Shown here piece after piece: positions 1 through 64,000 of a stretch of DNA of 64,000 bases (its first letter is position 1; each line of letters opens with the position of its first letter). Source of the stretch: Betaproteobacteria bacterium (GTDB lineage: Bacteria; Pseudomonadota; Gammaproteobacteria; Burkholderiales; Casimicrobiaceae); NCBI GenBank assembly GCA_016861105.1, contig BOKS01000009.1, positions 1 to 64,000 of the forward strand. Reading direction: 5' to 3'. A model generated the notes under the pieces. The model saw nothing but the letters and a program-made list of their open reading frames with translations. It searched no databases and was not told the origin of the DNA. Both the position numbers and the translations under genes were made by a program.

Positions 1-81
1 CAACCCGTTCGGCCCGAGGGTGTTACCGATGTCTTAGGTACGAACCGTCAACCATGTGTCCGGTCCGTACATTAATTCGTA

Positions 82-157
82 TGGCGTCCCCAGGGGGATT
101 CGAACCCCCGTTACCGCCGTGAAAGGGCGATGTCCTAGGCCTCTAGACGATGGGGAC
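82..157 (-). tRNA. tRNA-Glu (anticodon TTC)
   Basis: The reverse strand reads a 76-nt cloverleaf beginning GTCCCCATCGTCTAGAGG and ending GGGGAC-G-CCA with an encoded CCA. The 7-bp acceptor stem (GTCCCCA/TGGGGAC), the GGTTCGAATCC T-loop and the anticodon loop CTTTCAC place TTC at positions 34–36. It lies 51 nt downstream of tRNA-Ala on the same strand, so the two are probably cotranscribed. Its cognate synthetase gene gltX is also in this window. Confidence 0.97.
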
Positions 158-208
158 GTGATGCAGCAACCGCGGCGGAGGCAGGACGACGTGCGGCGGT
201 CGGGTCGG

Positions 209-284
<76 letters not shown>

Positions 285-298
285 ACGGCGAATGGCGA

Positions 299-327
299 AT
301 TATAGCCGCCCGCCGTCGAGCACGCAA
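299..327 (-). promoter_or_regulatory. Sigma-70-type promoter of the tRNA-Ala–tRNA-Glu unit
   Basis: Reading leftward, a TTGCGT −35 (327–322) is followed by a 17-nt spacer and a perfect TATAAT −10 (304–299). The predicted start near 292 is about 8 nt before the first base of tRNA-Ala, as expected for a stable-RNA promoter. Confidence 0.75.
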
Positions 328-403
328 TTCGGCCCCGGGGCGAGCGGTATCATCCCTGGCGTCCCGTCCCCGAGTGCGTCCGCGGCCTCGCGCGCTTGGC
401 CTC

Positions 404-1195
404 ATGCCGCTTCCTGACCCCGCCCACCCCGCCCCCGCCGACCTGCGCGAGCGCGTCGTGCTGATCACGGGTGCGACAGGCGGCCTGGGTCGTGCGCTCG
501 CATTGGCCTGCGCGCGCGCGCGCGCGACCGTGGTGCTGCACGCGCGCGTCGTTCGGAAACTCGAGGCGCTGTACGACGAGATCGTTGCCGAGGGAGCGCC
601 CGAGCCCGTCATCCTTCCGCTGGACCTCGCGAAGGCCGAGGCCTCCGACTTCGGCACGGTGGCGAGCGCCATCGAGTCGCAGTTCGGGCGGCTCGACGCG
701 CTGGTGCACGTCGCCGCGCAGCTGGGCTCGCTCGGCCCGATCGAGCACCAGCCGTTCGACACGTGGCTCGCGGTGCTGCGCGTCAACGTCGCTGCCGCAC
801 TCGGTCTGACGCGCTCGCTGGCGCGCCTCCTCGAGGCCGGGACGGACGCAAGCGTGACCTTCACGCTCGACACGCACGGCGAGCGCCCGAAGGCGTACTG
901 GGGCGCGTACGCGGCGTCGAAGGCGGCGCTCTCGGCGCTCGCGACGACGCTCGCCGACGAGTGGGAATCGCGGGAACGCCTGCGCGTCAACGCTGTGGTC
1001 CCCGGCCCGATGCGCTCGCCGCTGCGCAACCTGACGCACCCCGCCGAGGACGCGAGCCGCCTGCCGTCGCCCGAGGCGCTGGCGCCGCTCTACCTGCACC
1101 TGATCGCGGGCCAGCCCAAGGCCGGGAGCGGGCTGCGCATCGACGCTCAGGCATGGCTCGCCGGAGCGCCGGCCTCGACCTCGCTGCTTCCGTAG
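404..1195 (+). CDS. YciK-like short-chain dehydrogenase/reductase
   Basis: A 263-aa classical-type SDR: a Rossmann fold with TGATGGLG (about residues 22–29), the NAG-equivalent region VHVAAQ, Asn129 in RVNVAA, and the Tyr169-x3-Lys173 pair in YAASK. The strand that normally supplies the catalytic Ser reads FTLDTHGERP, so the usual Ser is absent; a Thr may replace it. The overall pattern (AYWGAYAASK, C-terminal GLRIDAQ) resembles the YciK branch, whose substrate is not established. ATG 404 is chosen because the SDR core starts soon after; an in-frame start at 374 would add only an Arg/Pro-rich tail. The gene contains a (CG)8 tract at 511–526. Its last 49 bp overlap the convergent ygfX-like gene. 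Confidence 0.85.
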   Translation: MPLPDPAHPAPADLRERVVLITGATGGLGRALALACARARATVVLHARVVRKLEALYDEIVAEGAPEPVILPLDLAKAEASDFGTVASAIESQFGRLDALVHVAAQLGSLGPIEHQPFDTWLAVLRVNVAAALGLTRSLARLLEAGTDASVTFTLDTHGERPKAYWGAYAASKAALSALATTLADEWESRERLRVNAVVPGPMRSPLRNLTHPAEDASRLPSPEALAPLYLHLIAGQPKAGSGLRIDAQAWLAGAPASTSLLP

Positions 1196-1623
1196 CGCAG
1201 CAGCACGCGCAGACGGCGGAACTCCTCCACCGACATCATGTCGGGGAGGAGCGGCAGGCTGCGCGACGCGCGCGCGCCGTCCGGCCGCCACACGATCGAC
1301 GTGAACCACGGGTGCACGAACGACGCCGCGCGCACGTGACCCGCGAGTAGCCCGCCGCGGCGGTGCCGCACGACGATCACGCCGTCGCTCGACAGCATGA
1401 CCTCGGCCACCGAGCGCGCGGCGACGCGCCACGCGTGCTGCCGGCAGCGGAGGAGCGCCCACCCGCCCAGCACGAGCCCCGTGACGAGGTGCGCGATGGT
1501 CGGCACGGACAACACCAGCACGGCTGCCCACGCGACGCCGGCGATGGCGAGGATCGCGACGGCGGCGAGGCGGGAGGGCCGCAGGGAGACCCGGAGCTGG
1601 ACGGGCAGGCGCATGTCCGTCAT
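1147..1623 (-). CDS. YgfX (CptA-like) family inner-membrane protein
   Basis: A 158-aa protein with two adjacent hydrophobic segments (about residues 18–40 and 43–57), followed by a soluble domain with VMLSSDGVIVV, a Trp/Phe-rich strand (FVHPWFTSIVWR) and a C-terminal LPDMMSVEEFRRLRVLLR. That C-terminus is characteristic of the YgfX family. In E. coli YgfX (CptA) was reported as a membrane toxin affecting FtsZ/MreB and is encoded with SdhE. No sdhE-like gene is adjacent here, so a toxin role should not be assumed. Starts at ATG 1623 (or ATG 1614 in the same frame). The 3' end overlaps the convergent SDR gene by 49 bp. Confidence 0.7.
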   Translation of the reverse strand: MTDMRLPVQLRVSLRPSRLAAVAILAIAGVAWAAVLVLSVPTIAHLVTGLVLGGWALLRCRQHAWRVAARSVAEVMLSSDGVIVVRHRRGGLLAGHVRAASFVHPWFTSIVWRPDGARASRSLPLLPDMMSVEEFRRLRVLLRYGSSEVEAGAPASHA

Positions 1624-1763
1624 TGGACGCGGCGGCGGCCGCGCGCGCGATCGTCCTTCCGTCCTAGGCCGAACGGCCGAGCGACAGCGGCGCTCGCGCC
1701 GCTGCGGCGCGCCGCCTCGGCGTGCCGGTGCGGCGCCGAACGCCGCCGCGGCGAAGGCGGCGG

Positions 1764-4145
<2,382 letters not shown>

Positions 4146-4209
4146 GGAGCCTCCTCGGGAACCGGGATCGCGGACGGCGGCGTCCGGCGTGCACTGCGGC
4201 AGACGCGGG

Positions 4210-4215
4210 ATTCTA
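4210..4215 (-). promoter_or_regulatory. Candidate −10 element for ppsA
   Basis: Leftward TAGAAT within CGCTAGAATCCC, about 65 nt upstream of the ppsA start. No convincing −35 lies 16–18 nt upstream, so this is suggestive only. Confidence 0.4.
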
Positions 4216-4267
4216 GCGTGGCGCCCGCCGTGCATGCTGCACGTGCAAAACCGGCACCGGAAACGAC

Positions 4268-4314
4268 GACGGCGCCCGCGCGGCGCCGTCACGTCGCACC
4301 CGGCGAAGCCGGGT
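4268..4314 (-). terminator. Double hairpin after the XRE regulator gene
   Basis: Two stems lie immediately after the regulator's stop codon. The first is a 7-bp ACCCGGC/GCCGGGT stem with a TTC loop (4298–4314). The second is a 9-bp GACGGCGCC/GGCGCCGTC stem with a 5-nt loop (4268–4290). No long T run follows in the leftward direction, so termination may be incomplete or Rho-assisted. They separate the regulator from ppsA. Confidence 0.5.
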
Positions 4315-4715
4315 CAGCGCTGCGCTTCGCCGGTCTCCGCGGACGCGCCCCCGTTGCCGTTGCCGCCCTGGCTGGCCGCGAGGGCCTCGTCCAGGTCCTC
4401 CCCGATGTCGACCGGCGCGCCCGCGGGACGGTGGCGGCTACGCACCGCACGGCGCAGGCTCCGGTAGAGGTCGGGGTGCGACTCCTTGAGGTAGCGGATG
4501 ATCTCGAAGTCGATCCGCTTCACCTCGGACAGGTCGATCTGCTCGACGTGCACCAGGCGCAGCAGCTCGCGCACCGGCTTGGGCATCTCGCGACCCGACT
4601 CGTAGCGCGAGCCGCCGCTCTGCGTGACGCCGATCTGCGTCCAGAACTGCTCCTGGTTGAGCCCAAGGCGGCGCCGGATCTCGCGCGGATTGAGCACTCG
4701 GTCGAGAAGTTTCAC
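4314..4715 (-). CDS. XRE-type helix-turn-helix regulator
   Basis: A 133-aa protein. Residues about 10–60 form a Cro/CI-type HTH (LNPREIRRRLGLNQEQFWTQ, then the recognition-helix region GVTQSGGSRYESG and MPKPVRELLRLVHV). A middle segment (DFEIIRYLKESHPDLYRSLR) and a Gly/Asn-rich tail follow. It starts at GTG 4715. It lies directly upstream of ppsA on the same strand, so it may affect ppsA, but no operator could be identified. The 288 bp between it and trpH hold an AT-richer patch near 4765–4780 but no clear promoter. Its target is unknown. Confidence 0.8.
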   Translation of the reverse strand: MKLLDRVLNPREIRRRLGLNQEQFWTQIGVTQSGGSRYESGREMPKPVRELLRLVHVEQIDLSEVKRIDFEIIRYLKESHPDLYRSLRRAVRSRHRPAGAPVDIGEDLDEALAASQGGNGNGGASAETGEAQR

Positions 4716-5003
4716 GTCGTCGTTCCGATCGGCGTGGGGCCCGCCCCGGTGGCGAGCTATCCCAATGGCATATTTTTGAACGACTTAGCCTCGCCGCGCA
4801 AGCGCAACCGACGGGCGGGCCGCGGGAAAGGCCGCGCGTGTCGCGTCGTCGCAATGCATTGCGGTTCAGTCGTTTGACGCCGCTTGCTTGCGCGCGTTCC
4901 GCGATGCGCGCGGAGCCGCACGTCGGCGCCGGACGTGCGTTGCACCGCTGCAACAGTGCGCGCCGGGCGCGTTCGCTATGATGCGAAGCAACAAGGACCG
5001 GCC

Positions 5004-5834
5004 GTGCTGCGCTACGACCTCCACTGCCACTCGACCCGCTCCGACGGCCTCCTCGCGCCGGCGGAGGTCGTGCGCCGCGCCGCGCGGCGTGGCGTCGACG
5101 TCCTCGCGCTGACCGACCACGACGACACGGCGGGCCTCGACGAGGCGGCGGCGGCGGCCGGCGAGGAAGGCATCGCGTTCCTCCCCGGGGCCGAGCTGTC
5201 GGTGAGCTGGGACGATCACACGATCCACGTCGTCGGCCTCGGCCTCGACGCGTCGTGCGCGCCGCTGCAGGCCGGGCTGGAGTCGGTCCGCCGCGGGCGC
5301 GACGCGCGTGCCCGCCGCATCGCGGACGCCCTCGCGCAGGCCGGCATCCCCGGCGCGTGGGACGGGGCCCGGCGCTACGTGACCAGCGAGCGTCTGGTCT
5401 CGCGCACGCACTTCGCCCGCTTCCTCGTCGACGCGGGCTACGTGCGCGAGATGAAGGACGTGTTCGCGCGCTATCTCGCCCGCGGCCTGCCGGGCTACGT
5501 CGAGCACGCGTGGGCGACGCTGGGCGAGGCGATCGGCTGGATCCACGCCGCCGGCGGCGTCGCGGTCCTGGCCCACCCCGGCCGCTACCGGCTGGGCCCC
5601 GACGGGATGGAGCGGCTGCTCGCCGAGTTCCGCGACCGCGGCGGCGACGCCATCGAGGTGCTGTCGCCCTCGCACTCCGCCGCCCAGGTCGCCCGGTTCG
5701 CCGCGCTGGCCCGCACGCACGGACTCGCCGCGTCGACGGGATCCGATTACCACGGCCCGGGCGAGGGGTGGATCGACCTCGGCGACCTGCCGCCGCTGCC
5801 GGGCGGGTCGTTGCCGGTGTGGTCCCGTCTCTGA
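5004..5834 (+). CDS. PHP-domain phosphatase/exonuclease, TrpH (RNase AM) type
   Basis: A 276-aa PHP metalloenzyme. Metal ligands are visible in DLHCHSTRSDG (His7, His9), LTDHDDT, GAELSV (Glu), SRTHFARF, VLAHPGRY and GSDYHGPG. This set matches the YciV/TrpH branch, characterised as a 3',5'-nucleoside-bisphosphate phosphatase and as a 5'–3' exonuclease that matures rRNA 5' ends (RNase AM). GTG 5004 is preferred: AAGGA is about 6 nt upstream and the PHP strand (LRYDLHCHS) starts at once. Next downstream is ppsR on the same strand. The last codons and stop are duplicated in the following spacer. Confidence 0.88.
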   Translation: MLRYDLHCHSTRSDGLLAPAEVVRRAARRGVDVLALTDHDDTAGLDEAAAAAGEEGIAFLPGAELSVSWDDHTIHVVGLGLDASCAPLQAGLESVRRGRDARARRIADALAQAGIPGAWDGARRYVTSERLVSRTHFARFLVDAGYVREMKDVFARYLARGLPGYVEHAWATLGEAIGWIHAAGGVAVLAHPGRYRLGPDGMERLLAEFRDRGGDAIEVLSPSHSAAQVARFAALARTHGLAASTGSDYHGPGEGWIDLGDLPPLPGGSLPVWSRL

Positions 5835-5882
5835 CCCTGACCCTGACCCGTCGCCGGTTGCCGGTGTGGTCCCGACTCTGAC
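5810..5882 (+). repeat. Direct duplication of the trpH-like 3' end
   Basis: A 26-bp segment starting GTTGCCGGTGTGGTCCCG and ending CTCTGAC occurs at 5810–5835 (including the stop codon) and again at 5857–5882 with one mismatch, an offset of 47 bp. Three tandem CTGACC hexamers (5831–5848) lie between and may have promoted slippage. The second copy ends 10 bp before the ppsR start, so it lengthens the ppsR leader. Confidence 0.8.
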
Positions 5883-5892
5883 GCCATTCCCG

Positions 5893-6720
5893 ATGCCCAA
5901 CCGGCGCACCGTCTTCTTCGTCTCCGACCGCACCGGCATCACCGCCGAGATGCTGGGCAACAGCCTGCTCGTGCAGTTCGACGAGTTCCAGTTCCAGCGC
6001 CGGACGATCCCCTTCATCGACTCGATGCCCAAGGTCGACGAGGCGATCGCCGAGATCAACGCGACGGCGGCGCAGGAAGGGCGCCGGCCGATCGTGTTCT
6101 GCTCGATGGCCGACGAGGTCGCCGCCGAGCGCATCCGCCAGCGCGCCGACGCGCTGACGCTCGACCTCTTCCAGATCTTCATCACGCCGCTCGAGGTGGA
6201 GCTCGACGCGCGCAGCTCGCACGCGGCCGGCCGCTCGCACGGCATGGCGAGCAGCCACGAGTACTTCGCGCGCATGGAGGCGATCAACTTCACGCAGGCG
6301 CACGACGACGGCGCGCAGACGCGCGACCTCGCCAAGGCCCAGATCATCCTGGTCGGCGTGTCGCGCTGCGGCAAGACGCCGACGTCGCTGTACATGGCGC
6401 TTCAGTTCGGCGTGCGCGCGGCCAACTTCCCGTTGACGCCCGACGACTTCGCCGACCGCCGGCTGCCGGGCTCGGTGATGCCGTTCCGCGAGAAGCTCTT
6501 CGGACTCACGATCAACCCCGAGCGGCTGCGCGAGATCCGCGAGGAGCGGCGCCCGGGCAGCCGCTACGCCTCGCTCGACAACTGCCGCCACGAGGTGCGC
6601 GAGGCCGAGCACCTGATGGAGCGCGAGCGCATCCCGATGGTCGACACGACGTCGAAGTCGATCGAGGAGATCGCCACGACCATCCTGCACCGCACGGGCT
6701 TGCGCCGCCCCGTCTACTGA
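5893..6720 (+). CDS. ppsR: PEP synthase regulatory protein (bifunctional kinase/pyrophosphorylase)
   Basis: A 275-aa DUF299-family protein. In E. coli it inactivates PEP synthase by ADP-dependent phosphorylation of Thr419 and reactivates it by Pi-dependent phosphorolysis. Visible features are RTVFFVSDRTGITAEMLG at the N-terminus, a P-loop-like GVSRCGKT at residues 155–162 and the C-terminal DTTSKSIEEIATTI. Length matches the family. ATG 5893 is used because the conserved N-terminus (MPNRRTVFFVSD) begins there; an in-frame start 27 nt upstream falls inside the duplicated trpH tail. Its substrate ppsA is nearby on the opposite strand, with the target Thr present. Confidence 0.95.
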   Translation: MPNRRTVFFVSDRTGITAEMLGNSLLVQFDEFQFQRRTIPFIDSMPKVDEAIAEINATAAQEGRRPIVFCSMADEVAAERIRQRADALTLDLFQIFITPLEVELDARSSHAAGRSHGMASSHEYFARMEAINFTQAHDDGAQTRDLAKAQIILVGVSRCGKTPTSLYMALQFGVRAANFPLTPDDFADRRLPGSVMPFREKLFGLTINPERLREIREERRPGSRYASLDNCRHEVREAEHLMERERIPMVDTTSKSIEEIATTILHRTGLRRPVY

Positions 6721-6793
6721 CGCCGCGGCGACCGCCCCCGCGTGCGACAATGTCCGCCGCGAAGGCGCACGGGCCGCGCGCCCCGGGGGGACG

Positions 6794-7225
6794 ATGCTGA
6801 AGGGACTGAATCCGCTGCTGACCGCGGACCTGCTGCACGCGCTGCGCTCGATGGGCCACGGCGACGTGCTGGCGGTCGTCGACGCGAACTTCCCCGCCGC
6901 GGCGCTCGGCCCGCCGGTGATCGAGATGCCGGGACTGGGCGCCGCGCAGGTCCTCGACGCGATCCTCGGCGTGTTCCCGCTCGACGACGTGGCCATGCCA
7001 CCCGCCTCGACGATGGAGGTCGTCGACGCGCCGCAGTCCGTGCCCGAGCCGGTCGCCGAGTTCGCGGCGGTGCTCACCGCGCATTCGCTCGGCGAGGTCG
7101 AGGTCGGACGGCTGCCGCGGCGCGACTTCTACCAGCAGGCGCGCGAGGCCTTCGCGATCGTGCGCACCGGCGAGCTCCGCCCCTACGGCAACATCCTGCT
7201 GGTCAAGGGCGTGGTCAACGGGTGA
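6794..7225 (+). CDS. RbsD/FucU-family sugar mutarotase
   Basis: A 143-aa protein of the RbsD/FucU fold, which interconverts sugar anomers. The sequence follows FucU more closely than RbsD: MLKGLNPLLTADLL, MGHGD with His22 (the catalytic position in FucU), VVDANFPA, and the C-terminal RTGELRPYGNILLVKGV with the conserved Tyr. It lies 22 bp upstream of a ribokinase-like gene on the same strand, so a small sugar-salvage operon is likely. No sugar transporter or isomerase is adjacent, and the substrate (fucose, ribose or other) cannot be fixed from sequence. Confidence 0.88.
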   Translation: MLKGLNPLLTADLLHALRSMGHGDVLAVVDANFPAAALGPPVIEMPGLGAAQVLDAILGVFPLDDVAMPPASTMEVVDAPQSVPEPVAEFAAVLTAHSLGEVEVGRLPRRDFYQQAREAFAIVRTGELRPYGNILLVKGVVNG

Positions 7226-7247
7226 CGCGCCGGCGGCGCATGCTGCG

Positions 7248-8180
7248 GTGATCCTCGTCTTCGGATCGATCAACGTCGACCTCGCGGCGCGGGTGGACGC
7301 CCTGCCGCGGCGCGGGGAGACCATCCACGCCCACGGCCTCGCCGTCAGCCCCGGCGGCAAGGGCGCGAACCAGGCGCTCGCCGCGCGGCGGGCGGGCGCC
7401 GACGTGGCGCTCGCCGGCGCCGTGGGCGGCGACGCGTTCGCGCGCGATGCGCTCGCGCTCCTCGAGGCCGGCGGCGTCGACCTCGCGCACGTCCGCCGCC
7501 ACGATGCGACCACCGGCGTCGCCCTGATCCACGTGGACGCGGCCGGCGACAATGCGATCACCGTGGTGCCCGGCGCCAACGCCTTCGCGACGGCGGAGGA
7601 CGTCCCCGAGGCGCTGCTCGCGCGCGCCACGACGCTCATGCTGCAGCTCGAGGTTCCCGCCGCGCAGTCGCTCGCGCTGGCCCGTCGCGCGCGCGCGGCG
7701 GGTGCGCGCACCATGCTCAACGCCGCGCCGGCGACGCCGCTCGACGCCGGCTGGCTCGGCAACCTCGGCGTGCTCGTCGTCAACGCCATCGAGGCGCGCA
7801 CGCTCGCCCCCGCCTTCGGCGTCCCCGAGCCCCCGGAGGCGTTCGCGGCGTCGCTCGCACGCCGGCACGCCCTCGACGTCGTCGTGACGCTGGGCGGCGA
7901 CGGCGCGCTCGCCGCGGCCCGGGGAGCGCTCTATCGGGTGCCGGCGCAGGCCGTGCAGGTGGTCGACACCGTCGGCGCGGGCGACGCGTTCGCCGGCGCA
8001 CTCGCCGCGGCGCTGGACGGCGGCGCGGGATGGCCGCACGCGCTGGCCTGCGCCGCTGTCGCCGGCGCCCTCGCGTGCACGCGCCCCGGCGCGCAGGCGG
8101 CGCTGCCGGACCGGGCGGCGATCGCGCCCCTTGCCGGGCCGCTAGAATCGCGCATCGTCCAGCAGAGGCTTCCTGCATGA
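7248..8180 (+). CDS. Ribokinase (PfkB-family sugar kinase)
   Basis: A 310-aa PfkB kinase. The N-terminal GSINVDL and SPGGKGANQALAARRAGA sugar-binding motifs, the VNAIEA segment, the LGGDGAL nucleotide region and the C-terminal DTVGAGDAFAGALAAAL signature (catalytic Asp, anion hole) are all present. This best matches ribokinase (RbsK). Starts at GTG 7248. The FucU/RbsD-type mutarotase upstream supports phosphorylation of a free pentose or related sugar. Its stop overlaps the ATG of the next gene by 4 bp (ATGA), although that gene encodes an unrelated secreted protein. Confidence 0.92.
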   Translation: MILVFGSINVDLAARVDALPRRGETIHAHGLAVSPGGKGANQALAARRAGADVALAGAVGGDAFARDALALLEAGGVDLAHVRRHDATTGVALIHVDAAGDNAITVVPGANAFATAEDVPEALLARATTLMLQLEVPAAQSLALARRARAAGARTMLNAAPATPLDAGWLGNLGVLVVNAIEARTLAPAFGVPEPPEAFAASLARRHALDVVVTLGGDGALAAARGALYRVPAQAVQVVDTVGAGDAFAGALAAALDGGAGWPHALACAAVAGALACTRPGAQAALPDRAAIAPLAGPLESRIVQQRLPA

Positions 8181-8980
8181 GCCACGCACGTGCCTGGCCG
8201 CGCGACCTCGTCCGCGCACTCGCCCTCGTCGCCGCCCTCGCCCTTCCGGCGCACGCCGTTGCCGCCACGGACTACACCGACACGTGGTGGACGCCGAGCG
8301 AGCCGGGCTGGGGCGTCAACCTGACGCAGCAGAAGGACTTCGTCTACGGCACGTTCTACGTCTACGGCCCGGACGGCAAGGCGACGTGGTTCACCGCCCA
8401 GATGAGCCGCGACGGCACGGCCGAGCGCTTCACCGGGCCGCTGTTCCGGATCTCGGGCACGTGGTTCGGCGCACCCGTGTGGGGCGGCTACCAGATCGCG
8501 CAGGCCGGCACCGCGGCGTTCACGCCGTCGTCGGCGTACGAGGGGTCGCTGGTCTACACCGTGGACGGCGCGACGATCGCCAAGACGATCGAGCGGACGC
8601 TGCTGCAGCCCTTCAGCGTGGCCGGCCTGTACATCGGCGGCGTCTCCGGGCGCCGCTCGGGATGCCCGGTGTCGGGCACGATCGTCGAGTCGATCCAGTT
8701 CGACGTCCTGCACTCGACGGCGACCGGGTCGATGCGCATCGACCAGATCTCCACGTCGACCGGGGCGCTGGTCTGCCGGATGGAAGGCACCGCGGTCCAG
8801 CGCGGCAAGCTGCTGCTGGTCGACAACGCCACCTACTCGTGCGTCGACGGCTGGAACAGCCCGGCGCGGATCTACAACCTGCGCTCGACGCCGGCCGGAT
8901 TCGAGGGCCAGTGGGTGTCCAGCGCCGGCGCCGGCTGCACGGAGACCGGGCAGTTCTCTGGCGTCACGCAGGCGCCCTGA
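8177..8980 (+). CDS. Secreted protein with a WWxPxExGWG repeat-type domain
   Basis: A 267-aa protein with a signal peptide (hydrophobic core LVRALALVAALALPAHAVAA, cleavage near residue 30). The mature part starts with YTDTWWTPSEPGWGVNLTQQ and continues FVYGTFYVYGPDGKATWF, a motif block seen in many uncharacterised exported betaproteobacterial proteins. Four cysteines in the C-terminal half (SGCPVSG, VCRMEG, YSCVDG, GCTETG) could form disulfides. Function unknown. The ATG overlaps the ribokinase stop. A TAGAAT at 8143–8148 could be an internal −10. The last 17 bp overlap the convergent RNA methyltransferase gene. Confidence 0.75.
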   Translation: MSHARAWPRDLVRALALVAALALPAHAVAATDYTDTWWTPSEPGWGVNLTQQKDFVYGTFYVYGPDGKATWFTAQMSRDGTAERFTGPLFRISGTWFGAPVWGGYQIAQAGTAAFTPSSAYEGSLVYTVDGATIAKTIERTLLQPFSVAGLYIGGVSGRRSGCPVSGTIVESIQFDVLHSTATGSMRIDQISTSTGALVCRMEGTAVQRGKLLLVDNATYSCVDGWNSPARIYNLRSTPAGFEGQWVSSAGAGCTETGQFSGVTQAP

Positions 8981-9752
8981 CCCGCCGCACGGCCTCGAAG
9001 AGCAGGACGGCGGCCGCGGCCGCGGCGTTCAGCGACTCCACGCCGCCGGGCATCGGGATCGACACGCGCACGCTGGACGCCGCCAACAGGGCCGACGACA
9101 GCCCGGCGCCCTCGTTGCCTACGGCGATCGCGAGCGGACGCGGCATGGGCGCGGCGTACAGGTCCTGCCCGCCGCGTCCCACGCCCGCGGCGAGCGTTCC
9201 GCCGCCGGCGCGGTACTGCGCCGCCCACGCCGGCAGGTCGACGTCCTCGTGGATCGCGAGGTGGAAGTGCCCGCCCATGCCGGCGCGCAGCACCTTCGGC
9301 GCCCACGCGAACGCGCAGCCGCGCGACAGGTAGACGTCGGTCGCCCCCGCGGCGGCCGCGCTGCGCAGGATCGAGCCGACGTTGCCCGGATCCTGGACCT
9401 CGTCGAGCAGCAGGCAGAACGCCCCGCCCGGCGACAGGGGGACGCGCGGCGCGGGAACCACGGCGAGCACGCCGACCTCCGCGGGCAGCACCGCCATCTC
9501 GTGGAACAGCGGCGCCGGCACCACCAGCGCGCGGTCGTCGAAGCGGCGCGCGAGCGCGCAGACGCCTGCGCGCTCGAGGAACGGCTCGGCGACGACCAGC
9601 GTTTCCGGCGCGCCGATGCGCTGCGCGTACACCTCGATCAGGTGCTCGCCCTCGAGGACGCAGCGACCCGCCTTGCGGCGGTCGCGTGCCGAGGCGACGA
9701 GGCGGAGGGCTTCCCGGAGGCGGGGATTGTGGCGCGAGGTGATGCGCAGCAT
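8964..9752 (-). CDS. TrmH/SpoU-family RNA 2'-O-methyltransferase
   Basis: A 262-aa SPOUT methyltransferase. An N-terminal substrate-binding domain (MLRITSRHNPRLREALRL, about 1–95) precedes the trefoil-knot domain with DPGNVGSILRSAAAAGA (motif 1), AIAVGNEGAGLSSALL (motif 2) and VSIPMPGGVESLNAAAAAAV (motif 3). These define an RNA ribose methylase of the RlmB/TrmH group. The exact rRNA or tRNA target is not determinable; a separate RlmB is encoded at 45447–46202. It is the last gene of the leftward eno–ftsB run, 9 bp after ftsB. Confidence 0.9.
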   Translation of the reverse strand: MLRITSRHNPRLREALRLVASARDRRKAGRCVLEGEHLIEVYAQRIGAPETLVVAEPFLERAGVCALARRFDDRALVVPAPLFHEMAVLPAEVGVLAVVPAPRVPLSPGGAFCLLLDEVQDPGNVGSILRSAAAAGATDVYLSRGCAFAWAPKVLRAGMGGHFHLAIHEDVDLPAWAAQYRAGGGTLAAGVGRGGQDLYAAPMPRPLAIAVGNEGAGLSSALLAASSVRVSIPMPGGVESLNAAAAAAVLLFEAVRRVRAPA

Positions 9753-9761
9753 GCGCCCGGG

Positions 9762-10082
9762 CTACCGGCCCTGCGCCGCCTGCTGGACGGGGATCGGCCG
9801 GGGGCGGCTGCCCGCGGGCTGCAGCTGGAAGAAGACCTCGTCGCCACGCACCATGCCGAGCTCGGCGCGGGCGCGCTCCTCGATCGCCTCGTAGCCCGAC
9901 TTCAGATCGCGGACGTCGGCCTCCAGCGCGGCGTTGCGCGACCGCAGCGCCTCGTTGCCCGCTCGCTGCGCGGCGAGCTGCCGGTCCAGGCGGCGCACCT
10001 CGAGCCAGCCGCCCTTGCCCAGCCACATCGGGTACTGGAGAGCCGCGATCAGGCCGAGCAGGACGAAGGCGAGGATGCGCAC
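9762..10082 (-). CDS. ftsB: Cell division protein FtsB
   Basis: A 106-aa bitopic inner-membrane protein: a short cytoplasmic start, one TM helix (about residues 3–21, [18 protein letters not shown]), the GKGGW motif, then a periplasmic coiled coil (residues 28–70, leucine-zipper spacing) and a Pro-rich tail. FtsB forms the FtsQLB complex that activates septal peptidoglycan synthesis. Location directly downstream of eno is the classic position. GTG start at 10082. Confidence 0.93.
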
Positions 10083-10220
10083 GACGCGCAGTCTAGCAGC
10101 GCGGCGGGCGCGATGGATACCGAGCGGCAGACCGTCCGGCGCCGTGGGCGCGGCGCCGGGCTGCTGCGACGACGGGAGGCGGTGCGGCCGGCGCCATCCG
10201 CTCCGGCGCTGCGGGCGGCG

Positions 10221-11513
<1,293 letters not shown>

Positions 11514-11571
11514 TCAGGAGTCAGGGAACAGGGGACGGGAACAGGCGCGCGCGGACGCGACGGCCGGTCGG

Positions 11572-12417
11572 TCAGGCGTTCATCAGGTCGGTCTCCGCGA
11601 AGCCGCGGCGCTTGACGACGGCGTCGAGCTCGACCAGCGTCTCCAGCAGCTCGCGCATGCGCGGCAGCGGCCAGGCATTCGGGCCGTCGGACAGCGCTCG
11701 CGCCGGGTCGGGGTGCGTCTCCATGAACACGCCGGAGACGCCCGCGGCGACCGCGGCGCGCGCGAGCACGGGGACGTACTCGCGCTGGCCGCCGGACGAT
11801 GCGCCCTGCGCGCCGGGCAGCTGGACCGAGTGCGTCGCGTCGAAGATCACCGGGCAGCCGGTGGCGCGCATGATCGAGAGCGACCGCATGTCCGACACGA
11901 GGTTGTGGTAGCCGAACGAGGCGCCGCGCTCGCACACCATGATCGTGTCGGCGCCGCTCGCCGCCTTCGCCTTCGCGACGACCTGCAGCATGTCGTCGGG
12001 CGCGAGGAACTGTCCCTTCTTGATGTTCACCGGTTTGCCCGACGCCGCGACCGCCTGGATGAAATCGGTCTGCCGGCACAGGAACGCCGGCGTCTGCAGC
12101 ACGTCGACGACGGCGGCGACCGCGCCGATCTCGTCGATCGCGTGCACGTCGGTGAGCACCGGCACGCCCACCTGCCGGCGCACCTCGGCGAGGATGCGCA
12201 GGCCCTCGTCCAGCCCCGGGCCGCGGAAGCTCGCGTGCGAGCTGCGGTTCGCCTTGTCGTAGCTCGACTTGAACACGAAGGGCACGCGCAGCGCCGACGC
12301 GATCTCGTGCAGCCGCCCGGCGGTGTCGACCTGCAACTGCTCGCTCTCCACGACGCACGGCCCGGCGACGAGGAAGAGCGGGTGGTCGAGCCCCACCTCC
12401 CATCCGCACAGCCTCAC
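11572..12417 (-). CDS. kdsA: 3-deoxy-8-phosphooctulonate (KDO-8-P) synthase
   Basis: A 281-aa enzyme that condenses PEP and arabinose-5-phosphate for LPS inner-core synthesis. Motifs include [52 protein letters not shown] and [20 protein letters not shown]. Cys21 in AGPCVVES occupies the position that is Asn in the metal-independent E. coli enzyme, so this is predicted to be the metal-dependent class. GTG 12417 is supported because [19 protein letters not shown] matches the family N-terminus. The 243-bp gap to pyrG upstream is filled by a repeat element, so the kdsA leader includes inverted repeats. Confidence 0.97.
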
Positions 12418-12474
12418 GGGGCGATCCCTGCGCCGGCGAATCCGGCGATGCGAGCGGCGAAACGGGCGAAACGA

Positions 12475-12558
12475 GTGAAACGAGGGTCAGACTCGCATTT
12501 CGCGCGCTGGCGGCACGTGAAACGAGGGTCAGACTCGCATTTCGCGCGCTGGCGGCAC
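12475..12558 (+). repeat. Two perfect tandem 42-bp units (type A)
   Basis: Units 12475–12516 and 12517–12558 are identical. Each starts with a 27-bp module (GTGAAACGAGGGTCAGACTC, then GCATTTC) and ends with a 15-bp module GCGCGCTGGCGGCAC. The module holds a CGAG–7 nt–CTCG mini-palindrome. The same 27-bp module recurs inverted in the type-B units at 12567–12650, and its 17-bp core recurs at 62062–62114. The region lies wholly in the pyrG–kdsA spacer. It resembles REP/RAYT-associated non-autonomous elements, though no transposase is nearby. Confidence 0.93.
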
Positions 12559-12566
12559 GTGCGCGC

Positions 12567-12650
12567 GAACGTGTCGCGGAGGAAATGCGAGTCTGACCCT
12601 CGTTTCACGAACGTGTCGCGGAGGAAATGCGAGTCTGACCCTCGTTTCAC
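12567..12650 (-). repeat. Two perfect tandem 42-bp units (type B, inverted)
   Basis: Units 12567–12608 and 12609–12650 are identical. Read leftward, each begins with the same 27-bp module as the type-A units but ends with a different 15-bp module, CTCCGCGACACGTTC. Outer flanks (12468–12484 and 12641–12659) also mirror each other (AAACGAGTGAAACGAG), so the whole 12468–12659 block is an inverted repeat able to form a large cruciform or hairpin in the pyrG–kdsA mRNA. Confidence 0.93.
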
Positions 12651-12660
12651 TCGTTTCACG

Positions 12661-15856
<3,196 letters not shown>

Positions 15857-15909
15857 GGGGCGGCGGCCGGACGGCGGAACGCGCGTCCGGCGGGGGCGCG
15901 GAGGCTGCG

Positions 15910-15915
15910 ATTCTA
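15910..15915 (-). promoter_or_regulatory. Candidate −10 element for gltX
   Basis: Leftward TAGAAT (ACGTAGAATCGC) about 55 nt upstream of the gltX start. The −35 is not recognisable. Confidence 0.35.
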
Positions 15916-15996
15916 CGTGGCCGACCCGCAGCGCGCGGTGGTATCGTGCACGTCGGGGCAGCGGCGCGGACCGCCCCTGCTCCGACGAGTCCGCCG

Positions 15997-16563
15997 ATGA
16001 CGCCCCTGGGCCCCGCCGTCCTCGCCTTGCTGCTCGCCGCGGCCGCCGGCACCGCGGCCGCGGTGCCGTTCGAGCGCACGCTCGAGCACAAGGGCATCCG
16101 CTTCCACGTGAGCAGCGCGAACGACGCGGCCGTCAACACGCTGCGCATCGTGCCGAGCGGCCTCGCGGAGAGCAACGCCCCCATCGAGCGCACGGTCGAC
16201 GGCACGGTCACCGGCGCCGACGTCGCCGACCTCGACGCCGACGGCTCGCCGGAGATCTACGTCTACGCCACGTCCGCGGGCAGCGGGTCCTACGGGACGC
16301 TCGTCGCGTACGCGGCGAGCAAGCGCCGCGCCTTGGCGCTCATCCATCTCGCGCCGGTGACCGCGAACAAGGCGGCGGCTGCCGGCTACATGGGCCACGA
16401 CACGTTCGCGATCAGCCGCAACGCGCTGGTGCAGCGCTTCCCGGTCTACCGCGACGGCGACGCGAACGCGAAGCCCTCCGGCGGCACCCGCGAACTCCAC
16501 TACCGGCTCGTCGCCGACGGCGCGGCCTGGCGCCTGCGCCTGGAGCGCATCGTCGAGCGCTAG
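15997..16563 (+). CDS. PliI-type periplasmic inhibitor of I-type lysozyme
   Basis: A 188-aa exported protein: signal peptide ([19 protein letters not shown]), then [55 protein letters not shown] and [20 protein letters not shown]. The [11 protein letters not shown] and SGSGSYG blocks match the PliI family, where the SGxxY loop inserts into the active site of invertebrate-type lysozymes. ATG 15997 gives a normal signal peptide. Monocistronic, divergent from gltX. Such a protein would protect peptidoglycan in contact with invertebrate hosts or grazers; that ecological reading is inference. Confidence 0.85.
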
Positions 16564-16710
16564 CGTCGCGCGTCGGAGGTTCGTCGAAGCACGCCTGGAC
16601 CGTGAACGAGGCGGCGGAGCACAGGCGACGGCAATGATGCGCTGCGCGAAGCGGCCCGACGCGGGTCTCGCGAATGTCCGCGATGGCCCCGGCCCTGCAG
16701 CCCGCCGTGG

Positions 16711-19700
16711 CTAGCGCGCGGTCGCCGCGCCCTGGTAGCGCAGGTCGAGGGTGGCGGGCGTCGCGGGGTTCGGCGGCTCGGCAGCGACGTCCATCGGGCC
16801 GGGCGTGTGCCCGTGCGGCCAGAAGCGCGCGAAGCGGCGCGCCTCGGCCTCGTTGGCGTTCACCGGGAAGCGGTCGTAGTTGCGCCCGCCGGGATGCGCG
16901 ACGTGATAGGTGCAGCCGCCCAGCGCGCGACCGGCCCACGTGTCGACCACGTCGAAGGTGAGCGGCGCCTGCACGCCGATGGTGGGATGCAGCGCGGACG
17001 GCGGGTTCCACGCGCGAAACCGCACGCCGGCGACGAACTCGCCGGGCACGCCCGTCGGCGTGAGCGGCAGCAGGCGGCCGTTGCACGCTACCGCGTGACG
17101 TCCCTTCGTCATGCCGGTGACCTTCGCCTGCAGCCGCTCGACCGACGAGTCGACGTAGCGCGCCGTCCCGGTGCCCGCCACCTCTTCGCCCAGCACGTGC
17201 CAGGGCTCGATCGCCTGGCGCAGCTCGAGGGTGACGCCGTCGTAGGTCACCGTGCCGAAGCGCGGGAAGCGGAACTCGACGAAGGGGTCGAACCAGGCGG
17301 GGGCGAAGGGGTAGCCGGCGCGCTCGAGGTCCGCCACCACGTCGGCGATGTCCGCCGCGACGAAGTGCGGCAGCAGCCAGCGGTCGTGCAGCGCCGTGCC
17401 CCAGCGCACCAGCGGCGCGCGGTAGGGCTCGCGCCAGAACCGCGCGACCAGCGCGCGCAGCAGCAGCATCTGCACCGCGCTCATGCGCCAGTGCGGCGGC
17501 ATCTCGAACGCGCGGAACTCGAGGAGGCCGAGCCGCCCGGTCGGCCCGTCGGGCGAGTAGAGCTTGTCGACCGAGAACTCGGCGCGGTGCGTGTTGCCGG
17601 TGAGGTCGGTAAGCAGGTGCCGCAGCAGGCGGTCGACGAGCCACGGCTGGATCGCCTCGCTGCCGGCTTCGTGCCGCCGCTCCATCTGCTGGAACGCGAT
17701 CTCGAGCTCGTAGAGCTTGTCGTCGCGCGCCTCGTCGACGCGCGGGGCCTGGCTCGTCGGGCCGACGAACGTGCCCGAGAACAGGTACGACAGCGCCGGG
17801 TGGTTCTGCCAGTAGGTGATCAGGCTGCGCAGCAGGTCGGGCCGGCGCAGCAGCGGACTGTCGGCGGGCGTGGGGCCGCCCAGCGTCACGTGGTTGCCGC
17901 CGCCGGTCCCGGTGTGGCGGCCGTCGAGCATGAACTTCTCGGTGCCGAGCCGCGCGAGGCGCGCCTCCTCGTAGAGCGCCTCGATCGTCCCGGTCAGCGC
18001 GCGCCACGTGCGCGCCGGGTGGACGTTGACCTCGATCACGCCAGGGTCCGGCGTGACCGCGAGCACCGAGACGCGCGGATCGCGCGGCGGCGGATAGCCT
18101 TCGACGGCGACGCGCACGTCGAGCGCGGCCGACGTGTCCTCGACCGCGGCCGCGAGCGCGGCGAAGGCCTCGAGGCGCGCGAGCGGCGGCAGGAACACGC
18201 GCAGGTGGCCGCCGCGGGCCTCGACGCACAGGGCCGTCTTGACCACCGTCGCGGCGGTGCGGCCGTCGCGCACGCCGGCGAGGTCGTCGCGGCCCGGCAG
18301 CCGGCCGCGCGGGGCGAACGGGTCGCCCGGCGGATCGCGTTCCTCGTCGAGCGGCAGCACGTCGGGCAGCGAGGCGAGCGGCAGGCGCAGGCCGAGCGGC
18401 GAATCGCCGGGCAGCAGGTACAACCGCCCGCGCCGCAGCGGCCATTCGCTCGACACCCATCCGGTCGGCGCGGCGTCGTCGTCCTGCGGCTTGAGCGGCA
18501 GCACGCAGCCCGCCGGCGTGTCCAGCCCGGCGAGCAGCAGCCGCGCGAGGCGCGCGCGCTCGGTCGGACTCGCGAGATCGGCCGCCAGCGGATCGACGTT
18601 CGGCGGCAGCGCCGCCTCGTCGCGCAGCAGCTGCGGCACGTCCTCGTAGGCGACGATCACGCGCTCGGGGGGCAGGCGCAGCCGCTCGGCCAGCGCCCGC
18701 GCGAAGCGCCGGGCGTCGTCCACGCCCATCGTGCCGCCGGCGGCGGTGTCGGCGAAGCGCGCGGGATCGCGCCACAGCGGCTCGCCGTCGGTGCGCCAGA
18801 ACACGCCCAGCGACCAGCGCGGCAGCGGCTCGCCCGGATACCACTTCCCCTGCGCGTCTTGCCACAGGCCGCCCGGCGCGAAGCGCCGCGCGAGGCGCGC
18901 GAGCAGCGCCGCGGCGAGCGCGCGCTTGCGCGGCGAGAGCGCGGCGTGGTTCCACTCGGGGCCGTCCATGTCGTCGATCGACACGAACGTCGGCTCGCCG
19001 CCCTGCGTGAGCCGCACGTCCATGGCCGCGAGCTCTTCGTCGACGGCCTCCCCGAGCCGGTCGACCGCCTGCCACTGCACGTCGGTGTACGGCCGCGTGA
19101 CGCGCGGATCCTCGTGGATGCGCGTGACGTGCATCGCGAAGTCGAACGCGACCTCGCAGGGGTCGGTGAACCCGATCACCGGTGCGGCGTTGCCCGGATC
19201 GGCCGTGCACGCGAGCGGCAGGTGTCCTTCGCCGGCGAGGAGGCCGGACGTGGGATCGAGCCCGATCCAGCCAGCGCCCGGGAGGTAGGCCTCGGCCCAC
19301 GCGTGCAGGTCGGTGAAGTCGCGGTCCGTCCCGGCCGGCCCGTCCAGCGGCTTCACGTCCGCCACGAGCTGGATCAGGTAGCCGGAGGCGAAGCGCGCGG
19401 CGATGCCGAGGTGGCGGAGGATCTGCACCATCAGCCAGCCGCTGTCGCGACAGGAGCCGCAGGCGCGCTCGAACGTCTGTTCGGGCGTCTGCACGCCCGG
19501 CTCCATCCGCACCAGGTAGCGGATCTCCTGCTGCAGCATCTGGTTGAGCCGCACGAGCAGCAGCACCGTGCTCTCGCCCGGCTCGATCGTGGCGCGGAAG
19601 CGTTCGAGGAACGCCGCGAGCCGCGGGCCCGCCGCCTCCTTCTCCAGGAACGGAATCAGCTCCTTGGCCAGCGCCGGCGCGTACGCGAACGGATAGCCCT

Positions 19701-19998
19701 CGGCGTACGCCTCCACGAAGAAGTCGAACGGGTTGACGACCGACAGGTCGGCCGTCAGGTCGACGACGATCTCGAGCGAGCGCGCCGGCTCGGGAAAGAC
19801 GAGGCGCGCCAGCCAGTTGCCGTAGGGGTCCTGCTGCCAGTTGAGGAAGTGCTTCTCGGGCTTGACGTCGAGCGAGTAGCCGAGCACCGGCGTGCGGCAG
19901 TGCGGCGCCGGCCGCAGGCGGATCTCGTGTGGCGACAGGCGCACCGGCCGGTCGAACCGGTAGGTCGTGCGGTGCTGGAGGGCTACGCGGATCGACAC
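16711..19998 (-). CDS. Transglutaminase-like/DUF2126 protein of the Anbu cluster
   Basis: A 1095-aa two-part protein. Residues about 1–85 form the bacterial transglutaminase N-terminal β-domain ([20 protein letters not shown]). Residues about 155–255 are the papain-like transglutaminase core with Cys183 ([11 protein letters not shown]), His232 ([12 protein letters not shown]) and Asp248 (GLDPTSG). Residues about 290–1090 form DUF2126, with [36 protein letters not shown] and [14 protein letters not shown]. Predicted to act as a peptidase or amide-forming enzyme; no activity is established. GTG start at 19998. It is the last gene of a leftward cluster after Anbu (184-bp gap). Confidence 0.9.
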
Positions 19999-20182
19999 GG
20001 CAGGACTCCGCAGGGTGGAGGGCAGGCGCGCGCGCCGCGCATCGCGCCCGGTGTTGCGTGCCGTGGCCGGCGGGCGCCGCCGGGCAGTCCGCAGGCGCCG
20101 GCCTGATCGCGCGCAGCGAAGAACGCGGGGCGGCGACGCCGCGCGGGCCCGCGTCGCCGCGCGAGCGTTTGTCGTTGGCGCG

Positions 20183-20914
20183 TCAGGTCCAGTCCGGATC
20201 CGGCAGCTGCCCGAAGACCCGCCGCAGCCCCTCGCCCCACTGCGTGTGCACCATGCGGAAGTACGGATCGGACTCGTCGATGCGCCGCTGCATGCGCACG
20301 CGCAGGGCGTCGGTCTCGTAGACCAGGAGGTCGATCGGCAGGCCGACGGAGATGTTGGAGCGCATCGTCGAGTCGAACGACACGATCGTGCACTTCACGG
20401 CCTCGGGCAGGCTCGTGCGCCGCGTCACCACGCGGTCGATGATCGGCTTGCCGTACTTCGTCTCGCCGATCTGGAAGTAGCAGGTGTCCGGCGTCGCCTC
20501 GATGAAGTTGCCCTCGCTGTACACGTGGAACAGCCGCGGCGGCTCGCCGCGGATCTGGCCGCCGACGACGAAGTTCGCCGAGGAGTCGATGTTGTTCTGC
20601 ATGAGGTAGGCGCCGTCGCGGCTCTTCACCTCGCGCAGCGCGTCGCCGAGCACGCGGGCCACGTCGAACATCGACGGCGCATTCATGAAGTGCAGCTGGT
20701 TGTCGCCGCCGCGGATGCGCTGGTCCATCGTCGACAGCGCGTTCTGCGTGATCGACAGGTTGCCCGACGACAGCGTCACCACCACGCGGGCGCCCTCCTC
20801 GGCGAACACCCGCATCTTCGAGAAGCGCGCGATGTGGTCCACCCCCGCGTTCGTGCGCGAGTCGGAGGCGAAGATCATGCCGGCGTCGAGCGCCATGGCG
20901 ACGCAGTACGTCAT
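20183..20914 (-). CDS. Anbu-type proteasome-like NTN hydrolase
   Basis: A 243-aa member of the Anbu (ancestral beta subunit) branch of self-compartmentalising NTN proteases, related to HslV. Removing Met leaves an N-terminal Thr1 (TYCVAMALDAG), with Asp17 in FASDSRTNAG and Lys32 in FSKMRVF as the expected catalytic set. Further family blocks are GGDNQLHFMNAPSMFDVARV and FFxIGETKYGKPIIDR-like (seen as CYFQIGETKYGKPIIDR). Anbu is known from structures to form open helical or lock-washer assemblies; its substrates are unresolved. No hslU or other unfoldase gene is nearby. Genes for alpha-E, ATP-grasp and transglutaminase proteins flank it, the standard Anbu neighbourhood. Confidence 0.92.
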   Translation of the reverse strand: MTYCVAMALDAGMIFASDSRTNAGVDHIARFSKMRVFAEEGARVVVTLSSGNLSITQNALSTMDQRIRGGDNQLHFMNAPSMFDVARVLGDALREVKSRDGAYLMQNNIDSSANFVVGGQIRGEPPRLFHVYSEGNFIEATPDTCYFQIGETKYGKPIIDRVVTRRTSLPEAVKCTIVSFDSTMRSNISVGLPIDLLVYETDALRVRMQRRIDESDPYFRMVHTQWGEGLRRVFGQLPDPDWT

Positions 20915-20978
20915 GGAAGCGTGCAGGCCGTGGTGGCGTGGATGCCGCGATTGTACCCGCGCGTCGCATCGCCGCCGG

Positions 20979-21938
20979 TCAGGCGGGCGCGAGGAAGCGC
21001 CGCGTGATCTCGTCGGCGAGGCCCGAGATGCGCCCGAGGAAGTCGACGAGGTACTCGTGCAGGCCGAAGCGCATGATGTCCTCCGTGCGGCCGAAGCGAA
21101 GCCGCGCGTGCAGCTCGCCCGCGAGCCGCTCGAGCTCCCAGTGGCTGTCGTCGCAGAGGATGTGCAGCGTCTCCGCGATCATGCTCATGCACGCGTGCAG
21201 CGAGCGCGGCATGTCGCGCCGCAGGATCAGCAGCTCCGCCACGCGCCGCGGCGTGATCACGTCGCTGTAGATCTTGCGGTACGCCTCGAAGCCGGAGACC
21301 GAGGTCAGCAGCGACTGCCACTGGTAGTAGTCGACGGCGCCGCCGACGTCGTGCACGGACGGCAGCAGCAGGTGGTACTTGGTGTCGAGGATGCGCGCGG
21401 TGTTGTCGGCCCGCTCGAGGTGCGTGCCCAGGCGCAGGAAGTGGTAGGCCTCGCCGCGCAGCATCGTCCCGAACGTCACGCCGCGGAACAGGTGCGAGCG
21501 CATCTTCACCCAGTCGCAGAACTCCTGCACGCCGACGCGCTCGACGTGGTCGTGGTCGTAGCGCCGCATCTCCAGCCACGACGCGTTGATCTCCTCGTAC
21601 ATCTCGGAGGTGATCGACCCGCGCACCGAGCGCGCCGACTCGCGCGCCGCGCGCAGGCAGCTGTGGATCGACGACGGGTTGGCCGTGTCGAAGATCATGA
21701 AGCGCAGCACCTGCCCCGCGGCGAGCGCGGCGTGGCGCTGGTAGTAGGTGGTGGCGAGCCCGGTGGCGATCAGCGGCACGGCCCAGGGCGCGGCCCACGC
21801 GAGGCCCGGCTCCTCGAGGTGGTAGGGCAGCAGCGACGTCCGGTAGGTCACGTCCAGCAGGCGCGCGGTGTTCTCCGCCCGCTCGAAGTGCCGCCCGATC
21901 CAGTAGAGCTCGTTGGCGACCCGCGAGAGCATGGTCAT
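20979..21938 (-). CDS. Alpha-E domain protein of the Anbu cluster
   Basis: A 319-aa, mostly helical protein (alpha-E, formerly DUF403): MTMLSRVANELYWIGRHFERAENTAR at the start and a second similar block (FLRLGTHLERADNTARILDT) in the middle, indicating an internal duplication of the ERAENTAR/ERADNTAR helix. Known to co-occur with circularly permuted ATP-grasp enzymes; a direct biochemical role has not been shown. Its ATG overlaps the stop of the ATP-grasp gene by 4 bp (ATGA), indicating translational coupling and near-equal expression. Anbu follows 64 bp downstream. Confidence 0.92.
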   Translation of the reverse strand: MTMLSRVANELYWIGRHFERAENTARLLDVTYRTSLLPYHLEEPGLAWAAPWAVPLIATGLATTYYQRHAALAAGQVLRFMIFDTANPSSIHSCLRAARESARSVRGSITSEMYEEINASWLEMRRYDHDHVERVGVQEFCDWVKMRSHLFRGVTFGTMLRGEAYHFLRLGTHLERADNTARILDTKYHLLLPSVHDVGGAVDYYQWQSLLTSVSGFEAYRKIYSDVITPRRVAELLILRRDMPRSLHACMSMIAETLHILCDDSHWELERLAGELHARLRFGRTEDIMRFGLHEYLVDFLGRISGLADEITRRFLAPA

Positions 21939-23347
21939 TCGAGCACCCAGGTGTCCTTGGTGCCGCCGCCCTGCGACGAGTTCACGACGAGCGAGCCCTC
22001 GCGCAGCGCCACGCGCGTCAGCCCCCCCGGGACCAGCTTCACGGTGCCGCCGGAGAGCACGTAGGGCCGCAGGTCGATGTGGCGCGGCGCGACGCCCGCG
22101 GCGACGAACGTCGGGCAGGTGGATAGGGCCAGCGTCGGCTGGGCGATGTAGCCGTCCGGGTGCGCGCGGATGCGGGCGGCGAAGTCCTCGCGCTCCGACG
22201 CCGTCGAGGCCGGCCCGATGAGCATGCCGTAGCCCCCCGCGCCGTGCACCTCCTTCACCACCAGTTCGTGCAGGTGCGCGAGCACGTGGGCGCGGTCGTC
22301 GTCGCGCCAGGTCATCCACGTGGGCACGTTGCGCAGCACCGGCTCCTCGTCGAGGTAGAAGCGGATTATCTGCGGCACGTACGGATAGATCGACTTGTCG
22401 TCGGCGACGCCGGTGCCGATGGCGTTGGCCAGCGTCACGCGGCCGGCCCGGTAGGCGGCGAACAGCCCGGGCACGCCGAGCATCGAGTCGGCGCGGAACG
22501 CCCGCGGGTCGAGGAAGTCGTCGTCGACGCGCCGGTAGATGACGTGGACGCGCTGCGGGCCGCGCGTCGTGCGCATGTAGACCGTGTCGTCGCGGACGAC
22601 GAGGTCCTGACCCTCGCAGAGCTCGACCCCCATCTGCTGCGCGAGGAAGCTGTGCTCGAAGTAGGCCGAGTTGTAGGGACCGGGCGTCAGCACCGCGACG
22701 GTCGGGGCGTCGCCGCCGTCGGGCGAGACGGCGCGCAGGTTCTCCAGCAGCAGGTCGGGATAGTGCTGGACCGGGCGGATCGACTGCAGCGCGAACACCT
22801 CGGGCAGCAGCCGCATCATCATCTTGCGGTTCTCGAGCATGTACGACACGCCGGAGGGCACGCGCAGGTTGTCCTCCAGCACGTAGAACTCGCCCTCGCC
22901 CGCGCGCACGACATCCACGCCCGCGACGTGCGCGTAGATGCCGCCCGGGACGCGCATGCCGGTCATCTCGCGGCGGAACTGCGCGTTGCCGAGGACGCGC
23001 TCCCGCGGCACGAGCCCGGCGTCCAGGATGCGCTGCCCGTGGTAGATGTCGTCGAGGAACGCGTTGAGCGCGGCCACCCGCTGCCGCAGCCCGCGCTCGA
23101 GCACGTCCCACTCCGCGGCCGGGATGATGCGCGGGATGAGGTCGAACGGGATCAGCCGCTCCGCGCCGCCGCTGTCCCCGTACACGGCGAACGTGATGCC
23201 CACGCGGTGGAAGGCGCGCTCGGCCTCCTCCCGCTTCTGCGCGATGCGGTCGGGCGGGGTGCGCGCCAGCCAGTCGGCCAGCGGCCGGTAGTGCGGACGG
23301 ACGCTGCCGTCCGGGGCCTGCATCTCGTCGTAGGGTGGGTTCGGCAC
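21935..23347 (-). CDS. Circularly permuted ATP-grasp protein of the Anbu cluster
   Basis: A 470-aa protein of the DUF404/DUF407 (circularly permuted ATP-grasp) family: PYDEMQAPDGSVRPHYRPLADWL near the N-terminus, RIIPAAEWDVLERGLRQR, FYVLEDNLRVPSGVSYMLENR (nucleotide/metal region), GVADDKSIYPYVPQIIRFYL and VVNSSQGGGTKDTWVLE at the C-terminus. ATP-grasp enzymes form carboxylate–amine bonds, so a peptide or amide ligase role is predicted. GTG 23347 is the most likely start because the conserved region begins right after it; the ribosome-binding site is weak. First gene of the cluster, transcribed away from tRNA-Val. Confidence 0.88.
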   Translation of the reverse strand: MPNPPYDEMQAPDGSVRPHYRPLADWLARTPPDRIAQKREEAERAFHRVGITFAVYGDSGGAERLIPFDLIPRIIPAAEWDVLERGLRQRVAALNAFLDDIYHGQRILDAGLVPRERVLGNAQFRREMTGMRVPGGIYAHVAGVDVVRAGEGEFYVLEDNLRVPSGVSYMLENRKMMMRLLPEVFALQSIRPVQHYPDLLLENLRAVSPDGGDAPTVAVLTPGPYNSAYFEHSFLAQQMGVELCEGQDLVVRDDTVYMRTTRGPQRVHVIYRRVDDDFLDPRAFRADSMLGVPGLFAAYRAGRVTLANAIGTGVADDKSIYPYVPQIIRFYLDEEPVLRNVPTWMTWRDDDRAHVLAHLHELVVKEVHGAGGYGMLIGPASTASEREDFAARIRAHPDGYIAQPTLALSTCPTFVAAGVAPRHIDLRPYVLSGGTVKLVPGGLTRVALREGSLVVNSSQGGGTKDTWVLE

Positions 23348-23477
23348 GGTGCAGCGCCTGCGGGGTCGTCCCGATGGTAGCAAGCGCCAAGCCACCGGTG
23401 AAAATGCTTGTGGGGCAGCCTCTTAGGCGGGCATCCGCCCATCCTGAGGCATTTTTGCACCGATCGTGTGCACAAAT

Positions 23478-23518
23478 TGCACCGCTACGGTGCATTTCTG
23501 TCCATGACAGCCATGGAC
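23478..23518. promoter_or_regulatory. Two adjacent palindromes upstream of the Anbu cluster
   Basis: TGCACCG-CTA-CGGTGCA (23478–23494) and GTCCATG-ACAGC-CATGGAC (23500–23518) are perfect 7-bp inverted repeats only 5 bp apart, in the 240-bp spacer between the ATP-grasp gene and tRNA-Val. They sit about 130–170 bp before the ATP-grasp start. A further GC hairpin (GCGGGCATCCGCCC, about 23428–23441) is closer to the gene. They could be operator sites for the Anbu cluster; no regulator gene is adjacent. Confidence 0.45.
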
Positions 23519-23535
23519 GCGGCCCCTACGGCGGT

Positions 23536-23564
23536 TTGACCCCCCTCCGGCCGCGTGCTTAAAT
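23536..23564 (+). promoter_or_regulatory. Promoter of tRNA-Val
   Basis: TTGACC −35 (23536–23541), 17-nt spacer, TTAAAT −10 (23559–23564). The predicted start near 23571 leaves a 17-nt leader before the tRNA. Confidence 0.65.
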
Positions 23565-23587
23565 CCGTGCTCCTGTCTGGGTTCGCG

Positions 23588-23662
23588 GGGCGGTTAGCTC
23601 AGCGGTAGAGCACTGCCTTCACACGGCAGGGGTCACTGGTTCGAACCCAGTATCGCCCACCA
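23588..23662 (+). tRNA. tRNA-Val (anticodon CAC)
   Basis: A 75-nt cloverleaf: acceptor GGGCGGT/ATCGCCC with one G·U, D-arm AGCTCAGCGGTAGAGC, anticodon loop TTCACAC giving CAC (reads GTG), T-arm CTGGTTCGAACCCAG and encoded CCA. It has its own promoter and is followed 10 nt later by an intrinsic terminator, so it is a single-gene unit. Confidence 0.97.
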
Positions 23663-23672
23663 CATGAACCGC

Positions 23673-23705
23673 GGGGTCGCATGCAAATGCGACCCCTTTT
23701 TTTTT
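23673..23705 (+). terminator. Rho-independent terminator of tRNA-Val
   Basis: A perfect 10-bp stem GGGGTCGCAT/ATGCGACCCC with a GCAA tetraloop is followed by nine T residues. It ends 2 bp before the stop codon of the convergent patatin-type gene. Confidence 0.95.
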
Positions 23706-23707
23706 CG

Positions 23708-25969
23708 TCACGGCCGTCCGAGGAAGAAGTACGCGCTGCGATTGCCGCCGCTTCCGGCGCCGTAGCCCAGGTACACGGGGCCGAGCGGACTGTCCACCGC
23801 GAGGAAGACGGCGCCCGAGTAGAGCATCCCGCGCGGATTGCCGGTCACGGCCGGCGTGCCGTAGTAGCCGGCCTCCGCCGCCGCGCCCGCGTACACGCCG
23901 TCGAACAGCGGCATCGCGAAGATGCGGTTGGTGTAGACCAGCCGTCCGTAGGCGAAGTCGCGGTTGAGCAACTGGCCGGTGGCAAAGCCCGACTGCTGCA
24001 GGAAGCCGCCCCACGGCGATGCGATGTAGAGCCCGCCGGCATCCTGGGTGATCGGACCGCTGCCGCGCATGCTCGCGACGAGGGCGTGCGGGCCCGTGGC
24101 GTACGCCACCGTGCCGCTCGCATCCCAGCGGTCGTACTCGAGGTCCGATCCCAGCGCCTTCAGGCCCCGGGAAAGCTCGACGCCGAAGGCGTAGCCGCTG
24201 CGCGGGAAGTTGACGTTGTCGAGCTGGTCGACGAACCCCCGCAGCCGCACGCCGGCCAGCGTCGCCGAGCGCTCGTCGTCGATCAGCGCGATGCCGTTGT
24301 TGATGCTGGGCTTCGCGACGCCGCCGAAGAAGCCGGCGCGGATCTCTCCGTAGCGGGCGAAGCTCGTGCCGACGTCCAGCCCGGCGAGGGCCGAGGGCAG
24401 CGAGTATTCGGCAATGCGCAGGTCGTCGGCGAAGATGTCGACGAACGTGCGCTCGAACTCGAGCCGCGGCGCGACGAACCAGTTCTGGCGCTCGTCGAGC
24501 GGCTGGTAGTACTCCGTGACGAGGCTCGTCGCGCGCCCGAGCGAGATGTCCGTGCGCCACTCGGCGCCGCGGCTGTCCATCCAGGTCCGCCGGTACTGGC
24601 CGAGGACGCTGAAGTAGGCGCCGCCGTCGAAGTCCGAGGTGAGGCCCAGCCCGAAGCGCAGGTAGTTCGGCCCCCAGCTCTTCTCCACCGCGTCGATGTT
24701 CAGGATGCGCCGCGCCGGCGACTCCAGGATCTGGTAGCTGATGCGCTCGAAGTCGTCGGTGCCGTAGAGCCGTGCCAGGTTGCGGTCCAGCTGCGCCGTG
24801 TCGAGCGGCTCGCCGGGCTTCGCGTCGAGCAGCGACCGCAGGTACTCGGGGTTGACGCGGGCCATCGGCGAGAACGTGATCTCGTCGACGGGGCGCGTGT
24901 CCGGCGGCGGGACGGCGCGCTGCCGCTCGCGCAGTTCCGCGTAGCGCTGCGGCGGCAGCGAGAGCGCCGCCAGACGATCGGCGACCTTCCGCGCCGCGGC
25001 CTCCCCGATCGGCCAGGTCGTGGCCATGTGGTCGAAGTCGCCCGCCGAGTAGTCGCCGAGCTCGGGCAGGATCAGGATGTCGGAGGGCTCGAGCGACTCG
25101 AGCGTGCGCTGGACGTTCTGCTCGGTGAGGATGCCGATCATCTGGCCGGTGATGCCGAGGACGTCCTGGATCTGCTCGCGCCGCATCAGGGGCGTGCCGA
25201 GGTTCACCGCGATGACGACGTCCGCGCCCATGGCGCGCGCCACGTCGACCGGCAGGTTGTTCACCAGCCCGCCGTCGACGAGCATCATGCCGTCGACCTC
25301 GGCGGGCGCGATGATGCCCGGCACCGACATGCTCGCGCGCATCGCCGACGCGAGCTCGCCGTGATCGAACACCTTCGGCTTCCCGGTCACCAGGTCGGTC
25401 GCCACGGCGCGGAACGGGATCGGCAGGCGGTCGAAGTCGACCGGTCCCTTGATGCGCGAGATCTCGCGCAGCACCGTCTCCAGGCGGATCCCGGAGATCG
25501 CGCCCTTGGCGAGCAGGACCGAGCCGTCGTCGCGCAGGCCGATCTGCGGGGCGAACAGGTTCAGGGCGTCGTCCTGCTTGCGGCGCACCGTGCGCTCCTG
25601 CCGCGGCGGCTGCTCGCGGAACAGCGCGTCGATGGTGAGGCGCTGCGTGAGCTGCTCCATCTCGGCCACGCTCATGCCGCTCGCGTAGCCGGCGCCGACC
25701 AGCGCCCCCATGCTCGTGCCGGCGATGCAGTCGACCGGCACGCGGTACTCCTCGAGCACCTTCAGCACGCCGATGTGCGCCGCCCCGCGCGCCCCGCCGC
25801 CGGAGAGCACCAGGCACACGCGCGGTCGTGCGCCGGACGCGACGCCCGCCGCGCCGGACACGGCCGGCGCCGGCGGCGGACGCTCCGCCGGCGCGGGCGC
25901 CTGCGCGCCCGCGGTGGACGACACGACGAGGGCCGCGACGGCAGCGGCGGTCACGGAAAGGATCGACAT
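23708..25969 (-). CDS. Patatin-like phospholipase with C-terminal outer-membrane barrel (PlpD-type, type Vd)
   Basis: A 753-aa protein. Signal peptide MSILSVTAAAVAALVVSSTA (cleavage near GAQA), Pro/Ala linker, then a patatin domain (about 50–250) with oxyanion GGGARG (57–62), nucleophile Ser86 in GTSMG and the dyad Asp232 in DGG. A POTRA-like segment follows (FSPMARVNPEYLRSLL, about 305–385). The last about 350 residues are amphipathic β-strands of a BamA/Omp85-type 16-strand barrel. This architecture matches Pseudomonas PlpD, a patatin secreted through its own barrel. ATG 25969 gives the good signal peptide; an ATG 54 nt upstream would put an Arg-rich stretch in front. Confidence 0.9.
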   Translation of the reverse strand: MSILSVTAAAVAALVVSSTAGAQAPAPAERPPPAPAVSGAAGVASGARPRVCLVLSGGGARGAAHIGVLKVLEEYRVPVDCIAGTSMGALVGAGYASGMSVAEMEQLTQRLTIDALFREQPPRQERTVRRKQDDALNLFAPQIGLRDDGSVLLAKGAISGIRLETVLREISRIKGPVDFDRLPIPFRAVATDLVTGKPKVFDHGELASAMRASMSVPGIIAPAEVDGMMLVDGGLVNNLPVDVARAMGADVVIAVNLGTPLMRREQIQDVLGITGQMIGILTEQNVQRTLESLEPSDILILPELGDYSAGDFDHMATTWPIGEAAARKVADRLAALSLPPQRYAELRERQRAVPPPDTRPVDEITFSPMARVNPEYLRSLLDAKPGEPLDTAQLDRNLARLYGTDDFERISYQILESPARRILNIDAVEKSWGPNYLRFGLGLTSDFDGGAYFSVLGQYRRTWMDSRGAEWRTDISLGRATSLVTEYYQPLDERQNWFVAPRLEFERTFVDIFADDLRIAEYSLPSALAGLDVGTSFARYGEIRAGFFGGVAKPSINNGIALIDDERSATLAGVRLRGFVDQLDNVNFPRSGYAFGVELSRGLKALGSDLEYDRWDASGTVAYATGPHALVASMRGSGPITQDAGGLYIASPWGGFLQQSGFATGQLLNRDFAYGRLVYTNRIFAMPLFDGVYAGAAAEAGYYGTPAVTGNPRGMLYSGAVFLAVDSPLGPVYLGYGAGSGGNRSAYFFLGRP

Positions 25970-26064
25970 GCGGGGGCTTCCGGCGAAGGCGCGCCGGGAC
26001 GGCCGCGCCCGACGCTGCCGCATGATACCGTCGCCCCGACCCCTCCCCCGGTACGAATCGCGCC

Positions 26065-26721
26065 ATGACCGAGCCCGCCGCCTTCGTGTTCGATGCCTAC
26101 GGCACGCTGTTCGATCCGCAGTCGATCGCGGCCCGCGCGGAGGCGCTGCTGCCGGGCCACGGCGCGGACCTCGCGCGCCTGTGGCGCAGCAAGCAGCTCG
26201 AATACACCTGGCTCGGGGCGCTGATGGAAGCGCGCAGCGACTTCGCCGAGGTCACGCGGCAGGCGCTCGACTATGCCCTCGCCGCGCTGGCGCTCCCGCT
26301 CGACGACGCCGGTCGCCGCGCGCTGCTCGACGGCTGGCTGGAGCTTGCACCCTATGCGGACGCCGAGCCCGCGCTGCGCCGCCTCGCGGGAAGGCCGCGC
26401 TGGATCCTCTCCAACGGCACGCTCGGCATGCTCGAGCCGCTGGTCGCCGCGAGCGGCCTGCGAGCGCACCTGGACGGCGTGCTCTCGGTAGACGCCGTCG
26501 GCACCTACAAGCCGAGCCCACGCGTGTACGCGCTGGCGTGCTCGCGCCTGCGCCTCGCGCCCGCGCGGATCGCCTTCGTGTCGTCCAACGGCTGGGACGC
26601 GACCGGGGCCAAGGCCTTCGGGTTCACGACGTGGTGGATCAACCGGTCGGAATTGCCGATCGAGCGTCACGGGCCCGCGCCGGACCACGTCGTCGGCGCG
26701 CTTGACGAAGTCGCGCGCTGA
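26065..26721 (+). CDS. 2-haloacid dehalogenase (HAD type II)
   Basis: A 218-aa HAD-superfamily enzyme of the L-2-haloacid dehalogenase branch, which hydrolyses L-2-haloacids to D-2-hydroxy acids. The residues known in that branch are in place: nucleophile Asp10 with Thr14 (FDAYGTLFD), Arg41 (LWRSKQLEYTW), Ser116/Asn117 (ILSNGT), Lys149 and Tyr155 (TYKPSPRVY), and Asn175/Asp178 (SSNGWDATGA). Length is typical. Divergent from the patatin gene, alone on its strand. True substrate (halogenated or other) is unproven. Confidence 0.92.
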   Translation: MTEPAAFVFDAYGTLFDPQSIAARAEALLPGHGADLARLWRSKQLEYTWLGALMEARSDFAEVTRQALDYALAALALPLDDAGRRALLDGWLELAPYADAEPALRRLAGRPRWILSNGTLGMLEPLVAASGLRAHLDGVLSVDAVGTYKPSPRVYALACSRLRLAPARIAFVSSNGWDATGAKAFGFTTWWINRSELPIERHGPAPDHVVGALDEVAR

Positions 26722-26824
26722 ACGCGCGTCGATGTCGACGGATTTGACGATCGCGGCGCTTTCGCTGCCGGAAAGTGCTGCGTGCGCGCCTGCGGCGACA
26801 CGGCGCGCGCCTCCCGAACGGCAG

Positions 26825-26852
26825 TTGTCCCCCAGTGTTCCTCTGCTAGCAT
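26825..26852 (+). promoter_or_regulatory. Candidate promoter of the SLH-like gene
   Basis: TTGTCC (26825–26830), 16-nt spacer, TAGCAT (26847–26852); the predicted start is about 50 nt before the ATG at 26910. Confidence 0.5.
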
Positions 26853-26909
26853 GATTCACCGCCTGCCGGCATGGCGCCGCGCGGGCCGCCCCTCGGGAGG
26901 ATGATCGTC

Positions 26910-27671
26910 ATGAAGTTCCGTTACCTGGCCGCAGTCGCGGGATTCGCTTCGCTGTCGTTCGCTTCGCCCGGCGCGATGGCTGCGCCGTGCGCCGGCTTCA
27001 ACGACGTCGACGATTCCGACCAGATCACCGGTCCGTTCTGCACGAGCGTGCAGTGGATCCGCAACCGCGGCGTCACCGTCGGGTGCACGCCGACGCTCTA
27101 CTGTCCGAACGATCCCGTCACGCGGCTGCAGATGGCGGCGTTCATGCAGCGGCTCGGCAACGTGCTGACGCCGGTCCTGCTCCAGGTGAACCAGACGAAG
27201 GCCGTCGCCGGCCCGCCGCTCTACGACCTCGACATCGCCGACCTGCCGTCGCCGCCGGGCAGCCGCGCGCCGGCCGCCGTGCTCTGCCAGTCGCAGCCGT
27301 TCACCGTCACCGACTACCGGCGCACGGCGGTCCTCAAGGCCGACTTCTCCGGCGGCGCCGACGGCCCGGTGCAGGTGTTCGGCATCCCGGCGATCTCGGT
27401 CGACGGCGGCACGACCTTCCAGGACGCGGTCACCTTCGGGATGCGCAGCTCGATCGGCAGCATCGCGGGCACCGGGTGGGTCTACGCCTGGCAGTCGATG
27501 GCGCAGAACGTGACGGTGGACCTCGAGGTCGGGTCGACGTACATCTTCGGCTACTACGTCGCGCGCGCGGCCGAGGACCTGATCGCCGGGGGGACGCGGG
27601 ACCTCGCCAACTGGCGCTGCTCGCTCACCGTCGAGATCCGCAGCCGCACCGGCGCGACGCCGCCGATCTGA
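26910..27671 (+). CDS. Secreted protein with an SLH-like N-terminal segment
   Basis: A 253-aa exported protein. A signal peptide (MKFRYLAAVAGFASLSFASP, cleavage near AMA) precedes GFNDVDDSD and WIRNRGVTVGCTPTLYCPND, then VTRLQMAAFMQRLG. This order matches an S-layer-homology-type repeat (FxDV, WIxxxGIxxGC, PxxxVTRxxMA). The rest has no recognised domain; four or more cysteines could form disulfides. ATG 26910 is chosen because GGGAGG lies 9 nt upstream; the ATG at 26901 would be only 2 nt from it. Convergent with oxyR. Function unknown, probably surface-associated. Confidence 0.72.
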   Translation: MKFRYLAAVAGFASLSFASPGAMAAPCAGFNDVDDSDQITGPFCTSVQWIRNRGVTVGCTPTLYCPNDPVTRLQMAAFMQRLGNVLTPVLLQVNQTKAVAGPPLYDLDIADLPSPPGSRAPAAVLCQSQPFTVTDYRRTAVLKADFSGGADGPVQVFGIPAISVDGGTTFQDAVTFGMRSSIGSIAGTGWVYAWQSMAQNVTVDLEVGSTYIFGYYVARAAEDLIAGGTRDLANWRCSLTVEIRSRTGATPPI

Positions 27672-27698
27672 CGACGCGGCGGCCCGGGCGCGCGGCGC

Positions 27699-28604
27699 TC
27701 AGGCCGCCTTCGGCCTCGCCTTCGCGCGGCAGTCGACCACCGCCGCGCGAAGCGCCTCGATCGCCTCGGGGCGCGGGAAGCTCTTCCGCGCCGCGAGCGC
27801 CACGCGCCGCGACGGCGCGGGCTTCGCGAACGGCACCGGCACGACGAGCCGGCTGTGGTACTTCGGCGTAAGGGCGTCACGCGGCAGCACCGTGATGCCG
27901 AGCCCCGAGGCGACCATGTTGCGCGCGGTCTCCAGCGAGTTGGTGCGCGTCGTCATGGTGTCGGCGCGGTTGAGCTCCGGGCACGCGTCGAGCACCTGGT
28001 CGCGGAAACAGTGGCCGACGTGCAGCAGGATCGTGTGCTCGGCGGAGAGCTCGTCGGCGCGCACCGCCTTGCGCCGGGCCCACTTGTGGCCGACCGGCAC
28101 GACGACCTGGAACGGCTCCTCGTAGAGGAACTGCGTGACCACGCCGGGCGGGCTGAAGGGCAGCGCCACGATCGCCGCGTCGATGCGTCCGGTCTTCAGC
28201 GCCACCTCGAGGTTCTCGGTGATGTCCTCCTCCAGCTCGAGCGGCATCTGCGGCGCCCGCTCCAGCAGCGCGGGGATCAGGTCGGGGAGCAGGTACGGCG
28301 CCACGGTGTGGATCACGCCCAGGCGCAGCGGGCCGACGAGCTGGTTGCGCCCCGCCTGCGCGATCTCGCGGATGCGCGCCGCCTCCTCGAGCACGCGCTG
28401 CGCCTGCTCGACGATGCGCTCGCCGACCGGCGTCACCGTGACCTCGCTCTTGCCGCGCTCGAACAGCGGCGCCTGGAGCTCCTCCTCGACCTTCTGGATG
28501 GCAACCGACAGCGCCGGCTGCGACACGAAGCACTTGGCCGCCGCGCGGCCGAAGCTGCGCTCCTGGGCGACGGCCACGATGTAGCGCAGCTCGTTCAGCG
28601 TCAC
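27699..28604 (-). CDS. oxyR: OxyR-type LysR-family peroxide-sensing regulator
   Basis: A 301-aa LysR regulator. The N-terminal winged HTH is [20 protein letters not shown], with [19 protein letters not shown] as the recognition region. The effector domain contains [16 protein letters not shown], placing the redox pair at Cys199 and Cys208, as in E. coli OxyR, so H2O2 sensing by disulfide formation is expected. GTG 28604 overlaps the galU stop by 4 bp (GTGA), so translation is likely coupled to galU. No katG/ahpC target is in the window. Confidence 0.92.
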
Positions 28605-29488
28605 GGCCGGCCCTGCCCCGGGGCGTCCTGGCGGCGCGCCAGGAACCGCGCGAACGCCTCCGCCGTCTCCGGGTGGCGCAGCCCGTAGTCGACGGTGGCC
28701 TCCAGGTAGCCCAGCTTGCTGCCGCAGTCGTAGCGCCGGCCCTCGAACGCGAACGCGACGACCCGCTCCTCGGCGAGCAGCCGCGCGATCGCGTCGGTGA
28801 GCTGGAGCTCGCCGCCGGCGCCCGGCGGCATGGTCCGCAGGTGGTGGAAGATCCGAGGCGTCAGGATGTAGCGGCCGACCACGGCCAGCGTCGACGGGGT
28901 GGTGCCGGGCTTCGGCTTCTCGACGATGCGCAGCACCCGCGCCACGCCGTGCTCGGGGGCCGAGGTCTCGACGATCCCGTAGCTGCCCACCTCGCCGGGA
29001 TCGACGTCCATGACGCCGATCGTCGCGACGCGCTCGCGCGCGGCGACGTCGGCCATCTGCTTCATGACCGGCACCTCGGCGTCGATCAGGTCGTCGGCCA
29101 GCAGCACGGCGAAGGGCTCGTTGCCGATGACCGGACCGGCGCACAGCACGGCGTGCCCGAGGCCGAGCGCCTCGACCTGGCGGATGAAGATGCAGTTGAT
29201 GCCGCGCGGCGTCGCCGCCTGCACGGTCTCGAGGAGCGCGGTCTTGTTGCGCAGCGACAGCTCGGTCTCGAGCTCGTAGGCCTTGTCGAAGTGGTCCTCG
29301 ATCGCGCGCTTGCTGCGCCCGGTGATGAAGATCATGTCGGTGATGCCGGCGGCCGCGGCCTCCTCGACGGCGTACTGGATGAGCGGCTTGTCGACGACCG
29401 GCAGCATCTCCTTGGGGCTCGCCTTGGTCACCGGCAGGAAGCGGCTGCCGAGACCGGCGACGGGGAACACGGCCTTGGTGATCTTCAT
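28601..29488 (-). CDS. galU: UTP–glucose-1-phosphate uridylyltransferase
   Basis: A 295-aa nucleotidyltransferase making UDP-glucose for LPS, capsule and other glycans. N-terminal [20 protein letters not shown] with [14 protein letters not shown] (UTP-binding signature), [21 protein letters not shown] and [20 protein letters not shown] are visible. Length is normal for GalU. It starts 16 bp after ligA ends, so smc–zipA–ligA–galU–oxyR may form one long leftward transcript. Confidence 0.95.
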
Positions 29489-29504
29489 CGGGTCCTTCGC
29501 GGGT

Positions 29505-32800
<3,296 letters not shown>

Positions 32801-32868
32801 GGGCAGGTGCGCCCGGCGAGCGTCGGACGCGGGCGGTGGGCGGGTCGTGGACGCGGCGGCACGCGGCG

Positions 32869-32874
32869 ATTATA
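32869..32874 (-). promoter_or_regulatory. Candidate −10 element for zipA
   Basis: Leftward perfect TATAAT (GGCGCTATAATCGCC), about 70 nt before the zipA ATG. No recognisable −35. It could allow zipA–ligA expression independently of smc. Confidence 0.45.
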
Positions 32875-32925
32875 GCGCCGCGCTTCACGATAATTCACGG
32901 GCGGCGGGGGCCGCCGGCCCACCCC

Positions 32926-35900
32926 CTACGCCGCGGCGGCGACGGCGGCGCCGGTGCGCGCGAGCTCGACGGCGTCGGCGATGTCGACGGCGACCACGCG
33001 CGAGATGCCCGGATCCGGCATGGTGATGCCGATCAGCTGGTGCGCCATCTCCATCGTGATCTTGTTGTGCGAGATGTATAGGAACTGCGTCTGCCCGGAC
33101 ATCTCCTGCACCATGCGGCAGAAGCGCTCCGTGTTGCTGTCGTCGAGCGGCGCGTCCACCTCGTCGAGCAGGCAGAAGGGCGCCGGATTGAGCTGGAACA
33201 GCGCGAACACGAGCGACGTCGCGGTGAGCGCCTTCTCGCCGCCCGACAGCAGGTGGATCGACGTGTTGCGCTTGCCCGGGGGCTGCGCGATCACCTGCAC
33301 GCCGGAGTCGAGGATCTCCTCGCCGGTCAGCACGAGCCGTGCCTGGCCGCCGCCGAACAGCGCCGGGAACAGGCGCCCGAAGTTCTCGTTGACCGCGGCG
33401 AACGTCTGCTGCAGCAGCTCGCGCGACTCGCGGTCGATCTGCCGGATCGCCGTTTCCAGCGTGGTCATGGCCTCGACGAGGTCGGCGGCCTGCCGGTCGA
33501 GGTAGCTCTTGCGCTCCTGCGCGGCGGAGAGCTCGTCGAGCGCCGCGAGGTTGACCGCGCCCAGCTCGGCGATCGCGCCCTGCAGGCGCTCGATCTCGCC
33601 GGGCAGCTGCGATTTCGGCCCGAACGCCTTCAGCGCCTCGGGAAGCGCGGCCGTGTCGGCGTGCACCTGCGCGAGCTGCTCGGCGAACTGCGCCTCGGAC
33701 AGCGCGGCGGCCTGCTCCTTGAGCTGCATGTCCTGGATCTTCTGGCGCGCGGGATCGAGCTGCTGCTCGATCGCCATGCGCGCCTCCTCCGCGGCGCGCA
33801 GGTCGGCGCCCGCCGCTTCGAGGCGCTCGCGCGCGGCCGCGAGCGACTGCTCGGCCTCGCCGCGCGCGGCGAGCTGGCGCTGCAGCGCTTCCTCGACCGG
33901 CGTCCAGTCGATCGACTGGCGCTCGCCGTCCAGCTGGCCGAGCAGCGCGCGCTGCTGGCTCATGCCGAGCGCGAGCGCCTCGCGCCTGCGCTCGAGGTCC
34001 GCGAGGCGGTCGCGCGCGCTGCGCTCGGCGAACCCGGCCTCCTGGACGGCGCGCTCGGCGACGCGCAGCCGCTCCCGGCCGCGCTCGCGCGCCACCTCGG
34101 CCTCGCTGCGCTGCACGCGCGCGGCGTCGCGCGTCGCGAAGACGTCGTGCAGCCGCGACTGGAGGTCGGCGATCTCGCGTCCGACGGCGTCGTGCTGACC
34201 GCGCTCGGCGGCGAGCTGCTGCTCGACGTCGGCACGCTCCTGCGCGAGCTGCGCGCGGCGCTTCCCGGCGGCCTCGGCGGCCTGCTGCAGCTGCAGCAGC
34301 TCGAGCTCGAGATCGTGGCAACGCCGCTGCTGCGAAGAGAGCGCGAGCCCCTCCGCGTGGTAGGCCTGCTGGCGCTCGCGGAGCTCGACGTCGAGCGCGT
34401 CGAGCGCGGCGCGCGCGCCCGCCACGGCCTCGCGCGCCCCCGCGGTCGCGCCGGCCAGCTCGTCGAGCTCGCGCTGCCGCTCGAGCACGCCGTGCAGCTC
34501 CCCGTCGGGCTTGAACAAGGTCACGCTCTGCGCGCCGACCAGGTGCCCGGCGGGCGTGACGAACGCCTCGCCCAGCGCGAGCGCGTCGCGGTCGGCGAGC
34601 GCCTCGGCCAGCGATGCGCGGCAGCGCACGCCGTGCAGCGCGTCGGCGATCAGGCGGCCGAGGTCCGCGCGCTTGAGGCGCACGCGCGCGATCAGCGCAT
34701 CGCCACCCGCCTCCGGTCCGTGCCGTGCCGGCGCGGCAGCGAAGAGCGCGAGCCGCACGGGCGGCGCGTCGGCGCCCGCGTCCCACGCGCCCGCACGGTC
34801 GAGCGTGTCGACCTCCAGCGCCTCGAGGCGCTCGCGCAGGACGGCCTCGAGCGCGTCGTTCCACCCCGCGTCGACGTCGAGCCAGCGCCACAGCTGCGGC
34901 GCCTGCGCGAGCCCGGCGCCTTCCAGCCACGCGTCCTTGTCGCCTCCGTGTCCCACGCGCGCCTGCAGCGCGGCCAGCGCCTTCTCGCGCGCCTCGAGGT
35001 CGGCGAGCCGCCGGCTCTCGGCGGTCCACGCCTGCGACGCGGCGCGATGCCGCTCCTGCAGCGACTGCACGTCGGCCTGCAGCGCCGCGAGCGCGCGCTC
35101 CTTGCCGGCGAGCTCGTCCTTCTCCTGCCCGAGCTGCTCGGCGACGACGCCGATCTCGTCGCTGACCGGCGCCGCGAGCGACGCGAGCTCCTCGTCGACG
35201 CGCGCGAGCCGCGTGTCCAGCTGGCCGACCGCGCGCACGAGGTTGTCGCGCCGCGTCTCTGCGACGCGCAGGGCCTGCTCGGTCTGGTGGATGCGCTGCC
35301 CGACGTCGGAGGCCACGCGGAGCGCCTCGGCGAAAGCCTGCTCGAGCGCGGGCAGCGCCTCGCGCGCCGCGCCTTCCTCGGCGGCGGCCTGCTCGCGCGC
35401 GGCGAGCGCGCCCTCGAGCGCGGCATCGAGCGACGCGCGGTCGCCGGCGAGCCCCTGCTCCTGCGCCGCCAGCGCGCCGAGCTGCTCGGTGATCTGCGCG
35501 ACCTGCTGCGTGAGGCGCGTCTCGTTCTCGCGCGCGAAGGCGAGCTGCTGCTCGAGGCGAGAGACCTCGCTGTTCGCGGCGTAGAACCGGCCCTGGCGCT
35601 CGTGCAGCGCGTCGCCCGCGGCGTAGTGCTCGGCGCGCAGCTGCTCGATCCGCGCCTCGTTGCCGCGCAGGTCCGCCTGCAGGCGCTCCAGCGCGACGGT
35701 GAGCTGCGCGATCTCGGCCGAGCAGCGCTCGCGCGCACGCACCGCATCCTGCTGCCGGCTGAACCACAGCATCTGCTGCGCCTGCGCCAGCCGCGCCTCG
35801 AGCTCCCGGTACTCGCCGGCGACCTTCGCCTGGTGCTCGAGCCTGCCCAGCTGGTGGCCGAGCTCGGCGCGGATGTCCTCGACCCGCGCGAGGTTCTCGC

Positions 35901-36462
35901 GCGTGTCCGCAAGCCGACCCTCGGTTTCCTTGCGCCGCTCCCGGTACTTCGAGACGCCGGCGGCCTCCTCGAGGAACACGCGCAGCTCCTCGGGTCTGGC
36001 CTCGACGACGCGCGAGATCATGCCCTGCTCGATGATCGCGTAGGCGCGCGGCCCGAGCCCGGTGCCGAGGAACAGGTCGTGGATGTCGCGCCGGCGCACC
36101 GGCATGTTGTTGATGTAGTACGACGAGTCGCCGTCGCGCGTCAGCACGCGCTTGATCGAGATCTCGGCGTACTTGCCCCACTGGCCGCCGATGCGGCCCG
36201 CGCTGTTGTCGAACAGCAGCTCGACCGACGCGCGGCCGACCGGCTTGCGGTCGCCCGCGCCGTTGAAGATCACGTCCTGCATCGACTCGCCGCGCAGCGC
36301 CGACGCCTTCGACTCGCCGAGCACCCAGCGCACGGCGTCGATGACGTTGGACTTGCCGCAGCCGTTCGGGCCGACGATGCCGACGAGCTGGCCCGGCGTG
36401 GCGATCGGGGTGGGATCGACGAACGACTTGAAGCCGGCGAGCTTGATCTGCGTGAGGCGCAA
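32926..36462 (-). CDS. smc: Chromosome segregation ATPase SMC
   Basis: A 1178-aa SMC: N-terminal Walker A GPNGCGKSN (31–39), Q-loop region, about 340 residues of coiled coil, a hinge (about 510–680, with PAGHLVGAQSVTLF), a second coiled coil, and the C-terminal signature HLLSGGEKALTATSLVFAL with Walker B FCLLDEVDAPLDDSN. It compacts and resolves replicated chromosomes with ScpA/ScpB, which are not in this window. TTG 36462 starts the canonical MRLTQIKLAGFKSFVDPT. First gene of smc–zipA–ligA. Confidence 0.96.
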   Translation of the reverse strand: MRLTQIKLAGFKSFVDPTPIATPGQLVGIVGPNGCGKSNVIDAVRWVLGESKASALRGESMQDVIFNGAGDRKPVGRASVELLFDNSAGRIGGQWGKYAEISIKRVLTRDGDSSYYINNMPVRRRDIHDLFLGTGLGPRAYAIIEQGMISRVVEARPEELRVFLEEAAGVSKYRERRKETEGRLADTRENLARVEDIRAELGHQLGRLEHQAKVAGEYRELEARLAQAQQMLWFSRQQDAVRARERCSAEIAQLTVALERLQADLRGNEARIEQLRAEHYAAGDALHERQGRFYAANSEVSRLEQQLAFARENETRLTQQVAQITEQLGALAAQEQGLAGDRASLDAALEGALAAREQAAAEEGAAREALPALEQAFAEALRVASDVGQRIHQTEQALRVAETRRDNLVRAVGQLDTRLARVDEELASLAAPVSDEIGVVAEQLGQEKDELAGKERALAALQADVQSLQERHRAASQAWTAESRRLADLEAREKALAALQARVGHGGDKDAWLEGAGLAQAPQLWRWLDVDAGWNDALEAVLRERLEALEVDTLDRAGAWDAGADAPPVRLALFAAAPARHGPEAGGDALIARVRLKRADLGRLIADALHGVRCRASLAEALADRDALALGEAFVTPAGHLVGAQSVTLFKPDGELHGVLERQRELDELAGATAGAREAVAGARAALDALDVELRERQQAYHAEGLALSSQQRRCHDLELELLQLQQAAEAAGKRRAQLAQERADVEQQLAAERGQHDAVGREIADLQSRLHDVFATRDAARVQRSEAEVARERGRERLRVAERAVQEAGFAERSARDRLADLERRREALALGMSQQRALLGQLDGERQSIDWTPVEEALQRQLAARGEAEQSLAAARERLEAAGADLRAAEEARMAIEQQLDPARQKIQDMQLKEQAAALSEAQFAEQLAQVHADTAALPEALKAFGPKSQLPGEIERLQGAIAELGAVNLAALDELSAAQERKSYLDRQAADLVEAMTTLETAIRQIDRESRELLQQTFAAVNENFGRLFPALFGGGQARLVLTGEEILDSGVQVIAQPPGKRNTSIHLLSGGEKALTATSLVFALFQLNPAPFCLLDEVDAPLDDSNTERFCRMVQEMSGQTQFLYISHNKITMEMAHQLIGITMPDPGISRVVAVDIADAVELARTGAAVAAAA

Positions 36463-36573
36463 GGCGGATGTCCGGGCGTGCGCGGCAGGAGGCCGGACGC
36501 GCCGGCGGCACCGGGCCGCGAGGGGCTTGCTTCGGAGAAACGCGGCGGGCCGCGCTTCGCGGTCGAGCGCGTG

Positions 36574-36579
36574 ATTATA
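36574..36579 (-). promoter_or_regulatory. Candidate −10 element for the smc operon
   Basis: Leftward perfect TATAAT (CCGCTATAATCACG), about 110 nt upstream of the smc TTG; −35 not evident. Confidence 0.5.
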
Positions 36580-36631
36580 GCGGAACGCGCCTGCGCGGCC
36601 GCGGTGGCGTGGCGCGCGCCGCGCCGCGGAC

Positions 36632-38679
<2,048 letters not shown>

Positions 38680-38704
38680 GGGCGCGCGCCGGCGGGCCGG
38701 ACCG

Positions 38705-39100
38705 TCACTTCGCCGCCACGACCGTGCAGCCGGCGATCGTCTCCACCTCGTCGATCACGGGGGCCCACTTGCTGGGGGACAGGCGGTTGTCGAACTGCGC
38801 GTTCACGTAGTAGCGCTTGCACGGCGCGGCCTCCAGCACGAACTCCTGCAGCGTGCCGCGGAAGCCGAGCGACGGCGGGACGCCCTGCAGCTCGATCACG
38901 CGCCGCCCCGGCTCGACGCGGATCGGCTCGCCGCGGCGCGCCGGATAGGCGCTGCTGCCGTCGATCTTCTCGATGATCGCCGGCATGCGATTGAGCTCGG
39001 TGCGGTAGTAGCGCACGCCGGTCACCTCGCTCCACGTCGGGCCCCACGTCTGGCAGCCCGCGAGCAGCACCACCGTCAGCAGCGGAAGGGTCTTGCGCAT
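38705..39100 (-). CDS. Small lipoprotein inside the peptide-transporter operon
   Basis: A 131-aa predicted lipoprotein: MRKTLPLLTVVLLAGC lipobox, with the acylated Cys at residue 16, then WGPTWSEVTGVRYYRTELNR. A strand-rich domain follows (RRVIELQGVPPSLGFRGTLQ, APCKRYYVNAQFD). Two more Cys in the body may pair. ATG 39100 has AAGGAGA 6 nt upstream, a strong site; an ATG 15 nt earlier is less well placed. Not a known transporter component. Its place between the second permease and the ATPase genes is unusual. Function unknown. Confidence 0.75.
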   Translation of the reverse strand: MRKTLPLLTVVLLAGCQTWGPTWSEVTGVRYYRTELNRMPAIIEKIDGSSAYPARRGEPIRVEPGRRVIELQGVPPSLGFRGTLQEFVLEAAPCKRYYVNAQFDNRLSPSKWAPVIDEVETIAGCTVVAAK

Positions 39101-39192
39101 CGAAGTCTCCTTCACTCGATCCCCTCGAGGTTGTTCGGTCCATCGTCCGAAGCAGGCCGCGCGAGGTCGCGGTGTCCGCGCCGTCGTTCATC

Positions 39193-40167
39193 CTAGCGCA
39201 GCTTCGGGTTGAGGGCGTCGCGCAGCCAGTCGCCCAGCAGGTTGATCGACAGGACCATCACGACCAGCGCGACGCCGGGAAAGATCGTGATCCACCACTC
39301 GCCCGAGAAGAGGAAGTCGTTGCCCACGCGGATCAGCGTGCCCAGCGACGGCTGCGTCGGGGGCACGCCGACGCCGAGGAACGAGAGCGTGGCCTCGGTG
39401 AGGATGGCCGTGGCGATGTTGATCGTCCCGAGCACGAGCACCGGCCCCATCACGTTGGGCAGCAGGTGGCGGCCCATGATGCCCCAGGACGACACGCCGA
39501 TCACGCGCGCCGCCTGCACGTACTCCTTGTTCTTCTCGACCATCGTCGAGCCGCGGACCGTGCGCGCGTACTGCACCCAGTTCGACACGCCGATCGCGAG
39601 GATCAGCACGAACAGCGCCACGTCCCCGTGGGCGTCGCGCGGCAGCGCGGCCCGCGCGACGCCGTCGATCAGCAGCGCGATCAGGATCGCCGGGAACGAG
39701 AGCTGGACGTCGGCGACGCGCATGATGAAGGCGTCGATCTTGCCGCCCGCGTAGCCCGCCAGCAGTCCCAGCGACACGCCCATCACGACCGCGAGCGCGA
39801 CGGACGCGAGACCGACGAGCAGCGAGATGCGCGCGCCGTACATGATGGCCGACAGCACGTCGCGCCCCTGGTCGTCGGTGCCGAGCAGGTACCCCGGCTT
39901 GCCGCCTTCCTGCCACACCGGCGGCGACAGCGCGTCGAGCAGGTTCAGGGTCTTCAGGTCGAAGGGGTTGTGCGGCGCGAGCCACGGCGCGAACAGCGCG
40001 CCGGCGAGGCACGCGGCCAGCACGATCGCGGAGACGACGGCCACCGGGGAGCGGCGGAAGCTGTACGCCACGTCGCCGTCCCACGCGCCGCGCAGGCGCT
40101 CGGCCAGCGACGGCAGGCGCGGGACGGCGACGGCCTCGCCGGCGCCTGCGTTCGGCCGCACGCTCAC
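39193..40167 (-). CDS. Peptide ABC transporter permease (OppC/DppC type)
   Basis: A 324-aa permease with a first TM (VAVVSAIVLAACLAGALFAPW), the periplasmic loop with LGTDDQGRDVLSAIMYGARIS, and five more TM segments. The EAA motif reads EYVQAARVIGVSSWGIMGRHLLPN. The C-terminal block LSFLGVGVPPTQPSLGTLI is typical of DppC. GTG 40167 overlaps the DUF2817 gene stop by 4 bp (GTGA), tying the hydrolase and permease translationally. Confidence 0.9.
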   Translation of the reverse strand: MSVRPNAGAGEAVAVPRLPSLAERLRGAWDGDVAYSFRRSPVAVVSAIVLAACLAGALFAPWLAPHNPFDLKTLNLLDALSPPVWQEGGKPGYLLGTDDQGRDVLSAIMYGARISLLVGLASVALAVVMGVSLGLLAGYAGGKIDAFIMRVADVQLSFPAILIALLIDGVARAALPRDAHGDVALFVLILAIGVSNWVQYARTVRGSTMVEKNKEYVQAARVIGVSSWGIMGRHLLPNVMGPVLVLGTINIATAILTEATLSFLGVGVPPTQPSLGTLIRVGNDFLFSGEWWITIFPGVALVVMVLSINLLGDWLRDALNPKLR

Positions 40168-41399
40168 CGCTCCCCTCCCGCCAGTCCGCACAGCGCCTGC
40201 AGCGCCGCCGCGCGCGCCTGGCCCACGACCATGCCTTTCCACGCGGGCGCGTCGACGTGGAACGCCTCGCGGGTCAGCCTCAGGATCTCGTCGCGCTGCA
40301 CGTCGCTCGCCTCCGGGTGCGCGTGGAGCCACGCGCGGGCGCGCAACGCTTGCAGCACCTCGGGCATCGGCCGCGTGCCGTACTCGAGCGCGATGCCCGC
40401 GTACGTTGCGCGCGGGCACTCCTCCAGCGCCGCCTGGAACAGCATGCCCGTGACGCGGGCCGACGTCGACGAGCCGTCGTAGATCGACGTCACGTCGGCG
40501 CCCCACCACGCGCGCGTGCGGCCCAGCGTGGCCGCGTCGTCCGGCCCGGCGTAGATCTTCTCGCCGTGCCCGCAGGGCCCGAGCCCGGTGTGGAAGTCGA
40601 TCCAGCCGAGCCGCTGGCGCGCCGCGCCGTGACGCTGCAGCACGTTGCGCAGGACACGGTGGCTCCAGGTCGGTCCGCGTCCGGCGTAGAACAGGCCGTC
40701 CGGCCGGTCGCCCTGGCCGGTGGTGAGCGCCGCCTGCAGGGCGCCAGGCCCGTGCCGCGCCAGGTGGGCTGCCATCCGCGCCTCCTGCTCGGGCGGCGGC
40801 GGCCAGGCCGCCGGCAGCACGAAGTCGTGGATCGCGAGGTAGTCGTCGTTGGGCGCTGCGCGGCCGAAGTCGCGGAAGTTGCGGTTGAGGTCGACGTTGT
40901 CCTCGGTCGTGCGCGCCACGTGCGCGAAGCCCCAGGGATTGAGCGCATGCACGAACACGACGGCAACGCCGGCGCGCCGGGCGCGCTCGGCGAAGGCGTC
41001 GTCGGCGAGGAGCGCGATCTGGCAGCCGCTGCCGCAGAAGCCCTCGACGCCGTGCGCGGCGGAGGTGAGGAGCAGCGCGGCGGACGCCTGCGGCGGCCCG
41101 AGCACGGCCACGTCCACGGCCAGCGCCTCGCCGCTCGGCCCCCGCGCCGCCGGATGCTCATGCGACTCGACGGCGAGCTCCCGGGCGCGGGCGGTGGCGA
41201 GGAACTTCGCCCGCGCCTCCGCGTACCCCGAGGCGAACGCCGCGACCGGATCGACGTCCGACCAGATCGACGACAGCGGCACGGCGGCGTCGCGGCTCAC
41301 CTCAGCCCCCACGGCTCGCGCGGCCTTCGCCCGTGCCGGCCCCGGCGGGGGTCGGTCGGGCGCCGCGCGGCGGCCGGCGGGCGCACACGGGGCGGCCAT
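40164..41399 (-). CDS. DUF2817 (M14-like) metallopeptidase
   Basis: Up to 411 aa. The conserved part starts near FASGYAEARAKFLATA and shows TSAAHGVEGFCGSGCQ (metal His/Glu), HALNPWGFAHVARTTEDNVD, LNRNFRDFG, DFHTGLGPCGHGEKI (metal His) and GIALEYGTRP (catalytic Glu candidate). These are carboxypeptidase-A-type zinc-site positions as in DUF2817, a family of uncharacterised peptidases or amidohydrolases. The true start is uncertain: ATG 41399 lies 6 bp after the M20 stop but adds an Ala/Pro/Arg-rich leader; an internal GTG near VGAEVSRD may be used. Probably cytoplasmic, acting on imported peptides. Confidence 0.8.
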   Translation of the reverse strand: MAAPCAPAGRRAAPDRPPPGPARAKAARAVGAEVSRDAAVPLSSIWSDVDPVAAFASGYAEARAKFLATARARELAVESHEHPAARGPSGEALAVDVAVLGPPQASAALLLTSAAHGVEGFCGSGCQIALLADDAFAERARRAGVAVVFVHALNPWGFAHVARTTEDNVDLNRNFRDFGRAAPNDDYLAIHDFVLPAAWPPPPEQEARMAAHLARHGPGALQAALTTGQGDRPDGLFYAGRGPTWSHRVLRNVLQRHGAARQRLGWIDFHTGLGPCGHGEKIYAGPDDAATLGRTRAWWGADVTSIYDGSSTSARVTGMLFQAALEECPRATYAGIALEYGTRPMPEVLQALRARAWLHAHPEASDVQRDEILRLTREAFHVDAPAWKGMVVGQARAAALQALCGLAGGER

Positions 41400-41405
41400 C
41401 GTGGC

Positions 41406-42587
41406 TCATGCGAGCGGCATCGCCCGCTCGGCCAGACGGGCGAGGAAGCCGGCGCCGACCGGGATCACGGCGTCGTTGAAGTCGTAGCGGGCGTTGTGCA
41501 GGAACGCCCCGCGGTCCGCGCCGCCCTGTCCCAGCCGCGCGAAGGCGCCGGGGCGCACCTGCAGCATGAACGAGAAGTCCTCCGACCCCATCGACGGATC
41601 CAGGTTGCGCACCACGTTCGCCGGGCCGACGAGCTCGTCGGCCACTTCCAGTGCAAACGCGGCAGGCGCATCGTGGTTGACCGTGGCCGGGTAGATGCGC
41701 TCGTAGTGCAGCGTCGCCCGGGCGCCGAACGCCGCGGCGATCGAGCCGACGAGCTCGCCGAGGCGACGCTCGATGGTGTCCTGCACGGTGGGCTTGAACG
41801 TCCGCACCGTGCCCACCAGCTTCGCGTGCTGCGGCACGACGCTCATGGCGCCCGGATGCCCCGCCTGCATCGAGCACAGGCTGACGACCGCCGTGTCGAT
41901 CGGCGACACGTTGCGCGACACGATCGACTGCACGGCCGTGATCATGTGTCCTGCGACCACGACCGGGTCGACGGTCCGGTGCGGGTGGGCGCCGTGGCCG
42001 CCCTGCCCGTCGATGGTGATCTCGACGCGGTCGGCGGCCGCCATCGCGGCGCCGCGCGTGAGCCCGATCTTTCCCGGCGGCAGCGCCGGCCAGTTGTGCA
42101 GCGCGAACACCTGCTCGGCCGGAAAGCGCTCGAACAGCCCATCCTCGATCATCGCGCGGGCGCCGGCGAAGCCCTCCTCCCCCGGCTGGAAGATGAGGTA
42201 GACGGTGCCGTCGAAGCGCCGCGTCTCGGCGAGGTAGCGCGCGGCGGCGAGGAGCATCGTGGTGTGGCCGTCGTGGCCGCAGCCGTGCATCCGCCCGTCG
42301 TAGCGCGAGCGGTGCTCGAAGTCGTTCTCCTCCTGCATCGGCAGCGCGTCCATGTCGGCGCGCAGCCCCACCGAGGCCCCGCGCGAGTCGCGCTGCCCGC
42401 GCACGATGCCCACGATGCCGGTGCGGCCGATGCCGCTGTAGTGCTCGATGCCCAGCGCGGCGAGCGTCTCCCGCACGATGCGCGCGGTGCGCTCCTCCTC
42501 GAAGCCGAGCTCCGGATGCGCGTGCAGGTCGCGCCGGATCGCGGCGAAGGCGTCCTTCCACGCGGCGATGTGGTCGATCGGGCTCAC
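41406..42587 (-). CDS. M20-family amidohydrolase (HipO/IAA-amino acid hydrolase type)
   Basis: A 393-aa M20D enzyme. RRDLHAHPELGFEE, LRADMDALPM, MHGCGHDGHTTMLLAAARYL (metal Cys/His), FQPGEEGFAGAR (catalytic Glu pair), the dimerisation-domain GQGGHGAHPHRTVDPV, and SEDFSFMLQ near the C-terminus are typical of N-acyl-amino-acid amidohydrolases. Starts at GTG 42587. It lies between the two permease genes of the peptide transporter, so it likely cleaves the imported N-acyl or peptide substrate to amino acids. Confidence 0.92.
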   Translation of the reverse strand: MSPIDHIAAWKDAFAAIRRDLHAHPELGFEEERTARIVRETLAALGIEHYSGIGRTGIVGIVRGQRDSRGASVGLRADMDALPMQEENDFEHRSRYDGRMHGCGHDGHTTMLLAAARYLAETRRFDGTVYLIFQPGEEGFAGARAMIEDGLFERFPAEQVFALHNWPALPPGKIGLTRGAAMAAADRVEITIDGQGGHGAHPHRTVDPVVVAGHMITAVQSIVSRNVSPIDTAVVSLCSMQAGHPGAMSVVPQHAKLVGTVRTFKPTVQDTIERRLGELVGSIAAAFGARATLHYERIYPATVNHDAPAAFALEVADELVGPANVVRNLDPSMGSEDFSFMLQVRPGAFARLGQGGADRGAFLHNARYDFNDAVIPVGAGFLARLAERAMPLA

Positions 42588-42672
42588 GTCGCTGCCCGCG
42601 TGGCGGGCTCCCGCGGCGGCCGGCTGCGCGGGCGGCCGGAGGATGGACGGCCTGGCTTCACGGGCCGCATCC

Positions 42673-43656
42673 TCAGTGCGCCGCGGCGCTGCGCTCGATG
42701 CGCAGCCGCGGGTCGACCGCGTAGTAGAGCAGGTCGACGACGAGGTTGATGAGCACGAACACCAGCGCGATGAAGCACAGGTAGGCGGCCATCACGGGGA
42801 TGTCGGCGAAGTTGACCGCCTGGATGAACAGCAACCCCATCCCCGGCCACTGGAACACGGTCTCGGTGATGATCGCGAACGCGATGATCGAGCCGAGCTG
42901 CAGGCCGGTGATCGTGATGACCGGCACCAGCGTGTTCTTGAGCGCGTGGCCGAAGTGGATCGCGCGGTCGGTGAGGCCGCGCGCGCGGCCGAACTTGATG
43001 TAGTCGGTGCGCAGAACCTCGAGCATCTCGGCGCGCACCAGCCGCATGATGAGCGTGAGCTGGAACAGGCACAGCGTGATCGCCGGCAGGATGAGGGCCT
43101 TGAGCCCGCTCTGCGTGAGCAGGCCGGTGGTCCACCAGCCCAGCGCCACCACGTCGCCGCGCCCGAACGACGGCAGCCAGCCGAGGTAGACGGCGAACAC
43201 CAGGATCAGCAGGATGCCGATCAAAAACGTCGGCAGGCTGACGCCCACCAGCGACGCCGCCAGCAGCATGTGCGACAGCCAGCTCTGTCGTCGCAGCGCG
43301 GTGTAGACGCCGAGCGGGATGCCGATGAAGAGCGCGAGCAGCGCCGCGGCCACCGACAGCTCGATGGTCGCCGGCAGGCGCTCGCGCAGCAGCGTCGACA
43401 CCGGGCGACCCTGACGCAGCGACACGCCGAACTCCCCCTTGACCGCGTTGCCGACGAAGCGGCCGAACTGCACGTAGAACGGCTGGTCGAGGCCGAGTTC
43501 GCCGCGCAGGCGCACGCGCTCCTCCTGCGTCGCGTCCTGGCCGAGCATGAAGGCGACCGGATCGCCCACGAAGTTGAAGAGGCCGAACGCGATGAACGCG
43601 ACGACCACCATCACCAGGCCCGACTGCAGGATGCGGCGGAGGACGAAGGCGAGCAT
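42673..43656 (-). CDS. Peptide ABC transporter permease (OppB/DppB type)
   Basis: A 327-aa permease: N-terminal MLAFVLRRILQSGLVMVVVA, GDPVAFMLGQDATQEERVRL, RGELGLDQPFYVQFGRF, six TM segments and an EAA loop (DYIKFGRARGLTDRAIHFGH) followed by ALKNTLVPVITITGLQ. Typical DppB length. 137 bp downstream of the binding-protein gene. Confidence 0.93.
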   Translation of the reverse strand: MLAFVLRRILQSGLVMVVVAFIAFGLFNFVGDPVAFMLGQDATQEERVRLRGELGLDQPFYVQFGRFVGNAVKGEFGVSLRQGRPVSTLLRERLPATIELSVAAALLALFIGIPLGVYTALRRQSWLSHMLLAASLVGVSLPTFLIGILLILVFAVYLGWLPSFGRGDVVALGWWTTGLLTQSGLKALILPAITLCLFQLTLIMRLVRAEMLEVLRTDYIKFGRARGLTDRAIHFGHALKNTLVPVITITGLQLGSIIAFAIITETVFQWPGMGLLFIQAVNFADIPVMAAYLCFIALVFVLINLVVDLLYYAVDPRLRIERSAAAH

Positions 43657-43793
43657 CGGAAGGGGGCGCTCCGGCGCGGTCGGCGTTCAGGGCGCCCCGC
43701 GGGACCGGCGCCGGCGTGCGTCGCGCCGGCGCGGTCCGCGCCCGGCCGCGGCGCCCTGTCCGCCGGCGCCGCCGGCCGGGTCCGGCGCGGGCG

Positions 43794-45374
43794 TCAGTCG
43801 ACCCGCACCCAGCGCCCGTCGAGCCGGTTGTCGGCGCGGTGGAACACCGAGACGTTGGAGCGCATCGCCCAGGGGATCACCTGCTGGTGCAGCGGGATGT
43901 GGCCGATGTCCTCGGCGTGGATGCGCTGCGCGTCCCGCATGGCCTGGTTGCGCTTCGCGTCGTCGATCTCGGTCTTCACCTGGTCGATGAGCGCATCCGC
44001 CTTCGCGTTGCTGTACTTGCCGAGGTTGAAGTTGCCGTCCGCGCCCTTGCCGTCGGCGGCCGGCGAGCGGATCAGGCTCTGCAGCGTGTAGAGGCCGTCG
44101 AACGTCGCCGTCGCCCAGCCGAGCAGGTAGACGCTGGTGTCGAACTTCTGGATCTTCTGGAAGTACGTCGCCCGCGGCATCGCGTTCAGCTTCGCCTTCA
44201 GCCCCACCTTGGCCCACATCGCCGTGATCGCGATGCAGATCTCCTCGTCGTTGATGTAGCGGTTGTTCGGGCAGTCGAGCGTGAAGGAGAAGCCGTTCGG
44301 GTAGCCCGCCTCGGAGAGCAGGCGCTTCGCGGCCGCCTCGTCGTGGGGCAGGCGCTTGGCGAACTCCTCGAAGTACCCGTTGACCTGCGGCGCGATCATC
44401 GAGCCGGTCGGCACGGCGAGGCCGCGCATGGTCGCGCGGCGGATCGCCTCGATGTCGATCGCCTGGTAGAGCGCCTGGCGGACGCGCTTGTCCTTGAACG
44501 GGTTCTTGCCCTTGACGTCGGTGTACGGCGACTCGTCGCGCCACTGGTCGAAGCCGAGGAAGATGATCCGCGTCTCCGTGCCGTCGGCGATCTTGATGGC
44601 GCTGTTCTGCCGCAGCCGAGGGATGTCCTGCGTCGGCGGGTCGAGCACGAGGTCGATCTCGTTGGAGAGCAGCGCGGCGGCGCGCGTGCTGTCCTGCTTG
44701 ATCGGGCGGTAGACGATCTCCGTGACGTTGCCCTCGGCCTTGTCCCACCAGTTCGGGTTGGCGACCAGCACCGTGCGCACGTCGGCCTCGAAGGACTTCA
44801 GCATGAACTGCCCGGTGCCGTTCGCGTTGCGCGCCGCGTGCGTCTCCTCCTTCTTCACGTAGTCCTGCGGGTTCAGCACGTTGTGCTTCGTCGCCCAGGC
44901 CTTGCTCATGACCTTCACGTCGACCAGGCCGCGCAGCAGCACCGGGTTGGGCCCGTCGGTGACGATCTCGACCGTGTAGTCGTCGACCTTCCTGGTCTCC
45001 TTGATGCCCTGCGCGTACACCTTCATGTTCGACGACGGCGCCAGCACGCGCTGGAACGAGAACACGACGTCGTCGGCGTTCATCGACGAGCCGTCGTGGA
45101 ACTTCACGTTGCGGCGCAGGCTGAAGCGCCACACCGTCGGCGAGACGCGCGTCCACGACGTGGCGAGCGCGGGCTCCGGCACGAACTGCTTGTTGTAGCG
45201 GACCAGCCCCTCGTAGATGTAGTCGGAGAACGTGTTGTTGAGGCTCTCGTTCTGCGACATCGGGTCGAAGGTGAGGATGTCGCCCTGGCTCGCCCAGCGC
45301 AGCGTCTTGGCTGCGGAAGGTCCCGCGACCACGGCAGCGGCCAGCAGCGCGCCGATCAGGAGCTTGAATCGCAT
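43794..45374 (-). CDS. Peptide ABC transporter substrate-binding protein (SBP family 5)
   Basis: A 526-aa periplasmic binding protein: signal peptide MRFKLLIGALLAAAVVAGPS (cleavage AAKT), then TLRWASQGDILTFDPMSQNE, YEGLVRYNKQFVPEPALATSW, FSLRRNVKFHDGSSMNADDV (family 5 signature) and VRQALYQAIDIEAI. ATG 45374 gives the normal signal peptide. First gene of the leftward transporter/hydrolase operon. Ligand (oligopeptide, N-acyl amino acid or other) not predictable from sequence. Confidence 0.93.
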   Translation of the reverse strand: MRFKLLIGALLAAAVVAGPSAAKTLRWASQGDILTFDPMSQNESLNNTFSDYIYEGLVRYNKQFVPEPALATSWTRVSPTVWRFSLRRNVKFHDGSSMNADDVVFSFQRVLAPSSNMKVYAQGIKETRKVDDYTVEIVTDGPNPVLLRGLVDVKVMSKAWATKHNVLNPQDYVKKEETHAARNANGTGQFMLKSFEADVRTVLVANPNWWDKAEGNVTEIVYRPIKQDSTRAAALLSNEIDLVLDPPTQDIPRLRQNSAIKIADGTETRIIFLGFDQWRDESPYTDVKGKNPFKDKRVRQALYQAIDIEAIRRATMRGLAVPTGSMIAPQVNGYFEEFAKRLPHDEAAAKRLLSEAGYPNGFSFTLDCPNNRYINDEEICIAITAMWAKVGLKAKLNAMPRATYFQKIQKFDTSVYLLGWATATFDGLYTLQSLIRSPAADGKGADGNFNLGKYSNAKADALIDQVKTEIDDAKRNQAMRDAQRIHAEDIGHIPLHQQVIPWAMRSNVSVFHRADNRLDGRWVRVD

Positions 45375-45446
45375 AGGTTTTCCCCCCGGCGGCCGGGGTT
45401 CCATGGTGTGGAAACGCGCGGATGATGCCCCAATCGGCCTCAAACC

Positions 45447-46202
45447 TCAACGCGACTGCGCCGGTGCGGCGCGCAGGCGCGCGCCGCGGGTGGCGAACAG
45501 GCAGATGCCCGCGGCGACGGAGACGTTGAGGCTGGCGACGCTCCCCTGCAGCGGGATGCCGACCAGGCGGTCGCAGTGCTCGCGCGTGAGGCGGCGCAGC
45601 CCCGTGCCCTCGGCACCCAGGACCCACGCGACCGGCCCCGCCAGGTCCGCCGCGTACACGCTCTCGCCGCCGGCCTCCGCGCCGAGGATCCACACGCCCG
45701 CCTCCTTCATCTCGCGCAGGCTCCGGGCGAGGTTGGTGACCGCGATCACCGGCACCGTGTCGGCCGCGCCGCTCGCCGCCTTCGCCACCGTGGCGTTCAC
45801 CCCCACGGCGCGGTCCTTCGGCACGACGACGGCGTGCGCGCCGAAGGCGTCGGCGCTGCGCAGGCAGGCGCCGAGGTTGTGCGGATCGGTGACGCCGTCG
45901 AGGACCAGCAGCAGCGGCGGCTCGTCGGGGTGCTCGAGCACGTCGGCGAGCGTCACGTGCGGGAGCGCGGCGTCCACCTGCGCGACCACGCCCTGGTGCC
46001 GCTGCCCGCCCGCCATCTCGTCGAGACGGCGCTCGTCGACCGGGTGCAGTGGCGTGCCGGCCGCCGCCGCCCGCTCCGCCAGCGCCTTCGCACGCGCGTC
46101 GTGCCGGCCGCGCGCGACGTAGACTGCGCGCACCGAGCCGGGCCGCTGGCGCAGTCGCGCGGTGACGGCGTGGAAGCCCACGAGGAGGCGGGTGTCGGAC
46201 AT
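45447..46202 (-). CDS. rlmB: 23S rRNA (Gm2251) 2'-O-methyltransferase
   Basis: A 251-aa SPOUT enzyme with an N-terminal substrate-binding domain ([20 protein letters not shown], 1–75) and knot domain motifs [33 protein letters not shown] and [20 protein letters not shown]. These match RlmB, which methylates G2251 in the ribosomal P loop. ATG at 46202, divergent from marC with 50 bp between them. Confidence 0.92.
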
Positions 46203-46252
46203 GCGGGCGGCACGAGGGGCCGTGGTAGTGTAGCCGCACTACGCCCTCCGCC

Positions 46253-46933
46253 ATGGCGCTGGATTACCCGACGCGCGCGCTGATCGAGCAGACGCTGCTC
46301 GTCTTCGCGACCCTGTTCCCGATCGTCAACCCGGTCGGCGGCGCGCCCGTCTTCCTCGCGCTGACGCGCGGCGTGACCTCGACCGAGCGCGCGCTGCTCG
46401 CGCGGCGCATCGCGATCAACGCCTTCCTGCTGGTGATCGCGTCGATCCTGGTCGGCGGCTACGTGATCGCGTTCTTCGGCCTGTCGGTGCCGGTGATCCA
46501 GGTCGGCGGCGGGATCCTCGTCTGCTCGGTCGCGTGGGACCTGCTGCGCAGCGAGGAGACGCAGTCGGAGATGTCCGTCAGGCCGCAGTCGAGCGAGCAG
46601 CTCGCCGACCGCGCCTTCTACCCGCTGACGATGCCGCTCACCGTCGGGCCCGGCACGATCTCGGTGGCGATCACGCTCGGCGCGGCGTCGCCGCGCATCG
46701 GCAGCGGCTGGGTGCTCGCGTCGTTCGCCTCCGCGGCGGGCGCGCTGCTGCTCGCGCTCACCATCTACTTCCTCTTCCGCTACGCGGAGCGCCTGACGCG
46801 CGCGCTGGGCAAGACCGGGACGGCCGTCCTCCTGCGCCTGTCCGCCTTCATCCTGCTGTGCATCGGCGTGCAGATCGTCTGGAACGGCGTGTTCGCGCTG
46901 CTCGGCACCGTCCCGACGTTCCGGCCGCGGTGA
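46253..46933 (+). CDS. MarC-family integral membrane protein
   Basis: A 226-aa protein with about six TM segments (FATLFPIVNPVGGAPVFLAL at the start; FLLVIASILVGGYVIAFF; the YPLTMPLTVGPGTISVAITL block; LLLALTIYFLF; LLRLSAFILLCIGVQIVWNG). NPVGG and the PLTVGPGTI loop are hallmarks of MarC/UPF0056. Despite the name it has no proven role in multidrug resistance. Monocistronic. Confidence 0.92.
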   Translation: MALDYPTRALIEQTLLVFATLFPIVNPVGGAPVFLALTRGVTSTERALLARRIAINAFLLVIASILVGGYVIAFFGLSVPVIQVGGGILVCSVAWDLLRSEETQSEMSVRPQSSEQLADRAFYPLTMPLTVGPGTISVAITLGAASPRIGSGWVLASFASAAGALLLALTIYFLFRYAERLTRALGKTGTAVLLRLSAFILLCIGVQIVWNGVFALLGTVPTFRPR

Positions 46934-46969
46934 GCGCCACGGCACCCCCGGGCACACCGCCGGGCGCGT

Positions 46970-46998
46970 TTGTCCGGCTCCGCGGGACAGGCTATACT
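46970..46998 (+). promoter_or_regulatory. Promoter of tRNA-Thr
   Basis: TTGTCC −35 (46970–46975), 17-nt spacer, TATACT −10 (46993–46998); expected start near 47005, about 40 nt before the tRNA. Confidence 0.7.
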
Positions 46999-47045
46999 TC
47001 GATGCTTGCGCGGGCGGGCCGAACGCGGGGCCGCCGGCCGGGAAC

Positions 47046-47121
<76 letters not shown>

Positions 47122-47127
47122 TCCACG

Positions 47128-47150
47128 ACGAGCCGCCACGCGCGGCTCGT
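47128..47150 (+). terminator. Terminator-like hairpin after tRNA-Thr
   Basis: A perfect 9-bp stem ACGAGCCGC/GCGGCTCGT with loop CACGC begins 6 nt after the tRNA. It is followed by TGCGCTTCGG, not a T tract, so it may be a processing or weak termination signal. Confidence 0.5.
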
Positions 47151-47276
47151 TGCGCTTCGGAGGGTCGAAGACGTCGCGCAGCCCGTCCCGGACGCGGCCC
47201 TTGCATGCCCGGGCCGTCTGAAGCACCGCCCGTGGCCGGAACGAGCGCCGCGTTGCGGCCGGCGTAGCATCGCCCC

Positions 47277-49214
47277 ATGCGCTTCCCGCACCTGTTCCGC
47301 CCCGGCCGCATCGGCGCACTGGAGGTCCCCAACCGCATCATCGGCTCGCCGATGGAGCGCAACTACTGCACGGCGGAGGGGCGCGTCACGCAGCGCTACG
47401 TCGACTACCTGGCGGCGCGCGCACGCGGCGGCGCAGGGCTCCTCTACACCGAGGCGACGTACGTGGACCCGCGCGGCAAGGGCCGCGCGCTGCAGATGGG
47501 GCTGCACGACGACGGCCTGGTCGAGGACTTCGCGCGGCTCGTCGACGCCGTGCACCGCCACGGCGGACGCATCGGTCCCGAGCTCAACTACGGCGGGCGC
47601 GTCGTGCACCCGGCGGTCAGCGGGCTCGAAACGCGCGCCCCGTCCGGCGTCCCGTACGCCGGCGCCGGCGGCCACGTGCCGCGCGCGCTCGCGCGCGACG
47701 AGATCGCCGGCCTGGTCGACGCCTTCGCGCAGGCGGCGCGGCGGGCCGTCGACGCGGGATGCGACTTCGTCGGCATCCACAGCGCGCACGGCTACCTGCT
47801 GAGCCAATTCCTGTCGCCCTAGTGCAACAAGCGCGACGACGACTACGGCGGCGACCTCGCCGGCCGCATGCGCTTCCCCCTCGAGGTCGTCCGCGCCGTG
47901 CGCGCCGCGGTGCCCGCGGGGCGGCCGATCCTCTACCGGATCAGCGGCGACGAGCATCAGGACGGCGCGCTCACGCTGGCCGACGTCTGCGCGATCGCGC
48001 CGCATCTCGTTGGGGCAGGTGTCGACCTGATCGACGTCTCGGCCGGCATGTACGAGACCAACTGGTGGATCACACAGCCGATGGAGATGCCGCAGGGCGT
48101 CCTCGCACCGCTGGCCGCCGCGGTCCGCGGGCACGTCGACGTGCCCGTGAGCGTGTCGGGCCGCATCACCGACCCCAGCGTCGCCGAGCACCTGCTCGCG
48201 TCCGGCGCCAGCGACTTCGTGACGCTGGGCCGGGCGCTGCACGCCGATCCGGACTTCCCGCGCAAGGCGCGCGACGGGCGCACCGGCGAGATCTGCACCT
48301 GCATCGCGTGCAACCAGGGCTGCAGCGACATGCACGCGCGCGGCCTGCCCATCGTGTGCCTGGTCAACACGGCGACCGGTCGCGAGCGCGAGCACGCCAT
48401 CCGCCCGGCCGCGCGGCGCAAGCGCATCGTCGTGGTAGGCGGCGGGCCGGCGGGACTCGAGGCCGCACGCATCCTCGCGCAGCGCGGCCACGACGTCACG
48501 CTGTTCGAGCGCGAGCCGGAGCCTGGCGGGCAGATGCTGCTGAGCCGCGCCGCCCCGGGCCGCGAGGAGTTCGCCGGGCACCTGCCGTGGCTCGCCGCCG
48601 AGGCCGTCCGCGCCGGCGTGCGGCTGCGACCGGGCGTGGAGGCCGACGCCGGGGCCGTGCTGGCGCAGGCGCCCGACGCGGTGATCGTCGCAACCGGCGC
48701 CGCCGTCGCCCTGCCTGCGATTCCGGGCATCGATGCGAGCCCGGTGGTGGACGCCGGGGCGATCCTCCGCCGCCCCACCGCAGCGATCCGCCGCGCGCTG
48801 GTGATCGGCGGGGGCATCCGCGGCGTGGCCGTGGCGCGGCGCCTCGCCGAGCGCGGAGTCGAGGTGGTGCTCGTCGAGCCGGGGGACGCGCTGGTGGAGG
48901 ACATCGCGACGCGCTCGCGCCGCTTCCAGGTCGACGCGCTCACGGCGTTCCCGCACGTCGCCGTCTGCCTGCGCACGACCGTCGAGGCGCTCGGCGAGCG
49001 CTCGGCGCTGCTGTGGGATGGCGCGATCCGCCGCGAGGTCGGCTCGCTCGACGTCGTCGTGCCCACCCGCACGCTCGTCCCGGTCACCGCCGTGGCGGAC
49101 GCACTCGTGGCGCGCGCTCCGGAACTCGACGTGTACCTGGTCGGGGACTGCGCGCAGCCGCGCACGGCGCTGGAGGCGATCCACGACGCCGCGGCCCTCG
49201 CGCACCGCCTGTAG
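47277..49214 (+). pseudogene. Old Yellow Enzyme-family NADH:flavin oxidoreductase interrupted by an amber codon
   Basis: Without the stop this would be a 645-aa enzyme of the 2,4-dienoyl-CoA reductase/trimethylamine dehydrogenase group. It has an FMN TIM barrel (PGRIGALEVPNRIIGSPMER, HSAHGYLLSQFLSP with the His pair, SVSGRITDP), a 4Fe–4S motif CTCIACNQGCSD…IVC, and a C-terminal FAD/NAD module (IVVVGGGPAGLEAARILAQ). Codon 182 (47820–47822) is TAG between FLSP and CNKRDDDYGG; homologues have an ordinary residue there. The frame is the same on both sides and no other damage is seen, so it is a very recent nonsense mutation, a sequencing error or a readthrough site. As written it yields a 181-aa fragment (47277–47822) and possibly a reinitiated part from ATG 47868. 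Confidence 0.8.
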
Positions 49215-49353
49215 CGGCACGCGGTCGCGCCGCGCGATCGGGCCGGCGCCCGTGGCCAGGCCGGCGCAGCGGACGGCCCGGGAGCCCCCGCCGGGACCGC
49301 GACCGCCGCGTGCGGTACCCTCGGCGCGCCGCGACCCCGAAGGACCATCCACC

Positions 49354-50226
49354 GTGAACCACGCCGCCACCCGCGCCCGGCTGCGCGACATCCTCGCCGG
49401 CGACGCCTGCGTCGCCATGGCATCGATCTACGATCCCCTGTCGGCACGCATCGCCGGGCGGCTCGGCTGCGCCGCCGGGCTGATGGGCGGCTCGACCGCC
49501 TCGCTCGCCGTGCTCGGCGCGCCCGACCTGATCGTGATCACGCTGACCGAGCTCGCCGAGCAGGTGCGCCGCTGCACCCGCGCGTCCGACGTGCCGCTCG
49601 TCGTGGACGGCGACCACGGCTACGGCAACGCGCTGAACGCGATGCGCACGGTCGGCGAGCTGGACGCGGCCGGCGCCGCGGCGGTCTCGATCGAGGACAC
49701 GCTGCTGCCGCGCGCCTTCGCCGCCGGCGACGCGCCGCAGCTGGTCCCGCTCGACGAAGGCGTGGCGAAGCTCGAGGCCGCCGTCGCCGCACGCGGACGC
49801 GACGGCCCGGCGATCCTCGGACGCACCAGCGCCGCCTCGCTGACCGGCATCGAGGATGCGATCGCGCGGTTCACGGCCTACGAGTCCGCCGGCGTCGACG
49901 CGCTGATGATCCCGGGCCTGAAGGCGCGCGACGACCTCGACCGGATCGCGGCGGCCACGCGGCTTCCGCTCGTCGTCGGCGGCGTGCCCGCCGCGCTCGC
50001 CGACCCCGCGTGGCTCGCCGCGCGCCGCGTGCGCCTGTGGAGCGGCGGGCACCAGAGCGTCAACGTGGCGATCCAGGCGCTGCACGACGCCATGCGCGCA
50101 GTCCACGAGGGCACGCATCCGTCGCGCCTGCCGGGGATCGCCGCGAAGGAAACGATCGATGCGCTCACCGCCGCCGACGACTACGCGGCGCACACGCGCC
50201 ATTTCGTCGCGCGGCGGCGTCCGTAG
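49354..50226 (+). CDS. Isocitrate lyase/PEP mutase-family enzyme (oxaloacetate decarboxylase-like)
   Basis: A 290-aa (βα)8 enzyme: ASIYDPLSARIAGRLGCAAG, GGSTASLAVLGAPD, VVDGDHGYGNALNAMRTV (Mg-binding Asp), AVSIEDTLLPRAF (Glu), and GRTSAASLTGIEDAIARF. It lacks the KKCGH loop of isocitrate lyase. The DHGYGNALNxMRTV pattern is that of the Pseudomonas oxaloacetate decarboxylase (PA4872-type) branch; 2-methylisocitrate- or dimethylmalate-lyase chemistry is an alternative. GTG start at 49354. Same strand and 139 bp after the interrupted oxidoreductase. Confidence 0.85.
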   Translation: MNHAATRARLRDILAGDACVAMASIYDPLSARIAGRLGCAAGLMGGSTASLAVLGAPDLIVITLTELAEQVRRCTRASDVPLVVDGDHGYGNALNAMRTVGELDAAGAAAVSIEDTLLPRAFAAGDAPQLVPLDEGVAKLEAAVAARGRDGPAILGRTSAASLTGIEDAIARFTAYESAGVDALMIPGLKARDDLDRIAAATRLPLVVGGVPAALADPAWLAARRVRLWSGGHQSVNVAIQALHDAMRAVHEGTHPSRLPGIAAKETIDALTAADDYAAHTRHFVARRRP

Positions 50227-50343
50227 GCGCGACGGCCGCGCGGCCGTCGGTCCGGGCCGCGCGTTCGCGGATGCGGGGAACGCCCCCCGCGCCCGCCGGT
50301 CCACCCGCAGAGGCGACCCGCTCGCCGTCCATAGGAGCCTGCG

Positions 50344-50529
50344 ATGCCCTATCGAAGCGTGGACGACCTGCCGAAGGCGCAGACCGACCAGTACAACGCG
50401 CACCAGAAGGAAGCGTTCCTGAAGGCGTTCAACAACGCCTTCGAGCAGTACGGCGGCGACGAGAGCCGCGCCTTCGCCGTGGCCCACGCGGCGGCGAAGC
50501 GGGCCGGCGACAGGCCCGGGCCCGGCTAG
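50344..50529 (+). CDS. ChaB-family protein
   Basis: A complete 61-aa ChaB-like protein: MPYRSVDDLPKAQTDQY, HQKEAFLKAFNNAFEQYGG, and AFAVAHAAAKRAG. It is named for the E. coli ChaA cation antiporter locus, but its molecular role is unclear and no chaA is nearby. AGGAG at 50333–50337 sets the ATG at 50344. Confidence 0.88.
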   Translation: MPYRSVDDLPKAQTDQYNAHQKEAFLKAFNNAFEQYGGDESRAFAVAHAAAKRAGDRPGPG

Positions 50530-50595
50530 GGCCTGATTCGCCCTACCCCGCGTGCGCGAAGGTTCGCGCCCGCGTGTCCATGGCGTGCACAGACC

Positions 50596-51045
50596 CTAGC
50601 CTGCCGTGCCACCGCGCACGGCGTCGGCCCGCCCGCGCGCCTGCGCGATCACGGCGTCCCAATGCTCGCGCAGCAGCGCGAGGCAGCGCTGCACGTCGCA
50701 CAGGTCGTAGCCGGCGGCGAGCGCGGCGTCGCTCGCCGCGAGCGCGTCGGCCTCGCCGGCGAGCCGCCCGTGCGCGGCCGCGGCGTCCAGGGCGTGATCG
50801 TCGGCAAGCCACTCGGCCAGCGTGCCGGCGAGCGCCACGATGCGCCAGTCGCGGTCGGCGAGCGCGCCGTGCATCTGGAAGGCGCCCGCATAGCGCACGG
50901 CCGACGGCGCGGCGTCGAGCACCCGCGCGATGCGCACGAAGCCCGCGGCGCCGAGCGCGAACGCGAGCACGCAGTGGGCGTACTCGTGCAGGCACACGCG
51001 CTCGAGCGTCGCCGCGGCGTGCGGCGCGTCGCCGGCGGCGCTCAT
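50596..51045 (-). CDS. Small HExxH putative zinc-peptidase-like protein
   Basis: A 149-aa protein with LERVCLHEYAHCVLAFALGAAG: His20-Glu21-x2-His24 is an HExxH zinc motif in a helix, followed by an LAGTLAEWLADDHA segment (a possible third ligand, Glu or Asp) reminiscent of the compact M41/FtsH-like peptidase fold. No signal peptide or TM segment. Its ATG overlaps the MFS gene stop by 4 bp (ATGA), so it is coexpressed with that exporter. Family assignment and activity are uncertain. Confidence 0.65.
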   Translation of the reverse strand: MSAAGDAPHAAATLERVCLHEYAHCVLAFALGAAGFVRIARVLDAAPSAVRYAGAFQMHGALADRDWRIVALAGTLAEWLADDHALDAAAAHGRLAGEADALAASDAALAAGYDLCDVQRCLALLREHWDAVIAQARGRADAVRGGTAG

Positions 51046-52262
51046 CCGGTCAGGCGGTCGCGCCGCACGAGCGCGGGAAACAGCCGCATCCACAGCGCGA
51101 CCACGACGAGCGTCCCGGCGGCGCCGACGACCACCGAGCCCACCGGCCCCAGCCACGCCGCGACGGCGCCGGCGCGGAACTCGCCGAGCTGGTTGGACGC
51201 GCCGATGAAGGTCGCGTTGACCGCGCTGACGCGGCCGCGCATCTCGTCGGGCGTTTCGAGCTGGACGAGCGTCTGCCGGATGACGACGCTGACCATGTCG
51301 GCGGCGCCGCCGATCGCGAGCGCGAGCAGCGACACGACGAACACGGTGGAAACGGCGAACGCCAGCGTCGACAGTCCGTAGACCGCCACCGCCGCGAACA
51401 TCCAGTGCCCGACGCGCCGCCGCAGCGGCCGGTGCGCCAGCAGCACGCCCATGACGAACGCGCCGGCGGCGGGCGCGCCGCGCAGCAGGCCCAGCCCCCA
51501 CGGCCCGGTGCCCAGCACGTCCTTGGCGAACATCGGCAGCAGCGCCGTCGCGCCGCCGAGGAGCACGGCGAAGAGGTCGAGCGACATCGCGCCGAGCACG
51601 ACCTTCTGGCGCCGGATGAAGCCGAAGCCGGCGAACACCGAGGCGAGCGTCACCGGGACGCGCGGCAGCGCCGAGCGACGCAGGCGGATGCCGGTCGCCA
51701 CGACGATCGACGCGACGAGCATCGCAAGGGCCACGCCGTAGGTGGCCACCGGTCCCAGGGCGTACAGGAAGCCGCCGAGCGCGGGCCCGCCGATGATCGC
51801 GATCTGCATGATCGACGAACTGCTGGCGAGCGCACGCGGCAACGCCGCGGCCGGCACGAGCGCGGGCAGCAGCGCCTGCTGCGAGGGCATCTGCAGCGCG
51901 CGGGCGATGCCGATGACCGCCGACAGCGCGAGGATCAGGTCGCGCCCGACGCTATGCGTAGCGCTCGCCCACCCGAGGAGTGCGGCCACGCCGGCCTGCA
52001 GCACGAGCGCCGCGACGAGGACGCCGCGCCGGTCGGCGCGGTCGACGAGCTGCCCCGCCGGGATCGTCAGCGCCAGCGCGGGCAGGAACTGGACCAGCCC
52101 GACGAGCCCGAGGTCCCAGGCGCTGCCGGTGAGGTCGTAGATCTGCCACCCCAGCGCCACCAGCAGCATCTGGTTCGCGCCGGTGCCGGCGAAGCGCACC
52201 CACAGGAAGCGGTAGAAATTCCCGGGGAGCGGTGCGTGCGCGGAAGCCTCGGCGCCGGTCAT
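51042..52262 (-). CDS. MFS transporter (EntS-like exporter family)
   Basis: A 406-aa major facilitator protein with about 12 TM helices. Visible are NFYRFLWVRFAGTGANQMLL, GLVGLVQFLPALALTIPAGQ, the loop LVDRADRRGVLVAAL (motif-A-like), IARALQMPSQQALLPALV and DEMRGRVSAVNATFIGAS in the second half. These are features of the MFS_3/EntS group, which exports siderophores and other compounds. ATG 52262 is used; upstream in-frame sequence is not membrane-like. Overlaps the downstream HExxH gene. Confidence 0.88.
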   Translation of the reverse strand: MTGAEASAHAPLPGNFYRFLWVRFAGTGANQMLLVALGWQIYDLTGSAWDLGLVGLVQFLPALALTIPAGQLVDRADRRGVLVAALVLQAGVAALLGWASATHSVGRDLILALSAVIGIARALQMPSQQALLPALVPAAALPRALASSSSIMQIAIIGGPALGGFLYALGPVATYGVALAMLVASIVVATGIRLRRSALPRVPVTLASVFAGFGFIRRQKVVLGAMSLDLFAVLLGGATALLPMFAKDVLGTGPWGLGLLRGAPAAGAFVMGVLLAHRPLRRRVGHWMFAAVAVYGLSTLAFAVSTVFVVSLLALAIGGAADMVSVVIRQTLVQLETPDEMRGRVSAVNATFIGASNQLGEFRAGAVAAWLGPVGSVVVGAAGTLVVVALWMRLFPALVRRDRLTG

Positions 52263-52476
52263 GCGGCGAATGTACCGTGCGGACGCGGCCCGGGCCGCCG
52301 CGGGGACCGGGGACGAGCCCGGACGGCGTTGCGGGGACGCCACGGCGACGGCGCCGCGCCATGCGGTGGCGCCCCACGGCGGCGCCCGCCGGCCAACCTG
52401 CCGCCGCCTTTGCGCTAGACTGCACGCCTTCCGCCCGACCCCCCGGTCCGCCCCGCCCCCTCTACGGAGAGTTTCG

Positions 52477-53331
52477 ATGATCGCTGCCCGCCCGATCGCG
52501 GCTGCCGCTGCCCTGTGGCTGTCCTTGGCCGCCGTCGCGTTCGCCCAGACCAAGCCCGAGCACGGCGACGAGGTCTACCAGCCCTCCGTCGGTCAGGCCG
52601 GCAAGGACGTGATCTGGGTGCCCACGCCCGACGCGCTCGTCGACCAGATGCTGAAGGCGGCGAAGGTCACGAAGGACGACATCGTCTACGATCTCGGCTC
52701 CGGCGACGGCAAGATCCCGATCGCGGCGGCGAAGAGCTTCGGCGCCCGCGCCTGGGGCATCGAGTACAACCCGGAGATGGCCGAGCTCGCGCGCCGCAAC
52801 GCGCGCCGCGCGGGCGTCGACAAGCAGGTGACGATCATCACCGGCGACATCTTCAAGGAGGACTTCTCCAAGGCGACGGTCGTCACGATGTACCTGCTCC
52901 CCGACCTCAACCTGAAGCTGCGCCCGACGATCCTGAAGATGAAGCCGGGCACGCGCGTGACGTCGCACCAGTTCCACATGGGCGACTGGGACCCCGACGA
53001 GACGTTCACGCAGGAGTACCGCAACGCCTACCTGTGGATCGTGCCGGCGAACGTCGCCGGCGAGTGGCAGGTCCGCGAGGAGAACGGCGGCTTCCAGGGC
53101 ACGGTGTCGATCGCGCAACGCTACCAGCGCATCGGCGGCACGCTCACGCCGGCGGGCGGCAAGCCGCAGCCGCTGCTCGGCGCTGCACTGCGCGGCGACA
53201 AGCTCTCGTTCTCGTTCGTCGACGGCGAGAACAACCTGCGCACCGCGCACCTGACGGTCAGCGACCGCAAGCTCTACGGCGACATCTCGTGGTTCGGCCG
53301 CACGACGACGCTCGTCGGCAGCAAGCGCTGA
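52477..53331 (+). CDS. Exported class I SAM-dependent methyltransferase
   Basis: A 284-aa protein with a clear Sec signal peptide (MIAARPIAAAAALWLSLAAV, cleavage near AFAQ). A Rossmann methyltransferase domain follows: VPTPDALVDQMLKAAKVTKD, VYDLGSGDGKIPIAA (motif I), GIEYNPEMAELARRNARRAG, TGDIFKEDF and TMYLLPDLNLKLRP. The C-terminal about 110 residues are β-rich (GGFQGTVSIAQRYQRIGGTL). SAM-dependent methylation outside the cytoplasm would be unusual, so either SAM is available after folding before export or the domain has another role. ATG 52477 has GGAGA 7 nt upstream. A TAGACT at 52416–52421 could be its −10. The APC permease follows after 7 bp, likely one operon. Confidence 0.87.
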   Translation: MIAARPIAAAAALWLSLAAVAFAQTKPEHGDEVYQPSVGQAGKDVIWVPTPDALVDQMLKAAKVTKDDIVYDLGSGDGKIPIAAAKSFGARAWGIEYNPEMAELARRNARRAGVDKQVTIITGDIFKEDFSKATVVTMYLLPDLNLKLRPTILKMKPGTRVTSHQFHMGDWDPDETFTQEYRNAYLWIVPANVAGEWQVREENGGFQGTVSIAQRYQRIGGTLTPAGGKPQPLLGAALRGDKLSFSFVDGENNLRTAHLTVSDRKLYGDISWFGRTTTLVGSKR

Positions 53332-53338
53332 CGCGCCC

Positions 53339-54703
53339 GTGAACGACAGCGCCAGGCCGGCCGGCGCGCCGCAACCGCTGCTCGGCCGGGCGGATGCGAT
53401 CGCCATCATCGTCGGCATCGTCATCGGTGCCGGCATCTTCAAGACGCCGTCGATGGTCGCCGGCGTCACCGGCGACGTCGGCTGGCTCGTCGTCGCCTGG
53501 CTGCTCGGCGCCGTCGTGTCGCTCGCCGGGGCGCTGTGCTACGCCGAGCTCGCGACGACCTATCCGCACGCCGGCGGCGACTACCACTTCCTGACGCGCG
53601 CGTGGGGGCGCCACGCGAGCTTCCTGTACGCGTGGGCGCGGGCGACGGTCATCAACACCGGGGCGATCGCGCTGCTCGCGTTCGTGTTCGGCGACTACAT
53701 GCAGAAGGTCGCGCCGCTCGGCGTGGCGGGCGGCGCGGTGTGGGGCGCGGCGATCGTGATCGCGCTCACCGCCATCAACATCGCCGGCCTGAAGGCATCG
53801 GCCGGCACGCAGAAGCTGCTGACCGTCGTCGAGGTCCTCGGGCTGGTGGCCATCGGCATCGCGGGCTTCATGGCCCCGGCCGCGGCGTCCGCGGCGCCGG
53901 CGTTCTCGTCGTCGCCGCCGCTCGGACTCTTCGGGCTGGCGATGGTGTTCGTGCTGCTCACCTACGGCGGCTGGAACGAGGCCGCGTACATCTCGGCGGA
54001 GCTCCGGGGCGGGCGGCGGGCGATCGTGTCCGTGATCGTCTGGAGCCTGGCGATCATCGCCGCCGTGTATCTCGTGGTCAACCTCGCGCTGCTGCACGGC
54101 CTCGGCCTCAAGGGGCTGGCCGACAGCAAGGCGGCGGGCGCGGACGTGATGCAGCTCGTGTTCGGGACCGCGGGCGCGCAGGCGCTGGCGCTGTTCGTGG
54201 CGATCGCGGCACTGACGTCGATCAACGCGACGATGATCGTCGGCGCGCGCACCAACTACGCGATGGGACGCGACTGGACCGCGCTGCGCTTCATGGGCGG
54301 CTGGCACGCCTCCCGCGGCACGCCGGTCGCCGCGTTCGTCGTCCAGGGCGCGGTCGCGCTGGCGCTGGTGGCGTTCGGGGCGCTGCAGCACGACGGCTTC
54401 GAGGCGATGGTCGAGTTCACCGCCCCGGTCTTCTGGGGCTTCCTGTTCCTCGTCGGCGTGGCGCTGTTCATCCTGCGCGCCAAGGACGCCGGCGCCGAGC
54501 GCCCGTTCCGCGTGCCGTTGTACCCGCTCACCCCGATCGTGTTCTGCGCGGCCTGCGCGTGGCTGTGCTATTCGAGCGTCACCTACGCGATGAGCCGCAA
54601 CGCCGTGCACGTGTCGCTGATCGTGATGGCCGTCGGCGTGGTCGCGCTCCTGATCACCGGGGCGAAGCGCGCGCCGCCGCGCGTGACCGCCGGCAACGAC
54701 TGA
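53339..54703 (+). CDS. APC-family amino acid permease
   Basis: A 454-aa permease with about 12 TM segments. N-terminal AIAIIVGIVIGAGIFKTPSM (TM1 substrate-binding GxGIF), WLLGAVVSLAGALCYAELAT, YPHAGGDYHFLTRAWGR, the TYGGWNEAAYISAELRGG block and TSINATMIVGARTNYAMGRD are characteristic of the amino acid–polyamine–organocation superfamily. GTG start at 53339, 7 bp after the exported methyltransferase. Substrate unknown. Confidence 0.9.
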   Translation: MNDSARPAGAPQPLLGRADAIAIIVGIVIGAGIFKTPSMVAGVTGDVGWLVVAWLLGAVVSLAGALCYAELATTYPHAGGDYHFLTRAWGRHASFLYAWARATVINTGAIALLAFVFGDYMQKVAPLGVAGGAVWGAAIVIALTAINIAGLKASAGTQKLLTVVEVLGLVAIGIAGFMAPAAASAAPAFSSSPPLGLFGLAMVFVLLTYGGWNEAAYISAELRGGRRAIVSVIVWSLAIIAAVYLVVNLALLHGLGLKGLADSKAAGADVMQLVFGTAGAQALALFVAIAALTSINATMIVGARTNYAMGRDWTALRFMGGWHASRGTPVAAFVVQGAVALALVAFGALQHDGFEAMVEFTAPVFWGFLFLVGVALFILRAKDAGAERPFRVPLYPLTPIVFCAACAWLCYSSVTYAMSRNAVHVSLIVMAVGVVALLITGAKRAPPRVTAGND

Positions 54704-54829
54704 CGCCGCGGGCAGCCCGTGCCCCGCGGCCGGCGGCCGCAGCCAGGCGGGCCGTCGCGTCCGCGGCATCGCGCGTGCGCCGGCGCGACGACGCGACGTC
54801 GTCGCGCTCGGCGGATCGCACCAGGCTCG

Positions 54830-56182
54830 TCAGCCGGCCGCGGTGCCGGACGTCGCCGCGTCGATGCGTGCGGCGAGCGCCCGGATCGACGGCGCGATCG
54901 TGACCGGCGGCGGCGCGCTGCCGTCGAGGCTGCGGTACGCCGCCGGCAGCTGCGCGAGCTCGGTCGCGAGCCGTTCGCGGCTGGCGTGGAGTGCGGGCAG
55001 CGGACGCAGCAGCCGGCCGGCGCGGATCACGGGCTCGAGCAGCGGCACGCCCTCGCCGATGGGGTCGGCGGCGAGCGCGACGACGTCGCCGGCCAGGACG
55101 CCGCCGGCATCGCGCCGCCGAAGGACCTGCTTGACGCCCGGCCACGTCGCCTTGCCCTCGGAGCGCTTGCGCTTCGCGACGCCCTCGTAGGCCTGCAGCT
55201 TGTAGGCGCAGTCGAGATACGGCGCGTCCGCCGACGTGTTCATGCGCGTGCCGATCCCGTAGCCGTCGACCGGCGCGCCCCGCGCCTCGATGTCGCGGAC
55301 GGCGAACTCGTCGAGGTTGCCGCTCGCGAAGATCGTGACGCCGCGCAGGCCGGCGGCGTCGAGGATCGCGCGGACGGCGAACGCGTGACCGGCGAGGTCG
55401 CCGCTGTCGATGCGCACGCCCCGGATCGCGATGCCCTCGCGCGCCATCGCCTTCGCCACGTCCGCGGCGATCGCCGCCCCCCGCCGGGTGTCGTAGGTGT
55501 CGATCAGCAGGACCGCGTTGCGCGGGTGCGCACGCGCGAAGGCCGCGAACGCGCTGCGCTCGTCGCGGTGCGCCTGCACGTACGAGTGCGCCATCGTGCC
55601 GGCGACCGGGATGCCGAAGGCCCGTCCGGCCTCCACCGTGGCGGTCGCTGCGAAGCCGGCGAGGTAGCTCGCACGCGCCGACAGCAGCGCGGCCTCGGCC
55701 CCGTGCGCGCGGCGCATGCCGAAGTCGACCAGCCGCTTGCCCGGCGCCGCCAGGACGCAGCGCACGGCCTTGCTCGCCACGATCGTCTGGAAGTGCAGCA
55801 GGTTGAGGAGGCGGCTCTCGACGAGCTGCGCCTCCCGGAGCGGCGCGGTGACGCGGACCAGCGGCTCGTCGGGAAAGACGATCGTCCCCTCGGGGATCGC
55901 GTCGAGGTCGCCGGTGAAGCGGAGGTCGCGCAGCGACGCGACGAACCCGGGGTCGAAGCCGCGGTCGCGGACCAGGTGCTCGCAGTCGCCGTCGTCGAAG
56001 CGCAGGCCGAGCAGGTAGTCGACGGCCTGGGCGAGGCCCGCCGCGACGAGGAAGCGGCGCTGCGCCGGCAGCTTGCGCACGAACAGCTCGAAGACCGCCA
56101 CGCCCTCCATGCGCTCGGCATGGTAGGCCTGGAGCATGGTGAGCTCGTAGAGGTCCGTCAGCAGGACGCCCGCGGCGGGCAT
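54830..56182 (-). CDS. pncB: Nicotinate phosphoribosyltransferase
   Basis: A 450-aa enzyme that makes nicotinate mononucleotide from nicotinate, PRPP and ATP (Preiss–Handler NAD salvage). TDLYELTMLQAYHAE, ESRLLNLLHFQTIVASKA, VDFGMRRAHG, GTMAHSYVQAH (His199, the expected phosphorylated His), RIDSGDLAGHA (PRPP region) and GYGIGTRMNTS are present. Divergent from pncA, the preceding enzyme of the same pathway, across a 152-bp spacer. Confidence 0.95.
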   Translation of the reverse strand: MPAAGVLLTDLYELTMLQAYHAERMEGVAVFELFVRKLPAQRRFLVAAGLAQAVDYLLGLRFDDGDCEHLVRDRGFDPGFVASLRDLRFTGDLDAIPEGTIVFPDEPLVRVTAPLREAQLVESRLLNLLHFQTIVASKAVRCVLAAPGKRLVDFGMRRAHGAEAALLSARASYLAGFAATATVEAGRAFGIPVAGTMAHSYVQAHRDERSAFAAFARAHPRNAVLLIDTYDTRRGAAIAADVAKAMAREGIAIRGVRIDSGDLAGHAFAVRAILDAAGLRGVTIFASGNLDEFAVRDIEARGAPVDGYGIGTRMNTSADAPYLDCAYKLQAYEGVAKRKRSEGKATWPGVKQVLRRRDAGGVLAGDVVALAADPIGEGVPLLEPVIRAGRLLRPLPALHASRERLATELAQLPAAYRSLDGSAPPPVTIAPSIRALAARIDAATSGTAAG

Positions 56183-56289
56183 GGGCTGCGCCGGCGCTGG
56201 GCCGGCCGGAGTCGCGAAGATGCCCGGACGCCGGCGTCCGGCACCCGGGGTTCCTCGCCGCCACGGTAAGCCTGCGGCGCAGGGCCGTG

Positions 56290-56303
56290 TTGACCGCGGT
56301 CAA
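56290..56303. promoter_or_regulatory. Perfect 14-bp palindrome between pncB and pncA
   Basis: TTGACCGCGGTCAA is a perfect dyad in the spacer between the divergent NAD-salvage genes, 32 bp before the pncA ATG. It could be a shared operator. Its TTGACC also resembles a −35, but the nearest −10-like TACCAT is 27 nt away. Confidence 0.45.
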
Positions 56304-56334
56304 TCGGCCCGGGCGCGTGCGCTACCATCGCCGC

Positions 56335-56970
56335 ATGGAGATCGTCCCCACCGACCGTGACGTCCTGCTCGTCGTCGACGTGCAGAACGACTTCCTTCCC
56401 GGCGGCGCCCTCGCCGTGCCCGACGGCGACGCCGTCGTCCCGGCCGTCAACCGCCTCGCCGGCAGCTTCCAGCACGTGATCCTGTCGCAGGACTGGCACC
56501 CGCCGGGCCACCTTTCGTTCGCGTCGAGCCATCCCGGCAAGGCGCCGTTCGACATGATCGACATGCCCTACGGCCCGCAGGTGCTCTGGCCCGACCACTG
56601 CGTGCAGGGGACGCTGGGCGCGACCATCTCGCCTTGGCTCGACATCCCGCGTGCGGAACTGGTCGTGCGCAAGGGCTACCGCCACGACGTGGACAGCTAC
56701 TCGGTCTTCTGCGAAGCCGACCGCACTACGCGCACCGGGCTCGCCGGCTACCTGCGCGAGCGCGGCCTCGCGCGCGTGTACCTCGCGGGGCTGGCCACCG
56801 ACTTCTGCGTCGCGTGGTCCGCGTTCGACGCGATCGAGGCCGGCTTCGCCGTCTACGTCGTCGAGGACGCGTGCCGGGCGATCGACACCGGCGGCTCGCT
56901 GGCCGCGGCGTGGAAGCGCATGACCGACGCCGGCGTGATCCGCGTCGCCACGCGCGATTTCGCCGCCTGA
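56335..56970 (+). CDS. pncA: Nicotinamidase
   Basis: A 211-aa isochorismatase-fold amidase, nicotinamide to nicotinate. Catalytic triad Asp15 (VVDVQNDF), Lys113 (VVRKGYRHDVDSYS) and Cys158 (GLATDFCVAWSAFDA). Metal-site residues Asp53, His55 (SQDWHPPGHLSF) and His88 (WPDHCVQGT) are present. ATG 56335 chosen; an upstream in-frame start would overlap the palindrome. It ends 6 bp from the convergent flavoprotein gene. Confidence 0.95.
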   Translation: MEIVPTDRDVLLVVDVQNDFLPGGALAVPDGDAVVPAVNRLAGSFQHVILSQDWHPPGHLSFASSHPGKAPFDMIDMPYGPQVLWPDHCVQGTLGATISPWLDIPRAELVVRKGYRHDVDSYSVFCEADRTTRTGLAGYLRERGLARVYLAGLATDFCVAWSAFDAIEAGFAVYVVEDACRAIDTGGSLAAAWKRMTDAGVIRVATRDFAA

Positions 56971-56976
56971 GGCGCG

Positions 56977-59900
56977 CTAGCGCTCCGGCGCTGCGCCCGT
57001 CGCGGCGCGGATGCGGGCGACCCACTGCGCCGTGAGCTTCTCCTGCACGCTGTTCTGCCGCAGCCGCGCGTCCAGTCCCGCGAAGTCGACGAGGTCGAGC
57101 GGCTGGTCCTGGTTGAAGCACGAGAAGACGTAGCTGCGCCGTCCGGTGGCGGGGTCGACGTGCGGCTGCAGGCACTGCGCGCAGATCTCCTTCATCATGC
57201 ACTGCATCGGCGAGTTGATCGAGCCGATCGCCGCGTGCCCCGCCTTCACGTACGGCGCCAGCACGCCGTGGCGCGCTGCGGCCACCGCGGCCATCATGCG
57301 GTCCGAGCCGATGGCGACGATCCGGTCGGCGCCGGCGAACGGGAGCGCAACGTCCCCGAGCGCGCCGCTCGCGTACGCGTGCATCGCCTGCACGATGTTG
57401 CCCACGAAGGCGCGGTCCTGCGGTCGCGTCGGCGCGAAGCCCGGCGCCTCGTCGCAGCACCAGACGACGGCGTCGGCCGCCGCCTCGATCTCGGCGACCT
57501 TGTAGCGGTCCGCGACCTTCTTGTAGCCGGCGAAGTACAGCACGCGGGAGCCGGCCGCGCGAAACGCCTGCCCGATCGAGAAGAGCACGGCATTGCCGAG
57601 CCCGCCGCCGGCGAGGATCACCTTCTCGCCCGGCTCGATCTCGGTCGGCGCGCCTGTCGGTCCCATCAGGACGACCGGCTCGCCGGGCGCGAGCAGCGCG
57701 CACAGGTCCGACGAGCCGCCCATCTCCAGCACGATCGTCGACACGAGGCCGCGCTCGCGGTCGACCCACGCGCCGGTCAGCGCGAGACCCTCCATCGCGA
57801 GCCGCGTCCCGTTCACCACGGGCGCGAGGCTCTCGAAGTTCTGCAGCCGGTAGAACTGGCCGGGCCGGAAGGCGCGCGCCGCCGCGGGGGCGCGCACGAC
57901 GACCTCGACGATCGTGGGCGTCAGGCGCTCGACGCGCTCGACCACCGGGCGCAGGTCGCGGTCGAGGCGCGCGAAGAACGCGGCGTCGGCCAGCCCCGAG
58001 GCCGGGGCGACGCGCGCGAGCATCCGCGACACCACGCCGTAGCCCTGCTTCGCGCTCGCCATCGCCTTCACGACGTTGCCGGCCCACGACGGGTGCAGGT
58101 CGCCGAAGAAGCTCACCGCACGGCCGTCGGGGCGCAGCTCGGTGAGGACCGCGGGCTGCGGCGGCTTCGCCATGCCCTTGCGCGGCGTCGCCGGCGCGCC
58201 GTCCTCGCCCAGCGCCCGGAAGTGGCGGCCGTCGAGGTGGAAGGTGGCCGGGTCCTCGCGGGCGAGCACCGTGTTGGGCTGCGTGCCCGCCGCCACCAGG
58301 ATCGTGCGGGCCGGCATCGCCGCGCGCGCGGTCTCGTGCCACGCGCCGGCCTCGTCGAGGCGCTGCACGGACACGGCGAGCCCGCAGGCGCGCCCGGACT
58401 CGTCCACCTCGACGCTCAGGGGCGTGAGCCCTTCGGCGAAGCGGATCCCCTCCTCCAGCGCCTTCTCGATCTCCTCGTGGTTGAGCGTGTACGACGGGCT
58501 GTCGATCATCCGGCGGCGGTACGCGATGGTCACGCCGCCCCACGACTCCACGAGGCGGGCGAGCCGCGGAGCACGCCCCTCGCGCGCCGCCGCGTCGCGC
58601 TCGCCGCGCAGCGCGCGCGCGTGCGCCAGGAACTCGTCGGCGATCGTTGCCTCGCCGGGCGCCCAGGGCGCGCGTGCCGCCGCCTCGCCGCGCTCGGCGC
58701 AGAGCGTCTCGTAGCGCGCGAGGAACTTCTCGACCTGCACCGGGTAGTAGGCGAGCGCCTCGGTCGCCGTGTCGATCGCCGTCAGCCCGCCGCCGATGAC
58801 CACGACCGGCAGGCGCACCTGCATGTTCGCGAGCGACTCCGCCTTCGCCGCCCCCGTGAGCTGGAGCGCCATCAGGAAGTCGGACGCGGTGCGCACGCCG
58901 TTCGCCAGCCCGTTGGGCAGATCGAGCACCGTCGGCTTCCCCGCACCCGCCGCCAGCGCGACGTGGTCGAAGCCGAGCGCGAACGCGCCGTCGGCGTCGA
59001 GCGTGCCGCCGAAGCGCACGCCGCCGTACAGCGCGAACTGCGCGCGGCGCTCGAGCAGCAGGCGCAGCACCTTGAGGAAGTTCTTGTCCCAGCGCACGGT
59101 GATGCCGTACTCGGCGACGCCGCCGAAGCCGGCCATCACGCGCGCATCGAGCGGTTCCCAGAGCGTGGCGACGTCGCGGATCGGCGCGAAGGGCACGCGC
59201 GTGCCGTCCGGACGGACGCCGGAGAGCGCGGGATCCAGCGGCTCGATCTTCAGGCCGTCGATGCCGGCCACGGCGTGGCCGTCGTTGATCAGGTGGTGCG
59301 CGAGCGTGTAGCCGGCCGGCCCCATCCCCACGACGAGCACGCGCTTGCCGGTGGGGGCGAGCGGCACCGGCCGCTTGAGGTCGAGCGGGTTCCAGCGCGT
59401 GAGCAGCGAGTAGATCTCGAAGCCCCAGGGCAGCGCGAGCACGTCCTTCAGCACGCGCGTCTCCGACTGCGGGATGTCGACCGGGTCCGTCTTCTGGTAG
59501 ATGCACGACTTCATGCAGTCGTTGCAGATCCGGTGCCCGGTCCCCGCGACCATCGGGTTGTCCACGCAGATCATCGCGAGCGCGCCGAGCGCCACGCCCT
59601 CCGCCCGCAGCTTGTGGAACTCGGAGATCCGCTCCTCGAGCGGACAGCCGGCGAGCGGCACGCCGAACACGGTCCTGCGGAACGGGTCGGCCGCGTCGGC
59701 GGGCCGCTTTTCCAGCAGCCCGGTCGAGCACGAGTCCTTCCCCTGCTCGTGGCACCAGATGCAGTAGTGCGCCTGGTCGAGCCCGCCCACCAGGTCGGTG
59801 CCGGGGTCGGTCAGCGCGAAGCCGTCGCGCGCGCGCCGGGCGTGCTGCGCGTCGAGCTCCAGGGCGGGCACGCCGGCCACCGTCGTCGGCGCGACCGGCA

Positions 59901-60498
59901 CCAGCCGGAAGAAGTCGAGCTTGCGCGGGCTGCGGAACAGCACGCCGCCCTTCGTGGCCGCCCGGCCCTGCGGCGTGTGCGCCGCCCACGCCGCGTAGCG
60001 CAGCGCGAGGTCGAAGGCCTCGGCGTGGGCCGCCTCGTCCTTCGCCCAGTCGATGACGGCGTTGGCAAACGCGAGCTCGCCCGCGTGGCCCGTGATCGGC
60101 CTGCCGATGCGCGCCTCGAGCGCCTCGCGCAGGGCGGACCCGTCGAACGTGCCGGCGACGTCGGCCTTGTAGAGGTTCATCGCCTTGCGCTGCACGAACT
60201 GGCGCTTCATCGCGAACAGCGGCGCCAGCTCGTGGTGCAGCGCCGCCAGCGCACGCACCTCCGCCTCGATGCCGAACAGCGTCGCGAGGAAGTCCTCGAG
60301 ATGCGGCGCGAGCGCGATCAGGAGCTCCGACTCCGCCTTGCGGTCGAGCGGCGCCTCCCCGCGGCGCGCCGCCGCCAGGCGCCCGGCGAGCGGGGCGTCG
60401 GCGGCGCGCAGCGCCTCGACGAAGCGGGCGTCGAGCGCGAGCGCGCCCTCGCGGGTGTAGAGGTCGTGGAAGGCGAGGCCGAACGCGAGTCGTAGCAT
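56977..60498 (-). CDS. Multidomain Fe–S flavoprotein: GltD-like core fused to a PyrK/FNR-like module
   Basis: A 1173-aa soluble protein. Residues 1–235 are helical and unrecognised. A Cys-rich region (CIWC 246–249, C257, C285, C311, CNDCMKSC 325–332) resembles the Fe–S domain of glutamate-synthase small subunits. A Rossmann FAD site (VVGMGPAGYTLAHHL, 389–403) and a second dinucleotide site (VVVIGGGLTAIDTATEALAY) follow. The last about 300 residues look like an FNR/PyrK module (FRPGQFYRLQNF, VLMGPTG, ILAGGGLGNAVLFSIG) ending with a 2Fe–2S-type CMMKEICAQCLQP…SYVFSC motif. This implies an electron path NAD(P)H–FAD–Fe–S. The acceptor and physiological role are unknown. ATG 60498 preferred; the upstream extension is Arg/Gly-rich. 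Confidence 0.85.
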   Translation of the reverse strand: MLRLAFGLAFHDLYTREGALALDARFVEALRAADAPLAGRLAAARRGEAPLDRKAESELLIALAPHLEDFLATLFGIEAEVRALAALHHELAPLFAMKRQFVQRKAMNLYKADVAGTFDGSALREALEARIGRPITGHAGELAFANAVIDWAKDEAAHAEAFDLALRYAAWAAHTPQGRAATKGGVLFRSPRKLDFFRLVPVAPTTVAGVPALELDAQHARRARDGFALTDPGTDLVGGLDQAHYCIWCHEQGKDSCSTGLLEKRPADAADPFRRTVFGVPLAGCPLEERISEFHKLRAEGVALGALAMICVDNPMVAGTGHRICNDCMKSCIYQKTDPVDIPQSETRVLKDVLALPWGFEIYSLLTRWNPLDLKRPVPLAPTGKRVLVVGMGPAGYTLAHHLINDGHAVAGIDGLKIEPLDPALSGVRPDGTRVPFAPIRDVATLWEPLDARVMAGFGGVAEYGITVRWDKNFLKVLRLLLERRAQFALYGGVRFGGTLDADGAFALGFDHVALAAGAGKPTVLDLPNGLANGVRTASDFLMALQLTGAAKAESLANMQVRLPVVVIGGGLTAIDTATEALAYYPVQVEKFLARYETLCAERGEAAARAPWAPGEATIADEFLAHARALRGERDAAAREGRAPRLARLVESWGGVTIAYRRRMIDSPSYTLNHEEIEKALEEGIRFAEGLTPLSVEVDESGRACGLAVSVQRLDEAGAWHETARAAMPARTILVAAGTQPNTVLAREDPATFHLDGRHFRALGEDGAPATPRKGMAKPPQPAVLTELRPDGRAVSFFGDLHPSWAGNVVKAMASAKQGYGVVSRMLARVAPASGLADAAFFARLDRDLRPVVERVERLTPTIVEVVVRAPAAARAFRPGQFYRLQNFESLAPVVNGTRLAMEGLALTGAWVDRERGLVSTIVLEMGGSSDLCALLAPGEPVVLMGPTGAPTEIEPGEKVILAGGGLGNAVLFSIGQAFRAAGSRVLYFAGYKKVADRYKVAEIEAAADAVVWCCDEAPGFAPTRPQDRAFVGNIVQAMHAYASGALGDVALPFAGADRIVAIGSDRMMAAVAAARHGVLAPYVKAGHAAIGSINSPMQCMMKEICAQCLQPHVDPATGRRSYVFSCFNQDQPLDLVDFAGLDARLRQNSVQEKLTAQWVARIRAATGAAPER

Positions 60499-60809
60499 GA
60501 TCGAGGCGCCCGCGCCGCCGTCCTGGCCGCGCGCGCAACCTCCTCGGGCGGGTGGTCGCACGCCGGGGACTGCGGCGCTCCGCGCCGGTCCCGGCGCACG
60601 CGCCGTGCGCAGTCGCGCACGGCGGCGTTGCGAAACGGTGTATTTTACCCGTCGCGTGCGGCCCGCCGGTGCGGCTGCGAGCACAAGGACATGACGACGA
60701 CGGGGACATGCAGCGCGCCGGGAGCGCGGCCCCGGCGCCTCGCGTGACTGTCAACCGGGGCCCGCGCCCCGGCGCTGCCCTCCCCTCCTGCCCCTCCTCC
60801 GCCCCCGCC
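60499..60809. other. Divergent 311-bp intergenic region
   Basis: The spacer between the flavoprotein and binding-protein genes contains no credible gene. It holds a perfect 9-bp stem GCCGTGCGC-AGTC-GCGCACGGC (60602–60623). An AT-rich GGTGTATTTTACC (60638–60650) includes a leftward TAAAAT (60647–60642) that may be a −10 for the flavoprotein gene. No good promoter was found for the rightward transporter gene. Confidence 0.5.
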
Positions 60810-62003
60810 ATGAAGCTTCTCGCCGTCGTCGCCCTCTCGCTCGCCTCGCTGGTGCCCGCCGCGCCCGCCGCCGCGCAAACGATCAAGCTCGGCGAGCTCA
60901 ACAGCTACAAGGTCTTTCCGGCCTTCCTCGAGCCGTACCGCAAGGGGATGGAGCTCGCGGTCGACGAGATCAACGCCGCCGGCGGCGTGCTGGGCCGCCG
61001 CCTCGAGCTCGTCTCGCGCGACGACAACGGCAATCCGGGCGACGCCGTGCGCGTCGCCGAGGAGCTGATCTCGCGCGAGCGAGTCGCGCTGCTGATGGGG
61101 ACGTTTCCCTCGAACGTGGGGCTGGCCGTCGCCGACCTCGCCAAGCAGAGGCGCGTGCTGTTTCTCGCGGCCGAGCCGCTGACCGACAAGATCGTCTGGG
61201 AGAGCGGCAACGAGTACACGTTCCGCCTGCGCGCCTCGACGTACATGCAGACGGCGATGCTCGTCCCCGAGGCCGCGAAGCTCGCGAAGCGGCGTTGGGC
61301 GATCGTCTACCCGAACTACGAGTACGGGCAGGCCGCGACCGCCACGTTCAAGCGGCAGATGACCGAGCGCGCCGCCGGCGCCATCGAGTTCGTCGAGCAG
61401 GCCGTGCCGCTCGGCAAGATCGAGCCGGGCCCGGTCGTGCAGGCGCTGATCGACGCGAAGCCGGACGCGATCTTCTCGTCGCTGTTCGGCCCCGACCTCG
61501 CGCGCTTCGTGCGCGAGGGCCAGCTGCGCGGCCTGTTCAAGGACAGGCCGGTGTTCAACCTGCTAGGCGGCGAGCCCGAGTACCTCGATCCGCTGAAGGA
61601 CGAGGCGCCGGTCGGGTGGTGGGTCACCGGCTACCCGTGGTACGCCATCGACACGCCCGAGCACAAGCGCTTCCGCGACGCCTACCAGAAGCGGTTCGAC
61701 GACTACCCGCGGCTCGGCTCGGTCGTCGGCTACGCGACGATCCATTCCGCCGCTGCTGCGCTGCGCAAGGCCGGCACGACCGACACGCCGAAGCTCGTCG
61801 CGGCGATGAAGGGGCTCGAGGTCGACACGCCGTTCGGGCGGATCACCTACCGCGCGATCGATCACCAGTCGACGATGGGCGCCTACGTCGGCCGCACGGC
61901 CGTCCGTGACGGCAAGGGCGTCATGGTCGACTGGCGCTACGCGGACGGGAAGGACTACCTCCCCGCGGACGACGAGGTGAAGCGGTTGCGGCCGGCGAAG
62001 TAG
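60810..62003 (+). CDS. Branched-chain amino acid-type ABC transporter substrate-binding protein
   Basis: A 397-aa periplasmic Leu/Ile/Val-type binding protein. Signal peptide MKLLAVVALSLASLVPAAPA (cleavage AAAQ), then TIKLGELNSYKVFPAFLEPY, MELAVDEINAAGGVLGRRLE, LVSRDDNGNPGDAVRVAEEL, LLMGTFPSNVGLAVADLA and WAIVYPNYEYGQAATATFKR. ATG 60810. The fused permease gene follows after 121 bp that contain a copy of the repeat element. Ligand not predictable; many such proteins bind other small acids. Confidence 0.92.
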   Translation: MKLLAVVALSLASLVPAAPAAAQTIKLGELNSYKVFPAFLEPYRKGMELAVDEINAAGGVLGRRLELVSRDDNGNPGDAVRVAEELISRERVALLMGTFPSNVGLAVADLAKQRRVLFLAAEPLTDKIVWESGNEYTFRLRASTYMQTAMLVPEAAKLAKRRWAIVYPNYEYGQAATATFKRQMTERAAGAIEFVEQAVPLGKIEPGPVVQALIDAKPDAIFSSLFGPDLARFVREGQLRGLFKDRPVFNLLGGEPEYLDPLKDEAPVGWWVTGYPWYAIDTPEHKRFRDAYQKRFDDYPRLGSVVGYATIHSAAAALRKAGTTDTPKLVAAMKGLEVDTPFGRITYRAIDHQSTMGAYVGRTAVRDGKGVMVDWRYADGKDYLPADDEVKRLRPAK

Positions 62004-62061
62004 CGCGGCCGATGCCCTCTCCCGGACGCGGCGTCGGGCCCGGCCTTGCGCTGCGCGCGAA

Positions 62062-62114
62062 AACGAGGGTCAGACTCGCGTTTCGGCGCCGGAAATTCGA
62101 GTCTGACCCTCGTT
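62062..62114 (+). repeat. Inverted-repeat copy of the AGGGTCAGACTC element
   Basis: AACGAGGGTCAGACTCG (62062–62078) and its exact complement CGAGTCTGACCCTCGTT (62098–62114) face each other around GCGTTTCGGCGCCGGAAATT. The 17-bp arm is the core shared with the 42-bp units at 12475–12650. Here it is a single hairpin, located between the binding-protein and permease genes of one transporter. Confidence 0.92.
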
Positions 62115-62124
62115 ACGGTGCGCG

Positions 62125-64000
62125 ATGACGCTCACCGCCCTTGCGCTCCAGCTCCTCAACGGCCTCGCCTCGGCGTCCGCGCTGTTCCTCGTCGCGGCGG
62201 GCCTGACGCTGATCTTCGGCGTCACGCGCGTCGTCAACTTCGCGCACGGCTCGCTGTTCATGCTGGGCGCCTACCTCGCGTGGTCGTTCGGCGAGGCCTT
62301 CGGCGACGGCGTGGCCGCGCACTGGGCGAGCGTGCTCGCGGCCGCGGCCGTCGTCGCGCTGGTCGGCGTCGCGATCGAGGCGCTGCTGCTCAAGCGGCTG
62401 TACGCCGCGCCGGAGCTGCTGCAGCTCACCGCGACCTTCGGCGTCGTGCTGGTCGTGCGCGATGCCGCGCTCGCGCTCTGGGGCGCCGAGGACAAGCTCG
62501 GCCCGCGCGTGCCGCACCTCGACGGCACGGTGCAAATCGCGGGCCGCGCGATTCCCGAGTACGACCTGTTCCTGATCGTCGTGGGTCCGGTCGTGCTGGT
62601 GACGCTCACCTGGCTGGTGACGCGCACGCGCTTCGGGACGCTGATCCGCGCCGCCTCCGAGAACCGCGTGCTCGCCTCGGCGCTCGGCGTGCGGCAGGCG
62701 CTGCTGTTCTCGGCCGTGTTCGCGCTGGGCGCGGGTCTGGCCGGGCTGGCGGGCGCGCTCCAGCTGCCGCGCGAGCCTGCCAACCTCAACATGGACCTCG
62801 CCGTCGTCGCGGAGGCGTTCGTCGTCACGGTCGTCGGCGGCCTCGGATCGATCCCGGGCGCCTTTCTCGCCGCGCTGATCATCGGGCTCGTCAAGGCGCT
62901 GTGCATCGGCCTCGGCACGGTGGAGATCGGCGGCGTCGCCGTCGCCTTCCCGCGCCTGACGCTCGTGGCCGAGTTCGTCGTCATGGCCGTCGTGCTCGCC
63001 GTGAAGCCGCACGGGCTCCTGGGCGCGCCGCCGCCGGTGCTCGCCTCCACGCCGCTGCCCGAGCAGCGCACGCTGGTGCTCGTGCCCGGCCGCCGCGCGG
63101 CGGTCGCGGCGGCGGTCCTGTTCGGCGCGCTGGCGCTGCTGCCCGCGGTCGTCGACGACTACCTGCTCGTGCTGGCGACCGACGTGCTGGTCGCGACGCT
63201 GTTCGCGGCGAGCCTCCAGTTCATCATGGGGCCCGGCGGCATGACCAGCTTCGGCCACGCCGCCTACTTCGGCGTGGGCGCGTACGCGGCGGCGCTCGCG
63301 TTCCGCCACGGCTGGCCGATGCCGGCCGCGCTCGCGCTCGCGCCGGTGGCCGCGATGGCCGCGGCCGTCCTGCTCGGCGGCTTCGCGGTGCGGCTCGCCG
63401 GCGTCTACCTCGCGATGCTCACGCTCGCGTTCGCGCAGATCGTGTGGTCGATCGTCTACCAGTGGGACGCGGTGACCGGCGGCAGCAACGGGCTGGTGGG
63501 CATCTGGCCGCCGGCCCTCCTCGCGCACCGCGCGTCGTACTACCTCTTCACGCTGGCGATCGTCGGGTCCGCGCTGCTGCTGCTCGCCCGCATCGCGCAC
63601 GCGCCGTTCGGCTTCGCGCTGCGCGCCGCGCGCGACTCGTCGCTGCGCGCCGCCGCGATCGGCGTCGACGTGCGCGCGACGCAGTGGCGGGCGTTCGCGC
63701 TGGCCGGCGCCTTCGCCGGCCTCGCCGGCGGGCTGTTCGCGTTCTCGAAGGGCAGCATCTCGCCGGAGACGCTCGCGATCCCGCGGTCGGTGGACGCGCT
63801 GGTGATGGTGCTGCTGGGCGGCCTCAACGCGCTCGCCGGCCCGCTGCTCGGCGCCGCGGCCTTCACCTGGATGCAGGACGAGCTGGCCCGCGCGACCGAC
63901 TACTGGCGCGCCGCCACCGGGGTGGTGATCCTCGCGATCGTGCTGCTGTTCCCGCAGGGCATCGGTGGTGCGCTCGCGCGGCTCCGGCCGCGACGGCGTC
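62125..64000 (+). CDS. Fused LivH–LivM branched-chain amino acid-type ABC permease (3' end outside window)
   Basis: An open frame from ATG 62125 to the window edge, at least 625 codons, no stop. The N-terminal half is LivH-like (MTLTALALQLLNGLASASAL, LTLIFGVTRVVNFAHGSLFM, GTLIRAASENRVLASALGV, EAFVVTVVGGLGSIPGAFLA). After a linker (VLASTPLPEQRTLVLVPGRR, about residue 310) a LivM-like half follows (QFIMGPGGMTSFGHAAYFGV, YLAMLTLAFAQIVWSIVYQW, DAVTGGSNGLVGIWP, MVLLGGLNALAGPLLGAAAF). About 14–16 TM helices are expected. Separate liv permease genes are usual, so this is a gene fusion. ATPase genes (livG/livF) probably lie just beyond the edge. Confidence 0.9.
   Translation, partial: MTLTALALQLLNGLASASALFLVAAGLTLIFGVTRVVNFAHGSLFMLGAYLAWSFGEAFGDGVAAHWASVLAAAAVVALVGVAIEALLLKRLYAAPELLQLTATFGVVLVVRDAALALWGAEDKLGPRVPHLDGTVQIAGRAIPEYDLFLIVVGPVVLVTLTWLVTRTRFGTLIRAASENRVLASALGVRQALLFSAVFALGAGLAGLAGALQLPREPANLNMDLAVVAEAFVVTVVGGLGSIPGAFLAALIIGLVKALCIGLGTVEIGGVAVAFPRLTLVAEFVVMAVVLAVKPHGLLGAPPPVLASTPLPEQRTLVLVPGRRAAVAAAVLFGALALLPAVVDDYLLVLATDVLVATLFAASLQFIMGPGGMTSFGHAAYFGVGAYAAALAFRHGWPMPAALALAPVAAMAAAVLLGGFAVRLAGVYLAMLTLAFAQIVWSIVYQWDAVTGGSNGLVGIWPPALLAHRASYYLFTLAIVGSALLLLARIAHAPFGFALRAARDSSLRAAAIGVDVRATQWRAFALAGAFAGLAGGLFAFSKGSISPETLAIPRSVDALVMVLLGGLNALAGPLLGAAAFTWMQDELARATDYWRAATGVVILAIVLLFPQGIGGALARLRPRRR

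What the first reader, a model, noticed from the sequence alone, without database searches (positions are those of the whole stretch)
16711..23347. Complete Anbu cluster: ATP-grasp, alpha-E, proteasome-like NTN hydrolase and transglutaminase–DUF2126
Four adjacent same-strand genes encode a circularly permuted ATP-grasp protein, an alpha-E protein (4-bp overlap), Anbu with Thr1/Asp17/Lys32 intact, and a 1095-aa transglutaminase-like protein with Cys183/His232/Asp248 intact. Established knowledge: Anbu structures and its conserved neighbourhood are published, but substrate and reaction are not known. Inference: the ATP-grasp/alpha-E pair may synthesise or attach a peptide or amide, and the transglutaminase and Anbu may remove or degrade it, forming a bacterial tag-and-process cycle without an AAA unfoldase. 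All catalytic residues are kept, so the system looks active here.
Basis: partly seen in the sequence, partly recalled or inferred. Interest (0 to 1): 0.75.

Follow-up and report, generated by a model that had tools for sequence, protein, structure and literature searches.

The report
Nitrogen-starvation-controlled Anbu ligase–hydrolase operon
Four neighbouring bacterial genes encode predicted amide-bond builders, a helical helper protein and a proteasome-like cutter of unknown job, and the DNA in front of them carries what looks like the switch that bacteria use to turn genes on when nitrogen runs out.

Summary
In detail: 16711–23347 (minus strand) holds an intact four-gene Anbu operon with the named catalytic residues. 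The kind is known.

Two things were missed. (1) Upstream lie two tandem NtrC boxes, the only two matches (≤1 mismatch) in the window, and a sigma-54 −24/−12 element. The genome encodes NtrC and RpoN. The sigma-54 element recurs at 15 of 16 clade relatives, 50 of 57 more distant named relatives and 15 of 52 operons in a near one-per-genus set, against 18 of 1156 background ORFs. In B. cenocepacia the ATP-grasp/alpha-E/transglutaminase cluster collapses in an ntrC mutant; in P. putida the operon is nitrogen-induced, but also in an rpoN mutant. (2) The usual short transglutaminase is replaced by a transglutaminase–DUF2126 protein, a predicted amidoligase whose model weakly resembles glutamine synthetase.

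Best reading: a nitrogen-limitation-induced cytosolic module that makes and breaks amide bonds. Nitrogen control is well supported; chemistry and substrate are inferred.

The parts
21935..23347 (-). Circularly permuted ATP-grasp ligase, first gene; GTG start at 23347
   Evidence: Pfam CP_ATPgrasp_2 563 bits; PDB 3n6x E 6e-211; the model of a related fused protein matches 3n6x and then glutathione synthetases
20979..21938 (-). Alpha-E helical protein, 319 aa; 4-bp overlap with ATP-grasp
   Evidence: Pfam Alpha-E 332 bits; only copy found in this 85% complete genome; no clear solved relative, best E 0.11
20183..20914 (-). Anbu, proteasome-like Ntn hydrolase; Thr1 follows the start Met
   Evidence: 5loy E 1.3e-99; Thr1/Asp17/Lys32 conserved
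16711..19998 (-). Transglutaminase-like domain (residues 1 to about 250) fused to DUF2126 predicted amidoligase (279-1087)
   Evidence: Pfam; Cys183/His232/Asp248 invariant in 42 sequences; model resembles 3isr and, weakly, glutamine synthetases
23478..23494 (-). NtrC box 1, perfect TGCACC-N5-GGTGCA, -147 from the ATP-grasp start
   Evidence: Only exact match in the window and in the held genome
23456..23472 (-). NtrC box 2 (one mismatch), 22 bp downstream of box 1, start to start
   Evidence: window shuffles expect 0.15 matches at up to one mismatch, 0 of 100 had two
23379..23394 (-). Sigma-54 type -24/-12 element TGGCTTGGCGCTTGCT, -47 from the ATP-grasp start
   Evidence: 10 of 12 consensus positions (reached in 123 of 5000 shuffles of this region, so weak on its own); an element at -46/-47 in 13 of 16 clade relatives and at -78/-81 in 2 more
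23499..23509 (-). Clade-specific palindrome TGTCATGGACA just upstream of NtrC box 1, function unknown
   Evidence: At least 10 of 11 positions in 12 of 17 clade members including the window, 0 of 57 other Anbu operons, 5 of 1156 background regions; pattern chosen after seeing these sequences

Best explanation
This is an NtrC-controlled operon, probably read by sigma-54 polymerase, that the cell turns on when fixed nitrogen is short. The ATP-grasp protein and alpha-E most likely act together as an ADP-forming ligase, glutathione-synthetase-like in fold, that joins an amine or amino acid to a carboxylate. The fourth protein adds a second predicted ligase domain (DUF2126) and a thiol (transglutaminase-like) domain that can transfer or hydrolyse amides. 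Anbu, a threonine Ntn hydrolase that may need no unfoldase, cuts the amide or peptide products. Together they would run a make-and-break amide cycle that captures, stores or recovers nitrogen. Shown by sequence here: the gene set, the named active-site residues, the NtrC/sigma-54 elements and their recurrence. Inferred: co-transcription, the ligase and hydrolase activities, the substrates and the salvage purpose.
For: Two NtrC boxes plus a sigma-54 element upstream. NtrC (718 bits, cut-off 558.6) and RpoN (459.5, cut-off 277.35) are encoded. The genome's glnA has a similar layout. Sigma-54 score of at least 10 of 12: 15 of 16 in the window's clade, 50 of 57 other named relatives, 15 of 52 in a near one-per-genus phylum sample including the window, against 18 of 1156 background ORFs, 0 of 52 alpha-E starts, 2 of 52 Anbu starts (Fisher p). 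NtrC score of at least 10: 10 of 16, 38 of 57, 9 of 52, against 31 of 1156. P. putida: log2 3.99 (ATP-grasp) and 4.44 (Anbu) on nitrate against ammonium; the ATP-grasp promoter responds 3.7-fold to nitrogen depletion (PMC8050072, passages). B. cenocepacia: DUF404/407, DUF403 and two transglutaminase genes fall by log2 6.0 to 9.4 in an ntrC mutant and are named as common NtrC and sigma-54 targets; no Anbu gene is named there (PMC5491218, passages). Marine metagenomes: these domains group with urea-metabolism domains (PMC3597751, passages). UrtA co-occurrence: 88 of 182 alpha-E genomes against 22 of 167 without. ATP-grasp/alpha-E natural fusions. Fold matches.
Against: No substrate is known. Published assays found no peptidase activity and no operon complexes. 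In P. putida the three non-Anbu genes are still induced 14-20 fold by nitrogen limitation in an rpoN mutant, and Anbu itself only 1.1 (wild type) to 4.8 fold (PMC7801951, passages); urtA behaves alike there (11-fold in the mutant). The promoter directly before Anbu in P. putida was not nitrogen-responsive. 37 of 52 operons in the phylum sample lack a sigma-54 score of 10. NtrC boxes are near background in Anbu-less clusters (3 of 49, p 0.16). The own genome has no UrtA over cut-off. Profile comparison of the DUF2126 alignment with the genome's partial glutamine synthetase failed (probability 0.2%); the fold match is weak (E 0.02 to 0.26). Anbu is patchy even among close kin: 8 of 21 other genomes of the genus. 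Counts are not corrected for phylogeny.
Confidence: 0.5

Rival explanations
1. Protein tagging and untagging (Iyer et al. 2009 as cited): the ligases attach a peptide or amide to proteins, and Anbu with the transglutaminase removes it or degrades the tagged protein.
For: Ligase-type and hydrolase-type proteins in one operon; proposal reported in PMC6376114 (passages); Anbu is proteasome-like with intact Thr1.
Against: No extra neighbour of 90 aa or more recurs widely: the commonest flanking family is in 13 of 155 loci (shorter tag genes would be missed). No peptidase activity or complex reported. 64 of 182 alpha-E genomes lack Anbu, so the core works without the supposed eraser.
Confidence: 0.2
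2. Bulk protein turnover: Anbu degrades cell proteins in nitrogen starvation and feeds the other enzymes (discussed by Fuchs 2017 and Piasecka 2018).
For: Pa-Anbu Thr1 binds proteasome inhibitors (section read); Anbu mRNA up on nitrate against ammonium.
Against: No unfoldase in the operon; no activity on proteasome substrates. Anbu itself rose only 1.1 fold in nitrogen-limited wild-type P. putida in another study. Sigma-54 elements also precede Anbu-less ATP-grasp/alpha-E clusters (18 of 49 ATP-grasp starts), so the element is not tied to the protease.
Confidence: 0.15
3. A small-molecule pathway such as a glutathione-like or polyamine conjugate, with Anbu as its amidase; proteins are not involved.
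For: ATP-grasp fold closest to glutathione synthetases after 3n6x; 3n6x is itself deposited as a putative glutathionylspermidine synthase.
Against: No metabolite known; among Ntn hydrolases Anbu is closest to proteasome subunits. This is a specific form of the best explanation and hard to separate from it here.
Confidence: 0.3
4. The upstream palindromes are chance or a terminator, not NtrC sites.
For: A simple scan lists the 23478-23494 palindrome as terminator-like on the + strand. Genome-wide, 15 sites at up to one mismatch against 9 for the reversed control show that single imperfect sites are common.
Against: The annotated genes next to it on the + strand lie on its far side (tRNA-Val 23588-23662), with the operon on the minus strand. 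Two sites 22 bp apart; 0 of 100 window shuffles had two. Boxes scoring at least 10 at 10 of 16 clade operons, 8 of them within 2 bases of -148.
Confidence: 0.04

Closest known systems
Canonical Anbu operon (P. aeruginosa, P. putida PP_2685-2688, Y. bercovieri)
   Same: Same four gene families on one strand, same Anbu catalytic residues; nitrogen induction reported in P. putida
   Different: The usual order is ATP-grasp, alpha-E, short transglutaminase, Anbu (a short transglutaminase precedes Anbu in 56 of the 60 named loci outside the window's clade). Here Anbu is third and a long transglutaminase-DUF2126 protein follows it
Second module of many Pseudomonadota: fused ATP-grasp/alpha-E protein near a transglutaminase-DUF2126 protein
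   Same: The fourth protein is of this long type (54-65% identity to those outside the clade)
   Different: In that module ATP-grasp and alpha-E are one chain; here they are separate genes with Anbu in the same operon
B. cenocepacia I35_5080-83
   Same: ATP-grasp (DUF404/407), alpha-E (DUF403) and a large transglutaminase protein under NtrC (passages)
   Different: It also has a second transglutaminase gene; no Anbu is named in it
RimK/RimB and rlo operons of Pseudomonas
   Same: ATP-grasp ligase with a hydrolase; rlo also has an inactive transglutaminase-like membrane protein (PMC12239564, passages)
   Different: Aspartic peptidases instead of Anbu; no alpha-E mentioned

Membership tests
Anbu (proteasome-like) | Sequence match to solved Anbu proteins over nearly the full length | tested here: met
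   5loy E 1.3e-99, residues 2-242 of 243
Anbu (proteasome-like) | Met-Thr start giving Thr1, with Asp17 and Lys32 | tested here: met
Anbu (proteasome-like) | Open-ring 12-14 subunit particle | not testable with these tools
   Published for PaAnbu and YbAnbu
Canonical four-gene Anbu operon | ATP-grasp, alpha-E, transglutaminase and Anbu adjacent on one strand | tested here: met
Canonical four-gene Anbu operon | Short transglutaminase just before Anbu | tested here: not met
   Long transglutaminase-DUF2126 after Anbu; no second Bact_transglu_N match in the 85% complete genome
NtrC/sigma-54 regulon | NtrC boxes upstream of a -24/-12 element at enhancer distance | tested here: met
   consensus motifs recalled
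NtrC/sigma-54 regulon | ntrC and rpoN in the genome | tested here: met
NtrC/sigma-54 regulon | Induction on nitrogen limitation that depends on NtrC and RpoN | not testable with these tools
   In relatives: NtrC and sigma-54 dependence in B. cenocepacia; induction kept in a P. putida rpoN mutant
Glutamine-synthetase-like amidoligase (DUF2126) | Glutamine synthetase fold | tested here: inconclusive
   21 of the 50 rows shown are glutamine synthetases or homologues, probability up to 0.96 but E 0.02-0.26, on a model of pLDDT 73.9; aligned range not shown. Profile comparison negative
Peptide-tagging system | Encoded tag or modified target | tested here: inconclusive
   No widely recurrent extra gene of 90 aa or more within 4 kb across 155 loci; shorter ORFs not searched
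Anti-phage defence | Match to PADLOC models | tested here: not met
   No match at E 0.01

The most novel reading that the evidence does not exclude
Anbu is the hydrolytic end of a dedicated nitrogen-starvation amide economy in the cytosol. Two unrelated ATP-dependent ligase types (ATP-grasp and glutamine-synthetase-like) load nitrogen into an unknown peptide or conjugate, and two unrelated hydrolases (thiol and threonine) release it. In this lineage two modules that many other bacteria keep apart appear merged into one NtrC-controlled operon.
Probability: 0.3. Interest if true: 0.75.

Novelty: new variant of a known kind. Interest (0 to 1): 0.45.

Why it matters
Anbu is a proteasome relative whose substrate has been sought without success; the assays read here used purified proteins and standard proteasome substrates. 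If the operon belongs to the NtrC regulon across many genera, the place and time to look for substrates is nitrogen-limited cells, with the ligase core (not Anbu alone) as the main subject. The lineage seen here, with one alpha-E and one transglutaminase N-domain in the held genome, would be a compact model.

Tried and rejected
Defence or phage origin: no PADLOC or PHROG match at E 0.01. Extra system gene: the commonest flanking families are in at most 13 of 155 loci. General urea link: co-occurrence with UrtA but no UrtA over cut-off in this genome; only L079 and L207, and L094 weakly, of 195 loci carry urt-like genes nearby. Anbu as the reason for nitrogen control: Anbu-less clusters also carry sigma-54 elements, 18 of 49. 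Glutamine-synthetase homology of DUF2126 by sequence: negative, though the other side was one partial protein. Alpha-E fold: no match could be assigned to it among the 50 of 357 rows shown. Sigma-70 promoter in the operon region: none found.

Rows left out; 7 of 80 loci had no usable ATP-grasp start; 75 loci from 74 genomes, one genome for each of 74 of the 75 other genera with Anbu (G141 not fetched; G246 gave two loci); 40 chosen alpha-E loci, not a random sample. Many of the 57 non-clade relatives are Paraburkholderia, so not independent. A1 used 28 of the 30 fused proteins found. A2 used the window, 18 of 20 proteins and 23 of 29; near-duplicates were dropped.
Full report
WHAT IS THERE. 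The minus strand of 16711-23347 carries, in order of transcription, a circularly permuted ATP-grasp protein, an alpha-E protein, Anbu, and a 1095-aa transglutaminase-DUF2126 protein. The ORF list offers an ATP-grasp start at 23395, but that codon overlaps the sigma-54 element described below, so 23347 is preferred.

THE GENOME. The window belongs to a 4.49-Mb, 28-contig genome, 85% complete. Its nearest named relatives are metagenome bins of Betaproteobacteria and Burkholderiales, one titled Casimicrobiaceae. It holds one alpha-E and one Bact_transglu_N match. ATP-grasp copies were not counted by their own family; a fused ATP-grasp/alpha-E query gave two matches in this genome, of which the listed one is the window's ATP-grasp. 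Anbu is patchy among close kin: 26 of 64 genomes of the family, and 8 of the 21 other genomes of the genus.

THE PROMOTER. Allowing one mismatch, TGCACC-N5-GGTGCA occurs exactly twice in 64 kb, at 23478-23494 (perfect) and 23456-23472; shuffles expect 0.15, and 0 of 100 had two. The perfect copy is the only perfect one in the held genome; at one mismatch the genome has 15 sites against 9 for the reversed control pattern, so single imperfect sites mean little. A -24/-12 element with 10 of 12 consensus positions lies at -47; shuffles of this region reach that score in 123 of 5000, a perfect NtrC box in 2 of 5000, and two boxes of 11 or more in 0 of 5000. The genome encodes NtrC and RpoN over their curated cut-offs, and its glnA shows boxes plus a sigma-54 element in a similar layout. 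The consensus motifs themselves are recalled. No sigma-70-like promoter was found in 16400-23800.

CONSERVATION OF THE PROMOTER. Among 80 named loci, 73 had a usable ATP-grasp start. In the window's clade the sigma-54 score is at least 10 in 15 of 16 (13 at -46/-47, two at -78/-81), and NtrC boxes score at least 10 in 10 of 16. Elsewhere the counts are 50 of 57 and 38 of 57, though many of these are Paraburkholderia. In a near one-per-genus sample of the phylum, window included, 15 of 52 operons reach sigma-54 10: 8 of 15 in the same class and 7 of 37 outside it; NtrC reaches 10 in 9 of 52. Background is 18 (sigma-54) and 31 (NtrC) of 1156 other ORFs; alpha-E starts give 0 of 52, Anbu starts 2 of 52, and loci without an upstream ATP-grasp gene 0 of 24 for sigma-54. 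Shuffles of the 52 regions give a mean of 1.1 and at most 4. Fisher p for 15 of 52 against background is 2e-13, uncorrected for relatedness. Anbu-less ATP-grasp/alpha-E clusters also carry the element (18 of 49 ATP-grasp starts), but NtrC boxes there are near background (3 of 49, p 0.16); the samples differ in taxonomy. So nitrogen control seems to attach to the ligase core.

PUBLISHED EXPRESSION. In P. putida the operon rises on nitrate against ammonium and the ATP-grasp promoter answers nitrogen depletion 3.7-fold, while the promoter directly before Anbu does not (PMC8050072, passages). In a second P. putida study the three non-Anbu genes rise 11-15 fold in the wild type, 17-37 fold in a relA/spoT mutant and 14-20 fold in an rpoN mutant; Anbu gives 1.1, 4.8 and 1.5. 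Its authors assign the genes to NtrB/NtrC, but induction without RpoN speaks against a strict sigma-54 need there; urtA also stays induced in that mutant (PMC7801951, passages). In B. cenocepacia the genes for DUF404/407, DUF403 and two transglutaminase proteins fall by log2 6.0 to 9.4 in an ntrC mutant under nitrogen limitation, and the cluster is named among common targets of NtrC and sigma-54; no Anbu gene is named there (PMC5491218, passages). COG3484, a proteasome-type protease, appears in a computed sigma-54 regulon (PMC12316311, passage). A Bradyrhizobium study lists a sigma-54 site before a CP_ATPgrasp_1 gene (PMC13207237, passages). The nitrogen link is thus in print for some species; a search for papers holding both 'Anbu' and 'NtrC' found none in the held library.

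ARCHITECTURE. In the window's clade (20 named loci) 18 show a long-type transglutaminase domain directly after Anbu and none shows the short transglutaminase. DUF2126 is visible in 15; L126 and L131 end inside the gene, L142 has about 1 kb more without a DUF2126 hit, and L130 and L145 end soon after Anbu. In the other 60, 56 have the short transglutaminase and none shows DUF2126. Across the phylum sample, 6 of 75 loci have Anbu beside a transglutaminase-DUF2126 gene, and 13 of 75 have Anbu with no partner hit nearby. Even so, of 349 genomes 120 have Anbu, 182 have alpha-E, 118 have both and only 2 have Anbu alone. Anbu thus goes with the alpha-E system, while 64 genomes have alpha-E without Anbu.

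STRUCTURE. A natural ATP-grasp/alpha-E fusion was modelled (28 sequences, pLDDT 81.7, pTM 0.68). It matches 3n6x and then glutathione synthetases; no match could be assigned to alpha-E among the 50 rows shown. The window's transglutaminase-DUF2126 protein (42 sequences, pLDDT 73.9, pTM 0.71) matches 3isr (E 9e-12) and, weakly, glutamine synthetases (21 of 50 rows shown, E 0.02-0.26). A comparison of its alignment with the genome's own partial glutamine synthetase was negative. The ligase reading of DUF2126 thus rests on the Pfam name and a weak fold match.

HOW IT MOST LIKELY WORKS. Under nitrogen limitation NtrC switches the operon on, probably with sigma-54 (supported by sequence here and by published data in relatives, with the rpoN result against). 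ATP-grasp with alpha-E makes an amide from a carboxylate and an amine, DUF2126 may make a second, and the transglutaminase-like domain and Anbu open amides again (inferred). The purpose is nitrogen capture or release (inferred). The tag model (Iyer 2009, known here only through citations) and the protein-turnover model remain open.

VERDICT. A confirmed, intact member of a known kind with an unusual fourth gene, and a strong, checkable pointer to nitrogen starvation.

Noticed in passing
23499-23509, and the same place in most of L126-L141: An 11-bp palindrome (consensus TGTCCWGGACA) just upstream of NtrC box 1 is at least 10 of 11 matched in 12 of 17 clade members including the window, 0 of 57 other Anbu operons and 5 of 1156 background regions; it suggests a second, unknown regulator. 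The pattern was chosen after seeing the sequences.
   Followed up: partly
L022, L029 and similar loci: Anbu genes with no partner hit nearby make up 13 of 75 loci. Seven loci of this sample share a flanking family whose representative reads like the start of MutS, and six share a downstream alpha/beta-hydrolase-like gene (both read by eye).
   Followed up: no
L057 (Anbu): The only one of 155 aligned Anbu proteins with Ser instead of Thr at position 1.
   Followed up: no
L079:6989-16688: The Anbu operon lies about 320 bp downstream of an urtABCDE-like urea transporter cluster on the same strand; only UrtA was confirmed by family.
   Followed up: partly
G094 and G302: Two genomes of one genus have Anbu but no alpha-E match; an Anbu working without the ligase core would be a useful contrast.
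   Followed up: no
23708-26023 (-) and 23588-23662 (+): A patatin-like protein (read by eye) and a tRNA-Val gene lie just upstream of the operon; no sign of a link.
   Followed up: no
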